A DNA stretch of 64,000 nt from Longimicrobiales bacterium (GTDB taxonomy: Bacteria > Gemmatimonadota > Gemmatimonadetes > Longimicrobiales > Gaopeijiaceae), in the NCBI GenBank assembly GCA_028278645.1, contig JANQDZ010000047.1:124001-188000 (forward strand), given 5' to 3'. The notes below the pieces were generated by a model, which was not told the DNA's origin, did no database searches, and was given only the letters and a program-made list of their open reading frames with translations. Numbering within the stretch: position 1 is the first letter of the stretch; each line of letters opens with the position of its first letter. Shown here piece by piece: positions 1-64,000 of the stretch. The translations under genes were made by a program, and so were the position numbers.

Positions 1-422
1 TTCAGCAGATCCCTGATCTCCGTCAGAAGGACCTCTTCGGCAGACGGTTCCGGCTCGGCCGGGGCTTCCTCCACCACTTCCTCTTCCTTTTTCATCTTGT
101 TGAATCCCTTGACCACGAAGAACACTGCCCAGGCAACAATCAGGAAAGAGATGAGGGCGTTGATGAAGAGCCCGTAGTTGATTGTGACGGCTCCGGCTTC
201 CTGGGCCGCGGCCAGGGTATTGAATGGAGCGCCGGCGGGATCACCAAGTGTGATGAAGAACTCCTTGAAGTCCACACCGCCCAGGAGCATTCCGATGGGG
301 GGCATGATGACGTCGTCCACGAGGGACTTGATGATGGTGCCGAAGGCGGCGCCGATGATGATACCCACTGCCATGTCGAGCATGTTGCCCTTCACGGCAA
401 ACTCCTTGAACTCCTTGAGCAC
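1..422 (-). CDS. mscL: Large-conductance mechanosensitive channel MscL (C-terminus cut by window edge)
   Basis: About 140 codons are visible; the stop lies beyond the left edge. MscL is an inner-membrane homopentamer that opens under membrane tension and releases solutes during hypo-osmotic shock. Seen: the amphipathic N-terminus ([18 protein letters not shown]) running into TM1 with [20 protein letters not shown], a periplasmic loop, TM2 ([18 protein letters not shown]) and the start of a Glu/Pro-rich cytoplasmic tail ending in the [11 protein letters not shown] helix, all in the family order. The start is a GTG at 422, four bases downstream of AGGAGGAG. It is divergent from hypA. Confidence 0.95.
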
Positions 423-552
423 GGTTCTCCTCCTGCCCGGGGGGACGTGGTCTTCCGCCGTTGGTGCGGATTGCTTTTGGGGAAGATTCCTGAATGTTAT
501 GGACAGATTGCCTTTTTGGAAGTCACATCCGGGAGTCCGAACCCGAGCCAAC

Positions 553-610
553 GGCGGGGCGGACCTTGGTCGATTGGTGGGTGGACGTTGACCCACTGGC
601 GGGGCGGACC
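553..610. repeat. Pair of 13-bp direct repeats upstream of hypA
   Basis: GGCGGGGCGGACC occurs at 553-565 and again at 598-610, 45 bases apart, directly before the hypA start. It could be a regulator binding pair or chance in GC-rich DNA. The rest of the mscL-hypA gap (423-623) shows no other clear structure. Confidence 0.4.
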
Positions 611-623
611 CTGAGGGTAGGAG

Positions 624-974
624 ATGCACGAGCTTCCGGTAACCAAGAGCATTCTTCAAATCGTGCTTCGTCACGCGGAGGCCCAAGGCGTGGAAAAGGT
701 CCACGCTATCGACCTCTCCATCGGCGCCCTGAGCGATCTGGAGGCCGAATGGCTGCAGAGCTACTTCGATCACCTGAGCAAAGACACCTTGGCGGAGGGA
801 GCGGAGCTTCGTGTGCACCGCTCGGCCTTGACCTTCAAATGTGAGCCCTGCGCACGGGAGTACACCGCAAAACGGGAGGAGCTGGATACAGCGACGTGCC
901 CCGGATGTGGTTCTCGCGACGCCGCATTGATGGGAGGAACCGCGTACACCGTCGAGAGCATGGAGGCCGAGTGA
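624..974 (+). CDS. hypA: Hydrogenase nickel-insertion protein HypA
   Basis: 116 residues, the usual HypA length. HypA delivers Ni(II) to NiFe-hydrogenase large subunits (and to urease in some species) together with HypB. Seen: the N-terminal [10 protein letters not shown], whose His2 and Glu3 belong to the nickel site, and a zinc-ribbon with cysteines at 73, 76, 92 and 95 (CEPC and CPGC). GAGGG lies seven bases before the ATG. The stop overlaps the hypB start (TGATG), so the two are translationally coupled. No hydrogenase, urease or other hyp gene is in the window, so the nickel enzyme served is unknown. Confidence 0.93.
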
Positions 975-1642
975 TGTCGGACATCACCCTCATCAACATC
1001 AAGGAAGAGATCCTCTCGGAGAACCGTGAGCTAGCGGCCCGATTGCGCTCCGATCTGGACGAAAAAAGCGTGTTCCTCGTGAACTTCATGTCCTCCCCTG
1101 GCTCGGGAAAAACGAGCCTCATCGTTCGCACGCTGGAGCATCTGAAGGATCAGTTCCAGATGGCGGTCATCGAAGGTGATGTGGATTCGGCCGTGGACGC
1201 AGAGCGGGTGGCTGGCGAGGGCTTCCCTGCGGTTCAAATCAAGACCGGCGGCTCATGCCATCTGACGGCGGCCATGGTGGAAAAGGGCCTGGACGCTCTA
1301 ACGCTGGAGGAAATCGACCTTCTCTTCCTGGAGAACATCGGGAACCTCATTTGCCCGGTGGGATCGGATACCGGCGCTCACCTGAACGTGGCTCTCCTCA
1401 GCATACCGGAAGGGGACGACAAGCCTCTCAAGTACCCCAAGATCTTCCAGACTGCCGACGCGTTCGTCGTGAATAAAACTGACGTCGCCGACTTCTTCGA
1501 TTTTGATGAAGATGCATTCAGAAGGAGGGTAGGGAGGCTGAATCCCGAGGCCCCCATTTTTGGCCTGTCCTGCAAGACCGGAGATGGGGTTGCCCCGTGG
1601 TGTTCCTGGCTCTCTGACAGGGTTGGGGCGAAACGTCCTTAG
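974..1642 (+). CDS. hypB: Hydrogenase/nickel maturation GTPase HypB
   Basis: 222 residues from the ATG that overlaps the hypA stop; an upstream in-frame start (896) is rejected because it lies inside hypA and adds sequence unlike the family. HypB is a SIMIBI-class GTPase that drives nickel transfer with HypA. Seen: P-loop SSPGSGKTS at 40-48, [12 protein letters not shown] near 68-79, the G-domain metal ligands Cys95-His96 (GGSCHLTA) and Cys127 (NLICP), and the guanine motif NKTD at 167-170. The N-terminal CxxCGC site and His-rich stretch of some HypBs are absent, so this is the short form without nickel storage. It ends convergently with the ferredoxin-like gene, overlapping by four bases. 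Confidence 0.94.
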
Positions 1643-2766
1643 ATCTTCATCCCCAGGACCTTCTTCGCGGCCAACTTCGCTGTACCCAGGGGACCATAAC
1701 GCTCTTTCAGGATCTGCATGTAAAGATCGTCCTGGTCCTTGGGAGGTGCCTTGGCGTCCGGTTTTTCCCGGAGCTGGATGGCGCTATCGGGACAGGTGGG
1801 GATACAGAGGCCACACCCGATACACTGCATCACGTCCACCTGAGAAGGGCCGCCATTAAACGAGATGGCGTCCATCTGACACCTGTCTGAACAGTTCCGG
1901 CACTCGGTGCAGAGCTCCTCCTCGATTTCCGCGTAGTAGTTGGCGTCGAAGTACTCCGCCGGCCGGGGCAGTTTCTTGGCGGTGGTGAGAACCGCACAGC
2001 AACAGCCACAACAGCAGCAGATGAAGTGGGGATCCTGGGTGTTTTGCGGCTGGATGACCATCCCCACGTCATTTGCCCGGTCCAGCATTCCCACCATCTC
2101 TTCCTTGGAGAGGGCCTTTCCGACGCCGCTGTGGACGATCTTCTCAGCGAAGTTCCCCATGAGAAGACAGGTCTCGCGGATCTCGGTCATCTCGCACGGA
2201 ATGTCCTCCAGGTCCATGCCGTCCCGACACACGCAGGGAATGACAGCGAACGGGCCTTTGGAGTTCATGACCAGCTCTTTGGCCCCGTCATACGTTCCGA
2301 TCCGGCGGTCAGGCAGAACCTCCTCGTTGATTGGGATGGTCCTCATCTGGCCAGTCTTCTTCGTGAAGATGGCCTCCGCGAATCCTTCGTCCATGTACTG
2401 CCTGAAGTCCTCGTGGTACTCCTTGGTGATGCGGCCGGCCTGGAACTCGAACATCCCGATGGCCAACATCGCTTTCGAGTAGGCTGGTTCCCCCTTCACC
2501 GTGGTCCCGATGATGGCGCCCTTCTTGACCAGGCGCCGCAGCGTTTTTCTCAAAGCCCGGAACTCGATGCCGTCCTTTTTGGCCCGCTTGTGAATCTTCT
2601 CGGCAGTTTCCGGCACCGCGCTGAGATGGAGCGCCATCTCAGCTTCTTCCGGGGTGAAGAGGTGCTCGAGGAGCCGTAGCTCTACACCGGATTCCGTGGC
2701 CGGGTACCCGACGGGCATGTTGTCGATGTGCTTTTGGAGGCGGCGGTAGACGTCTTCCGTGGCCAT
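1639..2766 (-). CDS. Cysteine-rich protein with two 4Fe-4S clusters, function unknown
   Basis: 375 residues. The N-terminal third is a predicted helical, winged-helix-like region (SAVPETAEKIHKRAKKDG, then LRRLVKKGAIIGT). The middle has CVC at 178-180, Cys191 and Cys200, then an extraordinary run, CCCCGCCC, at 250-257. The C-terminus is a bacterial ferredoxin domain with two CxxCxxCxxxC sets (286/289/292/296 and 315/318/321/325). It probably transfers electrons in the cytoplasm; no signal peptide is visible. I recognise the architecture as a conserved iron-sulphur family but know no assigned function. It lies convergent with hypAB, which may or may not be meaningful. ATG start at 2766, divergent from the beta-propeller gene. 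Confidence 0.8.
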   Translation of the reverse strand: MATEDVYRRLQKHIDNMPVGYPATESGVELRLLEHLFTPEEAEMALHLSAVPETAEKIHKRAKKDGIEFRALRKTLRRLVKKGAIIGTTVKGEPAYSKAMLAIGMFEFQAGRITKEYHEDFRQYMDEGFAEAIFTKKTGQMRTIPINEEVLPDRRIGTYDGAKELVMNSKGPFAVIPCVCRDGMDLEDIPCEMTEIRETCLLMGNFAEKIVHSGVGKALSKEEMVGMLDRANDVGMVIQPQNTQDPHFICCCCGCCCAVLTTAKKLPRPAEYFDANYYAEIEEELCTECRNCSDRCQMDAISFNGGPSQVDVMQCIGCGLCIPTCPDSAIQLREKPDAKAPPKDQDDLYMQILKERYGPLGTAKLAAKKVLGMKI

Positions 2767-2906
2767 GATCTGCTTTCTGGATGGCGAGGGGTCTGACTAG
2801 GTCCAGGATAGATCCCCGTGAAAGGGGGAGCAAGGAAAAACCGGGGGCGTTAAGTTTCCCGTTTCCGACCCCTTCGAGTAACAGCGTGATCCAACGGGAA
2901 ACAAGA

Positions 2907-5900
2907 ATGGAAAAGTCGAATCTGGCCCTCGCCGCTCTCCTGTTTGTGCTCCTGAATCCCCTCGCTCTCCGGCCGGTTTCCGCCCAGGCCCAACCGACGA
3001 CCAGCGACCAGCTGGCCAACCAGATCGTGGATCCGGCCCTGTTTTCGGGCATGGAATTCCGGCTCATTGGGCCCTTTCGCGGCGGTCGGTCCACGGCGGT
3101 CACAGGGATCCCGGGAAAGCCGCTGACCTTTTTCCAGGGCACCACGGGTGGGGGTATGTGGAAAACCACGGATGCGGGTGAGACCTGGGAGAATATCTCG
3201 GACGACTTCTTCGAAGTCTCCTCCATCGGCGCCGTAGAGGTGGCGGCCTCTGATCCCAATGTCGTCTACGTGGGTACCGGGTCGGCTGGGATCAGGGGGA
3301 ATGTCCAGACAGGGCGGGGTGTGTATCGATCCACCGACGGTGGGGATACCTGGGAGTTCAAGGGCCTCGCCGACGCCGGCCTCATCGGGCGCATGCGTGT
3401 CCATTCCTCCGACCCGGACCTCGTCTATGCCGCCGCCCTTGGTCATCCTTTTGGAAAGAACGAGGAGCGGGGTGTCTTTCGATCCAGGGATGGGGGGGAC
3501 AGTTGGGAGAAGGTCCTGTTCCTCAGTGACAGCGTCGGGGCCGTGGATCTGGCCATGAACCCCGAGAACCCGCGGATCCTCTACGCCGGCATGTGGCGGG
3601 CGGAACGAAAGCCATGGACTCTCATCGACGCTTCCGAGGACGGGGGGATCTACAAAACCTCGGACGGAGGGGACAGCTGGGAGAAGCTCGGCGGTGGGCT
3701 CCCGGTCGGCCTCACCGGGAGGATCGGGATTACCGTGTCGCCAGCCAACCCGGATCGGGTTTGGGCCATCGTTAATGCTCATGATCCGGACGGTGGGGTC
3801 TATCGGTCAGACGATGCGGGGGAAAGCTGGACCAAGGTGAACCGTGATCGCCGTTTGAGGCAGCGGCACTGGTACTACTCCCATATCGTGGCGGATCCGG
3901 GGGATGAGAATACCGTCTATGCCATGAACACCGGTCTCTTCCGATCCATCGACGCCGGGAGGACCTGGGAAGGAATCAGCGTCCCCCACGGGGACGTCCA
4001 GGATCTCTGGGTAAACCCGGAGAACCCTGACTTCATGGTGGTAGCGAATGACGGTGGAGCGCAGGTGAGTCTCACCGCCGGGAGGAGCTGGAGCACGCTC
4101 CTGAACCAGCCAACCGCAGAACTTTACCGCGTGACCACCGACAATCGCTTCCCGTATCGGGTTTACGCCGCGCAGCAGGACAACAGCACCATCTCCCTGC
4201 CGAGTCGGTCATCCGGTGGCCTGACGCCCTATGAGGAATGGTATGACGTAGGCGGTTGCGAGAGCGGCCATATAGCCGTCGATCCGAGGGATCCGGACAT
4301 CTACTACGCTGGCTGCTACAACGGCGTCCTGGAAAGGACGAATAAGAGGACGGGCGAGAGCCGGAACGTCATGCCCGCACCGGTGCTGGTGGACGGAGTG
4401 GCGCCGAAAGACCTGGCTGACCGGTTCCAGTGGAACTTCCCCATCGTCTTCTCTCCCCACGATCCGAATACCCTCTACACGGCCTCCCAGCGGGTCATGA
4501 AGAGCACCAACCAGGGTATGGGTTGGGAAGTCATCAGCCCCGATCTCACCACCAATGACGAGTCGAAACAACCGTTGCCCGGGGGTCCGCTACAGCACGA
4601 TCACACTTCGGTCGAAGTGTACACCACCGTGTTCGCCCTCGCCGAGTCTCCTCATACCCCTGGGGTCCTGTGGGCCGGAACCGACGACGGGAGAGTGCAC
4701 CTGTCCATGGACCACGGAGAGAGTTGGGAAGAAGTGACCCCGGAGAACCTCCCGGTGGATGGGACGGTGAACACCCTCGAGATTTCTGCCCATCAGGCTG
4801 GCCGGGTGTTTCTGGCGGTCCAACGGTACCGAATGGACGACTACCGGCCCATGGTCTTTCGGACCAACGATTACGGCCAATCCTGGGATCTTCTGACGGA
4901 CGGTGCCAACGGGATTCCGGGTGACCATCCGGTCCGCGTTGTCAGAGAAGACCCTGACCGTCGGGGCCTCCTGTACGCCGGGACGGACTTTGGTCTCTTC
5001 ATCTCCTTTGACGATGGCGAACACTGGCAGTCCTTCCGTCAAAACCTACCCGCAACCCAGGTCGCCGACCTCCAGGTGAAGGAGCAGGACCTGGTTGTAG
5101 CGACCCATGGCCGGTCCATCTGGATCATGGACGACCTGACTCCGCTCCATCAGGTATCGGATGAGATGGCGGAGGAGGATGCCGTCCTCTTCCAGCCCGG
5201 CCTCACGTACCGCCTCCAGCGGGCCGGACGGGGTGGAGGTAGAGGGATGCGGAACCCGCCCAATGGCGCTGTGATCCGATTCTACTTGGGGGAGGAACCG
5301 GAGGAGGACGTGGATGTCACGTTGAGCTTCATGGACGCATCCGGTGAGGAGATCCGGAGCTTTTCTCGAAAACCGGAAAACGACGACGGAGGGAGGCTGT
5401 CCGTCGAGGCCGGGTTCAACGACTTCGTATGGGATCTGACCCACCCGCCGCTCAAGGTGCCGGAAGGGAAGATGACGTATATGGGATATGCCGGTGGCCC
5501 TACCGTGATCCCCGGGGAGTATCAGGTGAAGCTGACAGTGGGCGACCGGAGCCAAACCGAACCGCTGACCGTCCGACAAGATCCCCGGCTCCCCCACGTC
5601 ACCAGCGCCCAATTGGTGGAGCAGCGGGACTTCGGATTCCAGATTCGGCAGAGGATATCGGAGGCCTACCAGGCTCTGGAGACCATCACTGCCGTTCGAG
5701 AGCAGTCGAAGGCCCTGGCCGAGCGTGCCGAAGAGGGTGGCTTCGGGGAGGAGCTGAAAGACCTGGCCGATTCCTTGGCGGACGCCCTGGAATCCATCGA
5801 GGTCGAGCTCTACCAGACCAAAGCCGAGTCCGGGCAGGATATGATCAATTTCCCGCCCCAGCTCTCGAACCAACTCGCCTATCTCTACGGGATGGTGGCG

Positions 5901-6074
5901 CCGGCGTACGGCCCTCCCACGGTTCAGGAACGGGCTCGGCTCAGGGACCTGGAGGAGGAGCTCGCTATGCTGAGGGGCGGCCTCCAAGCGGTGTTGGACT
6001 CGGACCTGGCGGCGTTCAACGCAAAAGTCCGGGAGCTGGGAATCGGACCGGTGGTACTTCCGAAGGGTGGCTGA
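2907..6074 (+). CDS. Secreted sortilin/VPS10-like beta-propeller protein with Asp-box repeats
   Basis: 1055 residues from the ATG at 2907, which begins a clean signal peptide (cleavage near PVSA-QA, residue 26); the frame is open upstream to 2781 but that part is not secretion-like. About ten Asp-box (BNR) repeats of the form S/T-x-D-x-G-x-x-W are visible: STDGGDTW, SRDGGDSW, TSDGGDSW, SDDAGESW, SIDAGRTW, SMDHGESW, TNDYGQSW and relatives. They form two large propellers over residues 40-770. A C-terminal beta and helical region follows. Such proteins are often annotated as glycosyl hydrolases; there is no direct evidence of catalysis here. Likely periplasmic or extracellular. Confidence 0.85.
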   Translation: MEKSNLALAALLFVLLNPLALRPVSAQAQPTTSDQLANQIVDPALFSGMEFRLIGPFRGGRSTAVTGIPGKPLTFFQGTTGGGMWKTTDAGETWENISDDFFEVSSIGAVEVAASDPNVVYVGTGSAGIRGNVQTGRGVYRSTDGGDTWEFKGLADAGLIGRMRVHSSDPDLVYAAALGHPFGKNEERGVFRSRDGGDSWEKVLFLSDSVGAVDLAMNPENPRILYAGMWRAERKPWTLIDASEDGGIYKTSDGGDSWEKLGGGLPVGLTGRIGITVSPANPDRVWAIVNAHDPDGGVYRSDDAGESWTKVNRDRRLRQRHWYYSHIVADPGDENTVYAMNTGLFRSIDAGRTWEGISVPHGDVQDLWVNPENPDFMVVANDGGAQVSLTAGRSWSTLLNQPTAELYRVTTDNRFPYRVYAAQQDNSTISLPSRSSGGLTPYEEWYDVGGCESGHIAVDPRDPDIYYAGCYNGVLERTNKRTGESRNVMPAPVLVDGVAPKDLADRFQWNFPIVFSPHDPNTLYTASQRVMKSTNQGMGWEVISPDLTTNDESKQPLPGGPLQHDHTSVEVYTTVFALAESPHTPGVLWAGTDDGRVHLSMDHGESWEEVTPENLPVDGTVNTLEISAHQAGRVFLAVQRYRMDDYRPMVFRTNDYGQSWDLLTDGANGIPGDHPVRVVREDPDRRGLLYAGTDFGLFISFDDGEHWQSFRQNLPATQVADLQVKEQDLVVATHGRSIWIMDDLTPLHQVSDEMAEEDAVLFQPGLTYRLQRAGRGGGRGMRNPPNGAVIRFYLGEEPEEDVDVTLSFMDASGEEIRSFSRKPENDDGGRLSVEAGFNDFVWDLTHPPLKVPEGKMTYMGYAGGPTVIPGEYQVKLTVGDRSQTEPLTVRQDPRLPHVTSAQLVEQRDFGFQIRQRISEAYQALETITAVREQSKALAERAEEGGFGEELKDLADSLADALESIEVELYQTKAESGQDMINFPPQLSNQLAYLYGMVAPAYGPPTVQERARLRDLEEELAMLRGGLQAVLDSDLAAFNAKVRELGIGPVVLPKGG

Positions 6075-6152
6075 GATGAAGAAGCACGGGGGGAATCGCC
6101 GGGTGACCGTCACCTCGACAGTTCTGGGGGGTCTGGGTACGTTCATTTCATT

Positions 6153-6905
6153 ATGAATCCCAAACCAGGTCCATCCCGGCGCTATTCCGACGACGAGGTC
6201 CAACGGCTCCTAAAACGGGCCGCGGAACTCGAGAGCGAAGGCCCCGCCCTCCCTGCGAAGGTGGATGGGCCGACGCTAGAAGATATTGAGTCCATCGCCT
6301 CGGAAGCCGGCATCAACCCTTCCCTGGTGCGGCAGGCCGCGACTGAGCTGGACTCCGGGTCCAGCGGCGTGACAGTCCTGGCTCCCCAGTCCTCGGCGTT
6401 GTTGGGGGCTCCCACCGTTTTTGAGTTGGAACGTGTGGTCCATGGGGAGGCGAGCCAGGCCACCCTCGAGAGTCTCGTGCCTCGCCTCCAAAGAGCTGCG
6501 GACGGAGTTGGCCACCCTTCCCTCATGGGGAAGACTCTGACCTGGCAGTCTGAGGACTCCTCCAAGACAAGGACCTTGCTGGTCACCGTGGCCGTCGGCC
6601 GCGGCCATACTCGGATCAATGTCGAGGAGAGGTATGGGAATCTGGCGGGCGCCCTCTTCGGTGGGATCGTGGGTGGGGGCGGCACAGGCCTCGGCTTTGG
6701 CGTGGGCTTCGGCGTCGGGCTGGGTGCCCTCGGCTCGGCTCTTTTTGCCACCGTTTTCCCCTTTGTAGCCCTGGGAGGGACCTGGACCCTGGCAAGGGGG
6801 ATCTACAAGCACAGTGTGCATAACCGCATGCGGAAGCTTACCAAGCTCATGAACGAGCTGGTTTCAATGGTGGAATACGGGGTGAGGGAGGACGAAGGGA
6901 GCTGA
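6153..6905 (+). CDS. Membrane protein of unnamed family, homologous to the kinase tail at 54.8-55.6 kb
   Basis: 250 residues. Three parts are visible: an N-terminal helical motif (SDDEVQRLLKRAAELES, then IASEAGINPSLVRQAATEL), a middle beta domain (GHPSLMGKTLTWQSED, then TRINVEERYG) and a Gly-rich double transmembrane hairpin around 165-215. Each part aligns in order with the C-terminal half of the Ser/Thr kinase in this window (SEEQVRQLLDRAAELQAG, VGIPPEHVRKAAEEM, GHASVLSNTLTW, TRIRVEERFE). No catalytic motif is seen. It is presumably an inner-membrane protein with the helical domain in the cytoplasm. No Shine-Dalgarno is obvious. It lies 78 bases after the beta-propeller gene. Confidence 0.75.
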   Translation: MNPKPGPSRRYSDDEVQRLLKRAAELESEGPALPAKVDGPTLEDIESIASEAGINPSLVRQAATELDSGSSGVTVLAPQSSALLGAPTVFELERVVHGEASQATLESLVPRLQRAADGVGHPSLMGKTLTWQSEDSSKTRTLLVTVAVGRGHTRINVEERYGNLAGALFGGIVGGGGTGLGFGVGFGVGLGALGSALFATVFPFVALGGTWTLARGIYKHSVHNRMRKLTKLMNELVSMVEYGVREDEGS

Positions 6906-6939
6906 AGGGGCTGAAGCGGGACGCTGGGAAACAGAAGCC

Positions 6940-7170
6940 CTAATGCCCGGTCAGGAGCCCCTTGGCCTGGCGTACCCGGCTCGCCACCCGCTTCTCCGAC
7001 GGGATCGCCCTGACCATTCCCCTGAGGAGTTCCACCTCCAATAAGGCGTCGGACAGCGTGATGGGGTCCTGCCGAGCCAGCTCACGAATGGATCGCACCC
7101 CCGCCAGGACCAACAATTCGGCGTATGCTCTGCCCGCCGGATGGAGTGACTTCCGGCGGAGTTGACGGGT
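6940..7170 (-). pseudogene. Helix-hairpin-helix-like fragment without a start codon
   Basis: An open frame of 76 codons on the minus strand ends in TAG at 6940-6942 and is closed upstream by a stop at 7171-7173. It reads GRAYAELLVLAGVRSIRELA, then a helical region ending RVRQAKGLLTGH. The AYAELL-LAGVRSIREL-A pattern resembles DUF4332-type helix-hairpin-helix domains. There is no ATG or GTG before the conserved part, and only TTG codons inside it. It is either a truncated relic or a short gene with a rare start. It occupies most of the gap between the 6153 gene and the sigma-factor gene. Confidence 0.35.
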
Positions 7171-7201
7171 CTAAGATCTCTGAGGAAGGAGACCGACGCC
7201 G

Positions 7202-7780
7202 GTGAAAGAGAGACAGGTATCAGACGAGGAGCTCCTGGAGCAGATCCAGGCGGCCGAGGAAGGGGACCTCCGTCCTTTCGAGAAGCTGGTGCGCCGGTAC
7301 CAGGGCAAGGTCACGACCAATTGCCGCTATCTGTCCGGTTCGCCCGACGATGCGGAGGACCTTGCTCAAGAGGTCTTCATGAAGGTGTACTTCGGGCTGG
7401 CCGGCTTCGAAGGTCGTTCTTCCTTCAATACCTGGGTCCGGCGCATCAAGTCGAACCACTGCATCAACTTCGTGAAGAAGAAGCGTTTGAGCACGGTGGA
7501 CCTGGACACGCCTGGTGTGGACGGTGCGAGCAGTGTTTCGCCTGAGGCCGAAAGGGAGTTGGAGCGGCAGGAAGCGAAGGAGAAGGTCGGAACCGTCCTC
7601 CTCATGATGACGGAAACCCTCCGAATCCCGTTGGTGCTTCGGGACATGGACGGATTGGCTTATGACGAGATCGCCGAAGAGTTGGGGATCGGGCTCTCTG
7701 CGGCGAAAATGAGAATCAAGCGAGGCAGGGAAGAGTTCCGGCGCCTGATGGTTGCCGAAGGATCCGAGTCCCCCGCCTGA
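7202..7780 (+). CDS. ECF-type RNA polymerase sigma factor
   Basis: 192 residues, GTG start about ten bases after AGGAAGGAG. Region 2 is seen as DAEDLAQEVFMKVY followed by FNTWVRRI, and region 4 as LAYDEIAEELGIGLSAAKM with the recognition helix and RIKRGREEFRRL. The length and the lack of regions 1 and 3 fit the ECF class. The next gene encodes a small protein with one hydrophobic segment, a plausible membrane-bound partner, though no zinc-binding anti-sigma motif is present. The targets are unknown. Confidence 0.9.
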   Translation: MKERQVSDEELLEQIQAAEEGDLRPFEKLVRRYQGKVTTNCRYLSGSPDDAEDLAQEVFMKVYFGLAGFEGRSSFNTWVRRIKSNHCINFVKKKRLSTVDLDTPGVDGASSVSPEAERELERQEAKEKVGTVLLMMTETLRIPLVLRDMDGLAYDEIAEELGIGLSAAKMRIKRGREEFRRLMVAEGSESPA

Positions 7781-7800
7781 CGCCTTATTGAGTTGAGAGT

Positions 7801-8070
7801 ATGGCAGAAGATAAAGGAAGGAACGAGGGGATCCTGGACGAGGAGGACCTAGGCCGGCCTGTCTCCGAGCTGAGGGACATGGAAGAGCCGGTGTCTCGGG
7901 GCTTTTTGGGAAGGGTTCTCTCCAAGCTTCAGCGTCGATCCCTCGTCGGTCACCTGGCAACCATGGCTTGGACCGCATCCGCTTCGGCCTTGTTTGAATT
8001 CCTGGGAATGATCTTCTCGTTTTTTAACCCCGGTAAGCCTGCTGGAAAGGAGGGTCCCACCAATGGGTGA
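7801..8070 (+). CDS. Small single-pass membrane protein following the sigma factor
   Basis: 89 residues. The N-terminal half is charged (ELRDMEEPVSRGFLGRVLSK), followed by one hydrophobic stretch around 50-75 (TASASALFEFLGMIFSFF) and a short polar tail. It starts 20 bases after the sigma-factor stop and overlaps the next gene by eight bases, so the three genes look like one operon. No HxxxCxxC motif of zinc anti-sigma factors is present. It could be a minimal sigma-tethering protein or an accessory subunit of the downstream membrane protein; I do not recognise the family. Confidence 0.6.
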   Translation: MAEDKGRNEGILDEEDLGRPVSELRDMEEPVSRGFLGRVLSKLQRRSLVGHLATMAWTASASALFEFLGMIFSFFNPGKPAGKEGPTNG

Positions 8071-8878
8071 ACAGATCCGTGAACAATTCGTGAGCACATA
8101 CCAGGGGATGGTGGATTCGATCATCGCGTGGACGCCGACGGTCCTGCTCGCCGTCCTGCTCCTGATTTCGGCTCTTGTCGTTGCGAAGGTGGTGGAGCGG
8201 ATCCTGCGGACGGTCATGGTTCGGCTCCGCTTCGACGCCCTGGTGGAAAAGGTGGGCATCGACCAGGCCATCCACCGCCTGGGGATGCGGGAGTCACTGA
8301 ACGTGGTGATCCCCCGGATCGTCTACTACCTCCTGCTCTTCCTTTTCGCCAGGACGGCGGCGGACTCTTTGGGCCTCAGCGCCATTTCCAACGCCATCGG
8401 TTCTTTTATGGCGTATCTGCCGAACATCATCGCCGCGCTCTTGATCCTGATTCTCGGGAGCGCAGCGGCCCAATTCGCCGGACGGGCAGTGGCTGAAGCG
8501 GCCGGTAATTCGGGGATTGAGTTCGCCTCCTCCTTGGGTGGCGTGGTGTCCGGTTTGCTACTGTTCGTTTTGGGGATCATGGCCATCAGCCAGCTCCAGA
8601 TCGACACGGAGATCATCCGGGTGGTCACCACTGCGATCCTTGCCGGTCTGGCTCTGGCCTTTGGTCTCACCTTTGGCCTGGGCAGCCGCGACATGACCAG
8701 GAATATCCTGGCCGGTTTCTACGCCAGGAAGACGTTCGACGTGGGGCGTGAGATCGAGGTGAGGGGTGAGCGGGGCGAGCTGAAGAGCATCACCCCCACG
8801 CAAACCCTTCTTCAGCAGGGTGACAGGGTGGTTGCAGTGGCGAACTCGGTATTCCTCGAGGAAGTCGTCAAGCAGTAG
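8063..8878 (+). CDS. TM-helix repeat membrane protein, MscS-related
   Basis: 271 residues with about five transmembrane helices. The repeats (LLAVLLLISALVVAKVVERI and YLPNIIAALLILILGSAAAQ) are typical of the conserved TM-helix family (PF05552 type) related to small-conductance channels. A short beta-like segment follows (FDVGREIEVRGERGELKSI) that resembles the start of the MscS beta domain, then the protein ends, so the large MscS vestibule is absent. The start is preceded by AAGGAGGG with eight bases of spacing. It is cotranscribed with the sigma factor and small membrane protein. Likely a mechanosensitive or ion-conducting inner-membrane protein. Confidence 0.75.
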   Translation: MGEQIREQFVSTYQGMVDSIIAWTPTVLLAVLLLISALVVAKVVERILRTVMVRLRFDALVEKVGIDQAIHRLGMRESLNVVIPRIVYYLLLFLFARTAADSLGLSAISNAIGSFMAYLPNIIAALLILILGSAAAQFAGRAVAEAAGNSGIEFASSLGGVVSGLLLFVLGIMAISQLQIDTEIIRVVTTAILAGLALAFGLTFGLGSRDMTRNILAGFYARKTFDVGREIEVRGERGELKSITPTQTLLQQGDRVVAVANSVFLEEVVKQ

Positions 8879-8890
8879 GGGCGAAGAAAA

Positions 8891-8919
8891 GCGCCCGGGG
8901 ACCAGGTGTCCCCGGGCGC
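8891..8919 (-). terminator. Intrinsic terminator for the HerA-like ATPase gene
   Basis: A perfect 12-bp stem (8891-8902 with 8908-8919) with a five-base loop. Read on the minus strand it is followed by TTTTCTTC, which places it 22 bases after the ATPase stop. It could also stop plus-strand transcription from the channel-like gene, but there is no T-run on that side. Confidence 0.85.
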
Positions 8920-8940
8920 ATCCTTGCCGCGATGACGGGC

Positions 8941-11394
8941 CTACCCCACAGGTGCCCAGAACAGGAATAGATCGTCCAGGTGGATGTCCGTCTTCTCTAA
9001 CCCCACCTCGAAGCTGTCCACCTCTTCCGCCTTTTCCTTCCATTCCTCCCAGATTTCTTCAAGCTCATCGCCCAGCTCCTCCTCCAACTCCTCGATGAGC
9101 TCTTCGTACTCGAACAGTTTCTCCTCTGCGCTCCTGAGCCGCTCCTTTGTCCTCCGGGTCTGGGACCTCCGGGACGCGATGCCAGAGAGGCTTCGGGTTC
9201 GGCGGCGCCCACCCAGAAACATTGAGAGGACCTCTCCAGCCCCAGCGATCAACTCTTGCTGACGCCGTTGATCCGTGTCCACTTCCAACTCACGGACCCT
9301 CCTTTCCGCTTGGGAGGCCCGATTTCGTGCGGTTTTCAGCTTGGACTCGTAGCGGTCCCGCAGCTTTTCAGCTTGAGCATCGGCCTTCTCCTCCGCGGCC
9401 TCCAGGCATCGTTCAATGAACGCTTCTTCCGATTCACCGACGCGGGAATAGAGCCTCAGAGAAGTGTTTCTGAAGAGGGTGAGGGTAAGGCTACGATAGA
9501 GATGCTCTTTGATGCCACGCTCGGAGTTCTTGAAAAATCCGGTTTCCTCCAGGGACGGCTCGGGTAGGGCGTAGACTACCTCTCCGTGTGGTTCCTCCAT
9601 GAAGTCCCGGCGGTCGTGATCGACGATATGGGCGGTATCTACCGGTAGCGGGTCGGATAATGGAAAGATCACGGCCTCCCATTCATCCTCGTGGCGGAGG
9701 TCCCCCTTCTGGTCGTCAAATAGGAGGCGGACTCTGGATGCAAGTCCGGCTTCCAGACGTCGACCGCCAGGAACCACACCCAACTTTTGGCTCCAAGGCG
9801 CGGAAGGATCCAGGTATCGGACGGGGGTGCCCTGTGCGACCTTCGGCGGGATGGGGCTCTCGTCAGGAGCGAGGGAGGCCTGGCCCGCGGGAGTTCCGGC
9901 GGGTGGGGAGGCACCAGCCCGGTAGTCGGCTCCGGCCGTCGCTGGGGAAGACGGTTCGGGGGAAGGAGCTGCTTCACTTTCCCCCTCGGCTCTTTCCTCT
10001 CCTCGTTCGGCTTTCAGTCGCTGGAGTTCCATTCGGGTGAATGGCCCCCTCAGATACGACATGGCCCAACGGGTGGTAAAGAGGCTTGGTTGGGCCGAAC
10101 GCGCTGTCTTGAGAACGAACTGCCGTTTCCCCAGTGCACTGATCCGAGCGTCCCAGACAGATACGTCCACCTCCCCGGAAGCCGATCGCAGAGCCTCGAT
10201 GATCCGGGCCTTGTCCCTTTCCGTCTGGAGCCGGCCGACCATCCAGGTACCGGCGTTGGACATGAGCTTATAGTCCAGGTCCACCGGGTTCTGGGTGGCC
10301 AGCACCATTCCCACGCCGTGAGCCCTCGCCTGTTTGAACAGGGTCAAGATGGGTTTCTTCGATGGCGGTTTGGCGGTGGGTGGGGCGAAGCCCATGACCT
10401 CGTCGGCGTATACCAGAGCCCGGAGCTCGGAGGTGCCCGGCTGCCTTCGCATCCAGGTAACCAACTTCGAAAGAAGGAGCGTCACCACAAAAACCCGCTC
10501 CGAATCGGAGAGGTGTGAGAGGTACACGATGGTGGCCCGCGGCCGTCCGTCAGGGGCCTGGAGGAGGTTGCTCATCTCCAGGGGCTGTCCCTGAATCCAT
10601 TCAGCGAAGGAGGGTGACGCCACCAACCCGTTCAACCGCATGGCCAGCTTCGTCCTCTCTTTCTCAGGGAAGAACGCGTCCAGCTCGAACACGCCCAGGC
10701 GCCGGAGGGACGGCTGCTGGATTTGCCCGATGAGGCTCGGGAGGTCCAGCGACAGACCCGCCTTCCAGGCATGCTCCACCAGGTTGGAGAGGAGAATGTG
10801 CTCTTTGCTGGTGAGGGGGTCGTGGTCCAGACCGGCCATCACGAGGATTCCGGACACGAGGCCTTCGATCTCATCACGGATCGTCTCCCCGTCCTCCTCC
10901 CACGAGAGGTCCGGTGGGGAAAGGTCTCCGATGACGTTGAGGGGAGTCCCGGCCGTGGACCCAGGGGTGAGAATCTGGAAATCGACCTTCTGCTTCAGGC
11001 CTCCCATCTGGTCGGGCCCAATGCCCGAACCTGCAAGGCCGTTTTTCCAGAGGTCGGCTGTGGAGGCCGCCAGCTCGGCGGTGGACATGCCTTTCCTCTT
11101 GGCTTCCCCCTCGTCCACCCAGGGGTGGAACTCCAGCGGGTCGAACGAGGGGAAATTGAGGAGCAGGTTTCCCATGTCCCCTTTTGGATCGAGGATCAGC
11201 GCGGGGATCCCTGCCGAGAGTATCTCCTCGAGAAGTACGACCCCCAGCCCCGTCTTCCCCGACCCGGTCATTCCCACGATGACCCCGTGGGTGGTCAGGC
11301 GATGGCTCGGAAGGTGTAGGCGTTCGTCGGTGGGCTCGGACGTCCCCTCATTCAGGAGGCGGCCAAGGTAGAGGTCTCCGGGCTTCTGGCCCAT
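8941..11394 (-). CDS. HerA/DUF87-like ATPase with C-terminal coiled coil
   Basis: 817 residues from the ATG at 11394, chosen because AAGGAG lies six bases upstream; an in-frame GTG 17 codons earlier has no ribosome site. Seen: Walker A GMTGSGKT at about 41-48, followed by ALILDPKGDMGNLL, and a Walker B-like segment LVYADEVMGFAPP, all typical of VirB4/HerA-type hexameric motor ATPases. After residue 500 comes a Pro/Ala-rich linker, then a long coiled coil (AEEKADAQAEKLRDRYESK and acidic Glu-rich repeats) near the C-terminus. HerA partners (NurA, SIR2) are absent, so DNA translocation is an inference. Cytoplasmic. Confidence 0.8.
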   Translation of the reverse strand: MGQKPGDLYLGRLLNEGTSEPTDERLHLPSHRLTTHGVIVGMTGSGKTGLGVVLLEEILSAGIPALILDPKGDMGNLLLNFPSFDPLEFHPWVDEGEAKRKGMSTAELAASTADLWKNGLAGSGIGPDQMGGLKQKVDFQILTPGSTAGTPLNVIGDLSPPDLSWEEDGETIRDEIEGLVSGILVMAGLDHDPLTSKEHILLSNLVEHAWKAGLSLDLPSLIGQIQQPSLRRLGVFELDAFFPEKERTKLAMRLNGLVASPSFAEWIQGQPLEMSNLLQAPDGRPRATIVYLSHLSDSERVFVVTLLLSKLVTWMRRQPGTSELRALVYADEVMGFAPPTAKPPSKKPILTLFKQARAHGVGMVLATQNPVDLDYKLMSNAGTWMVGRLQTERDKARIIEALRSASGEVDVSVWDARISALGKRQFVLKTARSAQPSLFTTRWAMSYLRGPFTRMELQRLKAERGEERAEGESEAAPSPEPSSPATAGADYRAGASPPAGTPAGQASLAPDESPIPPKVAQGTPVRYLDPSAPWSQKLGVVPGGRRLEAGLASRVRLLFDDQKGDLRHEDEWEAVIFPLSDPLPVDTAHIVDHDRRDFMEEPHGEVVYALPEPSLEETGFFKNSERGIKEHLYRSLTLTLFRNTSLRLYSRVGESEEAFIERCLEAAEEKADAQAEKLRDRYESKLKTARNRASQAERRVRELEVDTDQRRQQELIAGAGEVLSMFLGGRRRTRSLSGIASRRSQTRRTKERLRSAEEKLFEYEELIEELEEELGDELEEIWEEWKEKAEEVDSFEVGLEKTDIHLDDLFLFWAPVG

Positions 11395-11450
11395 ATGAGC
11401 TCCTTGGGGTGTCTGTTCCGGCGGCCGAGCAGTTTTTGTCGGCACGTGAG

Positions 11451-11475
11451 GTCACATCTCGGGTACTCATGTGAC
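11451..11475. promoter_or_regulatory. Inverted repeat upstream of the ATPase gene
   Basis: GTCACAT at 11451-11457 and ATGTGAC at 11469-11475 form perfect 7-bp arms with an 11-base spacer, 57 bases upstream of the ATPase start. The geometry suits a dimeric regulator site, but no regulator is identified. Confidence 0.4.
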
Positions 11476-11633
11476 TTTGGAGTATTGGATTCGCTCCATA
11501 GAGTAGTCGGAAAACGTGATTCATAACAAGGAAGGGCTCTGTAGATGATTGTCCGTCGTTGGAGCCCTGGCTAGCATGCTTTCCGGCAAGAGGGTCCTGG
11601 GCGGGAAGAAGTAGAAAGTCCAAACCTGCCTTG

Positions 11634-11677
11634 CCGACTACGTGGTTTTGGTCCGGGACTACGTAGTCGGACGTAGT
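11634..11677. promoter_or_regulatory. Cluster of CCGACTACGT / ACGTAGTCGG half-sites
   Basis: CCGACTACGT lies at 11634-11643, a perfect 12-bp palindrome GACTACGTAGTC at 11657-11668, and ACGTAGT again at 11671-11677. A further half-site, GTAGTCGG, lies at 11503-11510. All are in the 317-base divergent spacer between the ATPase and the EEP hydrolase gene, ending 35 bases before the latter. The spacer also has GGGCTC/GAGCCC arms. No coding remnant is seen in it. Confidence 0.45.
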
Positions 11678-11711
11678 GACCTTTAGGCCGGCGACGGGCA
11701 TCTTTTTGGGC

Positions 11712-12791
11712 ATGAACAACGCCGGACCGTCTCTCACCGTTTTGTCCTGGAACGTCTACCACGGGGGTGACATCGATCCCATCCTCGAGGTGGGCTTCCA
11801 GGACCTCGATCTCCTTGCCAGCACCGCGGAGAGGGTCTGGACCGAGGTGCGGGCCAACGATTTCCGGGACCGGGCGGTAGCGTTGGTGGATGGCATCCAG
11901 GGGACCAACCCTGATCTGGTGGGTCTCCAGGAGGTTGCCCGGTTTTCCACCTCGGCCCTGGACCTTGCTACCGGGAGGTTCCGGTCTGTCGATCTCTTCG
12001 ACTTTCGGACGATCCTGGAGAGCGAGCTCGAAACGAGGGGCCTTCCGTACTCATTCATAGGCGAGGTGGAAAACACCAAGGCCGGAGTCCCTGTGGATGG
12101 ATCTCGGCTGAAGGATCGGTTCATTCCGACGCAGTTGGTTGAACTGACCCTGCGGGATGCCGTGTTGGTCAAAGATGGGTTCGCGGTGGATGGGGTGTCT
12201 CGAGGGAACTACCGGGCGGAGGTGCTCTTAGGGGTGGACCATATGGGTGGAGAGATTCGAATGAGGCGGGGGTGGGTCCGCGTAGATGCACGCGTGGGGG
12301 AGGCCCGGGCTCGGTTCGTGAACACCCATTTGGAGATCCAACCCCATTCGCAGGTGCAACAACTGCAAGCCAAGGAGCTATTGGAGGAAGTCGTGCCTGG
12401 ATCCGACGGTGTTACGGTCCTTTTGGGGGATTTTAACTCCGATGCGGCCGCAACCCCGGGGGATCCAAGTTGGACTCCGACCTACGACAAAATCACCCAT
12501 GCGGGTTTTGTGGACGCTTGGGCCGCATCCCGGGGGGACTCGGAAACCGGGGGGCTCACATGCTGCCATGGGTCGGACCTCCGAGACCTCACCGCTGTGT
12601 TGGATCAGCGGATCGACTTCATCTTTTTCCGGCCGCCTGAGGGCCCACAGCCTGCCGGTTGGGAAGTCACCCCCGACGGCGCGAAGGTAATCGGCCGGGC
12701 TCCTGGAAAGGGAACCAGCCCCGGCGGCCGATGGCCTTCCGACCACGCCGGCTTGTGCGCGATGTTCCAACTCGGCGCGGACCCCAACTGA
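11712..12791 (+). CDS. Endonuclease/exonuclease/phosphatase (EEP) family protein
   Basis: 359 residues from the ATG at 11712; GTG 11676 in the same frame lies in the palindrome cluster and adds nothing family-like. EEP enzymes are Mg-dependent hydrolases of phosphodiesters in nucleic acids or lipids. Seen in order: LSWNVYHG with the catalytic Asn (about 9-16), PDLVGLQEV with the metal-binding Glu, LLGDFNSDA with catalytic Asp and Asn, and SDHAGLCAMF with the catalytic Asp-His pair near the end. No signal peptide, so probably cytoplasmic. The substrate cannot be told from sequence. Confidence 0.85.
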   Translation: MNNAGPSLTVLSWNVYHGGDIDPILEVGFQDLDLLASTAERVWTEVRANDFRDRAVALVDGIQGTNPDLVGLQEVARFSTSALDLATGRFRSVDLFDFRTILESELETRGLPYSFIGEVENTKAGVPVDGSRLKDRFIPTQLVELTLRDAVLVKDGFAVDGVSRGNYRAEVLLGVDHMGGEIRMRRGWVRVDARVGEARARFVNTHLEIQPHSQVQQLQAKELLEEVVPGSDGVTVLLGDFNSDAAATPGDPSWTPTYDKITHAGFVDAWAASRGDSETGGLTCCHGSDLRDLTAVLDQRIDFIFFRPPEGPQPAGWEVTPDGAKVIGRAPGKGTSPGGRWPSDHAGLCAMFQLGADPN

Positions 12792-12873
12792 CCCTTCCCG
12801 AAACCCCTTCTCCTGCAACATCGTACTGAGAACTGTCTTCGAAGACGTATGTCCGAAATCCGGAGTTGACCAC

Positions 12874-14229
12874 ATGGGTTTTGCACGGGCCGTCACGATG
12901 TCCGTGGTCCTCTTTCTCGTCCTCCCCCTCAGCGTACCCTCCTCACTTCAAGGTCAGGAGCAGGAACGAATCTGGGGCCGTGTGACCACGGTCACGGGAG
13001 CTGTTCACCAGGGGTTCATTCGGTGGGACCGAAACGAGGGGGGCTGGGGCGACCTTCTGGACGGGAGTAAGGAGTTCACGCCGTTCTTGTTCCAGGACTG
13101 GTGGAATCTCGTCCACCCCGACGATCGGCACCGGGACAGGGTCATCGAGCTCAACGGGTACCGGATTACATGGGACGATAATGAGCCGGACTTCCCCGAT
13201 TCCCACGAGTCGGGGATCCGTTTCGGGCACATCAAGAGCTTGACGGTGGCGGGGAACGATCAAGCGACTCTGGAGCTCCGATCCGGTCGCTTTGTGGACC
13301 TGTCTGGTGGATCGACCGATATCGGCACCACCCTCCGGGAAGTTCTGGTGGCTACGGCGGACGGCAGGGAAGTGGCATTGGAGTGGGAAGACATCCAGGA
13401 CGTGGAGTTCGCCGCCCCGCCGCAAGGGGCCCGGACCACCGGTCGCCGGATCCATGGAACCGTCGAAGTGGATGAGAACACTCGCTTCACCGGGTACATA
13501 GCCTGGGACATGGGGAAGATCCTCTCCTCCGACACCCTGGAGGGCCACACGTCGGATGGAGATCGCCGGGAATTTCCTTTTGGCCAAATCACCGAGATCA
13601 GACCCACCCGCCGGGGGGCGGAGGTGACCCTGGCGGATGGGGCGAGACTCGAGCTCTTCGATAGCGAGGACGTGGACGACGGGAACGACGGGATCCTGGT
13701 TTCTGACCCCGGCTTGGGTTTGGTGTCCCTGGAGTGGGACGAACTGGAGTGGGTTCGATTCCATGCGCCTGACCGCCCCACGACATGGGATGGGTTCGAT
13801 GTCTCCCACCGCTTGCGTGGCTCCGTCATGACCACCGATAGCACGGTGTTCACGGGGTGGATTCGGTGGGATGGGGACGAAGAGTACGCGTGGGAGCTTC
13901 TGGATGGTGAGGAAGGCGACCTGACCTTCGACATCGAGTTCGGAAAGGTGGCATCCATCGAACGGTTAGTGGGCATGACTACCGCCGTGGAGGTGGGCGC
14001 TACGGGGGTGAACGTCGAGACCGTCCCGAACGAAGGAGCCACCGTCACTCTCCGGGACGGTCGGGCGTTCGATCTCGACGGTTCCAACGACGTGGACGAC
14101 GGGAATGACGGGGTGTTTATCCTCCTCGATGATAGCGGCCAGTCTCCCGACGACGCCGAGGCCGAGTGGGTGTTGGTGAAATGGACGGATTTCAGGTCGG
14201 TAGAGTTTGAATGGGAGGACGGACGATGA
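12874..14229 (+). CDS. Secreted protein built of a triplicated beta module
   Basis: 451 residues with a signal peptide (MGFARAVTMSVVLFLVLPLS, cleavage near SLQGQ). The mature protein is three copies of a beta-rich unit. Each opens with a G-x-V strand and F/Y-x-G-x-I-x-WD (QGFIRWDRN, TGYIAWDMG, TGWIRWDGD) and continues with a LDG turn. Units two and three share a close consisting of TL-x-DG-R/A followed by DVDDGNDG. The acidic DVDDGNDG loop may bind calcium. I do not recognise the family. The stop overlaps the next start as ATGA, so it is coupled to the outer-membrane barrel gene, suggesting a shared envelope role. Confidence 0.75.
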   Translation: MGFARAVTMSVVLFLVLPLSVPSSLQGQEQERIWGRVTTVTGAVHQGFIRWDRNEGGWGDLLDGSKEFTPFLFQDWWNLVHPDDRHRDRVIELNGYRITWDDNEPDFPDSHESGIRFGHIKSLTVAGNDQATLELRSGRFVDLSGGSTDIGTTLREVLVATADGREVALEWEDIQDVEFAAPPQGARTTGRRIHGTVEVDENTRFTGYIAWDMGKILSSDTLEGHTSDGDRREFPFGQITEIRPTRRGAEVTLADGARLELFDSEDVDDGNDGILVSDPGLGLVSLEWDELEWVRFHAPDRPTTWDGFDVSHRLRGSVMTTDSTVFTGWIRWDGDEEYAWELLDGEEGDLTFDIEFGKVASIERLVGMTTAVEVGATGVNVETVPNEGATVTLRDGRAFDLDGSNDVDDGNDGVFILLDDSGQSPDDAEAEWVLVKWTDFRSVEFEWEDGR

Positions 14230-16511
14230 ACGCGCCTATCCCCCTTCGGTTCGTGGTGGCGGGTGTTCTCCTGGCCCTACCTGCCAGCCTTCAGGCCCAA
14301 CCGGCGACCTACGCACCGGATGCCTTCCTGGATTCCACCGCGGGTCAGCTCTTTCGAGCGGCCCAGCTGAACTGGCAGGCCATCGACAGCTCGGTGGTCC
14401 GGTATACCTCGGTGATCAAACAACGGATCGCGGCGGGAATCCGAACTCCCTTGAAGGACCGGACGATCTACCGGAACGAGACGGCTGTCCGGGCCTTCTG
14501 GGACCGGGACCACGCGCCGATCATGCAGGTCATGGGAAACCGGGCCCAATACCCCGGAAGGGAACAGGCCCAGAAAGAGGACTCGTGGTCCTGGATGAAC
14601 GATCTGGCCATGGACGAGCCTTTTGAACCCGGGGGAGACCGCCTTCTTTTTGGCCTCACCAGTGAGGACACCGAGGAGATCACCGATCCCGACGAGTCGG
14701 ACTTCTGGTTCGCCCACCCGCTGGCCCCCGGCGCCGACAGCCTCTATCGCTTCCAAAGCGGGGACACATTGACCCTCTCACTCCCGGATGGGCGCCGCCT
14801 GCTGACCGTTCAGCTGGATGTGCTGCCACGGGAAGCGGATGTGCACCGGATCGCCGGCACCCTTTGGATCGAGCCCGAGTCAGGGGCCCTTGTCCGGGCC
14901 GTATACCAGCTGAGCCGTGAGTTGGACGTGGTCCGGGACATCCCCGAAGTGCGGGAGGAGGACGAAGCCGGAGAGTTCGACATGGTTCCGGGGATCCTCA
15001 AACCCTGGATCTTCACCATGGATCTGGTGGCCATCGAGTATTCCCTGTGGGATTTTCGCGTCTGGCTACCCCGATCCATGCGAGTGGAGGGGGAGGTGAA
15101 GGTGGGGATCATGAAGATGCCCATCGCGTTTGACCTCTCTTATCAGCTGGAATCGGTCACCATGGAGGACGATCTGGCCGAGCCACCGGACCCGGCGCTG
15201 ATCGAACGCCATTTCGACTCTCGGGCCGAGGCCATGGCTTTTATCGCCTCGCTCCTGAGCGAGTCGAGCGGCGTGGCATACGAACAACCGGAAGACGTGA
15301 TCCGGGCCGACACACGGTTCATTGTTCCACAGGACATCACGTTGCTGGAGGAAAGCCCGGAGTTGCCGCCTCCCATCTGGGACGACGCACCCGGCTTCTC
15401 TTCGGAGGACGAGCTGGAGGACATGGTCAGGACTTTGGCCGACCTCCCGCCCATCCCGACGCAGGGCATTCCATGGGATGCCAACTGGGGTTGGGCCCGA
15501 CATGACCTGATACGATTCAACAGGGTGGAAGGCCTGGCCGTCGGAGGTCGCTTCGAAGCCGAGCTCGGCAGCTTCATGGGCCCGATCAACTTCGAAACCA
15601 CAGGATTTTTCGGCTTCGGGGATCTGGAGCCCAAAGGGAAGGTCACGTTCGAACGAAGGTCTGTCCTTCGACGAATCGCCGTCAGCGGATACCGTGAGTT
15701 GAGGCCCACCAACGCCCGAGGCAGATACCTGGGGTTGGGGAACTCCCTCTACTCCCTCTTCTTCGGACGGGACGACGGGGAGTACTACATGGCCACCGGA
15801 GCCGACCTGGTCTGGAGGCCACCGGAAGCCGACCGGGAGTCGTTCCGCCTCCGCTTCTACGCCGAGCGACAAGACTCGGTGGATATCGACACCAACTTCT
15901 CCCTAATCCACGCTTTTGACTCCGACTGGGACTTCAGACCGAACATGATGGCCCAACGGCTGGAGGAGGTGGGTGGTGAGCTGACCATCGCGCCTTGGTG
16001 GGGGTCCGATCCCCTGGCGACCCAGGTCGGGCTCGAGCTGTATGGTCAGGGTGGGTGGTGGCGACACCCGGATACCACGTCAGTCAAAGGCGATTACGCC
16101 CGGGCCAGCGCTACGCTCAGGGTGGCCATCCCACTGGCTGACGCCAGCTGGCGGGTCGGACTCGAGGCAGGCGGGGGGACAAGCTGGGGCGACGCCCCGG
16201 TCCAGCGGAACTGGTTCCTCGGGGGCCCGCTTACGCTCCGTGGTTATGAGGCCTCGGTCAAATCAGGGCCGTCGTTCGCTCGGGGCCGCCTCGAGGTGGC
16301 CCGGACCTACTCGGAGTCGGTGACCATCAGCGCCTTCGGCGACGCTGGATGGGCCGGGAAGCGGGAGGATTTTGATTCCGGCGACTTCCTCTACGGAGCC
16401 GGGCTGGGATTCGGCCTGCTCGACGGTTTAATTCGGATGGACCTTTCCCATGGACTGAGGGGTCCCAACAAACGCTTCAGGTTCGATTTATACCTGGACG
16501 CGATTCTCTGA
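14226..16511 (+). CDS. BamA/TamA-like outer-membrane barrel protein
   Basis: 761 residues from the ATG overlapping the upstream stop, with GGGAGG eight or nine bases ahead. A signal peptide ends near SLQAQ. The N-terminal about 400 residues are a soluble periplasmic part of unknown fold. The C-terminal about 330 residues are an Omp85/surface-antigen-type barrel: alternating aromatic strands, the conserved NWFLGGPLTLRGYE (the xRGF/Y lid-lock motif), and a terminal strand FRFDLYLDAIL. Classical POTRA repeats are not obvious, so an accessory translocase or an enzyme-barrel fusion is possible. Confidence 0.75.
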   Translation: MNAPIPLRFVVAGVLLALPASLQAQPATYAPDAFLDSTAGQLFRAAQLNWQAIDSSVVRYTSVIKQRIAAGIRTPLKDRTIYRNETAVRAFWDRDHAPIMQVMGNRAQYPGREQAQKEDSWSWMNDLAMDEPFEPGGDRLLFGLTSEDTEEITDPDESDFWFAHPLAPGADSLYRFQSGDTLTLSLPDGRRLLTVQLDVLPREADVHRIAGTLWIEPESGALVRAVYQLSRELDVVRDIPEVREEDEAGEFDMVPGILKPWIFTMDLVAIEYSLWDFRVWLPRSMRVEGEVKVGIMKMPIAFDLSYQLESVTMEDDLAEPPDPALIERHFDSRAEAMAFIASLLSESSGVAYEQPEDVIRADTRFIVPQDITLLEESPELPPPIWDDAPGFSSEDELEDMVRTLADLPPIPTQGIPWDANWGWARHDLIRFNRVEGLAVGGRFEAELGSFMGPINFETTGFFGFGDLEPKGKVTFERRSVLRRIAVSGYRELRPTNARGRYLGLGNSLYSLFFGRDDGEYYMATGADLVWRPPEADRESFRLRFYAERQDSVDIDTNFSLIHAFDSDWDFRPNMMAQRLEEVGGELTIAPWWGSDPLATQVGLELYGQGGWWRHPDTTSVKGDYARASATLRVAIPLADASWRVGLEAGGGTSWGDAPVQRNWFLGGPLTLRGYEASVKSGPSFARGRLEVARTYSESVTISAFGDAGWAGKREDFDSGDFLYGAGLGFGLLDGLIRMDLSHGLRGPNKRFRFDLYLDAIL

Positions 16512-16531
16512 TCCGAAACAACGCACAGTCT

Positions 16532-16597
16532 TACGTACCCCATTCCGGGGATGCAGCGGCGCTCAAATGCCATCGTATTTCCGGATTGGGGTACGTA
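16532..16597. repeat. Long inverted repeat between the barrel gene and the ADOP permease
   Basis: Arms of 17 bases, 16532-16548 and 16581-16597, are complementary with one mismatch (core TACGTACCCC / GGGGTACGTA) around a 32-base spacer. It lies 20 bases after the barrel stop and 28 bases before the permease start. There is no T-run, so a simple terminator is unlikely; a regulator site, a cruciform or a small mobile-element relic are alternatives. Confidence 0.6.
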
Positions 16598-16624
16598 TTC
16601 CCAACTCGTCTCAGGGGACGTGGT

Positions 16625-19084
16625 ATGCTCGGCGCGCTTTTTAAGGACGTGAAGTTCGCGTTCCGCATGATGCGGAAGGCTCCTGGGTTCACCGCTGTGG
16701 CAGTGCTCTCACTGGCCCTCGGGATAGGACCCAACACGGCCATCTTCAGCCTTGTCGATACGGTCCTTCTGCAGGAATGGGGTGTGGCCGAGCCGGAATC
16801 GTTGGTGGATGTCTATTCACTCACCGACGATGGCCGGCACTTCCAGAGCTACCGCTACATCTATGAGTTGGTAGACGAGGGCGCTCCGGACATCTTCGAG
16901 GAGGTCACCTCCTACACCATGCAGACGGTCATCTTCCAGCAGGGGGATGGCCGGGGTGAGATGGTCCTCGGGGAGATGGTGACCGGGAACTACTTCGAGG
17001 TCATGGGCGTGCCGGCGGCCCGGGGGCGAACCTTCTCCCCGGAGGAAGACGCCACTCCAGGCACCCATCCTGTACTGGTTCTTTCGGACCGGTATTGGCG
17101 AGCCAGGTACGACGCCGATCCCGGTGTGGTGGGGGGTGAAGTCCGGATCAACGGTCGTCCCTATACGGTGATCGGTGTGGCTCCCGGGACATTCAAGGGG
17201 CGGATCGCTCCGGGGGTAGGGTCGGACTTCTGGGTCCCCATGAGCATGTACCCGCATCTCTCTCCGACCCAACCAAACCAGGGGAATCTCCTCATTTCGG
17301 GACGGCTGCGGGACGGGGTCACGGCGGCCCAAGCCGAGGCCGCGGTGAATACCGTAGCCACGAGGTACAACGAGGAACGCCTGGCCGAGAACCCGGATCG
17401 GCAGTTTCGCCTGGAGTTGGCCACGGTGTCGGTAGCTGAAGTGCGTCTCAATCCGGACTTCGATCAGATCGTGATGGCGATGGCAGGCCTCCTTTTTGTG
17501 GCGGTGGGCTTGGTGCTCCTCGTGGCTTGTGTGAACCTAGCCGGATTCTTCTTGGCCCGGGCCACCGATCGCCGAAAAGAGATGGCGGTTCGGGTGGCCA
17601 TGGGGGCAGGGAAGCGGACCATTCTGCGGCAGCTCCTGGTGGAGTCGGTGGTGCTGGCATTCCTCGGTGGAGCGGTCGGGCTGTTTCTCGGAATCCTGGC
17701 TACGAGGCTCCTCGTGGGGATTGATCCCCCTATGGAGATCCCTCTGAATCTGGAGGCCGGACTGAATGCGCGGGTCTTTTTCTTCACCGGTTTGGCTACC
17801 GCGATAGCAACACTGATCTTTGGACTGACACCGGCCTTGGAGGCCACGAGGGCTCCCGTGGCCTCCACGCTTCGGGATGAGGCTGGGAGTAGCGGAGGAG
17901 TGAAGAAGGCGTGGGTCCGGAAATCCCTGGTGGGGGCCCAGATGACCCTCTCCACGGTCTTGCTGGTCGGCGCTGGGCTCTTCCTTCGGAGCCTGAAAGA
18001 AGCCAGCGAGATCACTGTGGGCTTCGATACCGGCCCCGCGGCTGTGGTGAACGTGGAGTCGTGGGCGAGCGAATACACCCCGGAGGAAATGGACGTCTTC
18101 GTGGAAGACGTTCTCCGGTTTGTTCGCTCCGAGCCTGGGGTGACGGCGGCGGGTGTTACGGCCAGACTCCCCTTGGACTTGGGGACCATCAACAACTCCA
18201 TGACCATTCCGGGGGTGGATCCACCCCCGGGCCGTGATCGTCATACGATGGAGTTCACCACGGTGACCCCGGGGTACTTCGAGGCCATGGGCATCCGGCT
18301 CCTCGAGGGACGCACCATTGAAGAGAACGACCGCGATGGGACTCCGGACGTGGCCGTAGTGACCCAAGCCGTGGCCGAGCGGTATTGGCCGGGTGAGAGC
18401 GCCATTGGCCGTACCGTCTATTACGGTGGGGACGAGGGGACCCCCGTCACCATCGTCGGAGTGGTGGAGAACACAAAGATCTGGAGTTTGACGGAACCTC
18501 CTCGACCCTACTTCTACCTTCCCTGGGACCAGAAGGCGTCTTTTGGGAGTTTCCACGTGGTGGCTCGCGGGAATACCCCGGCTCCTCAACTCGCGGCGAG
18601 GATCCGGGACGAGGCCCTGCGGATCGATCCCGACCTCTACCTATCCAGGGTGGGGACCTTGGATGACCACCTCGACTACATCTTCTTCCTCCCCCGGATG
18701 GCCGCTGTTCTCCTCTCCATAGCGGGGATCTTGGCCCTCGTGCTGGCTTGTGTGGGCCTCTACGGAATGGTCAGCTATGCCGTGGCCCGGCGAACCAGGG
18801 AGATGGGGATTCGAATGGCCCTGGGGGCCGAGCAGGCTTCGGTGGTGACGATGTTGGTGAAGGGTGGCCTTTCCCTGGTGGTCATCGGTGGGGTGTTTGG
18901 CCTCGGAGCCGCCGCAGGCCTCGGGGTTTTGGCCCAACGATTCCTGATCGGAGTTGCCGGGATGGACCCGGTGTCCCTCCTGGGGGCCCCCTTCGTCCTA
19001 GGGGCAGCGGCCCTCATGGCAGCCTATCTCCCGGCTCGCCGGGCGAGCAGGGTGAATCCGGTGGAGGCCCTCCGGACTGAATAA
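16625..19084 (+). CDS. ADOP-family permease (MacB/FtsX type), no own PadR
   Basis: 819 residues from ATG 16625, where LFKDVKFAFRMMRKAPGF gives the typical ADOP N-terminus; the upstream extension from 16586 lies in the inverted-repeat spacer. The order is TM1, a MacB-like periplasmic core, an FtsX domain with three helices around 280-390 (KEMAVRVAMGA), a second periplasmic core and a second FtsX domain ending YLPARRASRVNPVEALR. Duplicated permeases of this class occur without an adjacent ATPase, as here. The role, export or envelope signalling, is unknown. Unlike the other two ADOP genes, no padR precedes it. Confidence 0.88.
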   Translation: MLGALFKDVKFAFRMMRKAPGFTAVAVLSLALGIGPNTAIFSLVDTVLLQEWGVAEPESLVDVYSLTDDGRHFQSYRYIYELVDEGAPDIFEEVTSYTMQTVIFQQGDGRGEMVLGEMVTGNYFEVMGVPAARGRTFSPEEDATPGTHPVLVLSDRYWRARYDADPGVVGGEVRINGRPYTVIGVAPGTFKGRIAPGVGSDFWVPMSMYPHLSPTQPNQGNLLISGRLRDGVTAAQAEAAVNTVATRYNEERLAENPDRQFRLELATVSVAEVRLNPDFDQIVMAMAGLLFVAVGLVLLVACVNLAGFFLARATDRRKEMAVRVAMGAGKRTILRQLLVESVVLAFLGGAVGLFLGILATRLLVGIDPPMEIPLNLEAGLNARVFFFTGLATAIATLIFGLTPALEATRAPVASTLRDEAGSSGGVKKAWVRKSLVGAQMTLSTVLLVGAGLFLRSLKEASEITVGFDTGPAAVVNVESWASEYTPEEMDVFVEDVLRFVRSEPGVTAAGVTARLPLDLGTINNSMTIPGVDPPPGRDRHTMEFTTVTPGYFEAMGIRLLEGRTIEENDRDGTPDVAVVTQAVAERYWPGESAIGRTVYYGGDEGTPVTIVGVVENTKIWSLTEPPRPYFYLPWDQKASFGSFHVVARGNTPAPQLAARIRDEALRIDPDLYLSRVGTLDDHLDYIFFLPRMAAVLLSIAGILALVLACVGLYGMVSYAVARRTREMGIRMALGAEQASVVTMLVKGGLSLVVIGGVFGLGAAAGLGVLAQRFLIGVAGMDPVSLLGAPFVLGAAALMAAYLPARRASRVNPVEALRTE

Positions 19085-19119
19085 GGCTGACCTGACCCGC
19101 CTTCCGTCCGATCCTCCCC

Positions 19120-21795
19120 TTATTCGTACTTCAAGGCCACTACCGGTTCGATGGTTGTGGCCCTTCTGGCCGGAACGTAGGCCGCCACCGCCACAACCAC
19201 TGTCATGATTGCGGTGACACCGAGGGTCATGGGGACGTACGAGACCTGAAGGAGGACCAGGAAGGACCTCGCCACCATACTGAACACGGCCGCAAAGACG
19301 AACCCAATGGCCAGGCCGATGCCGGAGAGGGTCAAAAAGGACCTCATCACCGACAACCGGATGGCCGCCCGGTCGGCCCCGAGGACCATCCTCAGGCCGA
19401 GTTCGAAGGTCCTCTGGACCACGGAATGGGCCACCATCCCGTAGAGACCCAGGATCGCCATGCCCAAGGCCAGAACACCCATGATCCCGAGCATTACCCC
19501 GATACTCCGGCTCTCTTGAAGCCAGGCGTCCACCATTCCGTCTCCGGAACGATATCCGGTAACCGGGACACCCTCGTCCACCCGGGCCATGGCCTCCCTA
19601 ACGGCCGGTATCACCTCGAGAGGATCCGTGTTCGCCTGGACTACCAGAAGGAAGCTCGAGGTCGGATGTTGATCCTGGGCCAGGTACAATCTGGGCCCGA
19701 GGGGTTCCCCGTAGAAACTGGCTCCGTGGTCTGCAACAACGCCGACGATGGTAACAGGTTCGGTTACTGCTGACTCGAACCCCGGGTAAAGCCGGTTCTG
19801 GTCAGTATCGGGGGTGAGACGTTTCCCGACGGCATCGCCATCGGGCCAATACAGCTCCACCAACGCCTCGTTCACCACGGCTACGGGGGGATCTCCCGGG
19901 CCGTCGGCCAAGGAGAGGGCTCGTCCGGCTCGAATGGGGACACCCAGGGTTTCGAAGTACTCTGGGGACACCACCTGGTAGCCACCTGGCCCCCGGCTGT
20001 TTCCGGTTTCCGCCTCCCGTCCCTCCACCGCCATGGGTCCGAAGATGGAACCCTGCCCGATTCCTACCGGCACAGCCGTCCCCACCGCCGTGGAAGTGAC
20101 CCCAGGGACACCGGTCACCGCTTGCAGAGCGTCCCTGTAGAACCGTCTTTGCTGCTCGTCATCAGGGTAGCGGTGGGGGGGAAGGTCCACTTCGGCTGTC
20201 AGGAGGCGTTCCGTCGGGAAACCAAAATCGATGTTCTGGAGGGCCGAGAGGTTCAGGTAAGAGACGCCGCAGGTGAGGACCAGAGGAACGGTCAGAGAGA
20301 TTTGGGTCACCAGGATGACGTTCCGCAGCCGCTTCCTACTACGACCCGCCGAGGCTCCGGCGGAGGATTCCTTCACCCCCTCGCTGAGGGATGTCCGGGA
20401 GGCAAGGAGGGCCGGAGTGAGGCCGAAGGTAAGGGCCGATGCCATGGAAACCAGGATCGTGAAGGTGAGGAGGGACCCATCCAGGCCTACCTCCCCCCGC
20501 AGGAAGGGCGGACTCGGCAGAGCCGCAAGGAGTAGGTCCAGCCCCCATTGGCCGAGGAAGACACCGATGGTTCCCCCGGCCAAGGCAAGAAGGAGGCTTT
20601 CCGTGAGAAGCAGCCTCACCATCCTTCCCCGGCTGGCCCCCATGGCCAACCGAATGGCCATTTCTCCCTGTCGTGCCGCACCCTTTGCCAGGAGGAGGTT
20701 GGCCAGGTTCACGCAGGCGATCAGGAGTACCGCCAGAACCGCGAACACCATTCCCACCATGGCCAGCTTGTCGTCGCCCGAATAAAAGAAGTCCGAGAAC
20801 CGCTCCACCCGGGCACGAACCCGCCCGTTGGTGTCCGGATGAGCTTCGGCGAGGCGCTCGGCGACTCCGGAGAGTTGGGTTTGGGCTACATCCACCGAGG
20901 CTCCGTCAGCCAGGCGGGCCAGGACCTGATACGACCGGTCCTCCCAGTTTTCCTCGGATGGGTTGAGGACGAGTGGGGTGAAAACGCTGGTGCCCCGCCA
21001 AAGCATCTCGAACTCCACCTGTATGGGGAGTACGCCGATGATCGTGTAGGGCGTGTCGTCGAGGTTGAGGGTGGATCCCAGAATTCCCTGGTCCCCGGCA
21101 TATCTCTCTTGCCAGAACCGCCAGGTCAGGACGGCCACCGGTGGAGCCGACGGACTCCCGTCGGCTCCTCCGAATAGTCGTCCGACCTCCGCTCGAAACC
21201 CCAACAGCGGAAGGAGGTTCGGGGTGGTCCGGGCTGTCCTGATCCGAAGGGGATCCCCACCGCCGTCTACGAACCGGGAGGCCTGGGCGGATGCTCCCAT
21301 CTCCTGGAAGGCGCTGGTTTCTTCTCGCCAGGCGTAGAAGTCCGAAACCGACACCCTCGCCTGGTCCCATCCCTCCTCCACACCCCAAAGGAAGACCAGT
21401 TCTTCGGGGTCCTGGAATCGCTGGACGACCCTGGCCATACCGGTGTTCATGCTGAAGGCCGCTGTGGTCAAGCCGATCCCGAGACCCAGCATGACCACCG
21501 CCCCGAGAGAGAAGACCTTGTGCCTGAGGAGAGCACGGAATGCGAACCGAATGTCGTCGAAAAAGCTTGCCAAAGGGGGTGGCCCCGGGAAGGACGCCAG
21601 ACGCTCTCCCATTCCGTGTCGTGCGAGGCACCAGAGCTCTCGAAGAAGGAAGAAGGTGCTGGAACCCCTGTCCACCCGACACCGATCGATAAAGGTTTCT
21701 TCCATCTCGGTCCGGGTAACCCCGGGGGTGTCTTCAGGGAAGAGACGGAGGAGGAGGCGAACGAAGGATCGGAAGGCCGGAGATCTATGATTCAC
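19120..21795 (-). CDS. ADOP-family permease with N-terminal prefix, partner of adjacent PadR
   Basis: 891 residues. A GTG start at 21795 is chosen because AGGAGG ends six bases before it; a TTG two codons upstream has no spacing to that site. The first about 75 residues form the cytoplasmic ADOP prefix (FVRLLLRLFPEDTPGV). Then follow TM1 (FSLGAVVMLGLGIGL), two MacB-like periplasmic cores and two FtsX domains (GEMAIRLAMGAS, then FELGLRMVLGADRAAI), ending VPARRATTIEPVVALKYE. It lies two bases after the padR stop and is tail-to-tail with the previous permease, 35 bases apart. No ATPase is encoded nearby. Confidence 0.9.
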   Translation of the reverse strand: MNHRSPAFRSFVRLLLRLFPEDTPGVTRTEMEETFIDRCRVDRGSSTFFLLRELWCLARHGMGERLASFPGPPPLASFFDDIRFAFRALLRHKVFSLGAVVMLGLGIGLTTAAFSMNTGMARVVQRFQDPEELVFLWGVEEGWDQARVSVSDFYAWREETSAFQEMGASAQASRFVDGGGDPLRIRTARTTPNLLPLLGFRAEVGRLFGGADGSPSAPPVAVLTWRFWQERYAGDQGILGSTLNLDDTPYTIIGVLPIQVEFEMLWRGTSVFTPLVLNPSEENWEDRSYQVLARLADGASVDVAQTQLSGVAERLAEAHPDTNGRVRARVERFSDFFYSGDDKLAMVGMVFAVLAVLLIACVNLANLLLAKGAARQGEMAIRLAMGASRGRMVRLLLTESLLLALAGGTIGVFLGQWGLDLLLAALPSPPFLRGEVGLDGSLLTFTILVSMASALTFGLTPALLASRTSLSEGVKESSAGASAGRSRKRLRNVILVTQISLTVPLVLTCGVSYLNLSALQNIDFGFPTERLLTAEVDLPPHRYPDDEQQRRFYRDALQAVTGVPGVTSTAVGTAVPVGIGQGSIFGPMAVEGREAETGNSRGPGGYQVVSPEYFETLGVPIRAGRALSLADGPGDPPVAVVNEALVELYWPDGDAVGKRLTPDTDQNRLYPGFESAVTEPVTIVGVVADHGASFYGEPLGPRLYLAQDQHPTSSFLLVVQANTDPLEVIPAVREAMARVDEGVPVTGYRSGDGMVDAWLQESRSIGVMLGIMGVLALGMAILGLYGMVAHSVVQRTFELGLRMVLGADRAAIRLSVMRSFLTLSGIGLAIGFVFAAVFSMVARSFLVLLQVSYVPMTLGVTAIMTVVVAVAAYVPARRATTIEPVVALKYE

Positions 21796-21797
21796 GA

Positions 21798-22166
21798 TCA
21801 ACCTCCTCCGTCGACACCGGAGAGGAGGGCCCTGGCCCTGGCCGCGTCCACCTGAGTCTCCAGACGCCTCGCCTCGGCAGTAGCCACTCTTCGACCGAAC
21901 GCCGTAATGGCGAAGTAGCGACGCCGCTCGTCGTCCGACTCTGGCGCAGGCCTTCGGTCGGTGGGTTTCACCATGCCCCTGGAGGTGAGGCGCCGAAGGG
22001 CGCGATAGAGGGTTCCAGTCTCCATCCGGTCCCTGCCGCCGGATCGTTCTTCAGCCTCCTTGATTATGCCATACCCGTGGCTTTCTCCGCCTGAAAGGAC
22101 CAAGAGGATCTCGAACTCCACTGGTCGAAGCGGTGTGAAGTCGTGGGGATTCCGGGGGTCGGCCAT
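21798..22166 (-). CDS. PadR-family transcriptional regulator
   Basis: 122 residues. The winged-helix part is seen as FEILLVLSGGESHGYGIIKE and the TGTLYRALRRL recognition helix, followed by a basic wing (DDERRRYFAI) and a C-terminal dimerisation helix. PadR proteins usually repress their own operon. AAGGA precedes the ATG by five bases, and a 19-bp palindrome lies 29 bases upstream. The stop is two bases from the ADOP start, so it controls or is at least cotranscribed with that permease. Confidence 0.92.
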   Translation of the reverse strand: MADPRNPHDFTPLRPVEFEILLVLSGGESHGYGIIKEAEERSGGRDRMETGTLYRALRRLTSRGMVKPTDRRPAPESDDERRRYFAITAFGRRVATAEARRLETQVDAARARALLSGVDGGG

Positions 22167-22194
22167 GGTTTTCCTTCCGAGGCGTTTTGGGAAT

Positions 22195-22213
22195 TAGGTG
22201 TGTCGCGCACCTA
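22195..22213. promoter_or_regulatory. Candidate PadR operator (19-bp palindrome)
   Basis: TAGGTG-N7-CACCTA; seven of nine position pairs are complementary. It is centred about 38 bases upstream of the padR start on the minus strand, a fitting place for autorepression. The remaining sequence to 22300 shows nothing else. Confidence 0.5.
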
Positions 22214-22301
22214 TCTCTCAGAATCCTACGGGGAGGGCCAGGAGGAGGTTTCAGGGACTTTCCCAGGGGGGTGATGGGGTGTCCACTCCCACCAAAGAAA
22301 A

Positions 22302-22327
22302 CCCCCCGCAGCTTGAACTGCGAGGGG
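22302..22327 (-). terminator. Intrinsic terminator of the FKBP gene
   Basis: A 10-bp stem with one mismatch (22302-22311 with 22318-22327) and a six-base loop. On the minus strand it is followed by TTTTCTTTGG, 53 bases after the FKBP stop. Confidence 0.85.
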
Positions 22328-22379
22328 TGCTCCCTTCTCAGCGCCGGCCGTACAAGCGAGCGCTATGTCGAGGCAGGAC

Positions 22380-23075
22380 TTACTGAAGGATCTCCAGCAT
22401 TTCCACCTCGAAGATCAGCGTTGCGTTCGGGCCAATACGACCCTGGCCGTTCATACCGTATCCGATATCGGCGGGGATATAGAACATGTAATGGCTTCCC
22501 ACCGACATGAGCTGGAGTCCCTCTGAGAATCCCTGGATCACGGCGGTGACGCCGAATGTGGCCGGCTGTCCCCCGTCGTATGAGCTGTCGAACTGGGTCC
22601 CGTCGATGAGGGTGCCCCTGTAGTGAATGCTCACTGTCTGGTCGGCGGTGGGGCGGATCCCGTCTCCCTCCCGGAGGACCTCGTATTGCAAACCGCTCTC
22701 CGTGACCGTCACACCTTCCTTGGTGGCGTTTTCGGCCAGAAACGCGGCGCCTTCCTCAGCGTTCTTGTCGGCTTCCTCGGCCATCCTTCGGGTCTGTTCC
22801 TCCATGACTTTCTGATTGAAGGTCTGGCTCGCGGTCTGAAGCTCCTCAATGGGCACGGCAGGATCGGCCCCTGCCATTCCGTCTCGGATGCCGGCCCGAA
22901 AAGCGTCCATGTCGATGAAGGGATCGGTGGGTGCCAGCTGAGACCCGATCTGGAGCCCTATTCCGTAACTTGCCTTCTGGTCTTCGGTTTCCAGAGTCGG
23001 CGTGCCTCCCTGGGGCTGACAGGCTGCGAGGGTCAGGGGGAGGATGATGAGCCCATAGGCGATTTTTCGAGACAT
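22380..23075 (-). CDS. FKBP-type peptidyl-prolyl isomerase lipoprotein (FkpA/Mip-like)
   Basis: 231 residues. A lipoprotein signal ends in LTLAAC (Cys19). Residues 30-125 are the helical N-terminal domain of Mip/FkpA proteins (SYGIGLQIGSQL, long helices rich in Glu/Ala), which dimerises the protein and binds clients. The C-terminal FKBP domain shows VSIHYRGTLIDGTQFDSS, FGVTAVIQGFSEGLQLM, YMFYIPADIGYG and the closing LIFEVEMLEI. It catalyses proline isomerisation for envelope protein folding. Monocistronic, with its own terminator. Confidence 0.93.
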   Translation of the reverse strand: MSRKIAYGLIILPLTLAACQPQGGTPTLETEDQKASYGIGLQIGSQLAPTDPFIDMDAFRAGIRDGMAGADPAVPIEELQTASQTFNQKVMEEQTRRMAEEADKNAEEGAAFLAENATKEGVTVTESGLQYEVLREGDGIRPTADQTVSIHYRGTLIDGTQFDSSYDGGQPATFGVTAVIQGFSEGLQLMSVGSHYMFYIPADIGYGMNGQGRIGPNATLIFEVEMLEILQ

Positions 23076-23251
23076 TGTTTGGATCCGGTGAAATGTCGTC
23101 CGTTACGTTCGAGGGCCGGAAGCTAACGGAGGGGCTCTATTGGGAAAACCCGCCGAGCCGTCAAGCGCTCTCGCAGTCCTCCCTCTCCGCCGACGGTCAC
23201 CCGATCGGGCGTCGGTTGATGGATCGAGATCGTGGTCGGGAGGGTGGGAGG

Positions 23252-25084
23252 CTAGCGCACTACCGGTAGCTCTATGGAGGAGGGGTAAAACGAATTCCTC
23301 TGTATATGAAGGAGTGGCGTGCCGGTCTCGGGGACTCGCCGGAAAGCTGAGGCGTCATGGCCGGCGATGGCGATGCGGATTCGGTGCCCGGCCTTGAATA
23401 GGAAAGAGGTCGGTTCCATCCCGATGGCCAGCTCCGTGATTTCCCCGGGAACCATCGGCGCCGCGTCGGCTGCCAGGAAGGAGTGGAAGGGTATCGGCCG
23501 TTCCCATTCAGATGGCTCTTCAGTGACTCTTCGATGAATGCCCCGGAGGACCCCCTCTGTTACGTAGGCCACAGACCCCTGGGGGTTCACGTCCTCCAGG
23601 TAGACGAAGAAGGCTCCGTCTGTGTGGGTGGAGCTGAGGTTGAGGCGAACCACCGGGTAGCCTGTGACTTCAAGGTCCTCGGAGAGCGGTTCGGACTCAT
23701 AGACCTGCAACGCCAGATCTCTGGTCCCTCGGTCGGAATACCAGACGTCGGCGAACAAGGGACCGAGCCACCTGGGGTCGGCTGAAGACTCGGCGGAGAA
23801 GTTCACCTCATACGGATCTTCGCCGGTTTCCGACTGAGGAGGGAAGGGGGCCAGAGAACCGTCGGGTCCCAGGTACAAGGTCTCCGTTTCGGTCCCGGGA
23901 ATCGGCCAGGTGGACGTGGCTTTCCAGAGCCCTTCGCCCATGGTGTAGTACCGGAGGATCCTCTCCTGTAGAGGCTTTTCTTTCCTCAGCATGTCGTCGA
24001 AGAAATTCAGGGCCTCTTCCCACTGACTTCCCCAACTCGGCAGGGAGTTCCAACGGGGCCCGTCGCGGATGGAGGAGTTCGAATCCAGGTCGTGAGTCCA
24101 CGCGCCCAATACGGCTCGCCGCGGGCCAGTGGACTCCATGAACCCCCGGATCACTCCATCGGCAGTGCCACCGTCGAGCCAGCTTCCCCACTGATAGACG
24201 GCTACCCCGGACTCGTCCAAATCCTTTGCCAGCTCATGGGTAGAGATGTCGTCCAGCGTGAGGGAGCCTACCACCGGGTCGTCCCGGAAAGTGATCTTCT
24301 CCACGGCGTCGAACACGTTCAGGTTCCCGGCATGACCCGCGATGGCCTCAGCCAGGAGTTCTCCGTTCGGATCTTCATCCACCGGGAATTGCTGGAACGA
24401 CTCCCCTTCTACCGACAGCCGCTCGCTCCTGTCCATGGCGAAGACGACGTCACTCCACCCTTGCATGAACGCCTCGTTGAACACCCCGCCTGGGAAGAGA
24501 AGATCTTCGTATTGGTCGTAGGTGTCCGACATGGGGACGATGGCCTTCAGGGAGGGGTGCCCACAGGCGGCCAACTGTTGGGCTGCCATGCCGGGGTACG
24601 ACACCCCGGTGGCGCCGATCCTGCCGTTCGACCAGGGCTGTTCCAAAATCCAGTCCATGACCTGGGTTCCGTCCTGGAGTGCCCGGTCCGAGAGGGGCTC
24701 CTGCCACTCGCCGAACGATGCCCCGGTTCCACGCTCGTCCACCGCAACCCAGACGAACCCCCGCTGTAGCGCCCTTCGGACGTGATACGGGAGCTGGAAT
24801 TCACGTCGTCGCCAGTAACGCGTGAGCTCCAGGATGGCCGGGAGGCGGATTCCGGTGGGGTGATCGTTGGGCACGGCCACGTCCACGGCGATCTTGACCC
24901 CATCACTCATCGTCAGGTAATGCGAACGGATCGAGAAGTTCGTGGCGCCCCGGATGTCCAGCGGATGCGTTTCAAGGATCGTTGGATCGTGGTCGCACCC
25001 CTGGGACCCGAAGATACCGGCTCCCAATGCGATGGCCGCCGACCACCTGAATACCCTCGCCAGGGATCCCGTCCGCCGCCTCAT
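23252..25084 (-). CDS. CocE/NonD-family alpha/beta hydrolase, lipoprotein, in the FecIR-TonB operon
   Basis: 610 residues from ATG 25084, two bases after the TonB-receptor stop, with GGGAG eight bases ahead; an ATG five codons earlier overlaps that receptor gene and is less likely. An N-terminal hydrophobic signal ends in a probable lipobox (GSQGC). Seen: the nucleophile elbow GATGVSYPGMAAQQLAA, the acid region YQWGSWLDGGTADG and the His region LGAWTHDLD, then a C-terminal jelly-roll (DGAFFVYLEDVNPQG). The family cleaves alpha-amino acid esters, acyl-amides or X-Pro peptides. Its place at the end of a surface-signalling operon suggests it acts on the receptor's substrate in the periplasm or at the surface. 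Confidence 0.88.
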   Translation of the reverse strand: MRRRTGSLARVFRWSAAIALGAGIFGSQGCDHDPTILETHPLDIRGATNFSIRSHYLTMSDGVKIAVDVAVPNDHPTGIRLPAILELTRYWRRREFQLPYHVRRALQRGFVWVAVDERGTGASFGEWQEPLSDRALQDGTQVMDWILEQPWSNGRIGATGVSYPGMAAQQLAACGHPSLKAIVPMSDTYDQYEDLLFPGGVFNEAFMQGWSDVVFAMDRSERLSVEGESFQQFPVDEDPNGELLAEAIAGHAGNLNVFDAVEKITFRDDPVVGSLTLDDISTHELAKDLDESGVAVYQWGSWLDGGTADGVIRGFMESTGPRRAVLGAWTHDLDSNSSIRDGPRWNSLPSWGSQWEEALNFFDDMLRKEKPLQERILRYYTMGEGLWKATSTWPIPGTETETLYLGPDGSLAPFPPQSETGEDPYEVNFSAESSADPRWLGPLFADVWYSDRGTRDLALQVYESEPLSEDLEVTGYPVVRLNLSSTHTDGAFFVYLEDVNPQGSVAYVTEGVLRGIHRRVTEEPSEWERPIPFHSFLAADAAPMVPGEITELAIGMEPTSFLFKAGHRIRIAIAGHDASAFRRVPETGTPLLHIQRNSFYPSSIELPVVR

Positions 25085-25086
25085 CG

Positions 25087-27741
25087 TCAAAACTCCCATC
25101 TGAATCCAATGGAGGGTAGGATCGGGAGCAACTCCTCATCCGGGTAACGGGTCCATTTCAACTCCTCACCCACCATGCTGGTTCCGTACTCGTACGCCCG
25201 GAGGTTCTTCTGGTTATAGGCGTTGAACAGGTCCAGATACAGGTCGAGAGTGCCGTTTCGCAGGGCGAACTGGCGGGTGACCCGGAGGTCCAGCCTGTGG
25301 TATGGCGGCAGGCGTTCGGAGTTGAGGGCACCAAACTCCTCCCTCCATCGGAGGGCGCTGGCCGTTCCGTCCCCCTGGAAAACCGAAATGGTGTCGAACT
25401 GGATGATCTGGGGAGTGAAGGGCCAGCCGGAGTGCACCTGGAAGGCGCCGGTGACCGTCCACTTCGGGGTCGGCCTCCATCCCACGGTCAAAGCCAGGGC
25501 ATGAGTCTGGTCCCAGAACTGGGGCACCCATTCCCCCTCGATCATGGTCTCTGTGGAGGAAAGGGAGTAAGCCGCCGACCAATCCCAGGTCTCGCCTTCT
25601 TTCCTCAGCAACAGCTCCGCTCCCATGGCCCTCGACTCCGTGGGGTCCACTCGGACGCGATCCCCGTCCAACTCGGGGAAGGGGAGGATCTCCCTCCAGA
25701 GGTTGAGGTACATACGCCTCGGCCGCTCGATCTCCCGATGATAGAGCTCTACCCGGCCCCTGATCCCATTCGGCAGCTCGTGCTCCAGACCCACGGCGGT
25801 TTGAAGGGCCCGTTCCGATGGAGCGAAGGCGGTTTCGCCGTCTCCGGCTTCCAGCTCGTGCATGCCCTGGGATTGGTGGTAGATGCCCCAACCGGCTCGT
25901 AGCGTGGTCCGGTCCCCGACATCAACCATAGCGTGGACCCGGGGGGAGATGTCCGAATCGTCGGTGTGGTTCCGCCTGTCGTAGCGGAGGCCGATTTCCG
26001 CAGTTCCCCATGGCACGGGCTGGAAACGGAGGGCGCCGTACGTCTCGATCTCGGTGCCGGTGGGATCCATGTCCACGGTCACGGAGTCAGGTACTCCGAT
26101 CAGATCACCGTTCGGTTGGGCTTCCAGATTCCGTGTCTTGTTCCAGTAGTCGTAGTGGCCCAAAAGCCGGTTGGCCAGAAACCCTGCCCTGAACGCGATC
26201 CGATCCGTGAGGTCCACGGTCCAGTCCTGCTTGACCCCGAAAAACTCGTATTTCGCTTTATCCGAGACGTCCACCATATCGGGTCCGCGGACACGACCCG
26301 GTTCGTACATGAAACCCACCCGGGACCGACTGATTTGCCCCGCCGACAAGACAGTCTGGGCTCGGACGGCCGGGGTGAAAAAGGCCTTCCAGGTGAGCCA
26401 CCCGTAGGTGTTTCCCCAACGGGTCGCCAGCTCCCCGTCCTCCGAGTCCCCCAAGGTGGACGGGTCCAGCTCCAGATTGTCACCGGCTTGGAGGAGGTGG
26501 GCGGAAAGGAGGTGCCGGGATCCAAGCTGATACTTCACTTTCCCCAGCACGTCGTGGTATCGGGGAGAAAGGTCGTTGTCCACGTCCGTCAGCTTGAAGG
26601 CGATGTCCATGTAGCCCCGCCGTGCGGAGAGGAGCCATTGCCCTCTTCCGTTGGCGAAGGCCCCCTGGGACATCACCGTGGCGTTGGTGATCGAGAGCCC
26701 AAGTGTGGTTCGGGTACCCTCCGTCGGTGGTGCCCTGGTTTCCATATCGAAGACGCCGGCGGCCCGGTCCCCGAAGTCCACTGGGAACCCGCCGGCGTGA
26801 AGATCGATCCCACCGACCGCGTTGATGTCGACGATTCCCAAGGCGCCTTCGAAGTCCTTCAAATGGTATGGCTCGTAAAGCTCCATCCCGTCCAGAAGGA
26901 TCAGAGTCTCACGGTCTTGTCCTCCTCTGAGATACAGGCGGGTAGAAATGTCGCCGGACGCGATGCCTGGGAGGCGTTTCAGAGAGCGGAAGACGTCCTC
27001 GCCTACCTGCGGCACGGTTTCGATCTGCTCTCTGGTGAGGGTTTGGAGGGCCACGGACTTCGCGTCATCCAGGATGACGAAGGTGCCCGGAGACACGACC
27101 AGGCCGGAAAGGGGGATCACCCGGAGGGTGAGCCGTACCTCAATCGGAGTGGTCTCTCCTTCGGCCACGCGGATCCCTTGGATCGTATCCGGGACCCAGC
27201 CCAGGCCGGTCACCGTCATGTCGTAGGTCCCCGGGGGGACGTTCACGAGGATGAATCGACCGTTCTCGTTCGACAGGGACCCTCGGCCGTCGCTCAACTG
27301 GATCAGGACGTTCGGGACGGGTGCGTCATTCTCCTGGTTTTTGACCATCCCGACGATGACCCCCAGGGCCGACTCCTGACCCGCGGGTCTCCGCGGTGAG
27401 ATTCGGACCTGATTCCCGAGAGCATCAAAAGTCAGGTTTGTGCCCCGAAGGATGATCTCCAAGGCCTCCCGAAGGTTGCGGTCGGTGCACGGACAGGAGA
27501 CCCGACGGTTCACCGGGACAAAATCCGGGCTATAGATCAGTGAGGAGCCGGTAGCTCGTTGTATGGAGTTGAGAGCTTCCCGGAGGGTGACATTCGTGAG
27601 CTCGAGGCCCACGGTCCGGTCCAGGGGTGGGGGTCTGCCCTGGCCGGCCGCGGGCTCAGGTGTGAGCCCGGCCAGAAGGAATGCCAACGCCAGGGTGTTC
27701 GGGCCCCATCGTGGCCTCCGAGAAAAGGCCAGCGAACTCAT
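25087..27741 (-). CDS. TonB-dependent receptor with STN signalling domain
   Basis: 884 residues: signal peptide, then an STN domain (about 40-110: LTNVTLREALNSIQRATGSS) of the FecA transducer type, a carboxypeptidase-regulatory beta-sandwich (about 125-185: NENGRFILVNVPPGTYDMTV), a plug domain (about 215-330: RLYLRGGQDRETLILLDGM) and a long barrel ending in aromatic IGFRWEF. It imports a ligand across the outer membrane using TonB energy and signals through FecR. The start overlaps the fecR-like stop as ATGA. There is no TonB box or TonB/ExbBD gene in the window. Confidence 0.93.
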   Translation of the reverse strand: MSSLAFSRRPRWGPNTLALAFLLAGLTPEPAAGQGRPPPLDRTVGLELTNVTLREALNSIQRATGSSLIYSPDFVPVNRRVSCPCTDRNLREALEIILRGTNLTFDALGNQVRISPRRPAGQESALGVIVGMVKNQENDAPVPNVLIQLSDGRGSLSNENGRFILVNVPPGTYDMTVTGLGWVPDTIQGIRVAEGETTPIEVRLTLRVIPLSGLVVSPGTFVILDDAKSVALQTLTREQIETVPQVGEDVFRSLKRLPGIASGDISTRLYLRGGQDRETLILLDGMELYEPYHLKDFEGALGIVDINAVGGIDLHAGGFPVDFGDRAAGVFDMETRAPPTEGTRTTLGLSITNATVMSQGAFANGRGQWLLSARRGYMDIAFKLTDVDNDLSPRYHDVLGKVKYQLGSRHLLSAHLLQAGDNLELDPSTLGDSEDGELATRWGNTYGWLTWKAFFTPAVRAQTVLSAGQISRSRVGFMYEPGRVRGPDMVDVSDKAKYEFFGVKQDWTVDLTDRIAFRAGFLANRLLGHYDYWNKTRNLEAQPNGDLIGVPDSVTVDMDPTGTEIETYGALRFQPVPWGTAEIGLRYDRRNHTDDSDISPRVHAMVDVGDRTTLRAGWGIYHQSQGMHELEAGDGETAFAPSERALQTAVGLEHELPNGIRGRVELYHREIERPRRMYLNLWREILPFPELDGDRVRVDPTESRAMGAELLLRKEGETWDWSAAYSLSSTETMIEGEWVPQFWDQTHALALTVGWRPTPKWTVTGAFQVHSGWPFTPQIIQFDTISVFQGDGTASALRWREEFGALNSERLPPYHRLDLRVTRQFALRNGTLDLYLDLFNAYNQKNLRAYEYGTSMVGEELKWTRYPDEELLPILPSIGFRWEF

Positions 27742-28853
27742 GGAGTCCCTCCGGCCCCGCTATTCCGCGAAGCACCTTCCGCTACCATGGCCATTCCACC
27801 GGCCGCCGGGACACAGACCGCCTCGGTGACGACGCAGAGTGACTCGGCAACCGCTTCGAACGGCTCTCCCTGAAACCAGGCCGTTACCCGGCGTTGAGCT
27901 AGATCCGATCCCTGGACGCTCAGAGTCCGGCCGTAGAATCTGGCGACCTCCTCTACGACCTGGGAAAGGGGTGTCGCTTGGTAAAGAAGGTTCCCATCAG
28001 CCCAGTTCAGGTACGCGGCAACGTCGTCAACGGCCTGAACAAACGGAGCGTTTCCGGCGGCCATGTGGGCCAAGCTGCCTGCCGGCACCTCGGCTGCTCC
28101 GAACTCGGTGGAAACCCCAACCAAACCCTCCACCACGACCGTGCTTATACCATCGTCCTCGGTGTCCACCTGAAACCGGGTCCCCAGGACAGTGATCTCC
28201 CCGCCGTCGGTTCGAACCACAAACGGACTGGCCTCGTCTCTCGCCACGGCGAAGAAAGCCCGGCCTTCGAGGGAAACCTCCCGGCCACCCTCTACCTCCC
28301 ACTCCCTCAAGGTGCTCCCCTGAGCCAGTCGGACGAAGCTCCCGTCGTTAAGGGTCACCGTTTCATCTCCCCCGCCGCCCACCTGGTGGACGGCTGTGGG
28401 GGTCGGACCCATGGGGATCATGAACTGAATGCCGAGGCCGATGGCGGCTACGGCTGCGGCAAGGAGCCCCCAGTTTCTCCACGCATTCCTTTTGGAGGGT
28501 CCTCCCTTCCGGAGCGGTATAGGGGCTGCTGCCACGATTGCTTCCACGGAAGGTGGCCCCCATGCCGGGACCACAGGCTCGGGGGTGGTCAAACCCCACA
28601 CCTTGGCCATCTCCTGGAAGTACTCCTCGTTCCCCGGGGCCGACTCCCTCCAGCGCTTCAGACGCTCGTCTTCGAATGGAGATGCGGCGCTGTTGAGAGT
28701 CTTGATGATCAGATCGTCCACTTCGGACCTCCCGGGGAAACCGTCGGAGGAGTCTTCACCCGGTACACGCCCATCGGGGGAGATTCTACCAAGGTCCGAC
28801 AGAGGATCGTTTCCATTCTTGCCGTTTCCACCACCTGGATGCCCGTTATCCAT
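27738..28853 (-). CDS. FecR-family anti-sigma/signal transducer
   Basis: 371 residues from ATG 28853, which overlaps the sigma-factor end by eight bases and follows GGGAG; an earlier in-frame ATG is deep in the sigma gene. Seen: a cytoplasmic sigma-binding N-terminus (RLKRWRESAPGNEEYFQEM), one TM helix at about 145-165 (GLLAAAVAAIGLGIQFMI), the FecR beta domain (VTLNDGSFVRLAQGSTL, VSLEGRAFFAVARDE, TVLGTRFQVDTEDDG) and a C-terminal STN-like domain (PLSQVVEEVARFYGRTLSV). In FecIR systems it relays ligand occupancy from the receptor's STN domain to the sigma factor. Confidence 0.93.
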   Translation of the reverse strand: MDNGHPGGGNGKNGNDPLSDLGRISPDGRVPGEDSSDGFPGRSEVDDLIIKTLNSAASPFEDERLKRWRESAPGNEEYFQEMAKVWGLTTPEPVVPAWGPPSVEAIVAAAPIPLRKGGPSKRNAWRNWGLLAAAVAAIGLGIQFMIPMGPTPTAVHQVGGGGDETVTLNDGSFVRLAQGSTLREWEVEGGREVSLEGRAFFAVARDEASPFVVRTDGGEITVLGTRFQVDTEDDGISTVVVEGLVGVSTEFGAAEVPAGSLAHMAAGNAPFVQAVDDVAAYLNWADGNLLYQATPLSQVVEEVARFYGRTLSVQGSDLAQRRVTAWFQGEPFEAVAESLCVVTEAVCVPAAGGMAMVAEGASRNSGAGGTP

Positions 28854-29550
28854 TCGTCTGCTCCCGATCCGGACCGGCTCTCTCCGCGTCACCTGCGGAA
28901 GAGGGTTGGTCGGCGAAATACGGCTTCAGCGCCGTACGGAGATCGGCCATGGCCAAACTCATGTGGTTGGCCACGGTTTGTGCGGAGAGGCCCATGACCC
29001 GGGCGACCTCCTGGTAGGAGAGGCCCTCCTCCCGGACCAACTGAAAGACTTCCCTACGTCGCTCGGGGAGCCGCGCGACCGCGGCGGCGGCGAGACGATT
29101 CAGCTCCGCGCCCTGGACGTCCTCGTAGGGTGTCTTGGGGGATAAGGGTGGGGGCGCGCTTTTTTGAGCTTCATCGCGCCGAGCCCGCTTTCGGAGCTCG
29201 TCCAACGATGCGTTCCTGACGATGGTGTAGAGGAAAGCCTTGAGAGAACCAGCCTCATCAAGCTCGTACCGACGAGACCAAAGTCTGACGAAGGCAGTCT
29301 GCACCGTGTCTTCGGGATCCCCGGACCCTGACAGGATGCGGTGGGCGAACCCTACCAGCGGCTCCCAGTAGTTGTCCATCAACTGCCGGAGGGCATCCTG
29401 ATCATCGGCTCGTAATCTCCGGACCAGGGCAGCGTGGGCCGGGTCTCTCGGACCACTTTGGGCAGGGGGCATTTGGCTTCTTCCGCCTGATGAGGGATCT
29501 CCTGACGGATTAATGATCCCTACGACCTTCGCTTCGTCAATGTTCCTCAT
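28846..29550 (-). CDS. ECF sigma factor, FecI-like
   Basis: 234 residues from ATG 29550; the frame stays open upstream into the divergent gene but that part is not sigma-like. Region 2 is seen as GDPEDTVQTAFVRLWSRRYE and LKAFLYTIVRNASLDELR, region 4 as LPERRREVFQLVREEGLSYQ with EVARVMGLSAQTVANHM. It directs transcription in response to the FecR-like partner immediately downstream. The promoter region it shares with the divergent lipoprotein gene holds a 10-bp inverted repeat. Confidence 0.92.
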   Translation of the reverse strand: MRNIDEAKVVGIINPSGDPSSGGRSQMPPAQSGPRDPAHAALVRRLRADDQDALRQLMDNYWEPLVGFAHRILSGSGDPEDTVQTAFVRLWSRRYELDEAGSLKAFLYTIVRNASLDELRKRARRDEAQKSAPPPLSPKTPYEDVQGAELNRLAAAAVARLPERRREVFQLVREEGLSYQEVARVMGLSAQTVANHMSLAMADLRTALKPYFADQPSSAGDAERAGPDREQTNG

Positions 29551-29575
29551 GCTTTCTTCACGTTTCCCGGGGCGG

Positions 29576-29608
29576 TTTCTACCAACGGAACCAGACCATT
29601 GGTAGAAA
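29576..29608. promoter_or_regulatory. Perfect 10-bp inverted repeat in the divergent sigma/lipoprotein promoter
   Basis: TTTCTACCAA (29576-29585) and TTGGTAGAAA (29599-29608) are exact complements around 13 bases. It lies 26 bases upstream of the sigma-factor start and 90 bases upstream of the DUF4097-like gene. It could be a two-way operator or a leader hairpin. Confidence 0.6.
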
Positions 29609-29698
29609 GGGGTTCCATAGACGTGAATCAGGTATCGGCGCATGGAGAGGGTGTGACCATGCCGAAGAAGGGTGGGAAGGAATCGAGGAGAGAGCATC

Positions 29699-30514
29699 AT
29701 GCGAGGACTGAAGAGAAAACTGGGTTTGCTGGCCGCCGTGGCCGATATCAGCCTGATGATGACCGGCTGTGTGAGTGGGGTCATTGATCTGGATGACGAC
29801 TTCAAACATTCAGGGAAGGTCGAGGTATCGGCCGTCTTCACTCGAACCTTTGATTTGGACGATCAAACGGCCATCCGGATAATCGGGGCGAACGGGGCCA
29901 TCAGGGTCTGGGGCGTCCCCGGCGCGACCCGGATCGTGATCGACGCGGTGCGGACGGTCCGGTCGGACACCAGGAGCGACGCTGAAGCACACCTTAAAGA
30001 CGTTCAGGTGTTGGCAGAGGCCAACCAGAATGAGTTCAGGGTAAAGACGATCCAACCCGATTATTCATACGGCCGTTCCTACATCGTGGACTACGAGATC
30101 ACCGTCCCGGCCGACATGCTGCCCACCATTACAAACGGAAACGGATCTATCCGGTTGGAAGGTTTTCATGCGGACGTGGACGTGAGCAACGGGAACGGTG
30201 AGGTCTCTCTGGTCGACGTCGAGGGAAGCAGCTGGGTGAGCGTGGGTAACGGAGAGATCTCGGCAGGGGTATTCCTCCCGGCCGGAGGCCAGATCGTGCA
30301 CTCGATCGGGAACGGGACGATCTCCCTGGAGGTTCAGCCGGAAGTCTCGGCTTCGTTCGGAGCAAAAGTCGGAAACGGAACCATCAGCGTCACCGGCCTC
30401 AACCTTTCCCAGACGGTGGCCAGCCCCCGGCAACTGCACGGGGTATTGGGGTCCGGCGATGGCCTGATCGACCTCGCCGCCGGTAACGGACAGATCCGGG
30501 TGCGAGGGGGATAG
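29699..30514 (+). CDS. DUF4097-like beta-repeat lipoprotein
   Basis: 271 residues from ATG 29699, preceded by GAGGAGAGAG. The signal ends in a lipobox (LMMTGC, Cys24). The mature part is a run of beta strands with a recurring NGNG/VGNG turn (TNGNGSIRLEG, SNGNGEVSLVD, SVGNGEISAG, SIGNGTISLE, KVGNGTISVTG, AAGNGQIRVRG), typical of DUF4097 right-handed beta-solenoid proteins. These are thought to be envelope-associated; no enzymatic residues are seen. It is divergent from the FecI-like sigma factor and may belong to its regulon. Confidence 0.8.
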   Translation: MRGLKRKLGLLAAVADISLMMTGCVSGVIDLDDDFKHSGKVEVSAVFTRTFDLDDQTAIRIIGANGAIRVWGVPGATRIVIDAVRTVRSDTRSDAEAHLKDVQVLAEANQNEFRVKTIQPDYSYGRSYIVDYEITVPADMLPTITNGNGSIRLEGFHADVDVSNGNGEVSLVDVEGSSWVSVGNGEISAGVFLPAGGQIVHSIGNGTISLEVQPEVSASFGAKVGNGTISVTGLNLSQTVASPRQLHGVLGSGDGLIDLAAGNGQIRVRGG

Positions 30515-30600
30515 CACCCCGGGTCGGAGATCAGCCTCGCTCTCGGGATCTTCAGGCCGTACCGTAATGGGGATCCGAACAGAGAACCGGGAGCAACGGC

Positions 30601-32295
30601 ATGTCGCAGATCTTCGACCGAAGGGCGTTTCTGAAGGATGGGGCCAGGGCCGCTATGGGCCTGGCCCTTCTTCCGTTTCCCCGTGTTTTCGGGCTGCCAT
30701 CCTTCGACCTGGTGATCCGAGGTGGGACCGTGGTGGACGGGACCGGGGGCCCGCCCTGGAAGGCCGATCTCGGGATTGTTGGGGATACCATCGAGGCTCT
30801 CGGAGCCATTGATCCCGGGCAGGGTGCTAGGGTCGTGGACGTCGGGGGGTTCCACGTGGCTCCGGGATTCATCGACATTCACACCCACTCGGATTCCGGG
30901 ATCCTCAGGTACCCGCAGGCCGAGAGCCGAGTCTTCCAAGGCGTCACGACGGAGGTCACGGGGAACTGTGGAGGCTCCGCCGCGCCCAGGCCTCCCGATC
31001 GGCCCGGCTCCGAGGTAGGGGAGCTGGAGAGAGAGCTCCTCGACGAATACGGGATCGAAGACAGTTGGACGGATGTGGCCTCCTACTTCGACGTTCTTGA
31101 GCGGGTGGGCATCTCGGTGAATCACGCCCTCCTGCTGGGTCATGGGACATTGAGGGGCAATGTGGCTGGGTCGGAGAACCGACCTCTTTCCGGCGAGGAT
31201 AGGATCCAGGTTCTCCAAGCCCTCGAACGGGGTCTGGACCAAGGTGCATTTGGCCTGTCCACCGGCCTGGAGTACGTACCGGGGCGGTTTACGCCCACCG
31301 ATGAGATCCTCGAGATGGCTCGTGTGGTGGCCCGCCGCGGGTGTTTGTATGCGTCACACATCCGGAACGAAGAAACGATGTTATTGGAGGCGGTGGACGA
31401 AGCCCTCCAGGTGGGCCGATTGAGCGGGGCACGGGTCCAGGTTTCCCACCTGAAAGCGGCCGGGCAGCCGAACTGGGGCAAGCAGGTGGCGGCTTTGGAC
31501 CTGATCGAAGGCGCAAGGGCGGACGGAGTCGAAGTTTTGGCGGATGCCTACCCCTACACGGCCTATTCCACCGGGATATCGATCTTCCTTCCGGCTTGGG
31601 CTGCCGACGGTGGGAGGACCGCTCTTCTCGAGAGGTTGGCTGATGCCGATGCGCGGGCCAGGATTCGGGATGCCCTGGCAGAGCGGGTCCGCCAGGACCC
31701 GGGAGACTTCAACCTCATCGTGATCAGCAGCCTGCGGTCGGCCGAGAACCGGGAGATCATAGGAAAAGATCTCGACCAGATTGCCGACCTGTGGGGGATG
31801 GAGCCCGTGGACGCACTGCTGAGGTTGATGGAGGAGGAAAGATCGGTCGGCTTCATCGGGCACGGTATGTCGGAAGAGAACGTGGACCGGGTCCTATCAC
31901 ACCCCTTGGTCATGGTCGGTTCGGATGGCTCCAGCATGGCTCCCCATGGGGAGGCGGCCCGGTCCCGGCCCCATCCCCGGTCCTACGGGACGTTTGCCAG
32001 GGTGTTGGGTCACTATTCGAGGGATCGGGGGATCTTCGACCTTCCCACCGCCGTCAGGAAGATGACCAGCATGCCGGCTGGCCAGATTGGCCTGAATGAC
32101 CGGGGACGGGTGGCAAGAGGAATGAAGGCGGATCTCACCGTTTTTGATGCGTCACAGGTTCGGGATACGGCCACCTTCGACAACCCACACAGGTTTGCGG
32201 AAGGAATCCACTCCGTCATCGTGAATGGCCAGGTGGTGGTGGAGCAAAAAACTCACACGGGAGCGCGGCCGGGTCAGGTTCTGGGAAAGGCTTGA
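30601..32295 (+). CDS. N-acyl-D-amino-acid deacylase family amidohydrolase, Tat-exported
   Basis: 564 residues, GGGAG seven bases before the ATG. The N-terminus has a twin-arginine motif, DRRAFLKDGARAAMGLALLP, so export of the folded metalloenzyme is likely. Seen: FDLVIRGGTVVDGTGGPP, the metal site PGFIDIHTHSD, ASHIRNEE and VQVSHLKAAG with further His ligands, SDGSSM, and the C-terminal MKADLTVFDASQVRDTATF strand set. The family removes the acyl group from N-acyl-D-amino acids, or cleaves dihydropyrimidine-like rings. A role in using D-amino acids from peptidoglycan or modified peptides is an inference. Confidence 0.9.
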   Translation: MSQIFDRRAFLKDGARAAMGLALLPFPRVFGLPSFDLVIRGGTVVDGTGGPPWKADLGIVGDTIEALGAIDPGQGARVVDVGGFHVAPGFIDIHTHSDSGILRYPQAESRVFQGVTTEVTGNCGGSAAPRPPDRPGSEVGELERELLDEYGIEDSWTDVASYFDVLERVGISVNHALLLGHGTLRGNVAGSENRPLSGEDRIQVLQALERGLDQGAFGLSTGLEYVPGRFTPTDEILEMARVVARRGCLYASHIRNEETMLLEAVDEALQVGRLSGARVQVSHLKAAGQPNWGKQVAALDLIEGARADGVEVLADAYPYTAYSTGISIFLPAWAADGGRTALLERLADADARARIRDALAERVRQDPGDFNLIVISSLRSAENREIIGKDLDQIADLWGMEPVDALLRLMEEERSVGFIGHGMSEENVDRVLSHPLVMVGSDGSSMAPHGEAARSRPHPRSYGTFARVLGHYSRDRGIFDLPTAVRKMTSMPAGQIGLNDRGRVARGMKADLTVFDASQVRDTATFDNPHRFAEGIHSVIVNGQVVVEQKTHTGARPGQVLGKA

Positions 32296-32324
32296 GTTGC
32301 AGGCATATTCTTCCGGCCTGCAAC
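32296..32324 (+). terminator. Hairpin after the D-aminoacylase gene
   Basis: GTTGCAGGC pairs perfectly with GCCTGCAAC around 11 bases, immediately after the stop, with a pyrimidine tract CCCTTTCTTTCC a few bases on. Confidence 0.65.
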
Positions 32325-32415
32325 CTGGGACCCTTTCTTTCCGTCCTAGTATTAGAAGGGACGTACGGCGTCATGTCTGACCTGATGGGAATCTGAGCAG
32401 GAACGAAGGAGCAGC

Positions 32416-32733
32416 ATGCCTTCTTGGATCTTCGTAGCGGTGCTTTTGGTCGTTGCCGGAATCGGGGCCAGGATCTGGTACCGTCGGTGGCGGCGGGCAC
32501 GGATTGCGGCTAGGCGAATCGTAGAGAAACCGAACTCCCATTACGCTTCCGTTCTGGTAAAAAACCAGGTCGATCGGGAGCGGTGGGGCCAGGTCGATCT
32601 CGAGAGGATCCACCCGGTGAACCGCGAAGAGGTCGAACGCCTGCTGGAGGTGGCCGACGTACAGGGTCCGGAGGCCCTCTCCGCCCGAGAGCGGCTCTTC
32701 CTGGAGACCATGACCAGTCTCAGCTTCAGCTGA
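32416..32733 (+). CDS. Small membrane-anchored protein, unknown
   Basis: 105 residues, AAGGAG four bases before the ATG. One N-terminal TM helix (WIFVAVLLVVAGIGARIW) is followed by an Arg-rich segment (RRWRRARIAARRIVEK) and a helical cytoplasmic domain (HPVNREEVERLLEVADVQG). The first helix could be an uncleaved anchor. I do not recognise a family. It is convergent with the omega-amidase gene, nine bases apart. Confidence 0.65.
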   Translation: MPSWIFVAVLLVVAGIGARIWYRRWRRARIAARRIVEKPNSHYASVLVKNQVDRERWGQVDLERIHPVNREEVERLLEVADVQGPEALSARERLFLETMTSLSFS

Positions 32734-32742
32734 GTTGCTGCC

Positions 32743-33543
32743 CTACCCCTTCGATCCGCCCTCCAGCCTCCGGTAAAGTCCGGGCCGACGGTCCTTCAGG
32801 AAGGGGAGATGCCGCCTCACTTTTGTCACCTCTCTGGTGTCGACCTTTCCCATGATCACCCCTTCTTCGTAGTCGCTGGCCACGGCTACGATCTCACCCA
32901 TGGGATCCACTAGGGCCGTATCGCCAGCGTGTGGCAGACCGCCTCCCATTCCCACCCGGTTCACCCCCATAACATAGGCCTGATTCTCGATGGCCCGGGC
33001 CCGCAGCAGCGTGGACCAGGCGCTCCGCCGTTTGTCGGGCCAGTTCGCGATGACGCAGTAGAGGTCCGTGTCCGGGGCGGCTGGACGGAACGGCTCGGGG
33101 AATCTGAGGTCATAACAGATGAACGGTGTGACGCGGACGCCCTCTACCTCGGCAGTTGGGACCGACTCGCCACCGACGTAGTGCTGGTCTTCCTCCGCCA
33201 TGGAAAAGGGATGGATCTTCCTGAAGCGGAGAATCTCGCTTCCGGACGGGGAAAAGATCGAACAGACATTTGCGGGAAGGGGGCTTGCCGGTTCGGCGTA
33301 CCCGCCGAGGACGAACACCGAATGCTTCGAGGCCGTGACGGAGAGGAAATCTCTGGTCTCCGACGCATAACCCGAGACGACCTCCGCATTCATGGAGAAG
33401 CCGGTGGCGAACATCTCAGGGAGCACGACCAGGCGTGGGGGCTCGGTCCCGGACATGATCCCCCCTACGATCTGATTCACCCTCTGGAAGTTTTTCTGGG
33501 GATCCTCCCACGCGATGTCCATCTGGATTCCGGCTACAATCAT
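32743..33543 (-). CDS. Carbon-nitrogen hydrolase, omega-amidase type (YafV/Nit2-like)
   Basis: 266 residues. The nitrilase triad is visible: Glu in VVLPEMFATGF, Lys in RFRKIHPF, and Cys in FICYDLRFPE. Together with an aminotransferase, omega-amidases hydrolyse alpha-ketoglutaramate or alpha-ketosuccinamate, pulling glutamine-dependent transamination forward. The start ATG follows AAGGAG, which overlaps the stop of the aminotransferase gene ten bases upstream. The coupling to that gene strongly supports the omega-amidase assignment over other nitrilases. Cytoplasmic. Confidence 0.92.
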   Translation of the reverse strand: MIVAGIQMDIAWEDPQKNFQRVNQIVGGIMSGTEPPRLVVLPEMFATGFSMNAEVVSGYASETRDFLSVTASKHSVFVLGGYAEPASPLPANVCSIFSPSGSEILRFRKIHPFSMAEEDQHYVGGESVPTAEVEGVRVTPFICYDLRFPEPFRPAAPDTDLYCVIANWPDKRRSAWSTLLRARAIENQAYVMGVNRVGMGGGLPHAGDTALVDPMGEIVAVASDYEEGVIMGKVDTREVTKVRRHLPFLKDRRPGLYRRLEGGSKG

Positions 33544-33552
33544 CAGATCTCC

Positions 33553-34710
33553 TTATCCTCCCATCTTCCGCAACCGTTCAGCCGCTGCTTCGAGCGTTTC
33601 CATCCTTTTGCAGAATGCGAAACGAGCCAACCGTCGCCCCTCCTCCGCATCGGCCCGGAAGAACGAGCTGGGTGGGATGGCGGCCACGCCGTGTTTTTTC
33701 GTGATCCACCTGGCGAACTCCCAGTCATCCCCCTCGAACACCGGCGTGAAGTCAGCGAGGATGAAATAGGTGCCCTTTGGGATGGCCACGTCGAACCCTA
33801 CGTCGTCGAGGGCTGACACCAGGAAGTCACGGCGAGCGAGATACTCGGCCTTGAACTGGGCGAGAAACCCCTCCCCGTAATCACGAAGAGCGAAAGCTAT
33901 GGCTTCTTGAAGTGGAGTGGCGATGGTGTAGTTGAGGAACTGGTGGGCGGCTTGGGCCCCGTCCACCAGGTGCTTCGGTCCGGTCCCCCACCCGATCTTC
34001 CAGCCTGTGAAGGAATACGTTTTCCCGGCGCTGGAGAGAGTCAACGTCCGGTCTTTCATCCCCGGAAGGCTCGCCAGGGGGATGTGCTCGGATTCATCAA
34101 AGACCAGATGTTCGTAAACCTCGTCCGTTACGGCGATCAGGTCGTGGTCGCGACAGACGGAGGCGATCACCTCGAGTTCTTCAGGGTTGAACACCTTTCC
34201 AGTCGGGTTCATGGGTGTGTTCAACATGATCATCCGAGTCCGGTCGGTGACCAGGGCTCTGAGCTCGGACTCGTCCAGGGCAAAATCCGGGAAACGGAGC
34301 GTGAGGTACCGAGGCACAGCTTCGGCCAAGGCCAGGCAGGGTGGGTAGCTGTCGTAGAATGGCTCGAATAGGATGACTTCATCGCCCGGGTTCAGCAGGC
34401 CGAGCATGGACGCGGCGATGCCCGCCGTGGCACCATTGAACACCACCACTTCGGTCATCGGATCGTAGTCCAGGCCGTAGAACCGATTCTGGGCTTCGGC
34501 GATGGCCTCCACGAGGGGTGGATGTCCCCGCGACCGCGCGTACTGGTTTCTTCCGGACCGGAGCGAGTGGACGGCAGCTTCGACGATCTCACCTGGCCCC
34601 TCGAAATCCGGGAAGCCCTGGGCGAGGTTGATGGCGCCGTGTTTATCGGCGAGGGCGGTCATCTCGGCGAACACGGTGGTGCCAAACTGAACGAGCTTTC
34701 GGGTGATCAC
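33553..34710 (-). CDS. PLP-dependent aminotransferase, methionine/glutamine type (YbdL-like)
   Basis: 385 residues from GTG 34710 with AAGGA eight bases ahead, matching the family length; an in-frame ATG at 34764 has no ribosome site. Seen: INLAQGFPDFEGP, the NTPMNPTGKVF substrate/PLP contact, AVTDEVYEHLVFDE with the PLP Asp and Tyr, and the Schiff-base Lys in SSAGKTYSFTGWKIGW. Fold type I, class I. With the downstream omega-amidase it fits the glutamine transaminase-omega-amidase route used for methionine salvage and keto-acid repair. Confidence 0.92.
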   Translation of the reverse strand: MITRKLVQFGTTVFAEMTALADKHGAINLAQGFPDFEGPGEIVEAAVHSLRSGRNQYARSRGHPPLVEAIAEAQNRFYGLDYDPMTEVVVFNGATAGIAASMLGLLNPGDEVILFEPFYDSYPPCLALAEAVPRYLTLRFPDFALDESELRALVTDRTRMIMLNTPMNPTGKVFNPEELEVIASVCRDHDLIAVTDEVYEHLVFDESEHIPLASLPGMKDRTLTLSSAGKTYSFTGWKIGWGTGPKHLVDGAQAAHQFLNYTIATPLQEAIAFALRDYGEGFLAQFKAEYLARRDFLVSALDDVGFDVAIPKGTYFILADFTPVFEGDDWEFARWITKKHGVAAIPPSSFFRADAEEGRRLARFAFCKRMETLEAAAERLRKMGG

Positions 34711-34863
34711 GACCGGCGTCCTTGGTGTCCCTTCAGTGTGAGAGGTCTCGCGACGATAAAACATAAAGGTTCCGGACCGGCCGGGGCGATGCCGAGGGCT
34801 TGGCAAACTACATGGATTTGACAATATGTTCAGGCTGAGGAAGAACTCACCAGGAGTGAATCG

Positions 34864-36114
34864 ATGCGGTCCAAGTGGTTGAATGACATAAAGGTACCGA
34901 GGAAGATCCCCCCTCTCTTCTTGCTCCTTTGCCTCTTGGCATTTGGCACGGATCCGGTCTTCGTTGCGGCCCAATCCGACGCGGCGGTCAGGGTCGAGGG
35001 CCCTGTCGGGGCGGAAAATGGCCGGGATGCGGCCGTGGCCCGGGTGGTGGAACGCCTGGAAGCGGAGATCAGAGCCGCAATGGAGAACGGGCGGATCCCC
35101 TCCATGACCGTAGCTTTGACGGATAGGGAAGGGGAGCTCTGGGCAGGGGCCTTCGGTGAGAGCAACCGGTGGGCGGCCACCCAAGCTTCCACCGAAACGG
35201 TGTACCTCATCGGATCGACTTTCAAAGCCCAGTCCACCATTGGACTTCTTCAACAGCTAGAACTGGGCCACTTCCGTTTGGACGATCCCATCAACCCCTA
35301 CCTGACCGAGTTCCAGATTCGGGAAGAGCAGGGGTTCCCTGTGACCTTCCGACACCTCCTCACCCATACCTCCGGCCTCCCGGCGGCCTATGGGGGGCAT
35401 GACGTTTGGGGTGAGACGGTCCCTGATCCGCTGCCGGATTACCTCCGTCGGTCTTTACGGGTTGAGGGCCCTCCCATGGAGAAAGTGGTCTATTCGAACC
35501 TCGCCTACACCCTCGTGGGGTACCTGGTGGAGCACTTTTCGGGGATCCCGTACAAGGAGTACATCCAGGAGCGGGTTTGGGCTCCAATTGGAATGAACAC
35601 GACGGCGTTTCAGCCAACCCCCAGCATGGAGGAACGTCTTTCCATCCCCTACGCGCCGGATCGCCGAACGGGTGAACTGGCCCCCGCAGGAAGGACCAAA
35701 GCCGACGTCTGGCCCGCCGGGATCGTCTATGGGACGGTCCACGATCAGGCGAGCTGGGTGCGCTTCAACCTGGGAGACGGCTCGGTGAAAGGGGGGCGGC
35801 TACTCCAGCCCGAGACCATGGACCTGATGCACTCCCTCCAATTCCCGAGCTTCTCCGGAGGGCGGATGGGGGGCGGATGGGGTTATGACCGAGCCGGCTA
35901 CGGCCTGACCTGGTGGACGTCCACCAGGGACGGGGAAAGGTTCTTTGCCCACTCGGGGAGCGTGTCAGGTTATACCGCGTTCGTGGCAGGGAATCGTACC
36001 AGAGGGTTCGGGATTGCCGTCCTCACGAACGGGAATCGGGCCCATCAACACCTGGTCCCGATCTGTAATCTTGCCCTGGACCTCCTGGCAGAGGAGTTTG
36101 GCGAATCGAGGTAG
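34864..36114 (+). CDS. Secreted beta-lactamase-family serine hydrolase
   Basis: 416 residues, AGGAG seven bases before the ATG, with a signal peptide ending near FVAAQ. Class C beta-lactamase/DD-peptidase motifs: SxxK in IGSTFKAQS, YxN in VYSNLAYTLVGYLVE, and HSG in FAHSGSVSGYTAF in place of KTG. The family includes DD-peptidases, D-aminopeptidases and esterases; the true substrate is unknown. A TTGACA at 34818 in the 153-base divergent spacer may belong to its promoter, but no good -10 is seen. Confidence 0.88.
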   Translation: MRSKWLNDIKVPRKIPPLFLLLCLLAFGTDPVFVAAQSDAAVRVEGPVGAENGRDAAVARVVERLEAEIRAAMENGRIPSMTVALTDREGELWAGAFGESNRWAATQASTETVYLIGSTFKAQSTIGLLQQLELGHFRLDDPINPYLTEFQIREEQGFPVTFRHLLTHTSGLPAAYGGHDVWGETVPDPLPDYLRRSLRVEGPPMEKVVYSNLAYTLVGYLVEHFSGIPYKEYIQERVWAPIGMNTTAFQPTPSMEERLSIPYAPDRRTGELAPAGRTKADVWPAGIVYGTVHDQASWVRFNLGDGSVKGGRLLQPETMDLMHSLQFPSFSGGRMGGGWGYDRAGYGLTWWTSTRDGERFFAHSGSVSGYTAFVAGNRTRGFGIAVLTNGNRAHQHLVPICNLALDLLAEEFGESR

Positions 36115-36136
36115 AGCGCCAGAATCATCGGGCCTA

Positions 36137-37222
36137 TCAGCCAACCGGTACCCAGTCCACACCATAGACCGCCACAGGCTCGGTCTTCCCTCTCAGCGTG
36201 ATCTCCCCTTTGGGTTGGGTGGACCACTCCTTTTCTCGGGCCACGACATCGTGAATCCGCCCCGAGACCAACACGGGTGACTCCACGTCTCGACAGAGCT
36301 CCAAAAGGCGGGCCGCGGTGTTGAGAGCATCCCCGTGGAAGGCAATCTCCCGCTTAACGTCTCCTACCTCGGTGGCCGTAACCAGGCCTTCCTCCACTCC
36401 GCCCCGGAACTCAGGCGCGACACCGTATGTGTCTTCGTACCACCCTCGCCGCTGGGCCAGTCGATCTCGGAAAGCGAAGAACATCCCGAGGCTCCTTCTC
36501 TCGGCGTGTGGGTCCCGCCCCTTCCAGGTCAACACAACCTCGTCCCCGACGAACTGGTAGATCTGCGCTCTGTATTCAAATACCAGGTCGGTCAGATCGT
36601 GGAAGCAGTGGCGAATGAACTGGCTGTACCGGGCGTGGCCGAGTTTTTCGGCGATGGTTGTTGAGTCCTTGAGGTCCAGGAAGAGAAAAACCCGGGCTTC
36701 CTCGCGAGGTCGGTGGTACTTCCCGATGAAGAGCGCCCACAAGTTTCCCGGCCCCACCTTCCGCCGAACCTCGAGAAGAAATGTGAGGGCCAAGAGGCTC
36801 ACTGCGAACATGGTACACAGTGACACCAGGAGGCGGGGAGAAAAGGAAGCCCAAAGTGCCCTCATTTCCTCCAAGTCATAGATAAAGAGAATGAAGACCG
36901 CATTGACGAGAACGCCCAAGAAGACGAGGCCCACCAGGTAGAACCCGCATTTCATCAGGATGATCTGCCCGAACGGCCTGTGCCTGATGGCTGGCACCTC
37001 AGAAAGGTGGTTGATGACAGCCATCAGGAGGGCCGTACCGAGGCTGGCCAAGACGATCTCCACGTGAATGGCTGGTCCCGTAGCGTACTCCCTCAGCATG
37101 CCCTCACCTAAGTAGTCCAGCAGTCCCCAGGCCGTGAACAGGAAGTAGAGATACCAGGCCCCAAGCATGAAGGGGACTCCGATCATCGCCTCGTCAAGTA
37201 CAATTCTGCGCAAAGCTCTCAT
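36137..37222 (-). CDS. Membrane-bound class III adenylate cyclase
   Basis: 361 residues. The N-terminal about 160 residues hold four TM helices (GVPFMLGAWYLYFLFTAWGL and others), and a class III catalytic domain follows. Metal-binding Asp residues lie in FLFLDLKDSTTIAEKLG and in QFVGDEVVLTW. The adenine-selecting Lys-Asp pair is in VKREIAFHGDALNTAARL, followed by the catalytic Asn and Arg. It should make cAMP in the cytoplasm. No cAMP receptor is in the window. Convergent with the serine hydrolase. Confidence 0.88.
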   Translation of the reverse strand: MRALRRIVLDEAMIGVPFMLGAWYLYFLFTAWGLLDYLGEGMLREYATGPAIHVEIVLASLGTALLMAVINHLSEVPAIRHRPFGQIILMKCGFYLVGLVFLGVLVNAVFILFIYDLEEMRALWASFSPRLLVSLCTMFAVSLLALTFLLEVRRKVGPGNLWALFIGKYHRPREEARVFLFLDLKDSTTIAEKLGHARYSQFIRHCFHDLTDLVFEYRAQIYQFVGDEVVLTWKGRDPHAERRSLGMFFAFRDRLAQRRGWYEDTYGVAPEFRGGVEEGLVTATEVGDVKREIAFHGDALNTAARLLELCRDVESPVLVSGRIHDVVAREKEWSTQPKGEITLRGKTEPVAVYGVDWVPVG

Positions 37223-37367
37223 GTGTTCTTCTCCTTCGTCCCGGACACGATAGTCCCCGGACAGACCGATGTCATCGAAGGATCGGTTTGAATTCCTCGC
37301 GGGTAGGCCGGCGTCAGAACTCGCCTACCCCTCGACCGGGTGACGCTGACCCCCTACCATGTTGGCC

Positions 37368-38102
37368 ATGGACGATCATGATCTGGATCTTGAGGCTCTC
37401 GAGGGCCTGACCAACCCTGCCGAAGTGGAGGCGGTTGCCACCACCCTCGAGAAGCTCACGAAAGACACCGAACTGCTCCTGTTCATCGCCGCAGGGTGCC
37501 CGGCCTGCCCCCATCAAGTGCGTTCTGTGGCTACCCTGGCCTTAGCGAGTCCCAAGGTGTCGGTGGAAATCGTAGACGCCCAGCAGGAAGCAGAGCTCTC
37601 TGCCCAGCATGAAATCACCTCGGTTCCCACCACGATCGTGGACGACGAGTTGGTCATGGTGGGGGTAGTCCCGGCCGGCGAGTTGGCGTGGCGCCTCCTG
37701 GAACGGGAAGGGCCCGAGGCGGAGAAGGTCGTGTTTACGGCGTTGGTGGCTTCGGGCCGGCATTCCGATGCGGCGGAAAGGCTCACGGACGGGCGTGCCA
37801 CAGAGGTCTTTTTGGACATGTGGAGCCACAGCACCATGGAGGGTCGGATGGGGCTCTTCCTTGTGGCTGAAGAGGCTCTCCAGTGGAACCCGGATTCCTT
37901 GCGGGACCTCTCGGCCCTCTTGATCGAGGGCCTCCAGGGAGACGGACCCCTCACCCAAGATCCCTCCAGGGTGGGCGACACGGCGGACCTTCTCGGGCAG
38001 ATCGGGGATCCCGCCGCCAAGCCGGTGCTAGAGGCCCTGAGCCGGGCTTCCAACGCGGAAGTGGCCGAGGCGGCCTCGGATGCCTTGGAGGAGCTCGGGT
38101 AG
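37368..38102 (+). CDS. Thioredoxin-fold protein fused to HEAT-like repeats
   Basis: 244 residues from ATG 37368 (another ATG three codons earlier is possible; neither has a clear ribosome site). The thioredoxin/glutaredoxin-like domain spans about 35-115, with CPAC at 44-47 and the cis-proline in ITSVPTTIV. The C-terminal part is helical and ends in a HEAT-like repeat (LGQIGDPAAKPVLEALSRAS, then VAEAASDALEEL). No signal peptide, so cytoplasmic. The thioredoxin half resembles the AhpF N-terminal fold. A redox adaptor is an inference. Confidence 0.7.
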   Translation: MDDHDLDLEALEGLTNPAEVEAVATTLEKLTKDTELLLFIAAGCPACPHQVRSVATLALASPKVSVEIVDAQQEAELSAQHEITSVPTTIVDDELVMVGVVPAGELAWRLLEREGPEAEKVVFTALVASGRHSDAAERLTDGRATEVFLDMWSHSTMEGRMGLFLVAEEALQWNPDSLRDLSALLIEGLQGDGPLTQDPSRVGDTADLLGQIGDPAAKPVLEALSRASNAEVAEAASDALEELG

Positions 38103-38126
38103 AAACCCGGTCATTCCTTTCGTAAC

Positions 38127-38151
38127 AAAACTTTTTCTTGGAAAAAGGTTT
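38127..38151. repeat. A/T-rich inverted repeat after the thioredoxin-HEAT gene
   Basis: CTTTTTC and GAAAAAG form a 7-bp stem with a three-base loop, extended by AAA/TTT outside one mismatch. It stands out in GC-rich surroundings. It is too weak for a confident terminator call. Confidence 0.3.
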
Positions 38152-38285
38152 GGATCGTCCTAAGTTGATCCGTTGGAGGGGTCGGCTGGCCCTTCCGTCT
38201 ATTTAAAAAACTCCCAAAACGAGAACACGGATGTGGGCGTCTCCCTCGAGCCGCTTCGTCCTTCTCTTCTGCCCGAGAGGTGACT

Positions 38286-41171
38286 ATGGGTCGGTTCCGT
38301 TCCTCCCTTCTTGGCGTCTGCGCCGGGACTCTGACACTCGTAACAATGTCTTGTGATAGCGGAGGGGGCTCCGGCCCTGTCCCCGTCGGCCAAGTTCAGG
38401 TCTCGCCGGGGACGAGTACCATTGAAGTGGGCCAAACCACTCAGCTTACCGCATCGGTGAAGGATGAGGGTGGGAACGCTCTTACGGGCCGGACCGTGTC
38501 CTGGTCCAGTGGGAATCCTTCGGTTGCAACGGTCTCCGCTGGTGGTTTGGTGACAGGTGTGTCTGAGGGTGTGGCGACGATTACCGCCACCTCTGAGGGA
38601 ATCAGTGGCTCCGCTTCGGTCACCGTGACGCCCGAGTCCGTTTCTACGGTCGAGGTGGCGCCTGCCCAGCTGGATATCATCCTCGGTCAGGCCGGGCAAC
38701 TAACGGCAACACCCAGGGGTGCCAGCGGAACGGCGCTGACGGGTCGGAGCGTGGCCTGGGAGTCGTCAGACAACGGGGTCGCAACGGTGGATGCGAACGG
38801 AATGGTGACCTCGGTGGCCCTGGGTACTACCACGATTACGGCCACATCCGAAGGAATCAGCGGGACGGCGACGGTGAATGTGCTGCCGGTGCCGGTCGAG
38901 ACCGTCGAGGTTCTGCCGGCCGAACTGAGCGTCGCCGTCGGGGTGACCGGTCAGCTCGCTGCAACCACAAAAGCCGCCGACGGGACGGTACTTGTTGGTC
39001 GGACCGTCGCCTGGACCACCTCCGATGGAGGAATCGCCACCGTTGATGCGACTGGACTGGTCACTGGTGTAGCCGTCGGCGTGGCGACCATCACGGCGAC
39101 CTCCGAAGGGAAAAGCGGCACGGCGACCGTGACCGTTGTCCCCGCTGCTTTCGAACCGCTGGTGGACACCACCCTTGAAGGAGATGTGTCATTCGGGAGC
39201 GTGACCATTCCGGCGGGGGTCACCGTCACGATCACCGATGATCTGGATCTGGATGTGGACGGCGACATTTCGATTGCCGGGACCATCACCGCCGACTGTG
39301 TGGAGGTTGATGTTTCTGGGGGCGGGGCCGTCACGATCAACGGGGACGTGGACAACGACTGTGCCGTGTTGCCACCTGGGGGTGGTCCGCCCCTAACCAT
39401 CATCGGGAACGGCACATTCGATATCGATGGCTCCTCCATGGCCAGCTCCGGCGAGGTGAAGCTATTGAATGACCCAGGGATCGTTGGACCGCCGGTCCCG
39501 TCTCCACAGGGATCACCTGCGCAGCGGAACCAGAATCTGAATGGCCCTTTCCCTTGCACGTTGATGAACTACACCATCTCTGTCGGCGTTACCTCAGCGA
39601 ACACGGGCACCGACGCAACACCGGATGGCAACCCGGGCTTCCCGGGGACCGGTTTCATCTTCGGGTGTAACGGGGACCTGTCCCTCAAGGGGAATGTTCA
39701 AATCGAGACCCAGGAGGGTGGAAAAGGCGGGAAGGGGACCCATAACAGCAACACAAATGCAAAGGCCACCGGTGGTGACGGTGGTGACGGTGGTGGCCTC
39801 TTCCTGTGGGCCTTTGGCGATTTCTCCGCCACCATGGAAGTTACCGGTACTGAAATCAAGAACCATCTCTTCTCCGGCCGTGGCGGGGACGCTGGAGATG
39901 CTGAAGCAACGGCCGTGGAGAATGACGGCGTTGATCCGGCTCCCTCGGCCGAAGCGATCGGCGGTTTTGGTGGCGCTGCCGGGGTGATCGAGATTCAGAC
40001 GGCCGGAGACTTTTCCGTCGAGCCCAATGTCCTGTACGTGGGGCCGGGCCAATCCAACCCGTCAGGCGGGACACCCGGAGGCGGCGCTGGCGGCGACGCA
40101 AAAGCCACGGGGGCTCGCGGGAAAAACGCTGATGAACGGACGCCCCCGAGAATGGCTCAGGTTGGCGGCACCGCCACCGCAGAAGGAGGTTGGGGAGGAG
40201 ACGCACCAGGGTTCGAGACCATAATTCTGGGGAATCAGACCGGATTCGAGGACGTGGTGGTTGAGGCTGGGGATGCCGGCCCGGGTGGTGAAGGCCACGC
40301 TATTGGCGGTAAAGGAGGTGACGGAATCGAAGCGTTCCCGGACGGGGCCGCAGGTGGGAATATCAATGCCGAAGGTGGCTGGGGAGGAGATGCTTTCAGC
40401 TCCCGAGGCGGCGCTGGTGGAAGAGCATTGTTTGAAGGAGGCATGGGAGGGACCGGGTGGAGTGACTGCCAGGTCCAACCGTTCACTCCCGGTGGTGATG
40501 GAGGGAAGGGCGGTGATTCAACTGGTGGCGGTGGGCCGGGCGGCGCAGGCCTGAATCCCGGGGCGGACGGTAGTCACGATACCAAGGACGTCTCCAATGG
40601 GGGCAATGGTGGAAACGGCGCCGGTCCTGGCTCCGGCGGAGCAGCCGGTGCCAACGCGATCACCGATCCCTTCGTCGGCGGTCCCGATGGAGGCGGTGGA
40701 GCGCCGGGCCCCGAAAGGGCCGAATTGGGATCCGGGAGCTTCATTCCGGGGAACGACGGGATGGGGTGTAATGCCGGAGGGAACTTCGACACCAACATCT
40801 CGGTCCAGAGCGATCCAGCCGGCCATCACTTCTTCATCGGAATGCCCGGCCAGATGTTCATATTCGTCGGAGCTATCGTGATCAATCCCGACAGCGGTGA
40901 GTTCTTCATGTCCGGGATCTTCCCGTTCGTCACCGTGTCCGGCACCTGGAATCCGGAGACAGGGGCGGTCACTGCATCCGGCGTCGGCACGGTTGCCGGC
41001 GTCCCCAACACGGTCGTGACCTTCACCGGGACATTGATTAACGGTGTCCTCTCGGGTACCTACCAAATGGGGGCCGCCGGTCTGCCACCTGGTTCTGGCG
41101 GCTTGCCAGGGGGTATTCCGATCTTCTATGCATTTTCGGGCACACTGGTTGGAGGTGGGGGGAACCCTTAG
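38286..41171 (+). CDS. Surface lipoprotein with three Ig-like (BIG2) domains and a glycine-rich region
   Basis: 961 residues from ATG 38286, GAGAGG five bases ahead. The lipobox is LVTMSC. Three tandem BIG2-type domains fill about residues 30-280, each closing with VATV-x4-G-x-VTGV and ITATSEG. A beta segment of about 100 residues (TIPAGVTVTITDDLDLDVDG) follows. From about 480 to 830 the chain is dominated by GGxGG and ATGGDGGDGG repeats, similar in look to PE-PGRS or polymorphic surface proteins. A C-terminal beta domain (VTFTGTLINGVLSGTYQMG) ends it. Probably displayed outside the cell; adhesion is an inference. Confidence 0.8.
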   Translation: MGRFRSSLLGVCAGTLTLVTMSCDSGGGSGPVPVGQVQVSPGTSTIEVGQTTQLTASVKDEGGNALTGRTVSWSSGNPSVATVSAGGLVTGVSEGVATITATSEGISGSASVTVTPESVSTVEVAPAQLDIILGQAGQLTATPRGASGTALTGRSVAWESSDNGVATVDANGMVTSVALGTTTITATSEGISGTATVNVLPVPVETVEVLPAELSVAVGVTGQLAATTKAADGTVLVGRTVAWTTSDGGIATVDATGLVTGVAVGVATITATSEGKSGTATVTVVPAAFEPLVDTTLEGDVSFGSVTIPAGVTVTITDDLDLDVDGDISIAGTITADCVEVDVSGGGAVTINGDVDNDCAVLPPGGGPPLTIIGNGTFDIDGSSMASSGEVKLLNDPGIVGPPVPSPQGSPAQRNQNLNGPFPCTLMNYTISVGVTSANTGTDATPDGNPGFPGTGFIFGCNGDLSLKGNVQIETQEGGKGGKGTHNSNTNAKATGGDGGDGGGLFLWAFGDFSATMEVTGTEIKNHLFSGRGGDAGDAEATAVENDGVDPAPSAEAIGGFGGAAGVIEIQTAGDFSVEPNVLYVGPGQSNPSGGTPGGGAGGDAKATGARGKNADERTPPRMAQVGGTATAEGGWGGDAPGFETIILGNQTGFEDVVVEAGDAGPGGEGHAIGGKGGDGIEAFPDGAAGGNINAEGGWGGDAFSSRGGAGGRALFEGGMGGTGWSDCQVQPFTPGGDGGKGGDSTGGGGPGGAGLNPGADGSHDTKDVSNGGNGGNGAGPGSGGAAGANAITDPFVGGPDGGGGAPGPERAELGSGSFIPGNDGMGCNAGGNFDTNISVQSDPAGHHFFIGMPGQMFIFVGAIVINPDSGEFFMSGIFPFVTVSGTWNPETGAVTASGVGTVAGVPNTVVTFTGTLINGVLSGTYQMGAAGLPPGSGGLPGGIPIFYAFSGTLVGGGGNP

Positions 41172-41213
41172 TACCTCGAGGATAGCTTACCGATAGGAAT
41201 CTCCGCCATCGAA

Positions 41214-41250
41214 AGAACGGGCGTCCTGGCATGACCGGGGCGCCCGTTCT
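41214..41250 (+). terminator. Terminator hairpin after the Ig-like surface protein
   Basis: AGAACGGGCG (41214-41223) pairs perfectly with CGCCCGTTCT (41241-41250) around a 17-base loop that can pair further; ATCCTTCCC follows. Confidence 0.75.
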
Positions 41251-41297
41251 ATCCTTCCCGGGTTCTCCAATTCATCTCTGTTAACGGGAATCGAGCC

Positions 41298-43277
41298 ATG
41301 AAGATCTTCCTTCGCCTGGTCCCGGTCACATTGGGTGCCTTTTTGGCCCTGATCGCCTCCTGTTCACCCACCCCAGCAGGGGACGCTGCCACTGAAGAGC
41401 CCATCGTGGTGGCTCCCGAGGCTGATGAGGGCCCTTCTCTTTATGAGCAACTCCTCGAGATCGCCACGGTGGAGGAGATGGTCATGGTCCCGATGCGGGA
41501 CGGCGTGCGGCTGGCCACCCACGTGTATCGGCCGAAGGGATCGGAGTCGGATCCGGTGCCGACCATCTTCGTAAAAACCCCCTACAACATGAACCTCTGG
41601 GGTGACGGCGAGATGAACATGGGAAGGTTCCGCGGGCCGTTGGAGGCTGTCCGGCGGGGTTATGCCTATGTGAATCAGAATGAGCGGGGGAAGTTCTTCT
41701 CGGAGGGGGAATGGGACATCCTCGGGCCACCAAAAACCGACGGTTACGACGCCCTCTCGTGGATTGCCGCACAACCCTGGTCGAACGGAAAAGTGGGGAC
41801 TCAGGGCTGCTCTTCCACTGCTGAATGGCAGATGGGCTTGGCTTCTCTGGACCACCCGGCTCACGCCGCCATGGTCCCCCAGGGCTTCGGCGCAGGAGTC
41901 GGACGAATCGGGGAATGGTACGAGCAGGGGAACTGGTATCGGGGTGGGGCCGAGCAGATGCTCTTCTTCACCTGGCTTTACGGGGTCCAAAACACCCAAA
42001 GGCCACAGTTCGACCCGGACTTGGACGCGGACGACAGGGCCCGGGTGGCCCGGTATTTCGACCTGGTTCCGGAGATGCCCAGTGTGGACTGGACCGAAGC
42101 CCTATGGCACCTGCCGGTGGAAGACATCATGAGGAACGCCGGTGGCCCAGAGGGCATTTTTGCGGATCCGGCACCGGTGGCGACCGGAGGCCGCATGATT
42201 CAACGGGCGCCTAACGACCCCGCGTGGTATCGAGGCGGCCTTTATCACGACGATGAGCCATTTGGGGTGCCCAGCTTCTGGTTCATGTCATGGTACGACG
42301 TTTCCGTGGGGCCGAACCTGGCACTGTTCAATCATGTTCGAGAAAGTGGGATCGACGCCGAAACCCGGGACAATCAGTTCGCCATGGTGGCGCCGGTCAC
42401 CCACTGTGCATTCACGAGGGCCCGTGAGAACACAGAGGTCGGGGAGCGGAGCGTAGGAGACGCCCGCTGGGACTACACCAATCTCATCTACGATTGGTTC
42501 GATTATTGGCTCAAAGACGAGGACAACGGGATCACGGAAACGCTCCCGAAGGTCAGATACTACACCATGGGATCGAACCAGTGGAATACCTCCACCGCTT
42601 GGCCACCAGCCGAGGCGCAGGAGGTGACGTTCTACCTTGATTCGGATGGGAGCGCCAACACCCTGAACGGTGATGGGAGGCTGATTCCGGAACCCCCGGC
42701 TGCGGAGAACGTCGACGCATTCACCTACGACCCGATGGATCCGGTGGTATCCTACGGCGGCAACGTCTGCTGTATCGGTGGAGCCATCGATGCCGGTTCC
42801 TTCGACCAACAAGAAATCGAAGAGTCCCGACAGGACATCCTGGTCTATACCACCGACCCCTTTGAGGAGGCTGTCGAAGTCAGTGGAACCATCGGTATAA
42901 CCCTTTATGTCTCCTCCGACGCCCGGGACACGGACTTCACGGTGAAGCTCCTCGACGTGTACCCCGATGGCAGGGCTTACAATCTGGATGAGACCATCCA
43001 GCGGGTTCGGTACCGGGAGGGCTACGAGCGGCAGGTGTTCATGGAGGAAGGGGAGATCTACGAGCTCGAGGTCAGCCCCATGTCCACCTCAAATTACTTC
43101 GAGGTGGGTCACAGTCTCCGCATCGAGGTGTCCAGCTCGAACTTCCCGCGTTTCACCCGAAACCTGAATACCGGAGGGAACAACTACGACGAAACGGAGG
43201 GGGTGGTGGCCCACAACCAGGTCCACCACTCGCCACAGTATCCCTCTCAGATCAGGATTCCGGTGGTCCGGAGGTAG
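41298..43277 (+). CDS. CocE/NonD-family hydrolase lipoprotein (second copy)
   Basis: 659 residues with the lipobox LIASC. The alpha/beta-hydrolase domain starts at [18 protein letters not shown]; the nucleophile elbow reads [18 protein letters not shown], a variant of the GxSYxG elbow. An insertion of about 100 residues forms the cap. The acid/His part is [14 protein letters not shown] and APVTHCAF, and the C-terminal jelly-roll ends [11 protein letters not shown]. It differs clearly from the other CocE protein at 23-25 kb, so the pair is not a recent duplication. It is followed four bases later by an amidohydrolase gene, suggesting sequential breakdown of an ester or amide substrate. Confidence 0.88.
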
Positions 43278-43281
43278 ATCC

Positions 43282-45015
43282 GTGAACTGCCTCGACCACG
43301 TTCGCCTGAGCCTTGTTCTACCATTGTCTCTGGCACTGACGGCCTGTGGCGGGGAACGTACTCAGCCTTTGGCCGACCTTGTCATCACGGGTGCCCGGGT
43401 ATTGACCCTGGATGAGTCCATGCCGGAGGGTGAGGCCTTGGCGGTCCGGGGGAACGAGATCCTGGCCGTGGGTACGGCGGAGGAGATCGGGCCTTTTGTC
43501 GGCGACGGGACGCGAGTCATCGAGCTCGATCCCCAGCACCTGGTCCTACCTGGGCTCATCGATGCCCATGGCCACTACATGAGTCTGGGTGAATCTCTCC
43601 TGCAGCTGGACCTCCGCTCTCCAAGGACCTGGGACGAGATCGTGGCTCTGGTGGCCGAGGCCGCCGCCGATGCCCAACCCGGGGAGTGGATCGTCGGGCG
43701 GGGGTGGCACCAGGACAAATGGGCTTCGCCTCCTGTTCCCTCGATCGAAGGCCTCCCGACTCACACTAGCCTGAGTGCTGCCAGTCCCGACAACCCGGTC
43801 ATGCTGATCCACGTCAGCGGCCATGGCGTGTTCGTCAACCAGCGGGCTCTCGACCTTATTGGCGTGTCCGCGGCCACCCCTGATCCCAAAGGCGGAGAGT
43901 TTGTGAGGGACACCCAGGGGAATCCCACGGGAATGCTCAGGGAAACAGCACAGGAGTTCGCCCGGGCCGCCGTGGCCGAATGGGAAGGCTCGAGGTCGGC
44001 TGAGGAGATCGATTCCTACCGTCGTCGACAGGTGGAGCTTGCCGGGGCCAACGCGGTGGAGAATGGAATCACGGAGTTCCACGATATGGGTGCTACCTTC
44101 GAGACCATCGACTTCTTCAAGACGATGGCCGATGAAGGAGCCCTCCCTCTCCGGCTTTACGTCCATATCGAAGAGCCGGCCGAGCGCCTCGAGGACCGCC
44201 TCCCCGACTACCGTCTGGTGGGCTATGGAAACGGTTTCCTGACGGTGCGAGGGATCGGTGAGAAAGTCCTGGATGGTGCTTTGGGGGTCCACGGCGGCTG
44301 GCTCCTGGAGCCGTACGCTGATATGCCCAGGACGAGTGGCTTCAACGTGACCCCCATTGACGATATTCGCAGGTCCGCAGAGCTGGCGGCGGAGCACGGC
44401 TTCCAGATGGCCATCCAGGGCATCGGCGACCGGGCCGCCCGTGAGTTGTTCGATATCTATGAAGGGGTCTTCGAGGCCAACCCGGAGCTGGAAGACCTCC
44501 GCTGGCGCATCGAGCATTGCCAGGTCATTCATCCCGACGACATGAGGCGATTCCGAGGGCTCGGTGTGATCGCCTCGATCCGGGGGGTTTTTGCGACTTC
44601 CGATGGGCCTTGGGTGACGTCGCGCCTGGGTGTGGAGCGCACACAAGAGCGCGGCTACGCCTATCGATCCATGTTCGACGCCGGGGCAACGGTGATCAAC
44701 GGGACGGATCCGCCTGTGGAAGACATCAATCCCATGGTGAACTTCTACCTCTCTGTCACTCGGGTGATGGAGGATGGCGACGTATTCCTCCCCGATCAAC
44801 GGCTTACGCGGGAACAGGCGCTGGCCACCTATACGGTCAACCCGGCCTACGCCGCATTCGAGGAGGACATCAAGGGTACACTCACCCCGGGGAAGCTCGC
44901 TGATATCACAATTCTATCCGGGGATATCATGACGATCCCGGAGACCGAGATCCCCGATGTGGAGGTCCTCTATACCATCATCGGTGGAGAGGTGAGGTAC
45001 TCGGCGGGGCGGTAA
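43282..45015 (+). CDS. YtcJ-like amidohydrolase lipoprotein
   Basis: 577 residues, GTG start with GGAGG eight bases ahead, four bases after the CocE stop. The lipobox is LALTAC. Amidohydrolase family 3 features: LVITGARVLTLDESMPEGEA, the metal site LPGLIDAHGHYMSLGESL, IVGRGWHQDKW, IQGIGDRAARELFD, RIEHCQVIHPDD, and the closing GKLADITILSGDIMTIPE. These exported or cytoplasmic metal hydrolases act on amides, but few substrates are known. The lipoprotein signal puts this one in the envelope. Operon partner of the CocE hydrolase. Confidence 0.88.
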   Translation: MNCLDHVRLSLVLPLSLALTACGGERTQPLADLVITGARVLTLDESMPEGEALAVRGNEILAVGTAEEIGPFVGDGTRVIELDPQHLVLPGLIDAHGHYMSLGESLLQLDLRSPRTWDEIVALVAEAAADAQPGEWIVGRGWHQDKWASPPVPSIEGLPTHTSLSAASPDNPVMLIHVSGHGVFVNQRALDLIGVSAATPDPKGGEFVRDTQGNPTGMLRETAQEFARAAVAEWEGSRSAEEIDSYRRRQVELAGANAVENGITEFHDMGATFETIDFFKTMADEGALPLRLYVHIEEPAERLEDRLPDYRLVGYGNGFLTVRGIGEKVLDGALGVHGGWLLEPYADMPRTSGFNVTPIDDIRRSAELAAEHGFQMAIQGIGDRAARELFDIYEGVFEANPELEDLRWRIEHCQVIHPDDMRRFRGLGVIASIRGVFATSDGPWVTSRLGVERTQERGYAYRSMFDAGATVINGTDPPVEDINPMVNFYLSVTRVMEDGDVFLPDQRLTREQALATYTVNPAYAAFEEDIKGTLTPGKLADITILSGDIMTIPETEIPDVEVLYTIIGGEVRYSAGR

Positions 45016-45024
45016 CGCCCCGCC
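45003..45024 (+). terminator. GC-rich hairpin overlapping the amidohydrolase stop codon
   Basis: GGCGGGGCG pairs perfectly with CGCCCCGCC; the four-base loop GTAA contains the TAA stop. No T-run follows, so termination may depend on another factor, or the hairpin may protect the mRNA end. Confidence 0.55.
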
Positions 45025-45120
45025 TGCCTTCCGCAGCGGACCGGCCCAGGCTTTCGGCCCTCTTCGCACGCAATCCCCGCGCAACCTGAAACTCCCCTCC
45101 GGCATCTAACGTAGAGTATG

Positions 45121-45143
45121 GAGATTTCGTCACACGAAGTATC
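45121..45143. promoter_or_regulatory. Imperfect palindrome upstream of the second padR
   Basis: TTCGT-CAC-ACGAA core, with eight of eleven pairs complementary over 23 bases, about 95 bases upstream of padR. It is a candidate operator; TTTCGT also occurs upstream of the third padR at 56072. Confidence 0.4.
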
Positions 45144-45171
45144 ATCTGGCGAAATAAAACCGGGCGAATCC

Positions 45172-45200
45172 CCTCCCGGACGGGGAGGATGGTCCTCCCC
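45172..45200 (+). promoter_or_regulatory. Two mutually exclusive hairpins in the padR leader
   Basis: CCTCCC (45172-45177) can pair with GGGAGG (45183-45188), or GGGGAGGA (45182-45189) can pair perfectly with TCCTCCCC (45193-45200). The shared arm means only one forms at a time. It lies 36 bases before the padR start. Confidence 0.4.
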
Positions 45201-45236
45201 GGAGTTCACTCGTAGGGAGACGATCAAGGGCACGGC

Positions 45237-45578
45237 ATGTTCAACTCAGACTTGAAGAGGGGGAGCCTGGAGCTCCTCATCCTTTCCTCCCTAGAGGGCG
45301 GCCGCCGCCATGGGTATGAGATCGGAAAACAGTTGGAATACCGATCAGGTGGCCGGCTCGAGTTTAAGGTTTCGACTCTCTACTCGATCCTGTACCGCAT
45401 GGAGGACAGGGGGTGGATCAAGGGGCGATGGGTGGAGAAGAAGGGTGAGCGAAGGAGGTGTTACTACACCCTCACGCCTTCGGGGGCCGCTGAGTTGGAT
45501 CGGCAACGCCAGGAATGGGATGCTTTCTCTGCAATGGTTAACAAGATCATTGGTCCGGAACCGGCGGGAGGTTGGTGA
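45237..45578 (+). CDS. PadR-family regulator of the downstream ADOP permease
   Basis: 113 residues. MFNSDLKRGSLELLILSSL and GGRRHGYEIGKQLEYRSGG lead into the recognition helix KVSTLYSILYRMEDRGWI, and the wing is ERRRCYYTLT. This is the short PadR form typical next to ADOP permeases. Its TGA overlaps the permease ATG (TGATG), so the two are translationally coupled. Confidence 0.93.
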   Translation: MFNSDLKRGSLELLILSSLEGGRRHGYEIGKQLEYRSGGRLEFKVSTLYSILYRMEDRGWIKGRWVEKKGERRRCYYTLTPSGAAELDRQRQEWDAFSAMVNKIIGPEPAGGW

Positions 45579-48358
45579 TGCGAGACTGGAAGATCTGGTT
45601 ACGGGAGAACCTCGAGTTGCCCAAGATGGCCAACGGCCGGGACAGCAGGGTTCTCGAAGAGCTTGCCGATCACCTGGAGGAGATGCAGGCGGAGTCCTTG
45701 GCACGGGGAAAGACCCCGGCCGAGGCGGAAGCCGAGACGCTGGCCTGGCTGGGTGATCCGGCCGAAGCCTCGAAAGAGCTTCTGAAGTGTGAACCCGGGC
45801 ACGTCAGGGCTCAGATGAGTCGTTGGGCGGAGGAGAGGGAAGAGCTGTTGCGTCAGAAGGGTGGCCTGTGGGTTCCCTTCGCCGACTTGGGCCGGGATCT
45901 CCGTTTGGCCCTCAGGGGGTTGGCCCGGAAACCCCTCTTCTCCGGGGTGGCCGTCCTTGTCCTGACACTGGGGATCGGGGCCACCAGCGCCATCTTCACC
46001 CTGATGGACGCGGTGGTCTTCTCGCCCCTTCCTTTTGAAGATTCGGATCGCCTACTGGCTGTTCAGCACGCCGCCCCCGGGAGGGGTATGGACGACGTGG
46101 GCCAGTGCGCCGCCTGGCACTTCACCTACATCGATGAGGCCCAGTCGTTCGAGGAGTTGGGGATGTTCACTGGGTGGGGCACTTTCTCCGTGACGGGAAG
46201 GGGAGATCCGGAAGCCCTTCAGGCCCTCCAGGTCACGAGCGGTGTCTTTCCGGCAATCCGAGTCAATCCCCTGGTTGGGAGGGTTTTCAACGAGGACGAC
46301 ATGGACCCCGACGGGCCGGCCACCATCATGCTCTCCGAGGGGTACTGGAGGAGCCGGTACGGCGGAGACCCTGACGTAGTGGGTCAAACCCTTCAGGTCG
46401 ACGGGGTCACCCGTGAGATCATCGGCGTAATGCCTCGGGAGATACGGGCCCTGGGGTACGACCCCTCACTCATCCTCCCGCTCCGGTTCCGGCGTGCGAG
46501 CCTCTTTGTCGGAAACATCGGATACGATGCGGTGGCCCGGTTGCGGGACGGGGTGACCGTGGAAGAGGCTCACGCCGACCTTACCCGTGTCATGCCACAG
46601 GCCTGGGAGAAATTCCCCGGTGGTCCAGTTGCCAGCTCGAGTGATCCGTCACTTTACCAGGTGGATCTACGGTCCCTGAAAACCGACCTGGTGGGTTCGA
46701 CCGCGAACCTCCTCTGGATTCTCCTGGGAGGTGTGAGCGTGGTCCTACTGATTGCTTGCGCAAACGTGGCCAACCTCTTCCTCGTCAGAGCTGAGGGGAA
46801 AGACGGAGAGATGGCCGTTCGAACTGCCATGGGGGCCACCCGGGGCCGGATCACCTGGGAGTACCTGAAAGAAAGCCTCCTTCTGGGTGTCCTGGGCGGA
46901 CTCGGGGGATTGGTGTTGGCCCAGGCGGGCCTCAGAAGCATCCTTGCCATGGCTCCCTCGAATCTCCCGCGGGTCGACGAGGTTTCCCTTGATTCCACCG
47001 TGCTCCTTTTCACCCTGGTGATCTCCCTCGGCGCCGGGTTTTTCTTCGGAATGTTTCCCATGCTCCGGCGGGGAAAGGACGATCTGGTGTACGGCTTGAA
47101 GGAGGGCGGCCGGGGCGGCATGCGGGATCGTGGACGACACCGTACGCAGAATCTCCTCGCCATCAGCCAGATGGCTCTTGCCCTTGTGCTGTTGGTGGGC
47201 TCCGGCCTCATGCTCCGGAGCTTCCAGTCTCTTCGGGGCCGGGACCCGGGCTTCGGAGGCGCTGAAGAGATCCTGGCCCTCCAGCTCTACCTTCCCCAGA
47301 GTGAGGCCCCAACCGGGAGCGATGTCGCCAGCACCTATGAGAACATCGCCAGGAGGTTGGCCGAGATCCCCGGCGTGTCGTCGGTCGGATTGGCTACGTC
47401 CATCCCCATGCACGGCGGGGGGAATGTGAACCCCTTCCTCGTCCGTGGTCAGGAGATGGACGAGGAGGGTGCCCGAATCTCTCGCCGTCACAAGTGGATC
47501 GGGCCCAACTACCTCGAGACCATGCGGATTCCTCTGCTCATGGGCCGGAACGTCACCTGGGACGATGTCCGCGCCCGGGCCCCCGTGGCTCTCCTATCCG
47601 AGACCTTGGCCCGCGAGGTATTCGGGTCGGCAAGGGAGGCTTTGGGACAGTACGTGGCGGCTAGGCCCGACCCTCCGGCCTGGAAAGAGGTTATCGGCAT
47701 CGTTGCTGATGTCCGGGAGGACGGAATCGATCAAGACTATCCCGACCTGGTTTATTGGCCGCACGTCACCTTGGGCTTCTGGGAAGGTAACGCGGCCGAC
47801 CAGGTCCAGGTCTGGCGCGGTGCGGCCTTCTCCATCCGGAGCAGTCGCATCCACACTGCTGGATTCCAGGAGGATGTAGAGAACGCGATCTGGGAAATCA
47901 GCCCGAACCTGCCGCTAACGAACGTGCGGCCCATGGACGGGGTTTTGGCGGACTCCATGGCCGATACCTCCTTCGCCATGATTCTCCTCGGCATAGCCGG
48001 GATCGTGGCGTTGATCCTAGGCCTCGTGGGGGTCTACGGTGTGATCTCCTATGCCGTCAGCCAGCGACGGGGCGAGCTAGGTATGCGTATGGCCCTGGGC
48101 GCGCAGCCCGGCCAGGTGAAAGCGATGGTTTTGAAGCAGGGAGCGGTCCTGGCCGGCGTCGGTGTGGGGTTGGGGCTGTTGGTGGCCTTCGGCGTTACGC
48201 GTCTCATGACGTCGCTCCTCTTCGGAGTGACCGCGGCCGACCCACTGACCTTCGGCGTCGTTGCCGTGGGCCTCTTGGCGGTTGCCCTCCTCGCCAGTTA
48301 CTTGCCGGCCCGTCGTGCCTCCAGGGTCGATCCCATGACGGCGCTCCGGGTGGACTGA
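45578..48358 (+). CDS. ADOP-family permease, partner of the second PadR
   Basis: 926 residues from the ATG overlapping the padR stop, with GGGAGG six bases ahead. The N-terminal cytoplasmic prefix (RVLEELADHLEEMQAESLAR, to about 80) is the ADOP signature with HLEEM. TM1 is at about 125 (FSGVAVLVLTLGIGATSAIF). Two MacB-like periplasmic cores and two FtsX domains follow (GEMAVRTAMGATRGRI, GELGMRMALGAQPGQV), ending YLPARRASRVDPMTALRVD. No ATPase is adjacent. The cargo or signal is unknown. Confidence 0.92.
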   Translation: MRDWKIWLRENLELPKMANGRDSRVLEELADHLEEMQAESLARGKTPAEAEAETLAWLGDPAEASKELLKCEPGHVRAQMSRWAEEREELLRQKGGLWVPFADLGRDLRLALRGLARKPLFSGVAVLVLTLGIGATSAIFTLMDAVVFSPLPFEDSDRLLAVQHAAPGRGMDDVGQCAAWHFTYIDEAQSFEELGMFTGWGTFSVTGRGDPEALQALQVTSGVFPAIRVNPLVGRVFNEDDMDPDGPATIMLSEGYWRSRYGGDPDVVGQTLQVDGVTREIIGVMPREIRALGYDPSLILPLRFRRASLFVGNIGYDAVARLRDGVTVEEAHADLTRVMPQAWEKFPGGPVASSSDPSLYQVDLRSLKTDLVGSTANLLWILLGGVSVVLLIACANVANLFLVRAEGKDGEMAVRTAMGATRGRITWEYLKESLLLGVLGGLGGLVLAQAGLRSILAMAPSNLPRVDEVSLDSTVLLFTLVISLGAGFFFGMFPMLRRGKDDLVYGLKEGGRGGMRDRGRHRTQNLLAISQMALALVLLVGSGLMLRSFQSLRGRDPGFGGAEEILALQLYLPQSEAPTGSDVASTYENIARRLAEIPGVSSVGLATSIPMHGGGNVNPFLVRGQEMDEEGARISRRHKWIGPNYLETMRIPLLMGRNVTWDDVRARAPVALLSETLAREVFGSAREALGQYVAARPDPPAWKEVIGIVADVREDGIDQDYPDLVYWPHVTLGFWEGNAADQVQVWRGAAFSIRSSRIHTAGFQEDVENAIWEISPNLPLTNVRPMDGVLADSMADTSFAMILLGIAGIVALILGLVGVYGVISYAVSQRRGELGMRMALGAQPGQVKAMVLKQGAVLAGVGVGLGLLVAFGVTRLMTSLLFGVTAADPLTFGVVAVGLLAVALLASYLPARRASRVDPMTALRVD

Positions 48359-48408
48359 GAAAGGGAAGGGTTTTGGGCCCGCCGGTCCGGACTCCCCTTC
48401 GCGAGAGG

Positions 48409-48646
48409 ACCATGCGCTTCGCTACTGGACACTCGCTCAGGGAAGCCCGAACCACCGGGCCCTCCCTGTCTGGACCTAGACGGAACCACCCTCGCCCGCG
48501 GAGCCCGGGAAGGTATTGAGGAACGGGCCACCGGGGTTTCCGAGCCCGCCTCCAGGAGCGTAGCGGATGGCCTTGCGGGTGCAGTGAAACGTCCGACGCC
48601 CCGGCGTCCCGTTTTCGGGAGAACCATGCGCTTCGCTACTGGACAC
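48409..48646. repeat. 24-bp direct repeat pair with adjacent hairpins
   Basis: ACCATGCGCTTCGCTACTGG-ACAC is identical at 48409-48432 and 48623-48646, 214 bases apart. On the minus strand each copy is followed by a short hairpin: imperfect CTCTC/GGGAG beside copy one, perfect TCCCG/CGGGA with an AAAA loop (48607-48620) beside copy two, which is next to GACGCC-CC-GGCGTC (48595-48608). The whole spacer 48359-48685 between the ADOP and AEC genes has no supported gene. Confidence 0.75.
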
Positions 48647-48685
48647 CCGACCACGGGAACCGGGCCGACGGCCTTCAATCCACCC

Positions 48686-49618
48686 CTACTGGAACAGGTA
48701 GAGAACCGTCGAGAGGGTGATCAGGGAGAAGACGTTGGTGAGGAACACCGTCCGGGCCGCCACGCCAGGGGCTGCGGAATAGCGGGCACCAAATAGGTAC
48801 ACGTTGATCCCGCTGGGCATGGCGGCCATGGTAACGGCCACCGGAACCCAGATGCCATCCAAGCCGAACACCGGAACCGCCAGAATCCAGACTAGGATCG
48901 GGTGGACGAGGAGCTTCAGGCTGGAGAGGAAGAGGGCTGGCGGAACGTCTCCGGTAATGGGGTAAGCTGCCAGCGATGCTCCGAGGGCGAAGAGTGCCGT
49001 GGGAACCGCCGCACTTCCCAGCAGTTCGGCCACTCGATCGATGGGTCCCGGGATGGTCCATCCCGCGAGGTTCATCAAAAGGCCCAACAGAATGCCCAGG
49101 ATGATGGGATTCTGGAAAAGCTCCAGCGCAACGCTTTTTGTCTGCCCCACCACCGTTACCTCGCTCCCTTTTCCGGCCTGTATGAGTCCCGCGGTCAGGG
49201 ACATCAGGATCGGTCCATGGAAAGCGATTATCAGGAGCGTCGGGACCGTCGCCTCCGGGCCGTAGGCTGTGAAGAGAATCGGGATCCCGATCAGGACCGT
49301 GTTGGAGAAACACGCCCCCATCCCGAAGATGGCCTGGTCCGCCAACGATCGTTTGAAGACCCTCCTTCCGAGAACGAAGCCTGCCACGAACACGGCGACT
49401 GCACCCCCGAAGTAGGAGAGCAGGAAAGCCCACTGGATGTCAGGTGGGAGGGTGGTCTGCGAGAGACTTCGGAACAGGAGGACCGGGATGGCGAAGTTGA
49501 AGACGAAAAGGACCAGACCTTTCACTCCTCCGTCGTCCAAAACTTTCAGCTTTACCGCCAGGGCGCCCAGCGCCATTACGCCGAAAACAGGGCCGACCAC
49601 CTCGAGGAGTATGGTCAT
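48686..49618 (-). CDS. AEC (auxin efflux carrier) family transporter
   Basis: 310 residues with about ten TM helices in two inverted halves (GVMALGALAVKLKVL, FNFAIPVLLFRSL, FSNTVLIGIPILFTAYG, then the second half ending VFLTNVFSLITLSTVLYLF). Bacterial AEC proteins export or import small carboxylates such as malate or malonate; the substrate cannot be read from sequence. GAGGTGG precedes the ATG. Inner membrane. Confidence 0.9.
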   Translation of the reverse strand: MTILLEVVGPVFGVMALGALAVKLKVLDDGGVKGLVLFVFNFAIPVLLFRSLSQTTLPPDIQWAFLLSYFGGAVAVFVAGFVLGRRVFKRSLADQAIFGMGACFSNTVLIGIPILFTAYGPEATVPTLLIIAFHGPILMSLTAGLIQAGKGSEVTVVGQTKSVALELFQNPIILGILLGLLMNLAGWTIPGPIDRVAELLGSAAVPTALFALGASLAAYPITGDVPPALFLSSLKLLVHPILVWILAVPVFGLDGIWVPVAVTMAAMPSGINVYLFGARYSAAPGVAARTVFLTNVFSLITLSTVLYLFQ

Positions 49619-49654
49619 TCGGCCACCTCAGAACCGCGTGGGGCTGGAAAACCT

Positions 49655-49684
49655 CGGGCCCGGGAGGCTTCCCCCCCGGGCCCG
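49655..49684 (-). terminator. Terminator of the OmpA gene
   Basis: CGGGCCCGGG (49655-49664) pairs perfectly with 49675-49684; on the minus strand GAGGTTTTCC follows. It lies 26 bases after the OmpA stop. Confidence 0.75.
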
Positions 49685-49710
49685 CACAACCAGATCAACG
49701 AGGTCAGCTA

Positions 49711-51078
49711 CTAAAGCGTGATGACCTTGATCTCCACCCGGCGGTTCATGCGACGGCCTTCCCGGGTGTCGTTGGTGTCGATGGGCTGACCTTCACCGAA
49801 CTGGCGGACGGTGAACTGGCCGGCAGACAGGTCGGAGAAGTTCTCCAGGAGCCAATCCCGGACTGCTTCTGCCCGGCGCTGGCTCAGGCCCATGTTGTAC
49901 TCTTCTGGGCCAGTCGCGTCGGTATGACCATGGACCTCGATGTCCGCGTCCATGATGGTGATCAGGACGGCCCCGATCTCCCGCAACCTCGCCTCACCAT
50001 CGTCCGTGATGACGGTGGAGTCGAAGTTGAAGAACACGTCCTCGAAGGTGTAGGAGATCACCTCGGGCTCAGGCTCAGGAATCGGGCAGCCCTGCCGATC
50101 GACCTCCACTCCCCTCGGAGTGTTGGGGCAGCGGTCCTGGTAGTCGAACACTCCGTCGCCGTCAGAGTCCAGCGGGCAACCCTGGGCGTCCACCGGAGCA
50201 CCGGCGGGGGTGTTCGGGCAGTTGTCCATGTAGTCGGCAACGCCGTCACCGTCGGAATCCAGGGGGCAGCCCCGGGAGTCCACCGCTGCACCGGCGGGGG
50301 TGTTCGGGCACTCGTCCAGGTAGTCGTAAACCCCGTCACCATCGGTGTCGAAGGGGCATCCGTCCTCGTCCACCTCAACACCAACCGGCGTGTCCGGGCA
50401 GAGATCCTTCTTGTCCTTTACCCCGTCGCCGTCCGTGTCCTTGGACCCGAAGAAGTAGGAGATCCCACCCGAGATGGAGTAACCCCAGAAGGTCTCGTTG
50501 GCCGTGAAGCCGGAGACGGACTGGGTCACGTCTTCCATGGCGGTGGGGATGTTCCAACCCCGGAAGTCACCGGTGAGGGCGATGTTCTCTTTCAGGTAGA
50601 GCTTCACTCCCCCGCCGTAGGTGTATCCAAAATCCATCTCGGAGTCGTGATCCTCAGGAGCCCAGGTCACCAGGGAGAGGCCGGCGACACCATAGATGTC
50701 GAAACGCTCATGGAGAGGGAGCGTCAGACCGACAAGACCACTCCCGAAAATCGCGTTGAGGTCCGTCACGAACCCCCCTTCGGGTGCCATGTCCAGCGGT
50801 ACAAATCTCCCATCCAGCCCCAAGAAGGTCCCGAAGGGCCCGATGGTGGTGGGCAGATGGTAGTTCAGCCCGGCTCCAAACATGACGTTTTGATCCGGAT
50901 CGATATAGAAGACGCTACCGTCGGGATCGAACTCGAAGTCGTCGTCGAACCCGCCTGCGAACAGGTTGATCTCCCACGGACCACGATCATTGGGCTGGAC
51001 CTTCTGCCCTTCGACCGTCGCGGCTGGGAGGAGGAACAGGAGGGCCAAGACAAGAGCCCAGATGGATCGGGTGTGCAT
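49711..51078 (-). CDS. OmpA-family outer-membrane protein with thrombospondin type 3 repeats
   Basis: 455 residues from ATG 51078, which starts the signal peptide (WALVLALLFLLPAATVEG); the upstream 30 codons are leader. Residues about 30-220 are a beta-barrel. About 225-345 holds four Ca-binding TSP3-type repeats, each DTDGDG or DSDGDG followed by D/E-x-CPNTPAG-x-x-VD and GCP. The C-terminal OmpA domain shows EVHGHTDATGPEEYNMGLSQ, RAEAVRDWL and FGEGQPI, binding peptidoglycan. It anchors the outer membrane to the wall. A 20-bp palindrome and an A8 tract lie in its upstream region. Confidence 0.93.
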   Translation of the reverse strand: MHTRSIWALVLALLFLLPAATVEGQKVQPNDRGPWEINLFAGGFDDDFEFDPDGSVFYIDPDQNVMFGAGLNYHLPTTIGPFGTFLGLDGRFVPLDMAPEGGFVTDLNAIFGSGLVGLTLPLHERFDIYGVAGLSLVTWAPEDHDSEMDFGYTYGGGVKLYLKENIALTGDFRGWNIPTAMEDVTQSVSGFTANETFWGYSISGGISYFFGSKDTDGDGVKDKKDLCPDTPVGVEVDEDGCPFDTDGDGVYDYLDECPNTPAGAAVDSRGCPLDSDGDGVADYMDNCPNTPAGAPVDAQGCPLDSDGDGVFDYQDRCPNTPRGVEVDRQGCPIPEPEPEVISYTFEDVFFNFDSTVITDDGEARLREIGAVLITIMDADIEVHGHTDATGPEEYNMGLSQRRAEAVRDWLLENFSDLSAGQFTVRQFGEGQPIDTNDTREGRRMNRRVEIKVITL

Positions 51079-51141
51079 GTTGAGCCTTTCGTTCGAAGTA
51101 TGGGTCCAAAAAAAACCGTAATCAGATCTTAATCCCACTCG

Positions 51142-51161
51142 AATTCCTTTCGAGAGGAATT
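51142..51161. promoter_or_regulatory. Near-perfect 20-bp palindrome upstream of the OmpA gene
   Basis: AATTCCT and AGGAATT arms, with nine of ten pairs complementary and one G-T pair. It is centred about 74 bases upstream of the start on the minus strand, with A/T-rich flanks, so it may overlap the promoter. Confidence 0.5.
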
Positions 51162-51219
51162 TTATCAATTCTGACGCTCTCTACAACATCCGTTTCCGAA
51201 TTAGACATTTCAGTAGGCC

Positions 51220-51245
51220 CCCGGGTCACATAGCCGTGACCCGGG
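51220..51245 (-). terminator. Hairpin after the M3 peptidase gene
   Basis: CCCGGGTCAC pairs perfectly with GTGACCCGGG around six bases, 58 bases after the peptidase stop. No U-tract follows on either strand. Confidence 0.55.
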
Positions 51246-51302
51246 TTCCCGCCTAATCTGTGGCTTCACATGCCTCAGAATCAATGGGTTCCTTGAATGT
51301 TC

Positions 51303-53471
51303 CTACTCTACTCCCACAAGGCCTCTGGCCTCCAGAAGGGCCTGAATGTCCGGTTCCCGGCCGCGGAAATTCACATAAAGCTCCATCCCGGGGAGTGTAC
51401 CGCCTCTGGATAGGATCTCTTCCCTGAGACGCTTGGAGGTCTCGGGATCAAAGAGATTCCCGGTTTCTACGAAGGCTTGGAAGGCGTCTTTGTCCAGCAC
51501 TTCTGCCCAGAGATAGGCGTAATACCCGGCCGAATAACCACCCGAGAAGATGTGGTTGTAGTAAGTGCTTCTATACCGGGGGATAATCTCCTCGATGAGG
51601 CCTACACGCGCCATCTCCGCATTCTCGAAGGCGTCGGCATCATGTTCCACCGGCTCCTCCAGGAGGTGCCAGGCCATGTCCAGGAAAGCCGCCGCGATGA
51701 ACTCCACGGTGATGAATCCCTGGTTGAAGGTGGCGGATGCCTGGAGCTTGTCTACAAACTCGTCGGGGATGACCTCGCCCGTCTCATAGTGTTTCGCGTA
51801 TTCCCGAAGGACTTCGGGCTCGCCCATCCAGTTCTCCATGATCTGAGACCCGAACTCTACGAAATCCCTGGGCACGGAAGTCCCGCTGAGCGACTCAAAC
51901 GTCACGTCCGACATGAGGCCATGAAGGGCGTGACCCATCTCGTGGGCGAGGGTAAGTGCGTTGTCCAATCCGATCAGAGAGGGGCCGTCAGCCGTAGGCG
52001 GTGGGAAGTTGAAGTTGGTCGTAACGATCGGCGTCGAAAAACCCTCGACGTTCGACTGGCTACGCAGGGAGTTCATCCACGCGCCGCCCCGCTTGCTGGG
52101 TCGGGTGAAGAAGTCCATGTAGAGCACGCCGAGGTGGCTTCCATCCGCCTCCCGAACCTCGAACACCTGTTGGTCCGGATGCCATCGGGGCAAATCCGCA
52201 CGCTCGTGGAAGGTGAACCCGTAGAGCTTCTCGGTGATCCCGAACACGCCATCCCGAACGGCGTTGACCTCGAAGTACGGGAGAAGGGCCTCCTGGTCCA
52301 AGGCGAATCGGGCTTTTCGGACCTTCTCCGTGTAGTGCCTCCAGTCCCACCCCTCGAGCTTCCCTGGAATCCCTTCGGAGTTCATCAGCTCCTGCATATC
52401 GGCCCGTTCCTGCTTCGAAACGGCTAGCGCCGGTCGCCAGACCTCTTCGAGGAAGCCCAGCACCCGGTCGGGTGTTTCGGCCATGTTGTCGGAGATGATG
52501 AAGTGTGCGTGGGTCGGATAACCCATGATCTGGGCCTTCTCGGCCCTTAGCGCCGCCATCCGGGCCAGGTTGGTCTTGTTGTCATTGGCGTTGTCGTTAT
52601 CCCCTCTGAGGGCATAGCCCATGAAGATGTCTCGCCTCAGATCTCTGTTTGTGGAGTATTCCAGGAAGGGATTGATGCTGGGCCGATCCAAGCCGAAAGC
52701 CCAGCCGCTCTCGTGGCCGTTGCCCCTGGCCCGCTCCGCCGCCAGTGTGACGAGGTTAGCCGGCAACGCTCCAAGATCCGCCGAGTCGGTAACGAGGAGT
52801 TCGTACGAGTTGGTCTCCGCCAGGACGTTCTCGCCGAAACTGATGGATAGCCCAGCCAGCTCAGCGTTGATCTCCATGATCCGAGCCTTCGACGTCTCGT
52901 CCAGCGCTGCCCCACTCCGGACGAATCCCTTGTGGGTTTCTTCCAGGAGTTTGTGCTCCTCCGGGGTCAGACCGAATTCGTCTTTATGCTGGAACACCGC
53001 ATCCACGCGCTCCCACAGCCCCGGATCCAGACCGATGGCATCCCCGTGGGCAGCTCGCTCCGGCGCCATTGTCCGGGCCACTTCCTGGAGGACGTCATTG
53101 GTGTGAGCTCCATTCACTGCTCCGAATACCCGACCGACACGGCCGTACAAGGAACCAGCCTGCTCGAGAGCCAGAACCGTGTTGGCGAAGGTCGGCTCTT
53201 CCGGGTTGTTGACAATGGCATCGATCTCGCTCCTGTGAATCTCCATCGCCTCCCGGAAGGCAGGGATGTAGTCATCATTCGCGATTTGATCGAAGGGAGG
53301 GACCCCAAACTCGGTATCCCAAACCGCCATTAGGGGGTTCTCATGGCCTTCGATGCCCAGCGGCGGAGAGGGGGGGGCAACATCCGCGCACGCGGAGAAA
53401 CCGATGAGAAGAAACGCAAAAAAGCCCATGATTCGGGCCGAAAATCCGGACGACTGCAGGTGCTTCCTCAC
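51303..53471 (-). CDS. M3-family metallopeptidase lipoprotein (peptidyl-dipeptidase Dcp-like)
   Basis: 722 residues from GTG 53471, chosen because AAGGAGG lies six bases ahead; this gives a lipoprotein signal with lipobox GFSAC. The zinc site is HEMGH in LAHEMGHALHGLMSD, and the third ligand is the Glu in RDFVEFGSQIMENW. The helical N-terminal half and the end (FSGGYSAGYYAYLWAEVLDK) match oligopeptidase A/Dcp. It removes dipeptides from peptide C-termini. The signal suggests a periplasmic, membrane-anchored location. Divergent from the kinase operon. Confidence 0.92.
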   Translation of the reverse strand: MRKHLQSSGFSARIMGFFAFLLIGFSACADVAPPSPPLGIEGHENPLMAVWDTEFGVPPFDQIANDDYIPAFREAMEIHRSEIDAIVNNPEEPTFANTVLALEQAGSLYGRVGRVFGAVNGAHTNDVLQEVARTMAPERAAHGDAIGLDPGLWERVDAVFQHKDEFGLTPEEHKLLEETHKGFVRSGAALDETSKARIMEINAELAGLSISFGENVLAETNSYELLVTDSADLGALPANLVTLAAERARGNGHESGWAFGLDRPSINPFLEYSTNRDLRRDIFMGYALRGDNDNANDNKTNLARMAALRAEKAQIMGYPTHAHFIISDNMAETPDRVLGFLEEVWRPALAVSKQERADMQELMNSEGIPGKLEGWDWRHYTEKVRKARFALDQEALLPYFEVNAVRDGVFGITEKLYGFTFHERADLPRWHPDQQVFEVREADGSHLGVLYMDFFTRPSKRGGAWMNSLRSQSNVEGFSTPIVTTNFNFPPPTADGPSLIGLDNALTLAHEMGHALHGLMSDVTFESLSGTSVPRDFVEFGSQIMENWMGEPEVLREYAKHYETGEVIPDEFVDKLQASATFNQGFITVEFIAAAFLDMAWHLLEEPVEHDADAFENAEMARVGLIEEIIPRYRSTYYNHIFSGGYSAGYYAYLWAEVLDKDAFQAFVETGNLFDPETSKRLREEILSRGGTLPGMELYVNFRGREPDIQALLEARGLVGVE

Positions 53472-53696
53472 AGTGTGCCTCCTTGTCCAAGTTTGACTGC
53501 CGACAACCTGACATATGGAAGGTCCCGGGGAAAGACCGGCAGGCATCTCGAGGCCTTGCCCGCAGTGGGTTCCAAGGGTCCATTGGATTGTGGAATGACT
53601 CCAAGCGGCGGTCCCCAAAGAACCATTTGGATCGCAGACCCGTATTTGTCGGGGGGCAGCGGTCCTCCATGGTTCCATAGGCGAAAGGGTGCTCCA

Positions 53697-53987
53697 ATGG
53701 AAATTGAAGCATTAGTCGGGATGGCTTTTGCCTTCCTGATGACGGTGACGATCGTCATCTCTCTTGGGGCGGTGATCCTTCTGAAACCTCTCATGAAGAA
53801 CCTCGGGAACTTCCTCGAGGCGAAGGCGGAGGAACGAAAGGAGTTGGGGGGGCGCTCGCCCGAAGACTGGGAGCGTTTGTTTTCCGCCCTCGATTCCCTC
53901 GGGCAAAGGATGAGCGAGTTGGAAGAACGCCAGGAATTCACTGAGAAGCTTCTCGCGAAGCCGGACAGGGAAAGAAGAGAGGACTAG
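53697..53987 (+). CDS. Small membrane protein with coiled coil, ahead of the kinase
   Basis: 96 residues from ATG 53697; the frame is open far upstream but that lies inside the divergent peptidase gene. One TM helix (AFAFLMTVTIVISLGAVILL) at about 10-30 is followed by a charged helix (LEAKAEERKELGGRSPEDWE) and a coiled coil (LDSLGQRMSELEERQEF). It ends three bases before the kinase start, so the two are probably cotranscribed. It may tether or regulate the kinase; the family is not recognised. Confidence 0.7.
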   Translation: MEIEALVGMAFAFLMTVTIVISLGAVILLKPLMKNLGNFLEAKAEERKELGGRSPEDWERLFSALDSLGQRMSELEERQEFTEKLLAKPDRERRED

Positions 53988-53990
53988 CCC

Positions 53991-55619
53991 GTGACTCCGG
54001 CCCACGGGAGAGAAACCGCGGATAACCTCGCCTCACGCTACGCCCTGGAGAAGGAGCTTGGACGGGGGGGGATGGCGACCGTGTATCTCGCCAAGGACCT
54101 CAAACACGGTCGGGAGGTGGCTGTGAAAGTCATACGCCCCGACCTGGCCGCGGCAGTAGGGCCCGAGAGGTTCCTCCGGGAGATCCAGATCACCGCCGGG
54201 CTCAATCACCCCCACCTTCTGCCTCTCCTCGATTCCGGTGCCTCGGACGGATTCCTCTATTACGTGATGCCCTACGTGGCCGGGGGTTCCCTCCGAAGGC
54301 TTTTGGAGAGCGACGCCACGATTCCCCTGGACGCCGTTCTGCGGGTCGTTGGTGAAGTCGCTTCCGCTTTGGACCATGCCCACGATCGGGGCGTGATCCA
54401 CCGGGATATCAAACCCGAGAACATCCTCTTCAACGCCGGCTTGGCGGTAATCGGGGATTTTGGCATCGCCATGGCGGTGAGTAGTGCTCCCCGTGAGAAG
54501 GTCACCCGGACGGGAGCGGCCCTGGGGACCCTCGGGTACATGAGCCCCGAACAAGCCTTGGGTACCGAAGAGCTGGACGCCCGAACCGATGTGTACAGCC
54601 TGGGCTGCGTGGCCTACGAAATGTTGACCGGGGGGACCCCCGCTTCCTGGCCCGGGCCTGAGGACGTGAAGCTAGGCCGGTTGGATAACGTTCCACCGGC
54701 CCACCGGCGCCGGTTGGACAAGTTCCCTGGCCGCATCGAACAGGTCCTGACCAAGGCTTTGGCCCTACGCCCTGATGATCGATACGCCCGGGCCGGGAAA
54801 CTGGCCCAGGCCCTGGTAGGGGCCTCTGAACGGACTCCGAGCTTTTCGGAGGAGCAGGTCCGGCAGCTTCTCGATCGAGCTGCAGAGCTTCAGGCGGGGG
54901 TGCCTGAGGACCCGGGATCCATGACCATTGGAGCCGTCGAACAGGTCGCGGCCCAGGTCGGAATCCCGCCGGAGCATGTGAGGAAGGCCGCTGAGGAAAT
55001 GCGGCCCGATGCGACCGCGGTCCGGCATCATCGACGAACCCCGGGAGGGCAGACCGTGGACCGGGGTGCCGTGTCCCAGGAGCCGGTGGGCCTGTGGAGA
55101 CGGTCTCCGGAGGAGAAGTGGGACAGGATCGTTCTGGATTCCCACATCGATGGCGAGATCCCCGACGAAGCTTTTTCAGTGATGGTCGACGAGATTCAGG
55201 ACACGCTCGGCATCATCGGCCATGCCTCCGTACTCTCGAACACTCTCACTTGGAGTCCGGCGACCCAGGGTGACGATAGCCGGCGAGTAGTTGTTTCGGT
55301 GAAGGCCAAAGATGGAAGGACCCGCATCCGTGTGGAGGAGCGCTTCGAAATCCGAAGCTTCCGCCGCGCGTTTGTAGCGGCGGGCGGCCTCTCCGGTGCG
55401 GTCTTCGCAGCGGCCATGGCTGCTTTTTTGGGGATCGCCGACCAAGCCATGCCAGCTCTTCTGATCCCCGCCATGGGCTTAGGGGTCGTTGGAGGGGTGG
55501 TGGGCACCATCAGATTCGAAGCGAACACCAGAAGACCTCAACTCGAGGCACTCTCCGGGCGACTGATGGAAATGGCTGAGAGGGTGATCCGGAGGCTGCC
55601 TGGCCCCGCGGAGGAATAA
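53991..55619 (+). CDS. Hanks-type Ser/Thr protein kinase with unnamed C-terminal membrane domain
   Basis: 542 residues, GTG start eight bases after GAGG. Kinase domain, about 17-265: Gly loop LGRGGMATVYLAK, Lys in VAVKVI, catalytic loop HRDIKPENILF, GDFGIAMA, GTLGYMSPEQ. After a helical link comes the same three-part tail as the protein at 6153-6905: SEEQVRQLLDRAAELQAG with VGIPPEHVRKAAEEM, then GHASVLSNTLTW with TRIRVEERFE, then two TM helices near 460-510 (AAMAAFLGI and ALLIPAMGLGVVGGVVG). PASTA sensor repeats are absent. All catalytic residues are present, so it should be active. Confidence 0.92.
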   Translation: MTPAHGRETADNLASRYALEKELGRGGMATVYLAKDLKHGREVAVKVIRPDLAAAVGPERFLREIQITAGLNHPHLLPLLDSGASDGFLYYVMPYVAGGSLRRLLESDATIPLDAVLRVVGEVASALDHAHDRGVIHRDIKPENILFNAGLAVIGDFGIAMAVSSAPREKVTRTGAALGTLGYMSPEQALGTEELDARTDVYSLGCVAYEMLTGGTPASWPGPEDVKLGRLDNVPPAHRRRLDKFPGRIEQVLTKALALRPDDRYARAGKLAQALVGASERTPSFSEEQVRQLLDRAAELQAGVPEDPGSMTIGAVEQVAAQVGIPPEHVRKAAEEMRPDATAVRHHRRTPGGQTVDRGAVSQEPVGLWRRSPEEKWDRIVLDSHIDGEIPDEAFSVMVDEIQDTLGIIGHASVLSNTLTWSPATQGDDSRRVVVSVKAKDGRTRIRVEERFEIRSFRRAFVAAGGLSGAVFAAAMAAFLGIADQAMPALLIPAMGLGVVGGVVGTIRFEANTRRPQLEALSGRLMEMAERVIRRLPGPAEE

Positions 55620-55625
55620 CCTGGG

Positions 55626-56045
55626 CTAGGTGGTGTCAGGTGCTGAGTCGGTAGTCGATGGGTTAGCCGGTGGGGGCTCGACGCCGGACGGTTCGGCAGG
55701 TTGAGGCTCGGCTGCGGAAGACCCGTTGGGATTGACGACCAGGTTCACCGCTGTGGTGAAGATCCGCCACTCCACCCGCTGCCGCTCGAGAGCTTCGCTC
55801 CCATCCTCGGTCAGACTAAAAAAGGCCCTTCGTCTGTTCCCGTTTGTCCATCGGCGGGTGATCCAGCCGCGATGTTCCATTCGTGATAGAACCGGGTAGA
55901 TGGAGGACCTGCGGAAGGCGAGGAGGCTGTTCGATCGCTTTTGGATCTGCTTGGTGATCTCGTACCCGTACAGCTCCCCATCCTCCAGGATGGAGAGAAT
56001 CAAGAACTCAATACTCCCTTTGGTGAGGGACGGACTGAAGAGCAC
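55626..56045 (-). CDS. PadR-family regulator without a permease partner
   Basis: 139 residues. SPSLTKGSIEFLILSILEDG, ELYGYEITKQIQKRSN, recognition helix RRSSIYPVLSRMEHRGWI and wing RRRAFFSLTEDG are the PadR pattern. A low-complexity Pro/Ala/Ser tail of about 30 residues follows, unusual for the family. It faces the kinase gene tail-to-tail, six bases apart, and no ADOP permease is next to it, unlike the other two PadRs. The target is unknown; TTTCGTAAGAC within GGAA/TTCC arms at 56068-56087 may be its own site. Confidence 0.9.
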   Translation of the reverse strand: MLFSPSLTKGSIEFLILSILEDGELYGYEITKQIQKRSNSLLAFRRSSIYPVLSRMEHRGWITRRWTNGNRRRAFFSLTEDGSEALERQRVEWRIFTTAVNLVVNPNGSSAAEPQPAEPSGVEPPPANPSTTDSAPDTT

Positions 56046-56176
56046 AGCAACCTCGGTTCAGACAATGGAAGTTTCGTAAGACTTTCCAGTCTCCTGGACG
56101 GATCCGGCTTCCGTCGGGTGGCCGGGCATAGGGTCGTTCTACAAACCCTCGAACTCGAACCAGAGTTCCAACCCGC

Positions 56177-56327
56177 CTAACCGCCCATACTTTCCATTTC
56201 AAAGAAGCTTACACCGTGAGCCCCGGCATCCCGGGCGATTTGGGTCGCTTGGAGCCGGTCCTCAGGCGATAGGGCAGGGAGGTAGAGACCGGCAAAAAGC
56301 CTCCGTGCTTTTTGGCTCGAGGTGGAG
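56177..56327 (-). pseudogene. C-terminal remnant of a larger protein (glycosyl-hydrolase-like ending)
   Basis: The minus strand reads RRLFAGLYLPALSPEDRLQA, then TQIARDAGAHGVSFFEMESM and GG, ending in TAG at 56177-56179. The pattern of a strand, a helix and then AGA-GVSFFE resembles the last barrel turn of GHL10/GH10-like putative glycosidases. There is no upstream start; it abuts the M14 stop at 56338 in another frame, so the rest has been lost. It fills most of the spacer between padR and the M14 gene. Confidence 0.45.
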
Positions 56328-56337
56328 TCCCTCCGCC

Positions 56338-59274
56338 TCAACGGCCCGCTCCCAGGTCGTCGTGGTGGAGGACGGCATTCAACAGCATGGCATACGATCC
56401 GAGGGTTTCGCCTCTCCAGAACGGGTTGAAGCTGAACATGACCACGTGGCCGTCCCCCCGGGGTGCGTCAACCAAGGCGGGGGCTGAGGCCAGCTCTGCT
56501 CCCGCAACGATACCGCCGCTGATGAGCAGGTCTGTGGGCGCGGAGGCAAATCGTGCTACGATCCGCGTTGACGACCGGCCCGCACCAGCTCCGCCCCGGG
56601 TCGGTCTTTCCTCGGCTTCCCTTTCGGCCCTTTGGGCTTCCCGGAAGGCCTCCACGCCGGCCTGCCCCATGTTCCTCGGCCTTCCTTGCACGATGTCGGG
56701 GCTGCCCACTGTTCCCCGGCCGGTTCGCCTGGCCGTGGTGCTTCCGTCGTCGGACGGTTGAAGGGCTGACCCCCCACCGCGCCTGAAACCCCGACCGCCG
56801 CCGCCACCGGGTGAGAACACCGGCGCACGGTTGAAGTACACCCCGAGTTCATCACCGTAACCGTAAGCGAGTGGGCTGGACTGGTCGCTGATGGTGGTTC
56901 GGAAGACGCCCCCGGGCGCCCAGAGCTCGCTGGTTTGCCGGATGGAGATCCCCTCGGCGATGCCGAAGTGGATGGGCAGGTCGGAACTGGCGCCGATGGT
57001 AATAAAAACGCCGCCGTCCTCTACGAACCGGTTGAGGTTCAAGACGCCCTTCAGCTCCAGCCCCCCTCGCATGTCATCGGTTTCGTCCTGGAATCCCAGG
57101 TTGGGGGTCACGTCCGTCTTCTTCCACGGTATCGGCTCGTTGCCTTGCACGCCTCTCAGCATGGAGAGGGCATTTCCGGCGCCTGGGCCCAGAATGATGA
57201 CGTCCCATTGGGCCTTCAGGTTTTGGATGTCCCTGGCCTCATGAACCGAGATGTAGTCGTAGGGGATCTTGTACTCGTCCAGCCCGATCCGGAGCCACCC
57301 CTCTTGCTGAGTGCTGGACCAGGTGTGCATCACCGCAACACGGGGCACGTTCAACTCGTGCTGGGGGACGTCCGGGGTTTGGTCTAATCCGTGTGCGATG
57401 AAGCCGAACCCGGACGCCGCCGTTTCCAGGGCGGATGTGAGGGTTTCCGAGTTCCCCTCCGTGGGGATGATGAAGGAGCCAGCGTTGAACGACTTGCCAT
57501 CCACCTCGAAAGCTTCTTCGGCTGCATAGATGAGGAGGTCGGGGTGGGCAAACCGGAATGACGCGAGACTCGCCTCACCGGCATAGTTAATGACGAAGGC
57601 TTCAGCTCCCTTAGGGCCGTCCAGGTCGGATGGGGGAGCCACGGCCCCGTCCACCAGTTCCATGTCAGCCTCCAGGATCCCCGTATCCTCGATTCGATCG
57701 GTCGTGACATTAAAGAGAGGCCCGAGGGTCCACCCAACGTCGTCATACGGGGACGGATCGGCAGGGTTGTAATACTGAGTGTCCAGCAGCATGTCGGCCA
57801 TGCGGGAATAGGGCTGATCCATGCGAATCACGTAACTGCCTTCGCCATACTCCGTCTCGCCGACGGTTGCGGCTTCGGTTAGCTGGTGCACCTCAACAGC
57901 GTGCTCCTGCATGAGCCGAAGGAGGCGAGCCTGAAGCGCCGGGCGTTCGTCGTCGGATGGGAACACATACGCCGCCGGTCCTTCGGCAGTGGCCTTCGCA
58001 ATGGATCGCTGCCCTTTCAGGTAAAAGTTCCTGAGGAAATCCCCCCGGTTCTCAGCCACGTAGTTCAGGGCGATGAGGAGAGCGCTCTGCTGAAGGTTCA
58101 CGTTGTTCCGGATGGACCAAACCGTTTGGCGGAGCGGAGTGTTGGGACGGTGCCACTGGCGCTGGACGTTGGTGCTGATGACCCGAGTTGACCCGTTCCC
58201 GGCCCCTTGGGTTTCATAGAACCTACCAATGGCGTTGTGCCCGTTGGCCACGGTGAACATGTAGTTGGGGCCCCAACCGTCGTAGAAGTCGAAGGTATAG
58301 ACGCCCGGGACTCCGAAGGCCGTCATGTCCCGGACCTCCCGGTACGAGATGTTGTTCCATTCGTTGATGACGATGGGGTCGAACCAAGCGTTATACGGAC
58401 CGCGGCCGGTTGAGACATAGAGGTGGGACGCGGACTCGTGGTGGTCATGGACCACGAGCGGTTTAAACTCGTGAAAGGTCTTGTGGACGTTCTTCGTCAG
58501 GGCCAGGGAGAGCCCGATGCCGTCCCGGTTGTCGTCGTGGGCTACGTATTTTCCCCACCAGAGGAGTCGAGACGGATATGTCCCGTCAGGATCAACCCGG
58601 GGCGCCATGGCCACGTCCACTTGCTTCGCCCGCCCATCCACTTCCAGGACCGGGGTGGTCATGAAGAACATGTTGTCCCGAATGGTTCTGATGAACTCGG
58701 TTTCCTCCACCGCCAGCCGATAGACGATCTCCATGAGCATCTCAGGAGACCCTGTCTCTCCGGAGTGCATGGCGCCGGTAGACCAGTAGAAGGGCTTCAC
58801 GTCGTCGAAGAGGGCCTCTGCCGCCGCCTCATCGGTCGTCCTGGGGTCAGCCAGCTGGATCATCATGGCCTGGTGATCGGCCATGCGGGCCATGTTCTCG
58901 TCGCTGGAGACCACAGCCAGGATCATTTCCCGGCCTTCCTCTGTCTCCCCGATACTGAACACTTCCACCCTCGGGGAAGCCTCGGCCACGGCCCTCAGGT
59001 AAGCGTGGATATCGGCGGGGTAGGTGAGGACGTCTGCGGCCCCGGCGATGTGCCCCAGGAAATCCAACGGTGTCGGGACCGTTTCAGAAGCCGGAAGGTG
59101 ATCCACCAGAGGAGTGGAGAAGAAAGGCTCCGTGGTGAACTCGAGGATTTTTGCCGTATAGGCTTCGTCGTTGGCCTGGACTTGGGCCAGGACCGTACCC
59201 GCTGCCAGGAAGAGGACCAGGACCGGGAGAAGGAGCGTGGCGAACCAGGCCTTCTTTGGGATGTGCGCTATCAT
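56338..59274 (-). CDS. M14-family zinc carboxypeptidase, secreted
   Basis: 978 residues from ATG 59274, GAGGT eight bases ahead, with a signal peptide ending near VLAQV. The M14 catalytic domain is at about 80-400: the first zinc ligands His and Glu in AMHSGETGSPEM, and a later His in VVHDHHESASHLY. The remaining about 550 residues form a long C-terminal region of Rossmann-like character (DVIILGPGAGNALSMLRG, GGVFITIGASSDLPIHFG) plus a Gly/Arg-rich insert (FSPGGGGGRGFRRGGGSA). This long architecture is common in secreted M14 proteins of Gemmatimonadota/Acidobacteriota-type genomes. It trims C-terminal residues from peptides. The 276-base spacer upstream shows nothing notable. Confidence 0.87.
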   Translation of the reverse strand: MIAHIPKKAWFATLLLPVLVLFLAAGTVLAQVQANDEAYTAKILEFTTEPFFSTPLVDHLPASETVPTPLDFLGHIAGAADVLTYPADIHAYLRAVAEASPRVEVFSIGETEEGREMILAVVSSDENMARMADHQAMMIQLADPRTTDEAAAEALFDDVKPFYWSTGAMHSGETGSPEMLMEIVYRLAVEETEFIRTIRDNMFFMTTPVLEVDGRAKQVDVAMAPRVDPDGTYPSRLLWWGKYVAHDDNRDGIGLSLALTKNVHKTFHEFKPLVVHDHHESASHLYVSTGRGPYNAWFDPIVINEWNNISYREVRDMTAFGVPGVYTFDFYDGWGPNYMFTVANGHNAIGRFYETQGAGNGSTRVISTNVQRQWHRPNTPLRQTVWSIRNNVNLQQSALLIALNYVAENRGDFLRNFYLKGQRSIAKATAEGPAAYVFPSDDERPALQARLLRLMQEHAVEVHQLTEAATVGETEYGEGSYVIRMDQPYSRMADMLLDTQYYNPADPSPYDDVGWTLGPLFNVTTDRIEDTGILEADMELVDGAVAPPSDLDGPKGAEAFVINYAGEASLASFRFAHPDLLIYAAEEAFEVDGKSFNAGSFIIPTEGNSETLTSALETAASGFGFIAHGLDQTPDVPQHELNVPRVAVMHTWSSTQQEGWLRIGLDEYKIPYDYISVHEARDIQNLKAQWDVIILGPGAGNALSMLRGVQGNEPIPWKKTDVTPNLGFQDETDDMRGGLELKGVLNLNRFVEDGGVFITIGASSDLPIHFGIAEGISIRQTSELWAPGGVFRTTISDQSSPLAYGYGDELGVYFNRAPVFSPGGGGGRGFRRGGGSALQPSDDGSTTARRTGRGTVGSPDIVQGRPRNMGQAGVEAFREAQRAEREAEERPTRGGAGAGRSSTRIVARFASAPTDLLISGGIVAGAELASAPALVDAPRGDGHVVMFSFNPFWRGETLGSYAMLLNAVLHHDDLGAGR

Positions 59275-59550
59275 GGCATGTACCTCGCCTGAGGGAGACG
59301 TTTTGTCCTCGGGTGGTCTATCCCGGGAACAGACCGCTATCGGATTGGGTCGGACAGGGAATTCTGCGGGGCCGCCACGGATCGCACCACCCCCCACATT
59401 TCGGGGAGGTGCATGTTCACGGCGCCCTGGGGGGACCACACCCAGTTCGTTTCCGGGTGGCGATTCTCTTGCGAGGGACGCGTTCTCTTGGAATACCCCC
59501 CGAACAGAAAAGTCAGGAGGGATCAGGAGAAACGCGCCATGGCGGTGGTC

Positions 59551-60711
59551 CTACTCGCCCCAGACCTCCTGGGCCACCCTGAGGAAATTCTCTGCCAGGA
59601 TTTTTTCGACGTCCCGGTCGGAGTACCCGTGAGCCAACAAGCGATCGGCTACGTCGACGATCTGGGCATAGTCCTCGAACCCCTCTACCTGACGGCGCGG
59701 TGACCTGAAGTCCGCCGTCACGTGCTCGTTGTACTGGGCCGCGATGTCGGGGTAGGTGGGTGCCCCGAACGGATCGTGTCCGTGGGCGGGGTAGGTGCCG
59801 ATGGACATGTCCGTACTGATGGCGACGTTGTCTGCCGAGCCTGCTATGTTCGCGACATGATCGATCAGCAGAAAAAACTCATCCAACGTCGGGCGATGTG
59901 TGGTGTTGGGTCGCATGGAAAGTGGACCCCAGGAAACGAGGGCTACGACACCGTTCCCGTCGATGCAGGCTCGGATCTGCTCGTCGTCGATATTCCGGGG
60001 GTTGGGGACGATGGCGCTGGGGTTGGAATGGCTGAACACGCAGGGGTGCTCGCTTCGATCCATGATCTCCAGGGTAGAGCGTTTTCCGGTATGGCTGCAG
60101 TCGAGGATGATCCCCACGCGGTTGCACTCGTCCACTACCCTTTCGCCCAGTCGCGTGAGGCCCCCGTCGGTTCGATCCAAGCATCCGTCAGCTAGCTGGT
60201 TCGTGGCGTTGTAAACCAGGAGCATCATACGAAGGCCCATGGCGGCGAAGGCTTCGATCCGTCCGAGCTGGTACCCGATCCAGTCCCCGTCCTGAGCGGC
60301 GAGGAGGAGTCCGGCCTTCCCATCCCGCTTGAGGCGACGGACGTCCGCCACGGTCTCGATGACTTCCAGATTCGGGTGCTCGTGGGTGATGCCGTGCCAA
60401 TACATGATGCCGTCGGTAGCTGCACGGACATCGGCGTGAGGGTCCCAGGCGGTCACAGCGTAAGCGGTGACTCCGTGGCGGTGTGCTAGGTGGAGATCCG
60501 CATCGGGCCAGATCTGCATGCAGGGATCCACATAGATGAAAGGCGGGGCTTGCTCCAGAACCGTGTGGACCGACTTGCCGTAGGAAGCCTCCTGGTGTGG
60601 ACCACCGGGTGCGACACCGTATCGCGTTCCTCCGGGGACACTTCCGAGAGCCGATCCGCCCACGCCTGCGACAGTGGCCTGCTTGAGGAAATCACGGCGG
60701 GGAACGGTCAT
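59551..60711 (-). CDS. M19 membrane-dipeptidase-like protein, Tat-exported, atypical metal site
   Basis: 386 residues, GGAGG upstream of the ATG. Twin-arginine motif VPRRDFLKQATVAGVGGSAL. The M19 barrel is recognisable from LDCSHTGKRST and FSHSNPSAIVPNPRN (the two later His ligands and the Arg) and from AISTDMSIGTYP with the catalytic-side Asp. The N-terminal HxD metal motif of renal-dipeptidase proteins is replaced by VDPCMQIWPDAD, and the bridging Glu position reads AAQDGDWIG. It may use another metal arrangement or have lost peptidase activity. M19 enzymes normally cut dipeptides, including those with D-residues. Divergent from a serine hydrolase gene. Confidence 0.8.
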   Translation of the reverse strand: MTVPRRDFLKQATVAGVGGSALGSVPGGTRYGVAPGGPHQEASYGKSVHTVLEQAPPFIYVDPCMQIWPDADLHLAHRHGVTAYAVTAWDPHADVRAATDGIMYWHGITHEHPNLEVIETVADVRRLKRDGKAGLLLAAQDGDWIGYQLGRIEAFAAMGLRMMLLVYNATNQLADGCLDRTDGGLTRLGERVVDECNRVGIILDCSHTGKRSTLEIMDRSEHPCVFSHSNPSAIVPNPRNIDDEQIRACIDGNGVVALVSWGPLSMRPNTTHRPTLDEFFLLIDHVANIAGSADNVAISTDMSIGTYPAHGHDPFGAPTYPDIAAQYNEHVTADFRSPRRQVEGFEDYAQIVDVADRLLAHGYSDRDVEKILAENFLRVAQEVWGE

Positions 60712-60844
60712 CTCGGCCTCCTCGGGTTGAGTGGATAGGGCAGCCTAACCATCCGGATTCCCTCTCGTCAACGCGTACATCCGTACGTATTCTCAAACGA
60801 ATCCATCAGGTTGGATCCGGTTATCTCGGGATCGGAGGAAGGGC

Positions 60845-61963
60845 ATGAACCTGTCGACCGTCCTGCTCCCAAAAGGATCGCGATGGACTGTCGTCCTGAC
60901 CATCACTCTTCTCGCCGGCCCAGCGTGCTCCGGTGAATCGTGCCCCACCTGTATCGATGGAGTGGATCCGGATCGACTTATCGACCCCCTCACCTTGGGG
61001 GATGGATCCGGATATCCGGCTGCCGAGTGGACCGTGGCTGTCGATCCCCAGCGCCTCGGATGGTCGAAGAAGAAACTCGAGAACCTCACGGACTACGCGG
61101 CTGGTTTGAACTCTGACGGGTTCATGATCGTGGACCGGGGCGTCGTTGTATGGGAGTACGGGAACACGGCCAGGAACATCATCGTCCAGTCTTGCCGAAA
61201 GAGCTTCCTGGCGTCTCTCTACGGCATCTATCACGCCCAGGGCCTCATCGACCTCGACGCCACGATGGAGGAATTGGGCATCGACGACCTCCCGCCGTCT
61301 CTTACGGCGGAAGAAAAACAGGCGACTGTGGAGCAGCTTCTGATGGCCAGGTCCGGCGTGTATCACGAAGCCGCCGCCGAAAGCCAAAGCATGAAGGACG
61401 CCAGGCCCATCCGGGGGAGCCACCCTCCTGGCACGTTCTGGTATTACAACAACTGGGACTTCAACGTCCTTGGCACGCTCTTCATCCAGTTGACCGGAAT
61501 GGATGTCTTTCAAGCGCTCTTTGACGACTTTGCAGTTCCACTCCAGATGCAGGACTTCCAACCGTCAAACGGCTGGTATTACTACCAGGACATGTCTGAG
61601 CACCCTGCCTACCACTTCTCCATGTCTCCCAGAGACATGGCCCGGTTCGGCCTGTTGATTCTTCGGGAGGGGCGGTGGCGGGGTGAGCAAATCGTGCCCG
61701 AAGCCTGGGTAGACCGGATGTTGGCCCCATATTCCGACGCCGGGAGCACCTGGGACTACTCGTACATGTGGTGGGTCGGGAAGGCCGGTAGGTGGGGTGG
61801 CCATACCATCTACGCTGCCAGGGGAGGTAGCGGGCAGGCTATCTACATCGTCGACGACATGGACCTGGTCATCACCCACAAAGTGGACAACGATGTGTGG
61901 AGGGGAGGCTGGAGTGAGGTGAACACACTCGTCCGGCGAATCATGGATGCAAAAGTCTTTTGA
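60845..61963 (+). CDS. Beta-lactamase-family serine hydrolase, probable lipoprotein
   Basis: 372 residues, GGAGGAAGG just before the ATG. The N-terminal signal ends AGPACSG, a possible lipobox. SxxK is in QSCRKSFLASLYG, YxN in WYYNNWDFNVLG, and ARGGSGQAIYIV is in the third-motif position where KTG or HSG would be. It resembles the 6-aminohexanoate-dimer hydrolase/EstB branch more than true beta-lactamases. It differs from the serine hydrolase at 34.9 kb. The target is probably an ester or short amide in the periplasm. Confidence 0.87.
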   Translation: MNLSTVLLPKGSRWTVVLTITLLAGPACSGESCPTCIDGVDPDRLIDPLTLGDGSGYPAAEWTVAVDPQRLGWSKKKLENLTDYAAGLNSDGFMIVDRGVVVWEYGNTARNIIVQSCRKSFLASLYGIYHAQGLIDLDATMEELGIDDLPPSLTAEEKQATVEQLLMARSGVYHEAAAESQSMKDARPIRGSHPPGTFWYYNNWDFNVLGTLFIQLTGMDVFQALFDDFAVPLQMQDFQPSNGWYYYQDMSEHPAYHFSMSPRDMARFGLLILREGRWRGEQIVPEAWVDRMLAPYSDAGSTWDYSYMWWVGKAGRWGGHTIYAARGGSGQAIYIVDDMDLVITHKVDNDVWRGGWSEVNTLVRRIMDAKVF

Positions 61964-61982
61964 TCAACGGCGGTGAGATCCG

Positions 61983-62489
61983 TCAGACCGGTGGGAAACC
62001 TTCTTCCGCTCCCTGGTCGGCGGAGTCGTTGCCCAACCTCCTCGCCAGGAGGTTCCGGAGGGGTGGGGCGAACGCCCAGTAGTCCTCCATGGTCGCAATT
62101 GCCGCAAAGGTTGGGGGTTGGTCGGACCGGGTTTCCCGCCGCCACCCGTATCCCCCTTCTGGGAGCGCTTCAATCCTCGACCGGAGCACGAAGCCGATGG
62201 GGCCCCGGGAGGCTCCAATGTGGAGGAGTGGCAGCGACGGCTGCGGGCCCAGTATAAAAAAGATGCCTGGTTTGTTCAGGTAGGGCCGGAGGGCAGGGTC
62301 CCCAAGTGGGAGGATGCCGGAAAAGTCCGGGTTGCTCTCGGTTATCCTCAGGGCCCGATCCAAGTCGTCCCAAGTCTCCCTCACCAGAGCCCCGAGAAAC
62401 CGATTCAGGGATTCCACCGGATTGGCTCCGGCATTGTCGGCAGGGCCCCATTCGAGGCCATCGGCAAAATCGAGCGGTTGTGGATCCAT
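61983..62489 (-). CDS. Unknown protein, weak GIY-YIG-like N-half
   Basis: 168 residues. No signal peptide or TM helix. A segment near residue 75 reads KPGIFFILGPQPSLPLLHIG, followed by an Arg-containing helix (VLRSRIEALPEG); the spacing of GIF and HIG recalls GIY-YIG nucleases, but the two Tyr are Phe and His and the conserved Glu is not assured. The C-terminal half is helical (MEDYWAFAPPLRNLLARRLG). Convergent with the serine hydrolase, 19 bases apart. I do not assign a function. Confidence 0.5.
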   Translation of the reverse strand: MDPQPLDFADGLEWGPADNAGANPVESLNRFLGALVRETWDDLDRALRITESNPDFSGILPLGDPALRPYLNKPGIFFILGPQPSLPLLHIGASRGPIGFVLRSRIEALPEGGYGWRRETRSDQPPTFAAIATMEDYWAFAPPLRNLLARRLGNDSADQGAEEGFPPV

Positions 62490-62561
62490 CCGAACTCTCC
62501 CGGGGGGGGAGTCTCAGGATAGCCGCCAAGCGTCAAAGAGGCGTCAAGCTCCGCCGTTGAC

Positions 62562-64000
62562 TCAGTAACGCTCTCCAGGCCAAACCGTCAGGTTCCTGAC
62601 GAAGACCTCCGTTCCCACCGCGTCGCCCTGAATCACGAGGTGGAACTTCCCGGTCTCCAGGTTCTGGAGGGTCACCGGCGCCGAGGCGATACGCTCCCTG
62701 TTCAGCACAATCGTGGCAACACCGTCCACTCGGACCTGGAGGGCGATGTGGATCCAGTCGCCCGTTGGCAGCACCTCAGGCACCCTCACGTCCCGGACCA
62801 GGCCCGGGGTGGTGCTTATAGACACCTCGCTCGGATCGAACTTCTGCAGATCCCGAGCGGGGTAGTGGACACAAGCTTGTGCCCGGATGGCCGTTGTGCC
62901 GGCTGCCAGGTCGGACTGCTCAAGGTCCACGTCTCTGAGACAGAATCCGAAGTTCTGGTGAACGCTTCTGGTGAGCTCGAAGCGGAACTCCATCTCCACC
63001 GTGATGCCCCAATCCAGCTCGATCTCCGCCACTGAAATGAGGCCATCGGCGTATTTTTCGTCGCCCTGTAGTCGTAGGACAGGATTGCCGTCCAGCGTGT
63101 CCGCGACGCCTGGATGGGAACCAAGCTCGCGCCAGTCCGGCAATCCCGGTTTGCTGAAGTCGTCCTCAAACACCTCCAATTGGGGACCCCGGTCCTCTAC
63201 TTCGACTACGAGTGTGTCCACCAGGGAGTATCCCCACCTGCCCAGGATGGACGTTTGCCCTACCCCGTTTCCCGTGACCTCCAGGTACGGACCCATGGTG
63301 GCGATGGTTGGATCCAGGGATTCCCACTGTATCCGGTCCGCCGATTTGGTGCCATCCGAGTACAGCACCCAGGCCTTGAGGTCCTGTTCCTGCCCCCGGC
63401 CGATCCGAACCGTGTCCACCTCGATCCAGACGGTGTCTCTCTCGGTTCGAACCGAGTCCACCCCGATGCGAATCCCTACCGGAAAGGGATGAGCTGCAGG
63501 TGGATGCCACTGGGGGTAGTCAGCCTGCCCTTCTACCATCGGAAGCCGGTGGATCTGTCCGGTTTCAATCTCGAAAAGAAGGGGAACCAGGCGGCGGTCC
63601 AAGACTCCCATGTAGGCAAGGGCGGAACCGTCCGGAGAGCAGGTGGGTCGGAGACCAGGGTCGACCTGAAGAAGCGTGTCCTGGGTCATCTCCGGGACCG
63701 AGATATGGATGAGGAAAGCCTCACCACCGTTGTTGGACGATACGACCAGGGATTCCCCGCACCAGGTGACCCCGTGGATGTTCCCCAGGACGGCTTTCCC
63801 GAGTCGCTCTCCGTGGACGGAAGAGACGATCAGAGTGTCCTGGTTCGAGTGAGCCGAAAACGCCAATAGGTCTCCGGCAGGGGACCAGTGGGCATGGGAA
63901 ACGTGTCCGTGACCCTCATAGATCATTTCCCTCCTTTGGTCCTCCGGCCATCCCCGATAGAGGCTGGCGCTGAACGGGTCCGAGCCAAGGTTCTCGGAGA
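62562..64000 (-). CDS. PD40 beta-propeller protein with Ig-like and concanavalin-like C-terminus (N-terminus beyond the window)
   Basis: The frame is open through the right edge (SENLGSDPFSASLYRGWPED precedes the first internal Met at 63926), so the start is outside. TolB/PD40-type repeats are visible: HVSHAHWSPAGDLLAFSA, then PTCSPDGSALAYMG. A BIG2-like stretch follows (VLYSDGTKSADRIQWESLD, IATMG), then a C-terminal jelly-roll of LamG/concanavalin type (FEDDFSKPGLPDWRELGS to FVRNLTVWPGERY). Probably secreted or surface-attached, binding a carbohydrate or peptide ligand. Confidence 0.75.
   Translation of the reverse strand, partial: SENLGSDPFSASLYRGWPEDQRREMIYEGHGHVSHAHWSPAGDLLAFSAHSNQDTLIVSSVHGERLGKAVLGNIHGVTWCGESLVVSSNNGGEAFLIHISVPEMTQDTLLQVDPGLRPTCSPDGSALAYMGVLDRRLVPLLFEIETGQIHRLPMVEGQADYPQWHPPAAHPFPVGIRIGVDSVRTERDTVWIEVDTVRIGRGQEQDLKAWVLYSDGTKSADRIQWESLDPTIATMGPYLEVTGNGVGQTSILGRWGYSLVDTLVVEVEDRGPQLEVFEDDFSKPGLPDWRELGSHPGVADTLDGNPVLRLQGDEKYADGLISVAEIELDWGITVEMEFRFELTRSVHQNFGFCLRDVDLEQSDLAAGTTAIRAQACVHYPARDLQKFDPSEVSISTTPGLVRDVRVPEVLPTGDWIHIALQVRVDGVATIVLNRERIASAPVTLQNLETGKFHLVIQGDAVGTEVFVRNLTVWPGERY

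Follow-up and report, generated by a model that had tools for sequence, protein, structure and literature searches.

An unnamed membrane module of Gemmatimonadota that occurs alone and as the tail of a Ser/Thr kinase

In the AMPK-related kinases, UBA and KA1 regions help to inhibit the kinase and bind acidic lipids (PMC4686854, PMC6451319), and KA1 itself binds anionic phospholipids and autoinhibits (PMC6451319). Among bacteria, the PASTA-type kinases (PknB, Stk1) have a Hanks-type kinase domain that is followed by a membrane segment. The kinase P0002, encoded in the window (the whole stretch of 64,000 nucleotides of Gemmatimonadota DNA analysed here), shares that order, and its kinase domain reaches 270 bits on the PknB_PASTA model; unlike the PASTA kinases, it lacks PASTA repeats outside the cytoplasm, and its two predicted transmembrane (TM) helices lead the chain back inside. 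Its tail has a relative in the same window, the free protein P0001. The features are as follows.

6153..6905, + strand: P0001, free module protein, 250 aa (open reading frame)
6177..6353, + strand: P0001 helical N domain (residues 9-67), three predicted helices (AlphaFold2 helices 13-29, 42-51 and 56-67)
6402..6638, + strand: P0001 alpha/beta domain (residues 84-162), a strand, a helix and four strands (AlphaFold2, high confidence)
6639..6800, + strand: P0001 TM hairpin, first helix glycine-rich, LAGALFGGIVGGGGTG (hydropathy, uncharged stretches in 42 members, model helices)
6801..6902, + strand: P0001 basic C-terminal helix, predicted cytoplasmic (surplus of K/R behind TM2 in almost every member)
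53697..53987, + strand: small protein with one TM helix and a coiled coil, 96 aa, ERQEFTEKLL near its end (stop 3 bases before the kinase start)
53991..55619, + strand: P0002, Ser/Thr protein kinase with module tail, 542 aa (open reading frame; PF00069, 4.3e-47)
54039..54785, + strand: P0002 kinase domain, residues 17-265 (Pfam; motifs GRGGMATV, AVK, HRDIKPEN, DFG and SPE)
54843..55592, + strand: P0002 module tail, residues 285-534 (BLASTP 3e-18; hhalign 3e-57)

The free protein and the kinase tail

A sequence-only reading had placed two genes at 6153-6905 and 53991-55619, where the open reading frames were indeed found, and had described three blocks in the same order in P0001 and at the end of the kinase. 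The full-length BLASTP match agrees with this description (70.5 bits, E 3e-18, 27% identity between P0001 residues 11-245 and kinase residues 285-534), and an alignment of P0001 orthologues matched an alignment of ten kinase tails over 233 columns (hhalign probability 100%, E 3.3e-57). Searching the window's own genome with P0001 alone recovered the kinase tail in two pieces (4.8e-11 and 1.1e-4), together with six further free copies; A23, G53, A62 and W131 (P0001 numbering) are the residues kept outside the membrane among the eight paralogues. Because conserved non-membrane residues carry much of the match, it reflects homology and no accidental resemblance between TM helices. On these alignments, P0001 and the kinase tail are one homologous module, either free or fused to a kinase.

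P0002 is predicted to be a Hanks-type Ser/Thr kinase with intact motifs: PF00069 scored 161 bits against a cut-off of 31.7, and the P-loop, AVK, HRD and DFG motifs are present. With the PASTA kinase model NF033483, its score lies under the 450-bit cut-off, PASTA repeats gave no Pfam match in P0002, and the predicted hairpin returns inside. The tail runs from a helical N domain through an alpha/beta domain and a TM hairpin (about 55368-55520) to a C-terminal helix.

The AlphaFold2 model of P0001, built from 42 aligned sequences, has a mean pLDDT of 82.8. The alpha/beta part consists of a strand (89-97), a helix (102-115) and strands 120-125, 128-134, 141-149 and 152-160, and the same elements appeared when this domain was modelled alone (pLDDT 87.2); the membrane and C-terminal part comprises helices 162-178 and 181-192 and a long helix, 196-249. 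In P0001, the alpha/beta domain bears the motifs GHPS..GKTLTW and TRINVEER. It is the best-conserved soluble part of the module, with near-invariant G, E, W, G and T among 42 members, across phyla and in free proteins that lack an enzyme. The helical domain shows the pattern A-x3-G-I-x4-V-x2-A in most of 36 members and is acidic (mean net charge -2.7). P0001 orthologues share 85% and 71% identity with it in two genomes of the same genus and about 40-47% in other genera.

The most conserved parts of the whole module are the hairpin and its TM1, which is usually glycine-rich (LAGGLFGGIMGGGGGG), a run that the window's kinase has lost. Where the earlier reading saw a double TM hairpin, the shared layout holds, but the membrane part amounts to a single hairpin with two TM helices: members have two uncharged TM stretches joined by a very short loop and then a basic stretch with a mean net charge of +3.4. 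Nearly all members have this basic stretch after TM2, which by the topology rule should place both ends in the cytoplasm; the soluble parts of the module are probably cytoplasmic as well. The three-block unit also needs qualification, as the helical block can be separated from the sheet-plus-hairpin block. Six loci keep the latter without the helical domain: two kinases (L063 and L070) and four Myxococcota proteins (L069, L071, L072 and L077), in which a coiled coil replaces the kinase and the helices at the N-terminus.

Distribution and history of the fused and free forms

No significant match to the module was obtained in Pfam, NCBIfam, PHROGs or PDB sequences, in line with the earlier impression of a shared membrane module outside any named family. 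The fold search also returned nothing significant (best E 5e-3 to 7e-3, TM-score 0.57 at most); its weak matches include START/SRPBCC, PR-10, KA1, YwmB and RnlA chains, with the START-like 3put at rank 1. A literature search, with most subscription journals outside its coverage, yielded no account of the module or of KA1-like bacterial tails.

The window's genome (4.9 Mb, 103 contigs) holds eight module copies, namely P0001, the kinase and six other free copies with 22-27% identity to P0001. One of these (L006/L144, C94:1016-1720) has an in-frame TAG, marking either a pseudogene or a sequence error; a further weak match in this genome (L010) was discarded as a spurious hit to an iron-sulphur protein. 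Among 200 sampled Gemmatimonadota genomes at least 90% complete, 110 contain the module (42-row profile, E 1e-15), with up to nine copies per genome. In Myxococcota, 10 of the 146 sampled genomes do (same profile, E 1e-10), and none of 11 matches examined there was fused to a kinase. All named matches came from Gemmatimonadota, Myxococcota or uncultured metagenome-assembled genomes (MAGs). Two MAGs with matches (L045 and L051) are titled Gammaproteobacteria; the genome of the former gives a hit whose contig and coordinates are identical to those of G100, which is placed in the window's family, so at least this title is probably wrong. Plasmids and viral contigs gave no match, and a phage or plasmid origin of the module was rejected on this result. 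At one locus (L021, G004:C179), a free module continues in frame into a cupin-like C-terminal region.

Across genomes, the module is often fused to a kinase and still more often free, in keeping with the two forms described in the earlier reading. Kinase fusions account for 16 to 18 of 40 named loci, the upper count including two loci with a partial kinase match (L053 and L055). A survey of 90 genomes at E 1e-20 gave 73 matches, 26 of which (in 16 genomes) are kinase-fused; each fusion was checked by kinase-domain alignment, since in GC-rich DNA a long open frame is no proof of a fusion (frames of 895, 782 and 536 codons in G006, G087 and G070 contain no kinase). Dozens of kinases from several families have their parts in the same order: kinase, helical domain, alpha/beta domain and hairpin. 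At three loci (L114, L117 and L123, in three genomes of two families), two tail-kinase genes lie one behind the other and overlap at their ends.

In a tree of 133 modules, made by a quick method and containing long branches, the kinase/free label changes 4 times, compared with 41 in shuffles. Of the 52 fused tails, 51 group with ten free ones in one region; the outlier (L195) is a long branch of unsure placement. The few label changes suggest that kinase fusion was an old and rare event, with a few later losses and no free exchange between the two states. Such a loss of the kinase may explain the four coiled-coil proteins from Myxococcota, whose modules group with the kinase tails. P0001 and its orthologues lie within a clade of 37 rows that is free throughout. 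P0001 is thus no loose half of the kinase, and the tree rejects its recent break-off from one.

Gene neighbourhoods

P0001 is flanked on one side by a VPS10/BNR protein and on the other by an ECF sigma factor and a mechanosensitive-channel-like protein. The VPS10/BNR gene lies upstream of P0001 within the genus and also beside one fused kinase (L053); with 73 family matches in the window's genome, in some 20 or more ORFs, VPS10/BNR genes are so numerous that chance is the likely cause, and the protein was dropped as a candidate partner. An all-against-all comparison of flanks revealed no conserved neighbours of the module beyond the genus.

The small protein at 53697-53987 precedes the kinase gene in the sister species as well (L147). 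On contig C78 (L141), a relative is encoded about 300 bases downstream of the free copy; the sister species has relatives close to the corresponding copies, and another lies just downstream of a free copy on C421 of G001. The coordinates are 6541-6819 at L141, 4974-5267 at L147 and 5030-5323 at L148, with ER.[DE]FTEKLL near the end. Two of the four genomic copies of the family adjoin module genes (chance about 1e-4 under independent placement), and these two adjacencies could stem from one duplicated pair. Elsewhere the neighbours vary and are mostly unrelated; the family is generic to Gemmatimonadota and has no clear match in Pfam. With its one TM helix and coiled coil, the protein presumably resembles PspB-like proteins, and no match to Pfam PspB was detected. 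From gene order, it is a candidate partner of the kinase in one operon, in this genus only. Two other kinases of the window's genome, on C25 and C74 (L135 and L138), share another kind of membrane tail at the C-terminus, marked by the motif WFHGEKG; it looks like a second unnamed kinase tail.

A proposed membrane-tethered module and its likeness to known kinase tails

Our overall explanation, which we favour while giving it somewhat less than even confidence, is a membrane-tethered regulatory module of Gemmatimonadota and some Myxococcota that is either free or C-terminal to a Hanks-type kinase. The predicted chain leads from a three-helix domain to a domain of five strands and one helix, then through a short TM hairpin back to the cytoplasm and into a basic helix. 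The tail would hold the catalytic domain at the inner membrane face without an extracytoplasmic sensor, and of all parts of the proposal this tethering is the one in which we have strong confidence. The helical and alpha/beta domains would act in cis on the kinase; the hairpin, often glycine-rich, could form dimers or pack against small TM partners, and this packing would report the state of the membrane or gather kinases for trans-autophosphorylation. Such a cis-regulatory, membrane-reporting role is a working guess, held a little more loosely than the overall explanation. Free P0001-type proteins would be an old separate branch that keeps the sensor or scaffold without the enzyme.

The tail might instead only fix and oligomerize the kinase in the membrane, its soluble domains being folded spacers. 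The conservation of the hairpin and glycine-rich TM1 and the dispensable helical domain fit such a plain anchor, and since six members lack the helical domain, cis-regulation by that part is not universal. However, free proteins would have nothing to anchor, and in the alpha/beta domain, G, E, W and T positions stay nearly invariant across phyla and in these enzyme-less proteins; as the best-conserved soluble part, this domain does more than fill space. We regard a plain anchor as unlikely, though worth keeping in mind. The sequence-only reading put forward another possibility, in which the free protein would be a separate partner or substrate that meets the kinase by way of the module they have in common; this fared less well. 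The two proteins do have a homologous module in the same membrane, and among the 90 genomes about 17 have a P0001-type protein, 16 a fused kinase and 6 both (Fisher p 0.07). Yet they belong to separate old paralogous clades, their genes are 48 kb apart with no shared neighbourhood in relatives, and 11 of the about 17 P0001-type genomes have no detected tail-bearing kinase; an obligatory pair would show better co-occurrence, though detection limits may hide some kinases. The separate clades and the frequent occurrence without a detected fused kinase weaken the idea to the point where we find it improbable, although P0001-type proteins may partner with other kinases or do so in the genomes that have both.

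Two further readings turn on single domains. The alpha/beta domain could be a cut-down START/SRPBCC helix-grip that binds a lipid or ligand at the membrane and signals to the kinase, as would be suggested by its order of strand, helix and strands and by the weak fold matches, many of them START/SRPBCC or PR-10 chains, with 3put at their head. With about 80 residues and five strands it is, however, smaller than the matched chains of 140-170 residues, no START/SRPBCC family matched in Pfam and the best START/SRPBCC fold match had E 7e-3 and a TM-score of 0.38; we rate this reading marginally below a partnership. If the helical domain were a helix-turn-helix (HTH), the module could be a membrane-tethered DNA-binding protein. 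An HTH-like A-x3-G-x5-V-x2-A signature occurs in most of the 36 members, and Sigma70_r3 and other HTH families in Pfam (E 0.05-0.2) and RpoD chains in the PDB search gave weak matches, but none exceeded the cut-off (best E about 0.05), and the signature lies in an acidic domain that is placed between kinase and membrane when fused, which makes DNA binding very improbable.

For the membrane-tethered regulatory module that we favour, regulation throughout the tail-kinase group would come from the membrane or the cytoplasm and not from an outside ligand. On sequence grounds, it should be a common unnamed signalling family whose members are free or pin a Ser/Thr kinase to the inner membrane face: it is present in more than half of the sampled Gemmatimonadota genomes, forms the tail of a whole group of Ser/Thr kinases and is nameless in the databases searched. 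One of its closest parallels lies in AMPK-related kinases such as MARK/PAR-1 and SAD/BRSK, in which, as in the module kinase, a kinase domain is followed by a three-helix domain and a membrane-associating alpha/beta domain. KA1 chains of CIPK, SOS2, SAD, AMPK and Chk1 are among the top 50 fold matches, all weak (E 0.04-0.12; TM-score by query length 0.49 for CIPK, 0.48 for SOS2 and 0.42 for SAD). In contrast to the UBA-KA1 tails, the bacterial tail has no Pfam match to either domain, whether among 25 of the 26 families listed for the 42 members (E 0.1) or for ten kinase tails (E 10), and TM-scores are only 0.37-0.49; it has an integral TM hairpin, whereas KA1 is a peripheral lipid binder. The likeness may indicate a way in which the tail works, not family membership. 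At its strongest, the analogy describes a UBA-KA1-like bacterial tail, evolved separately or shared, in which the three-helix and KA1-like domains would keep the kinase inactive and let it go only in response to the membrane's state, with a hairpin as anchor and free copies as enzyme-less membrane regulators. We consider this full form rather unlikely; the module tail nonetheless offers a testable bacterial parallel to eukaryotic kinase tails.
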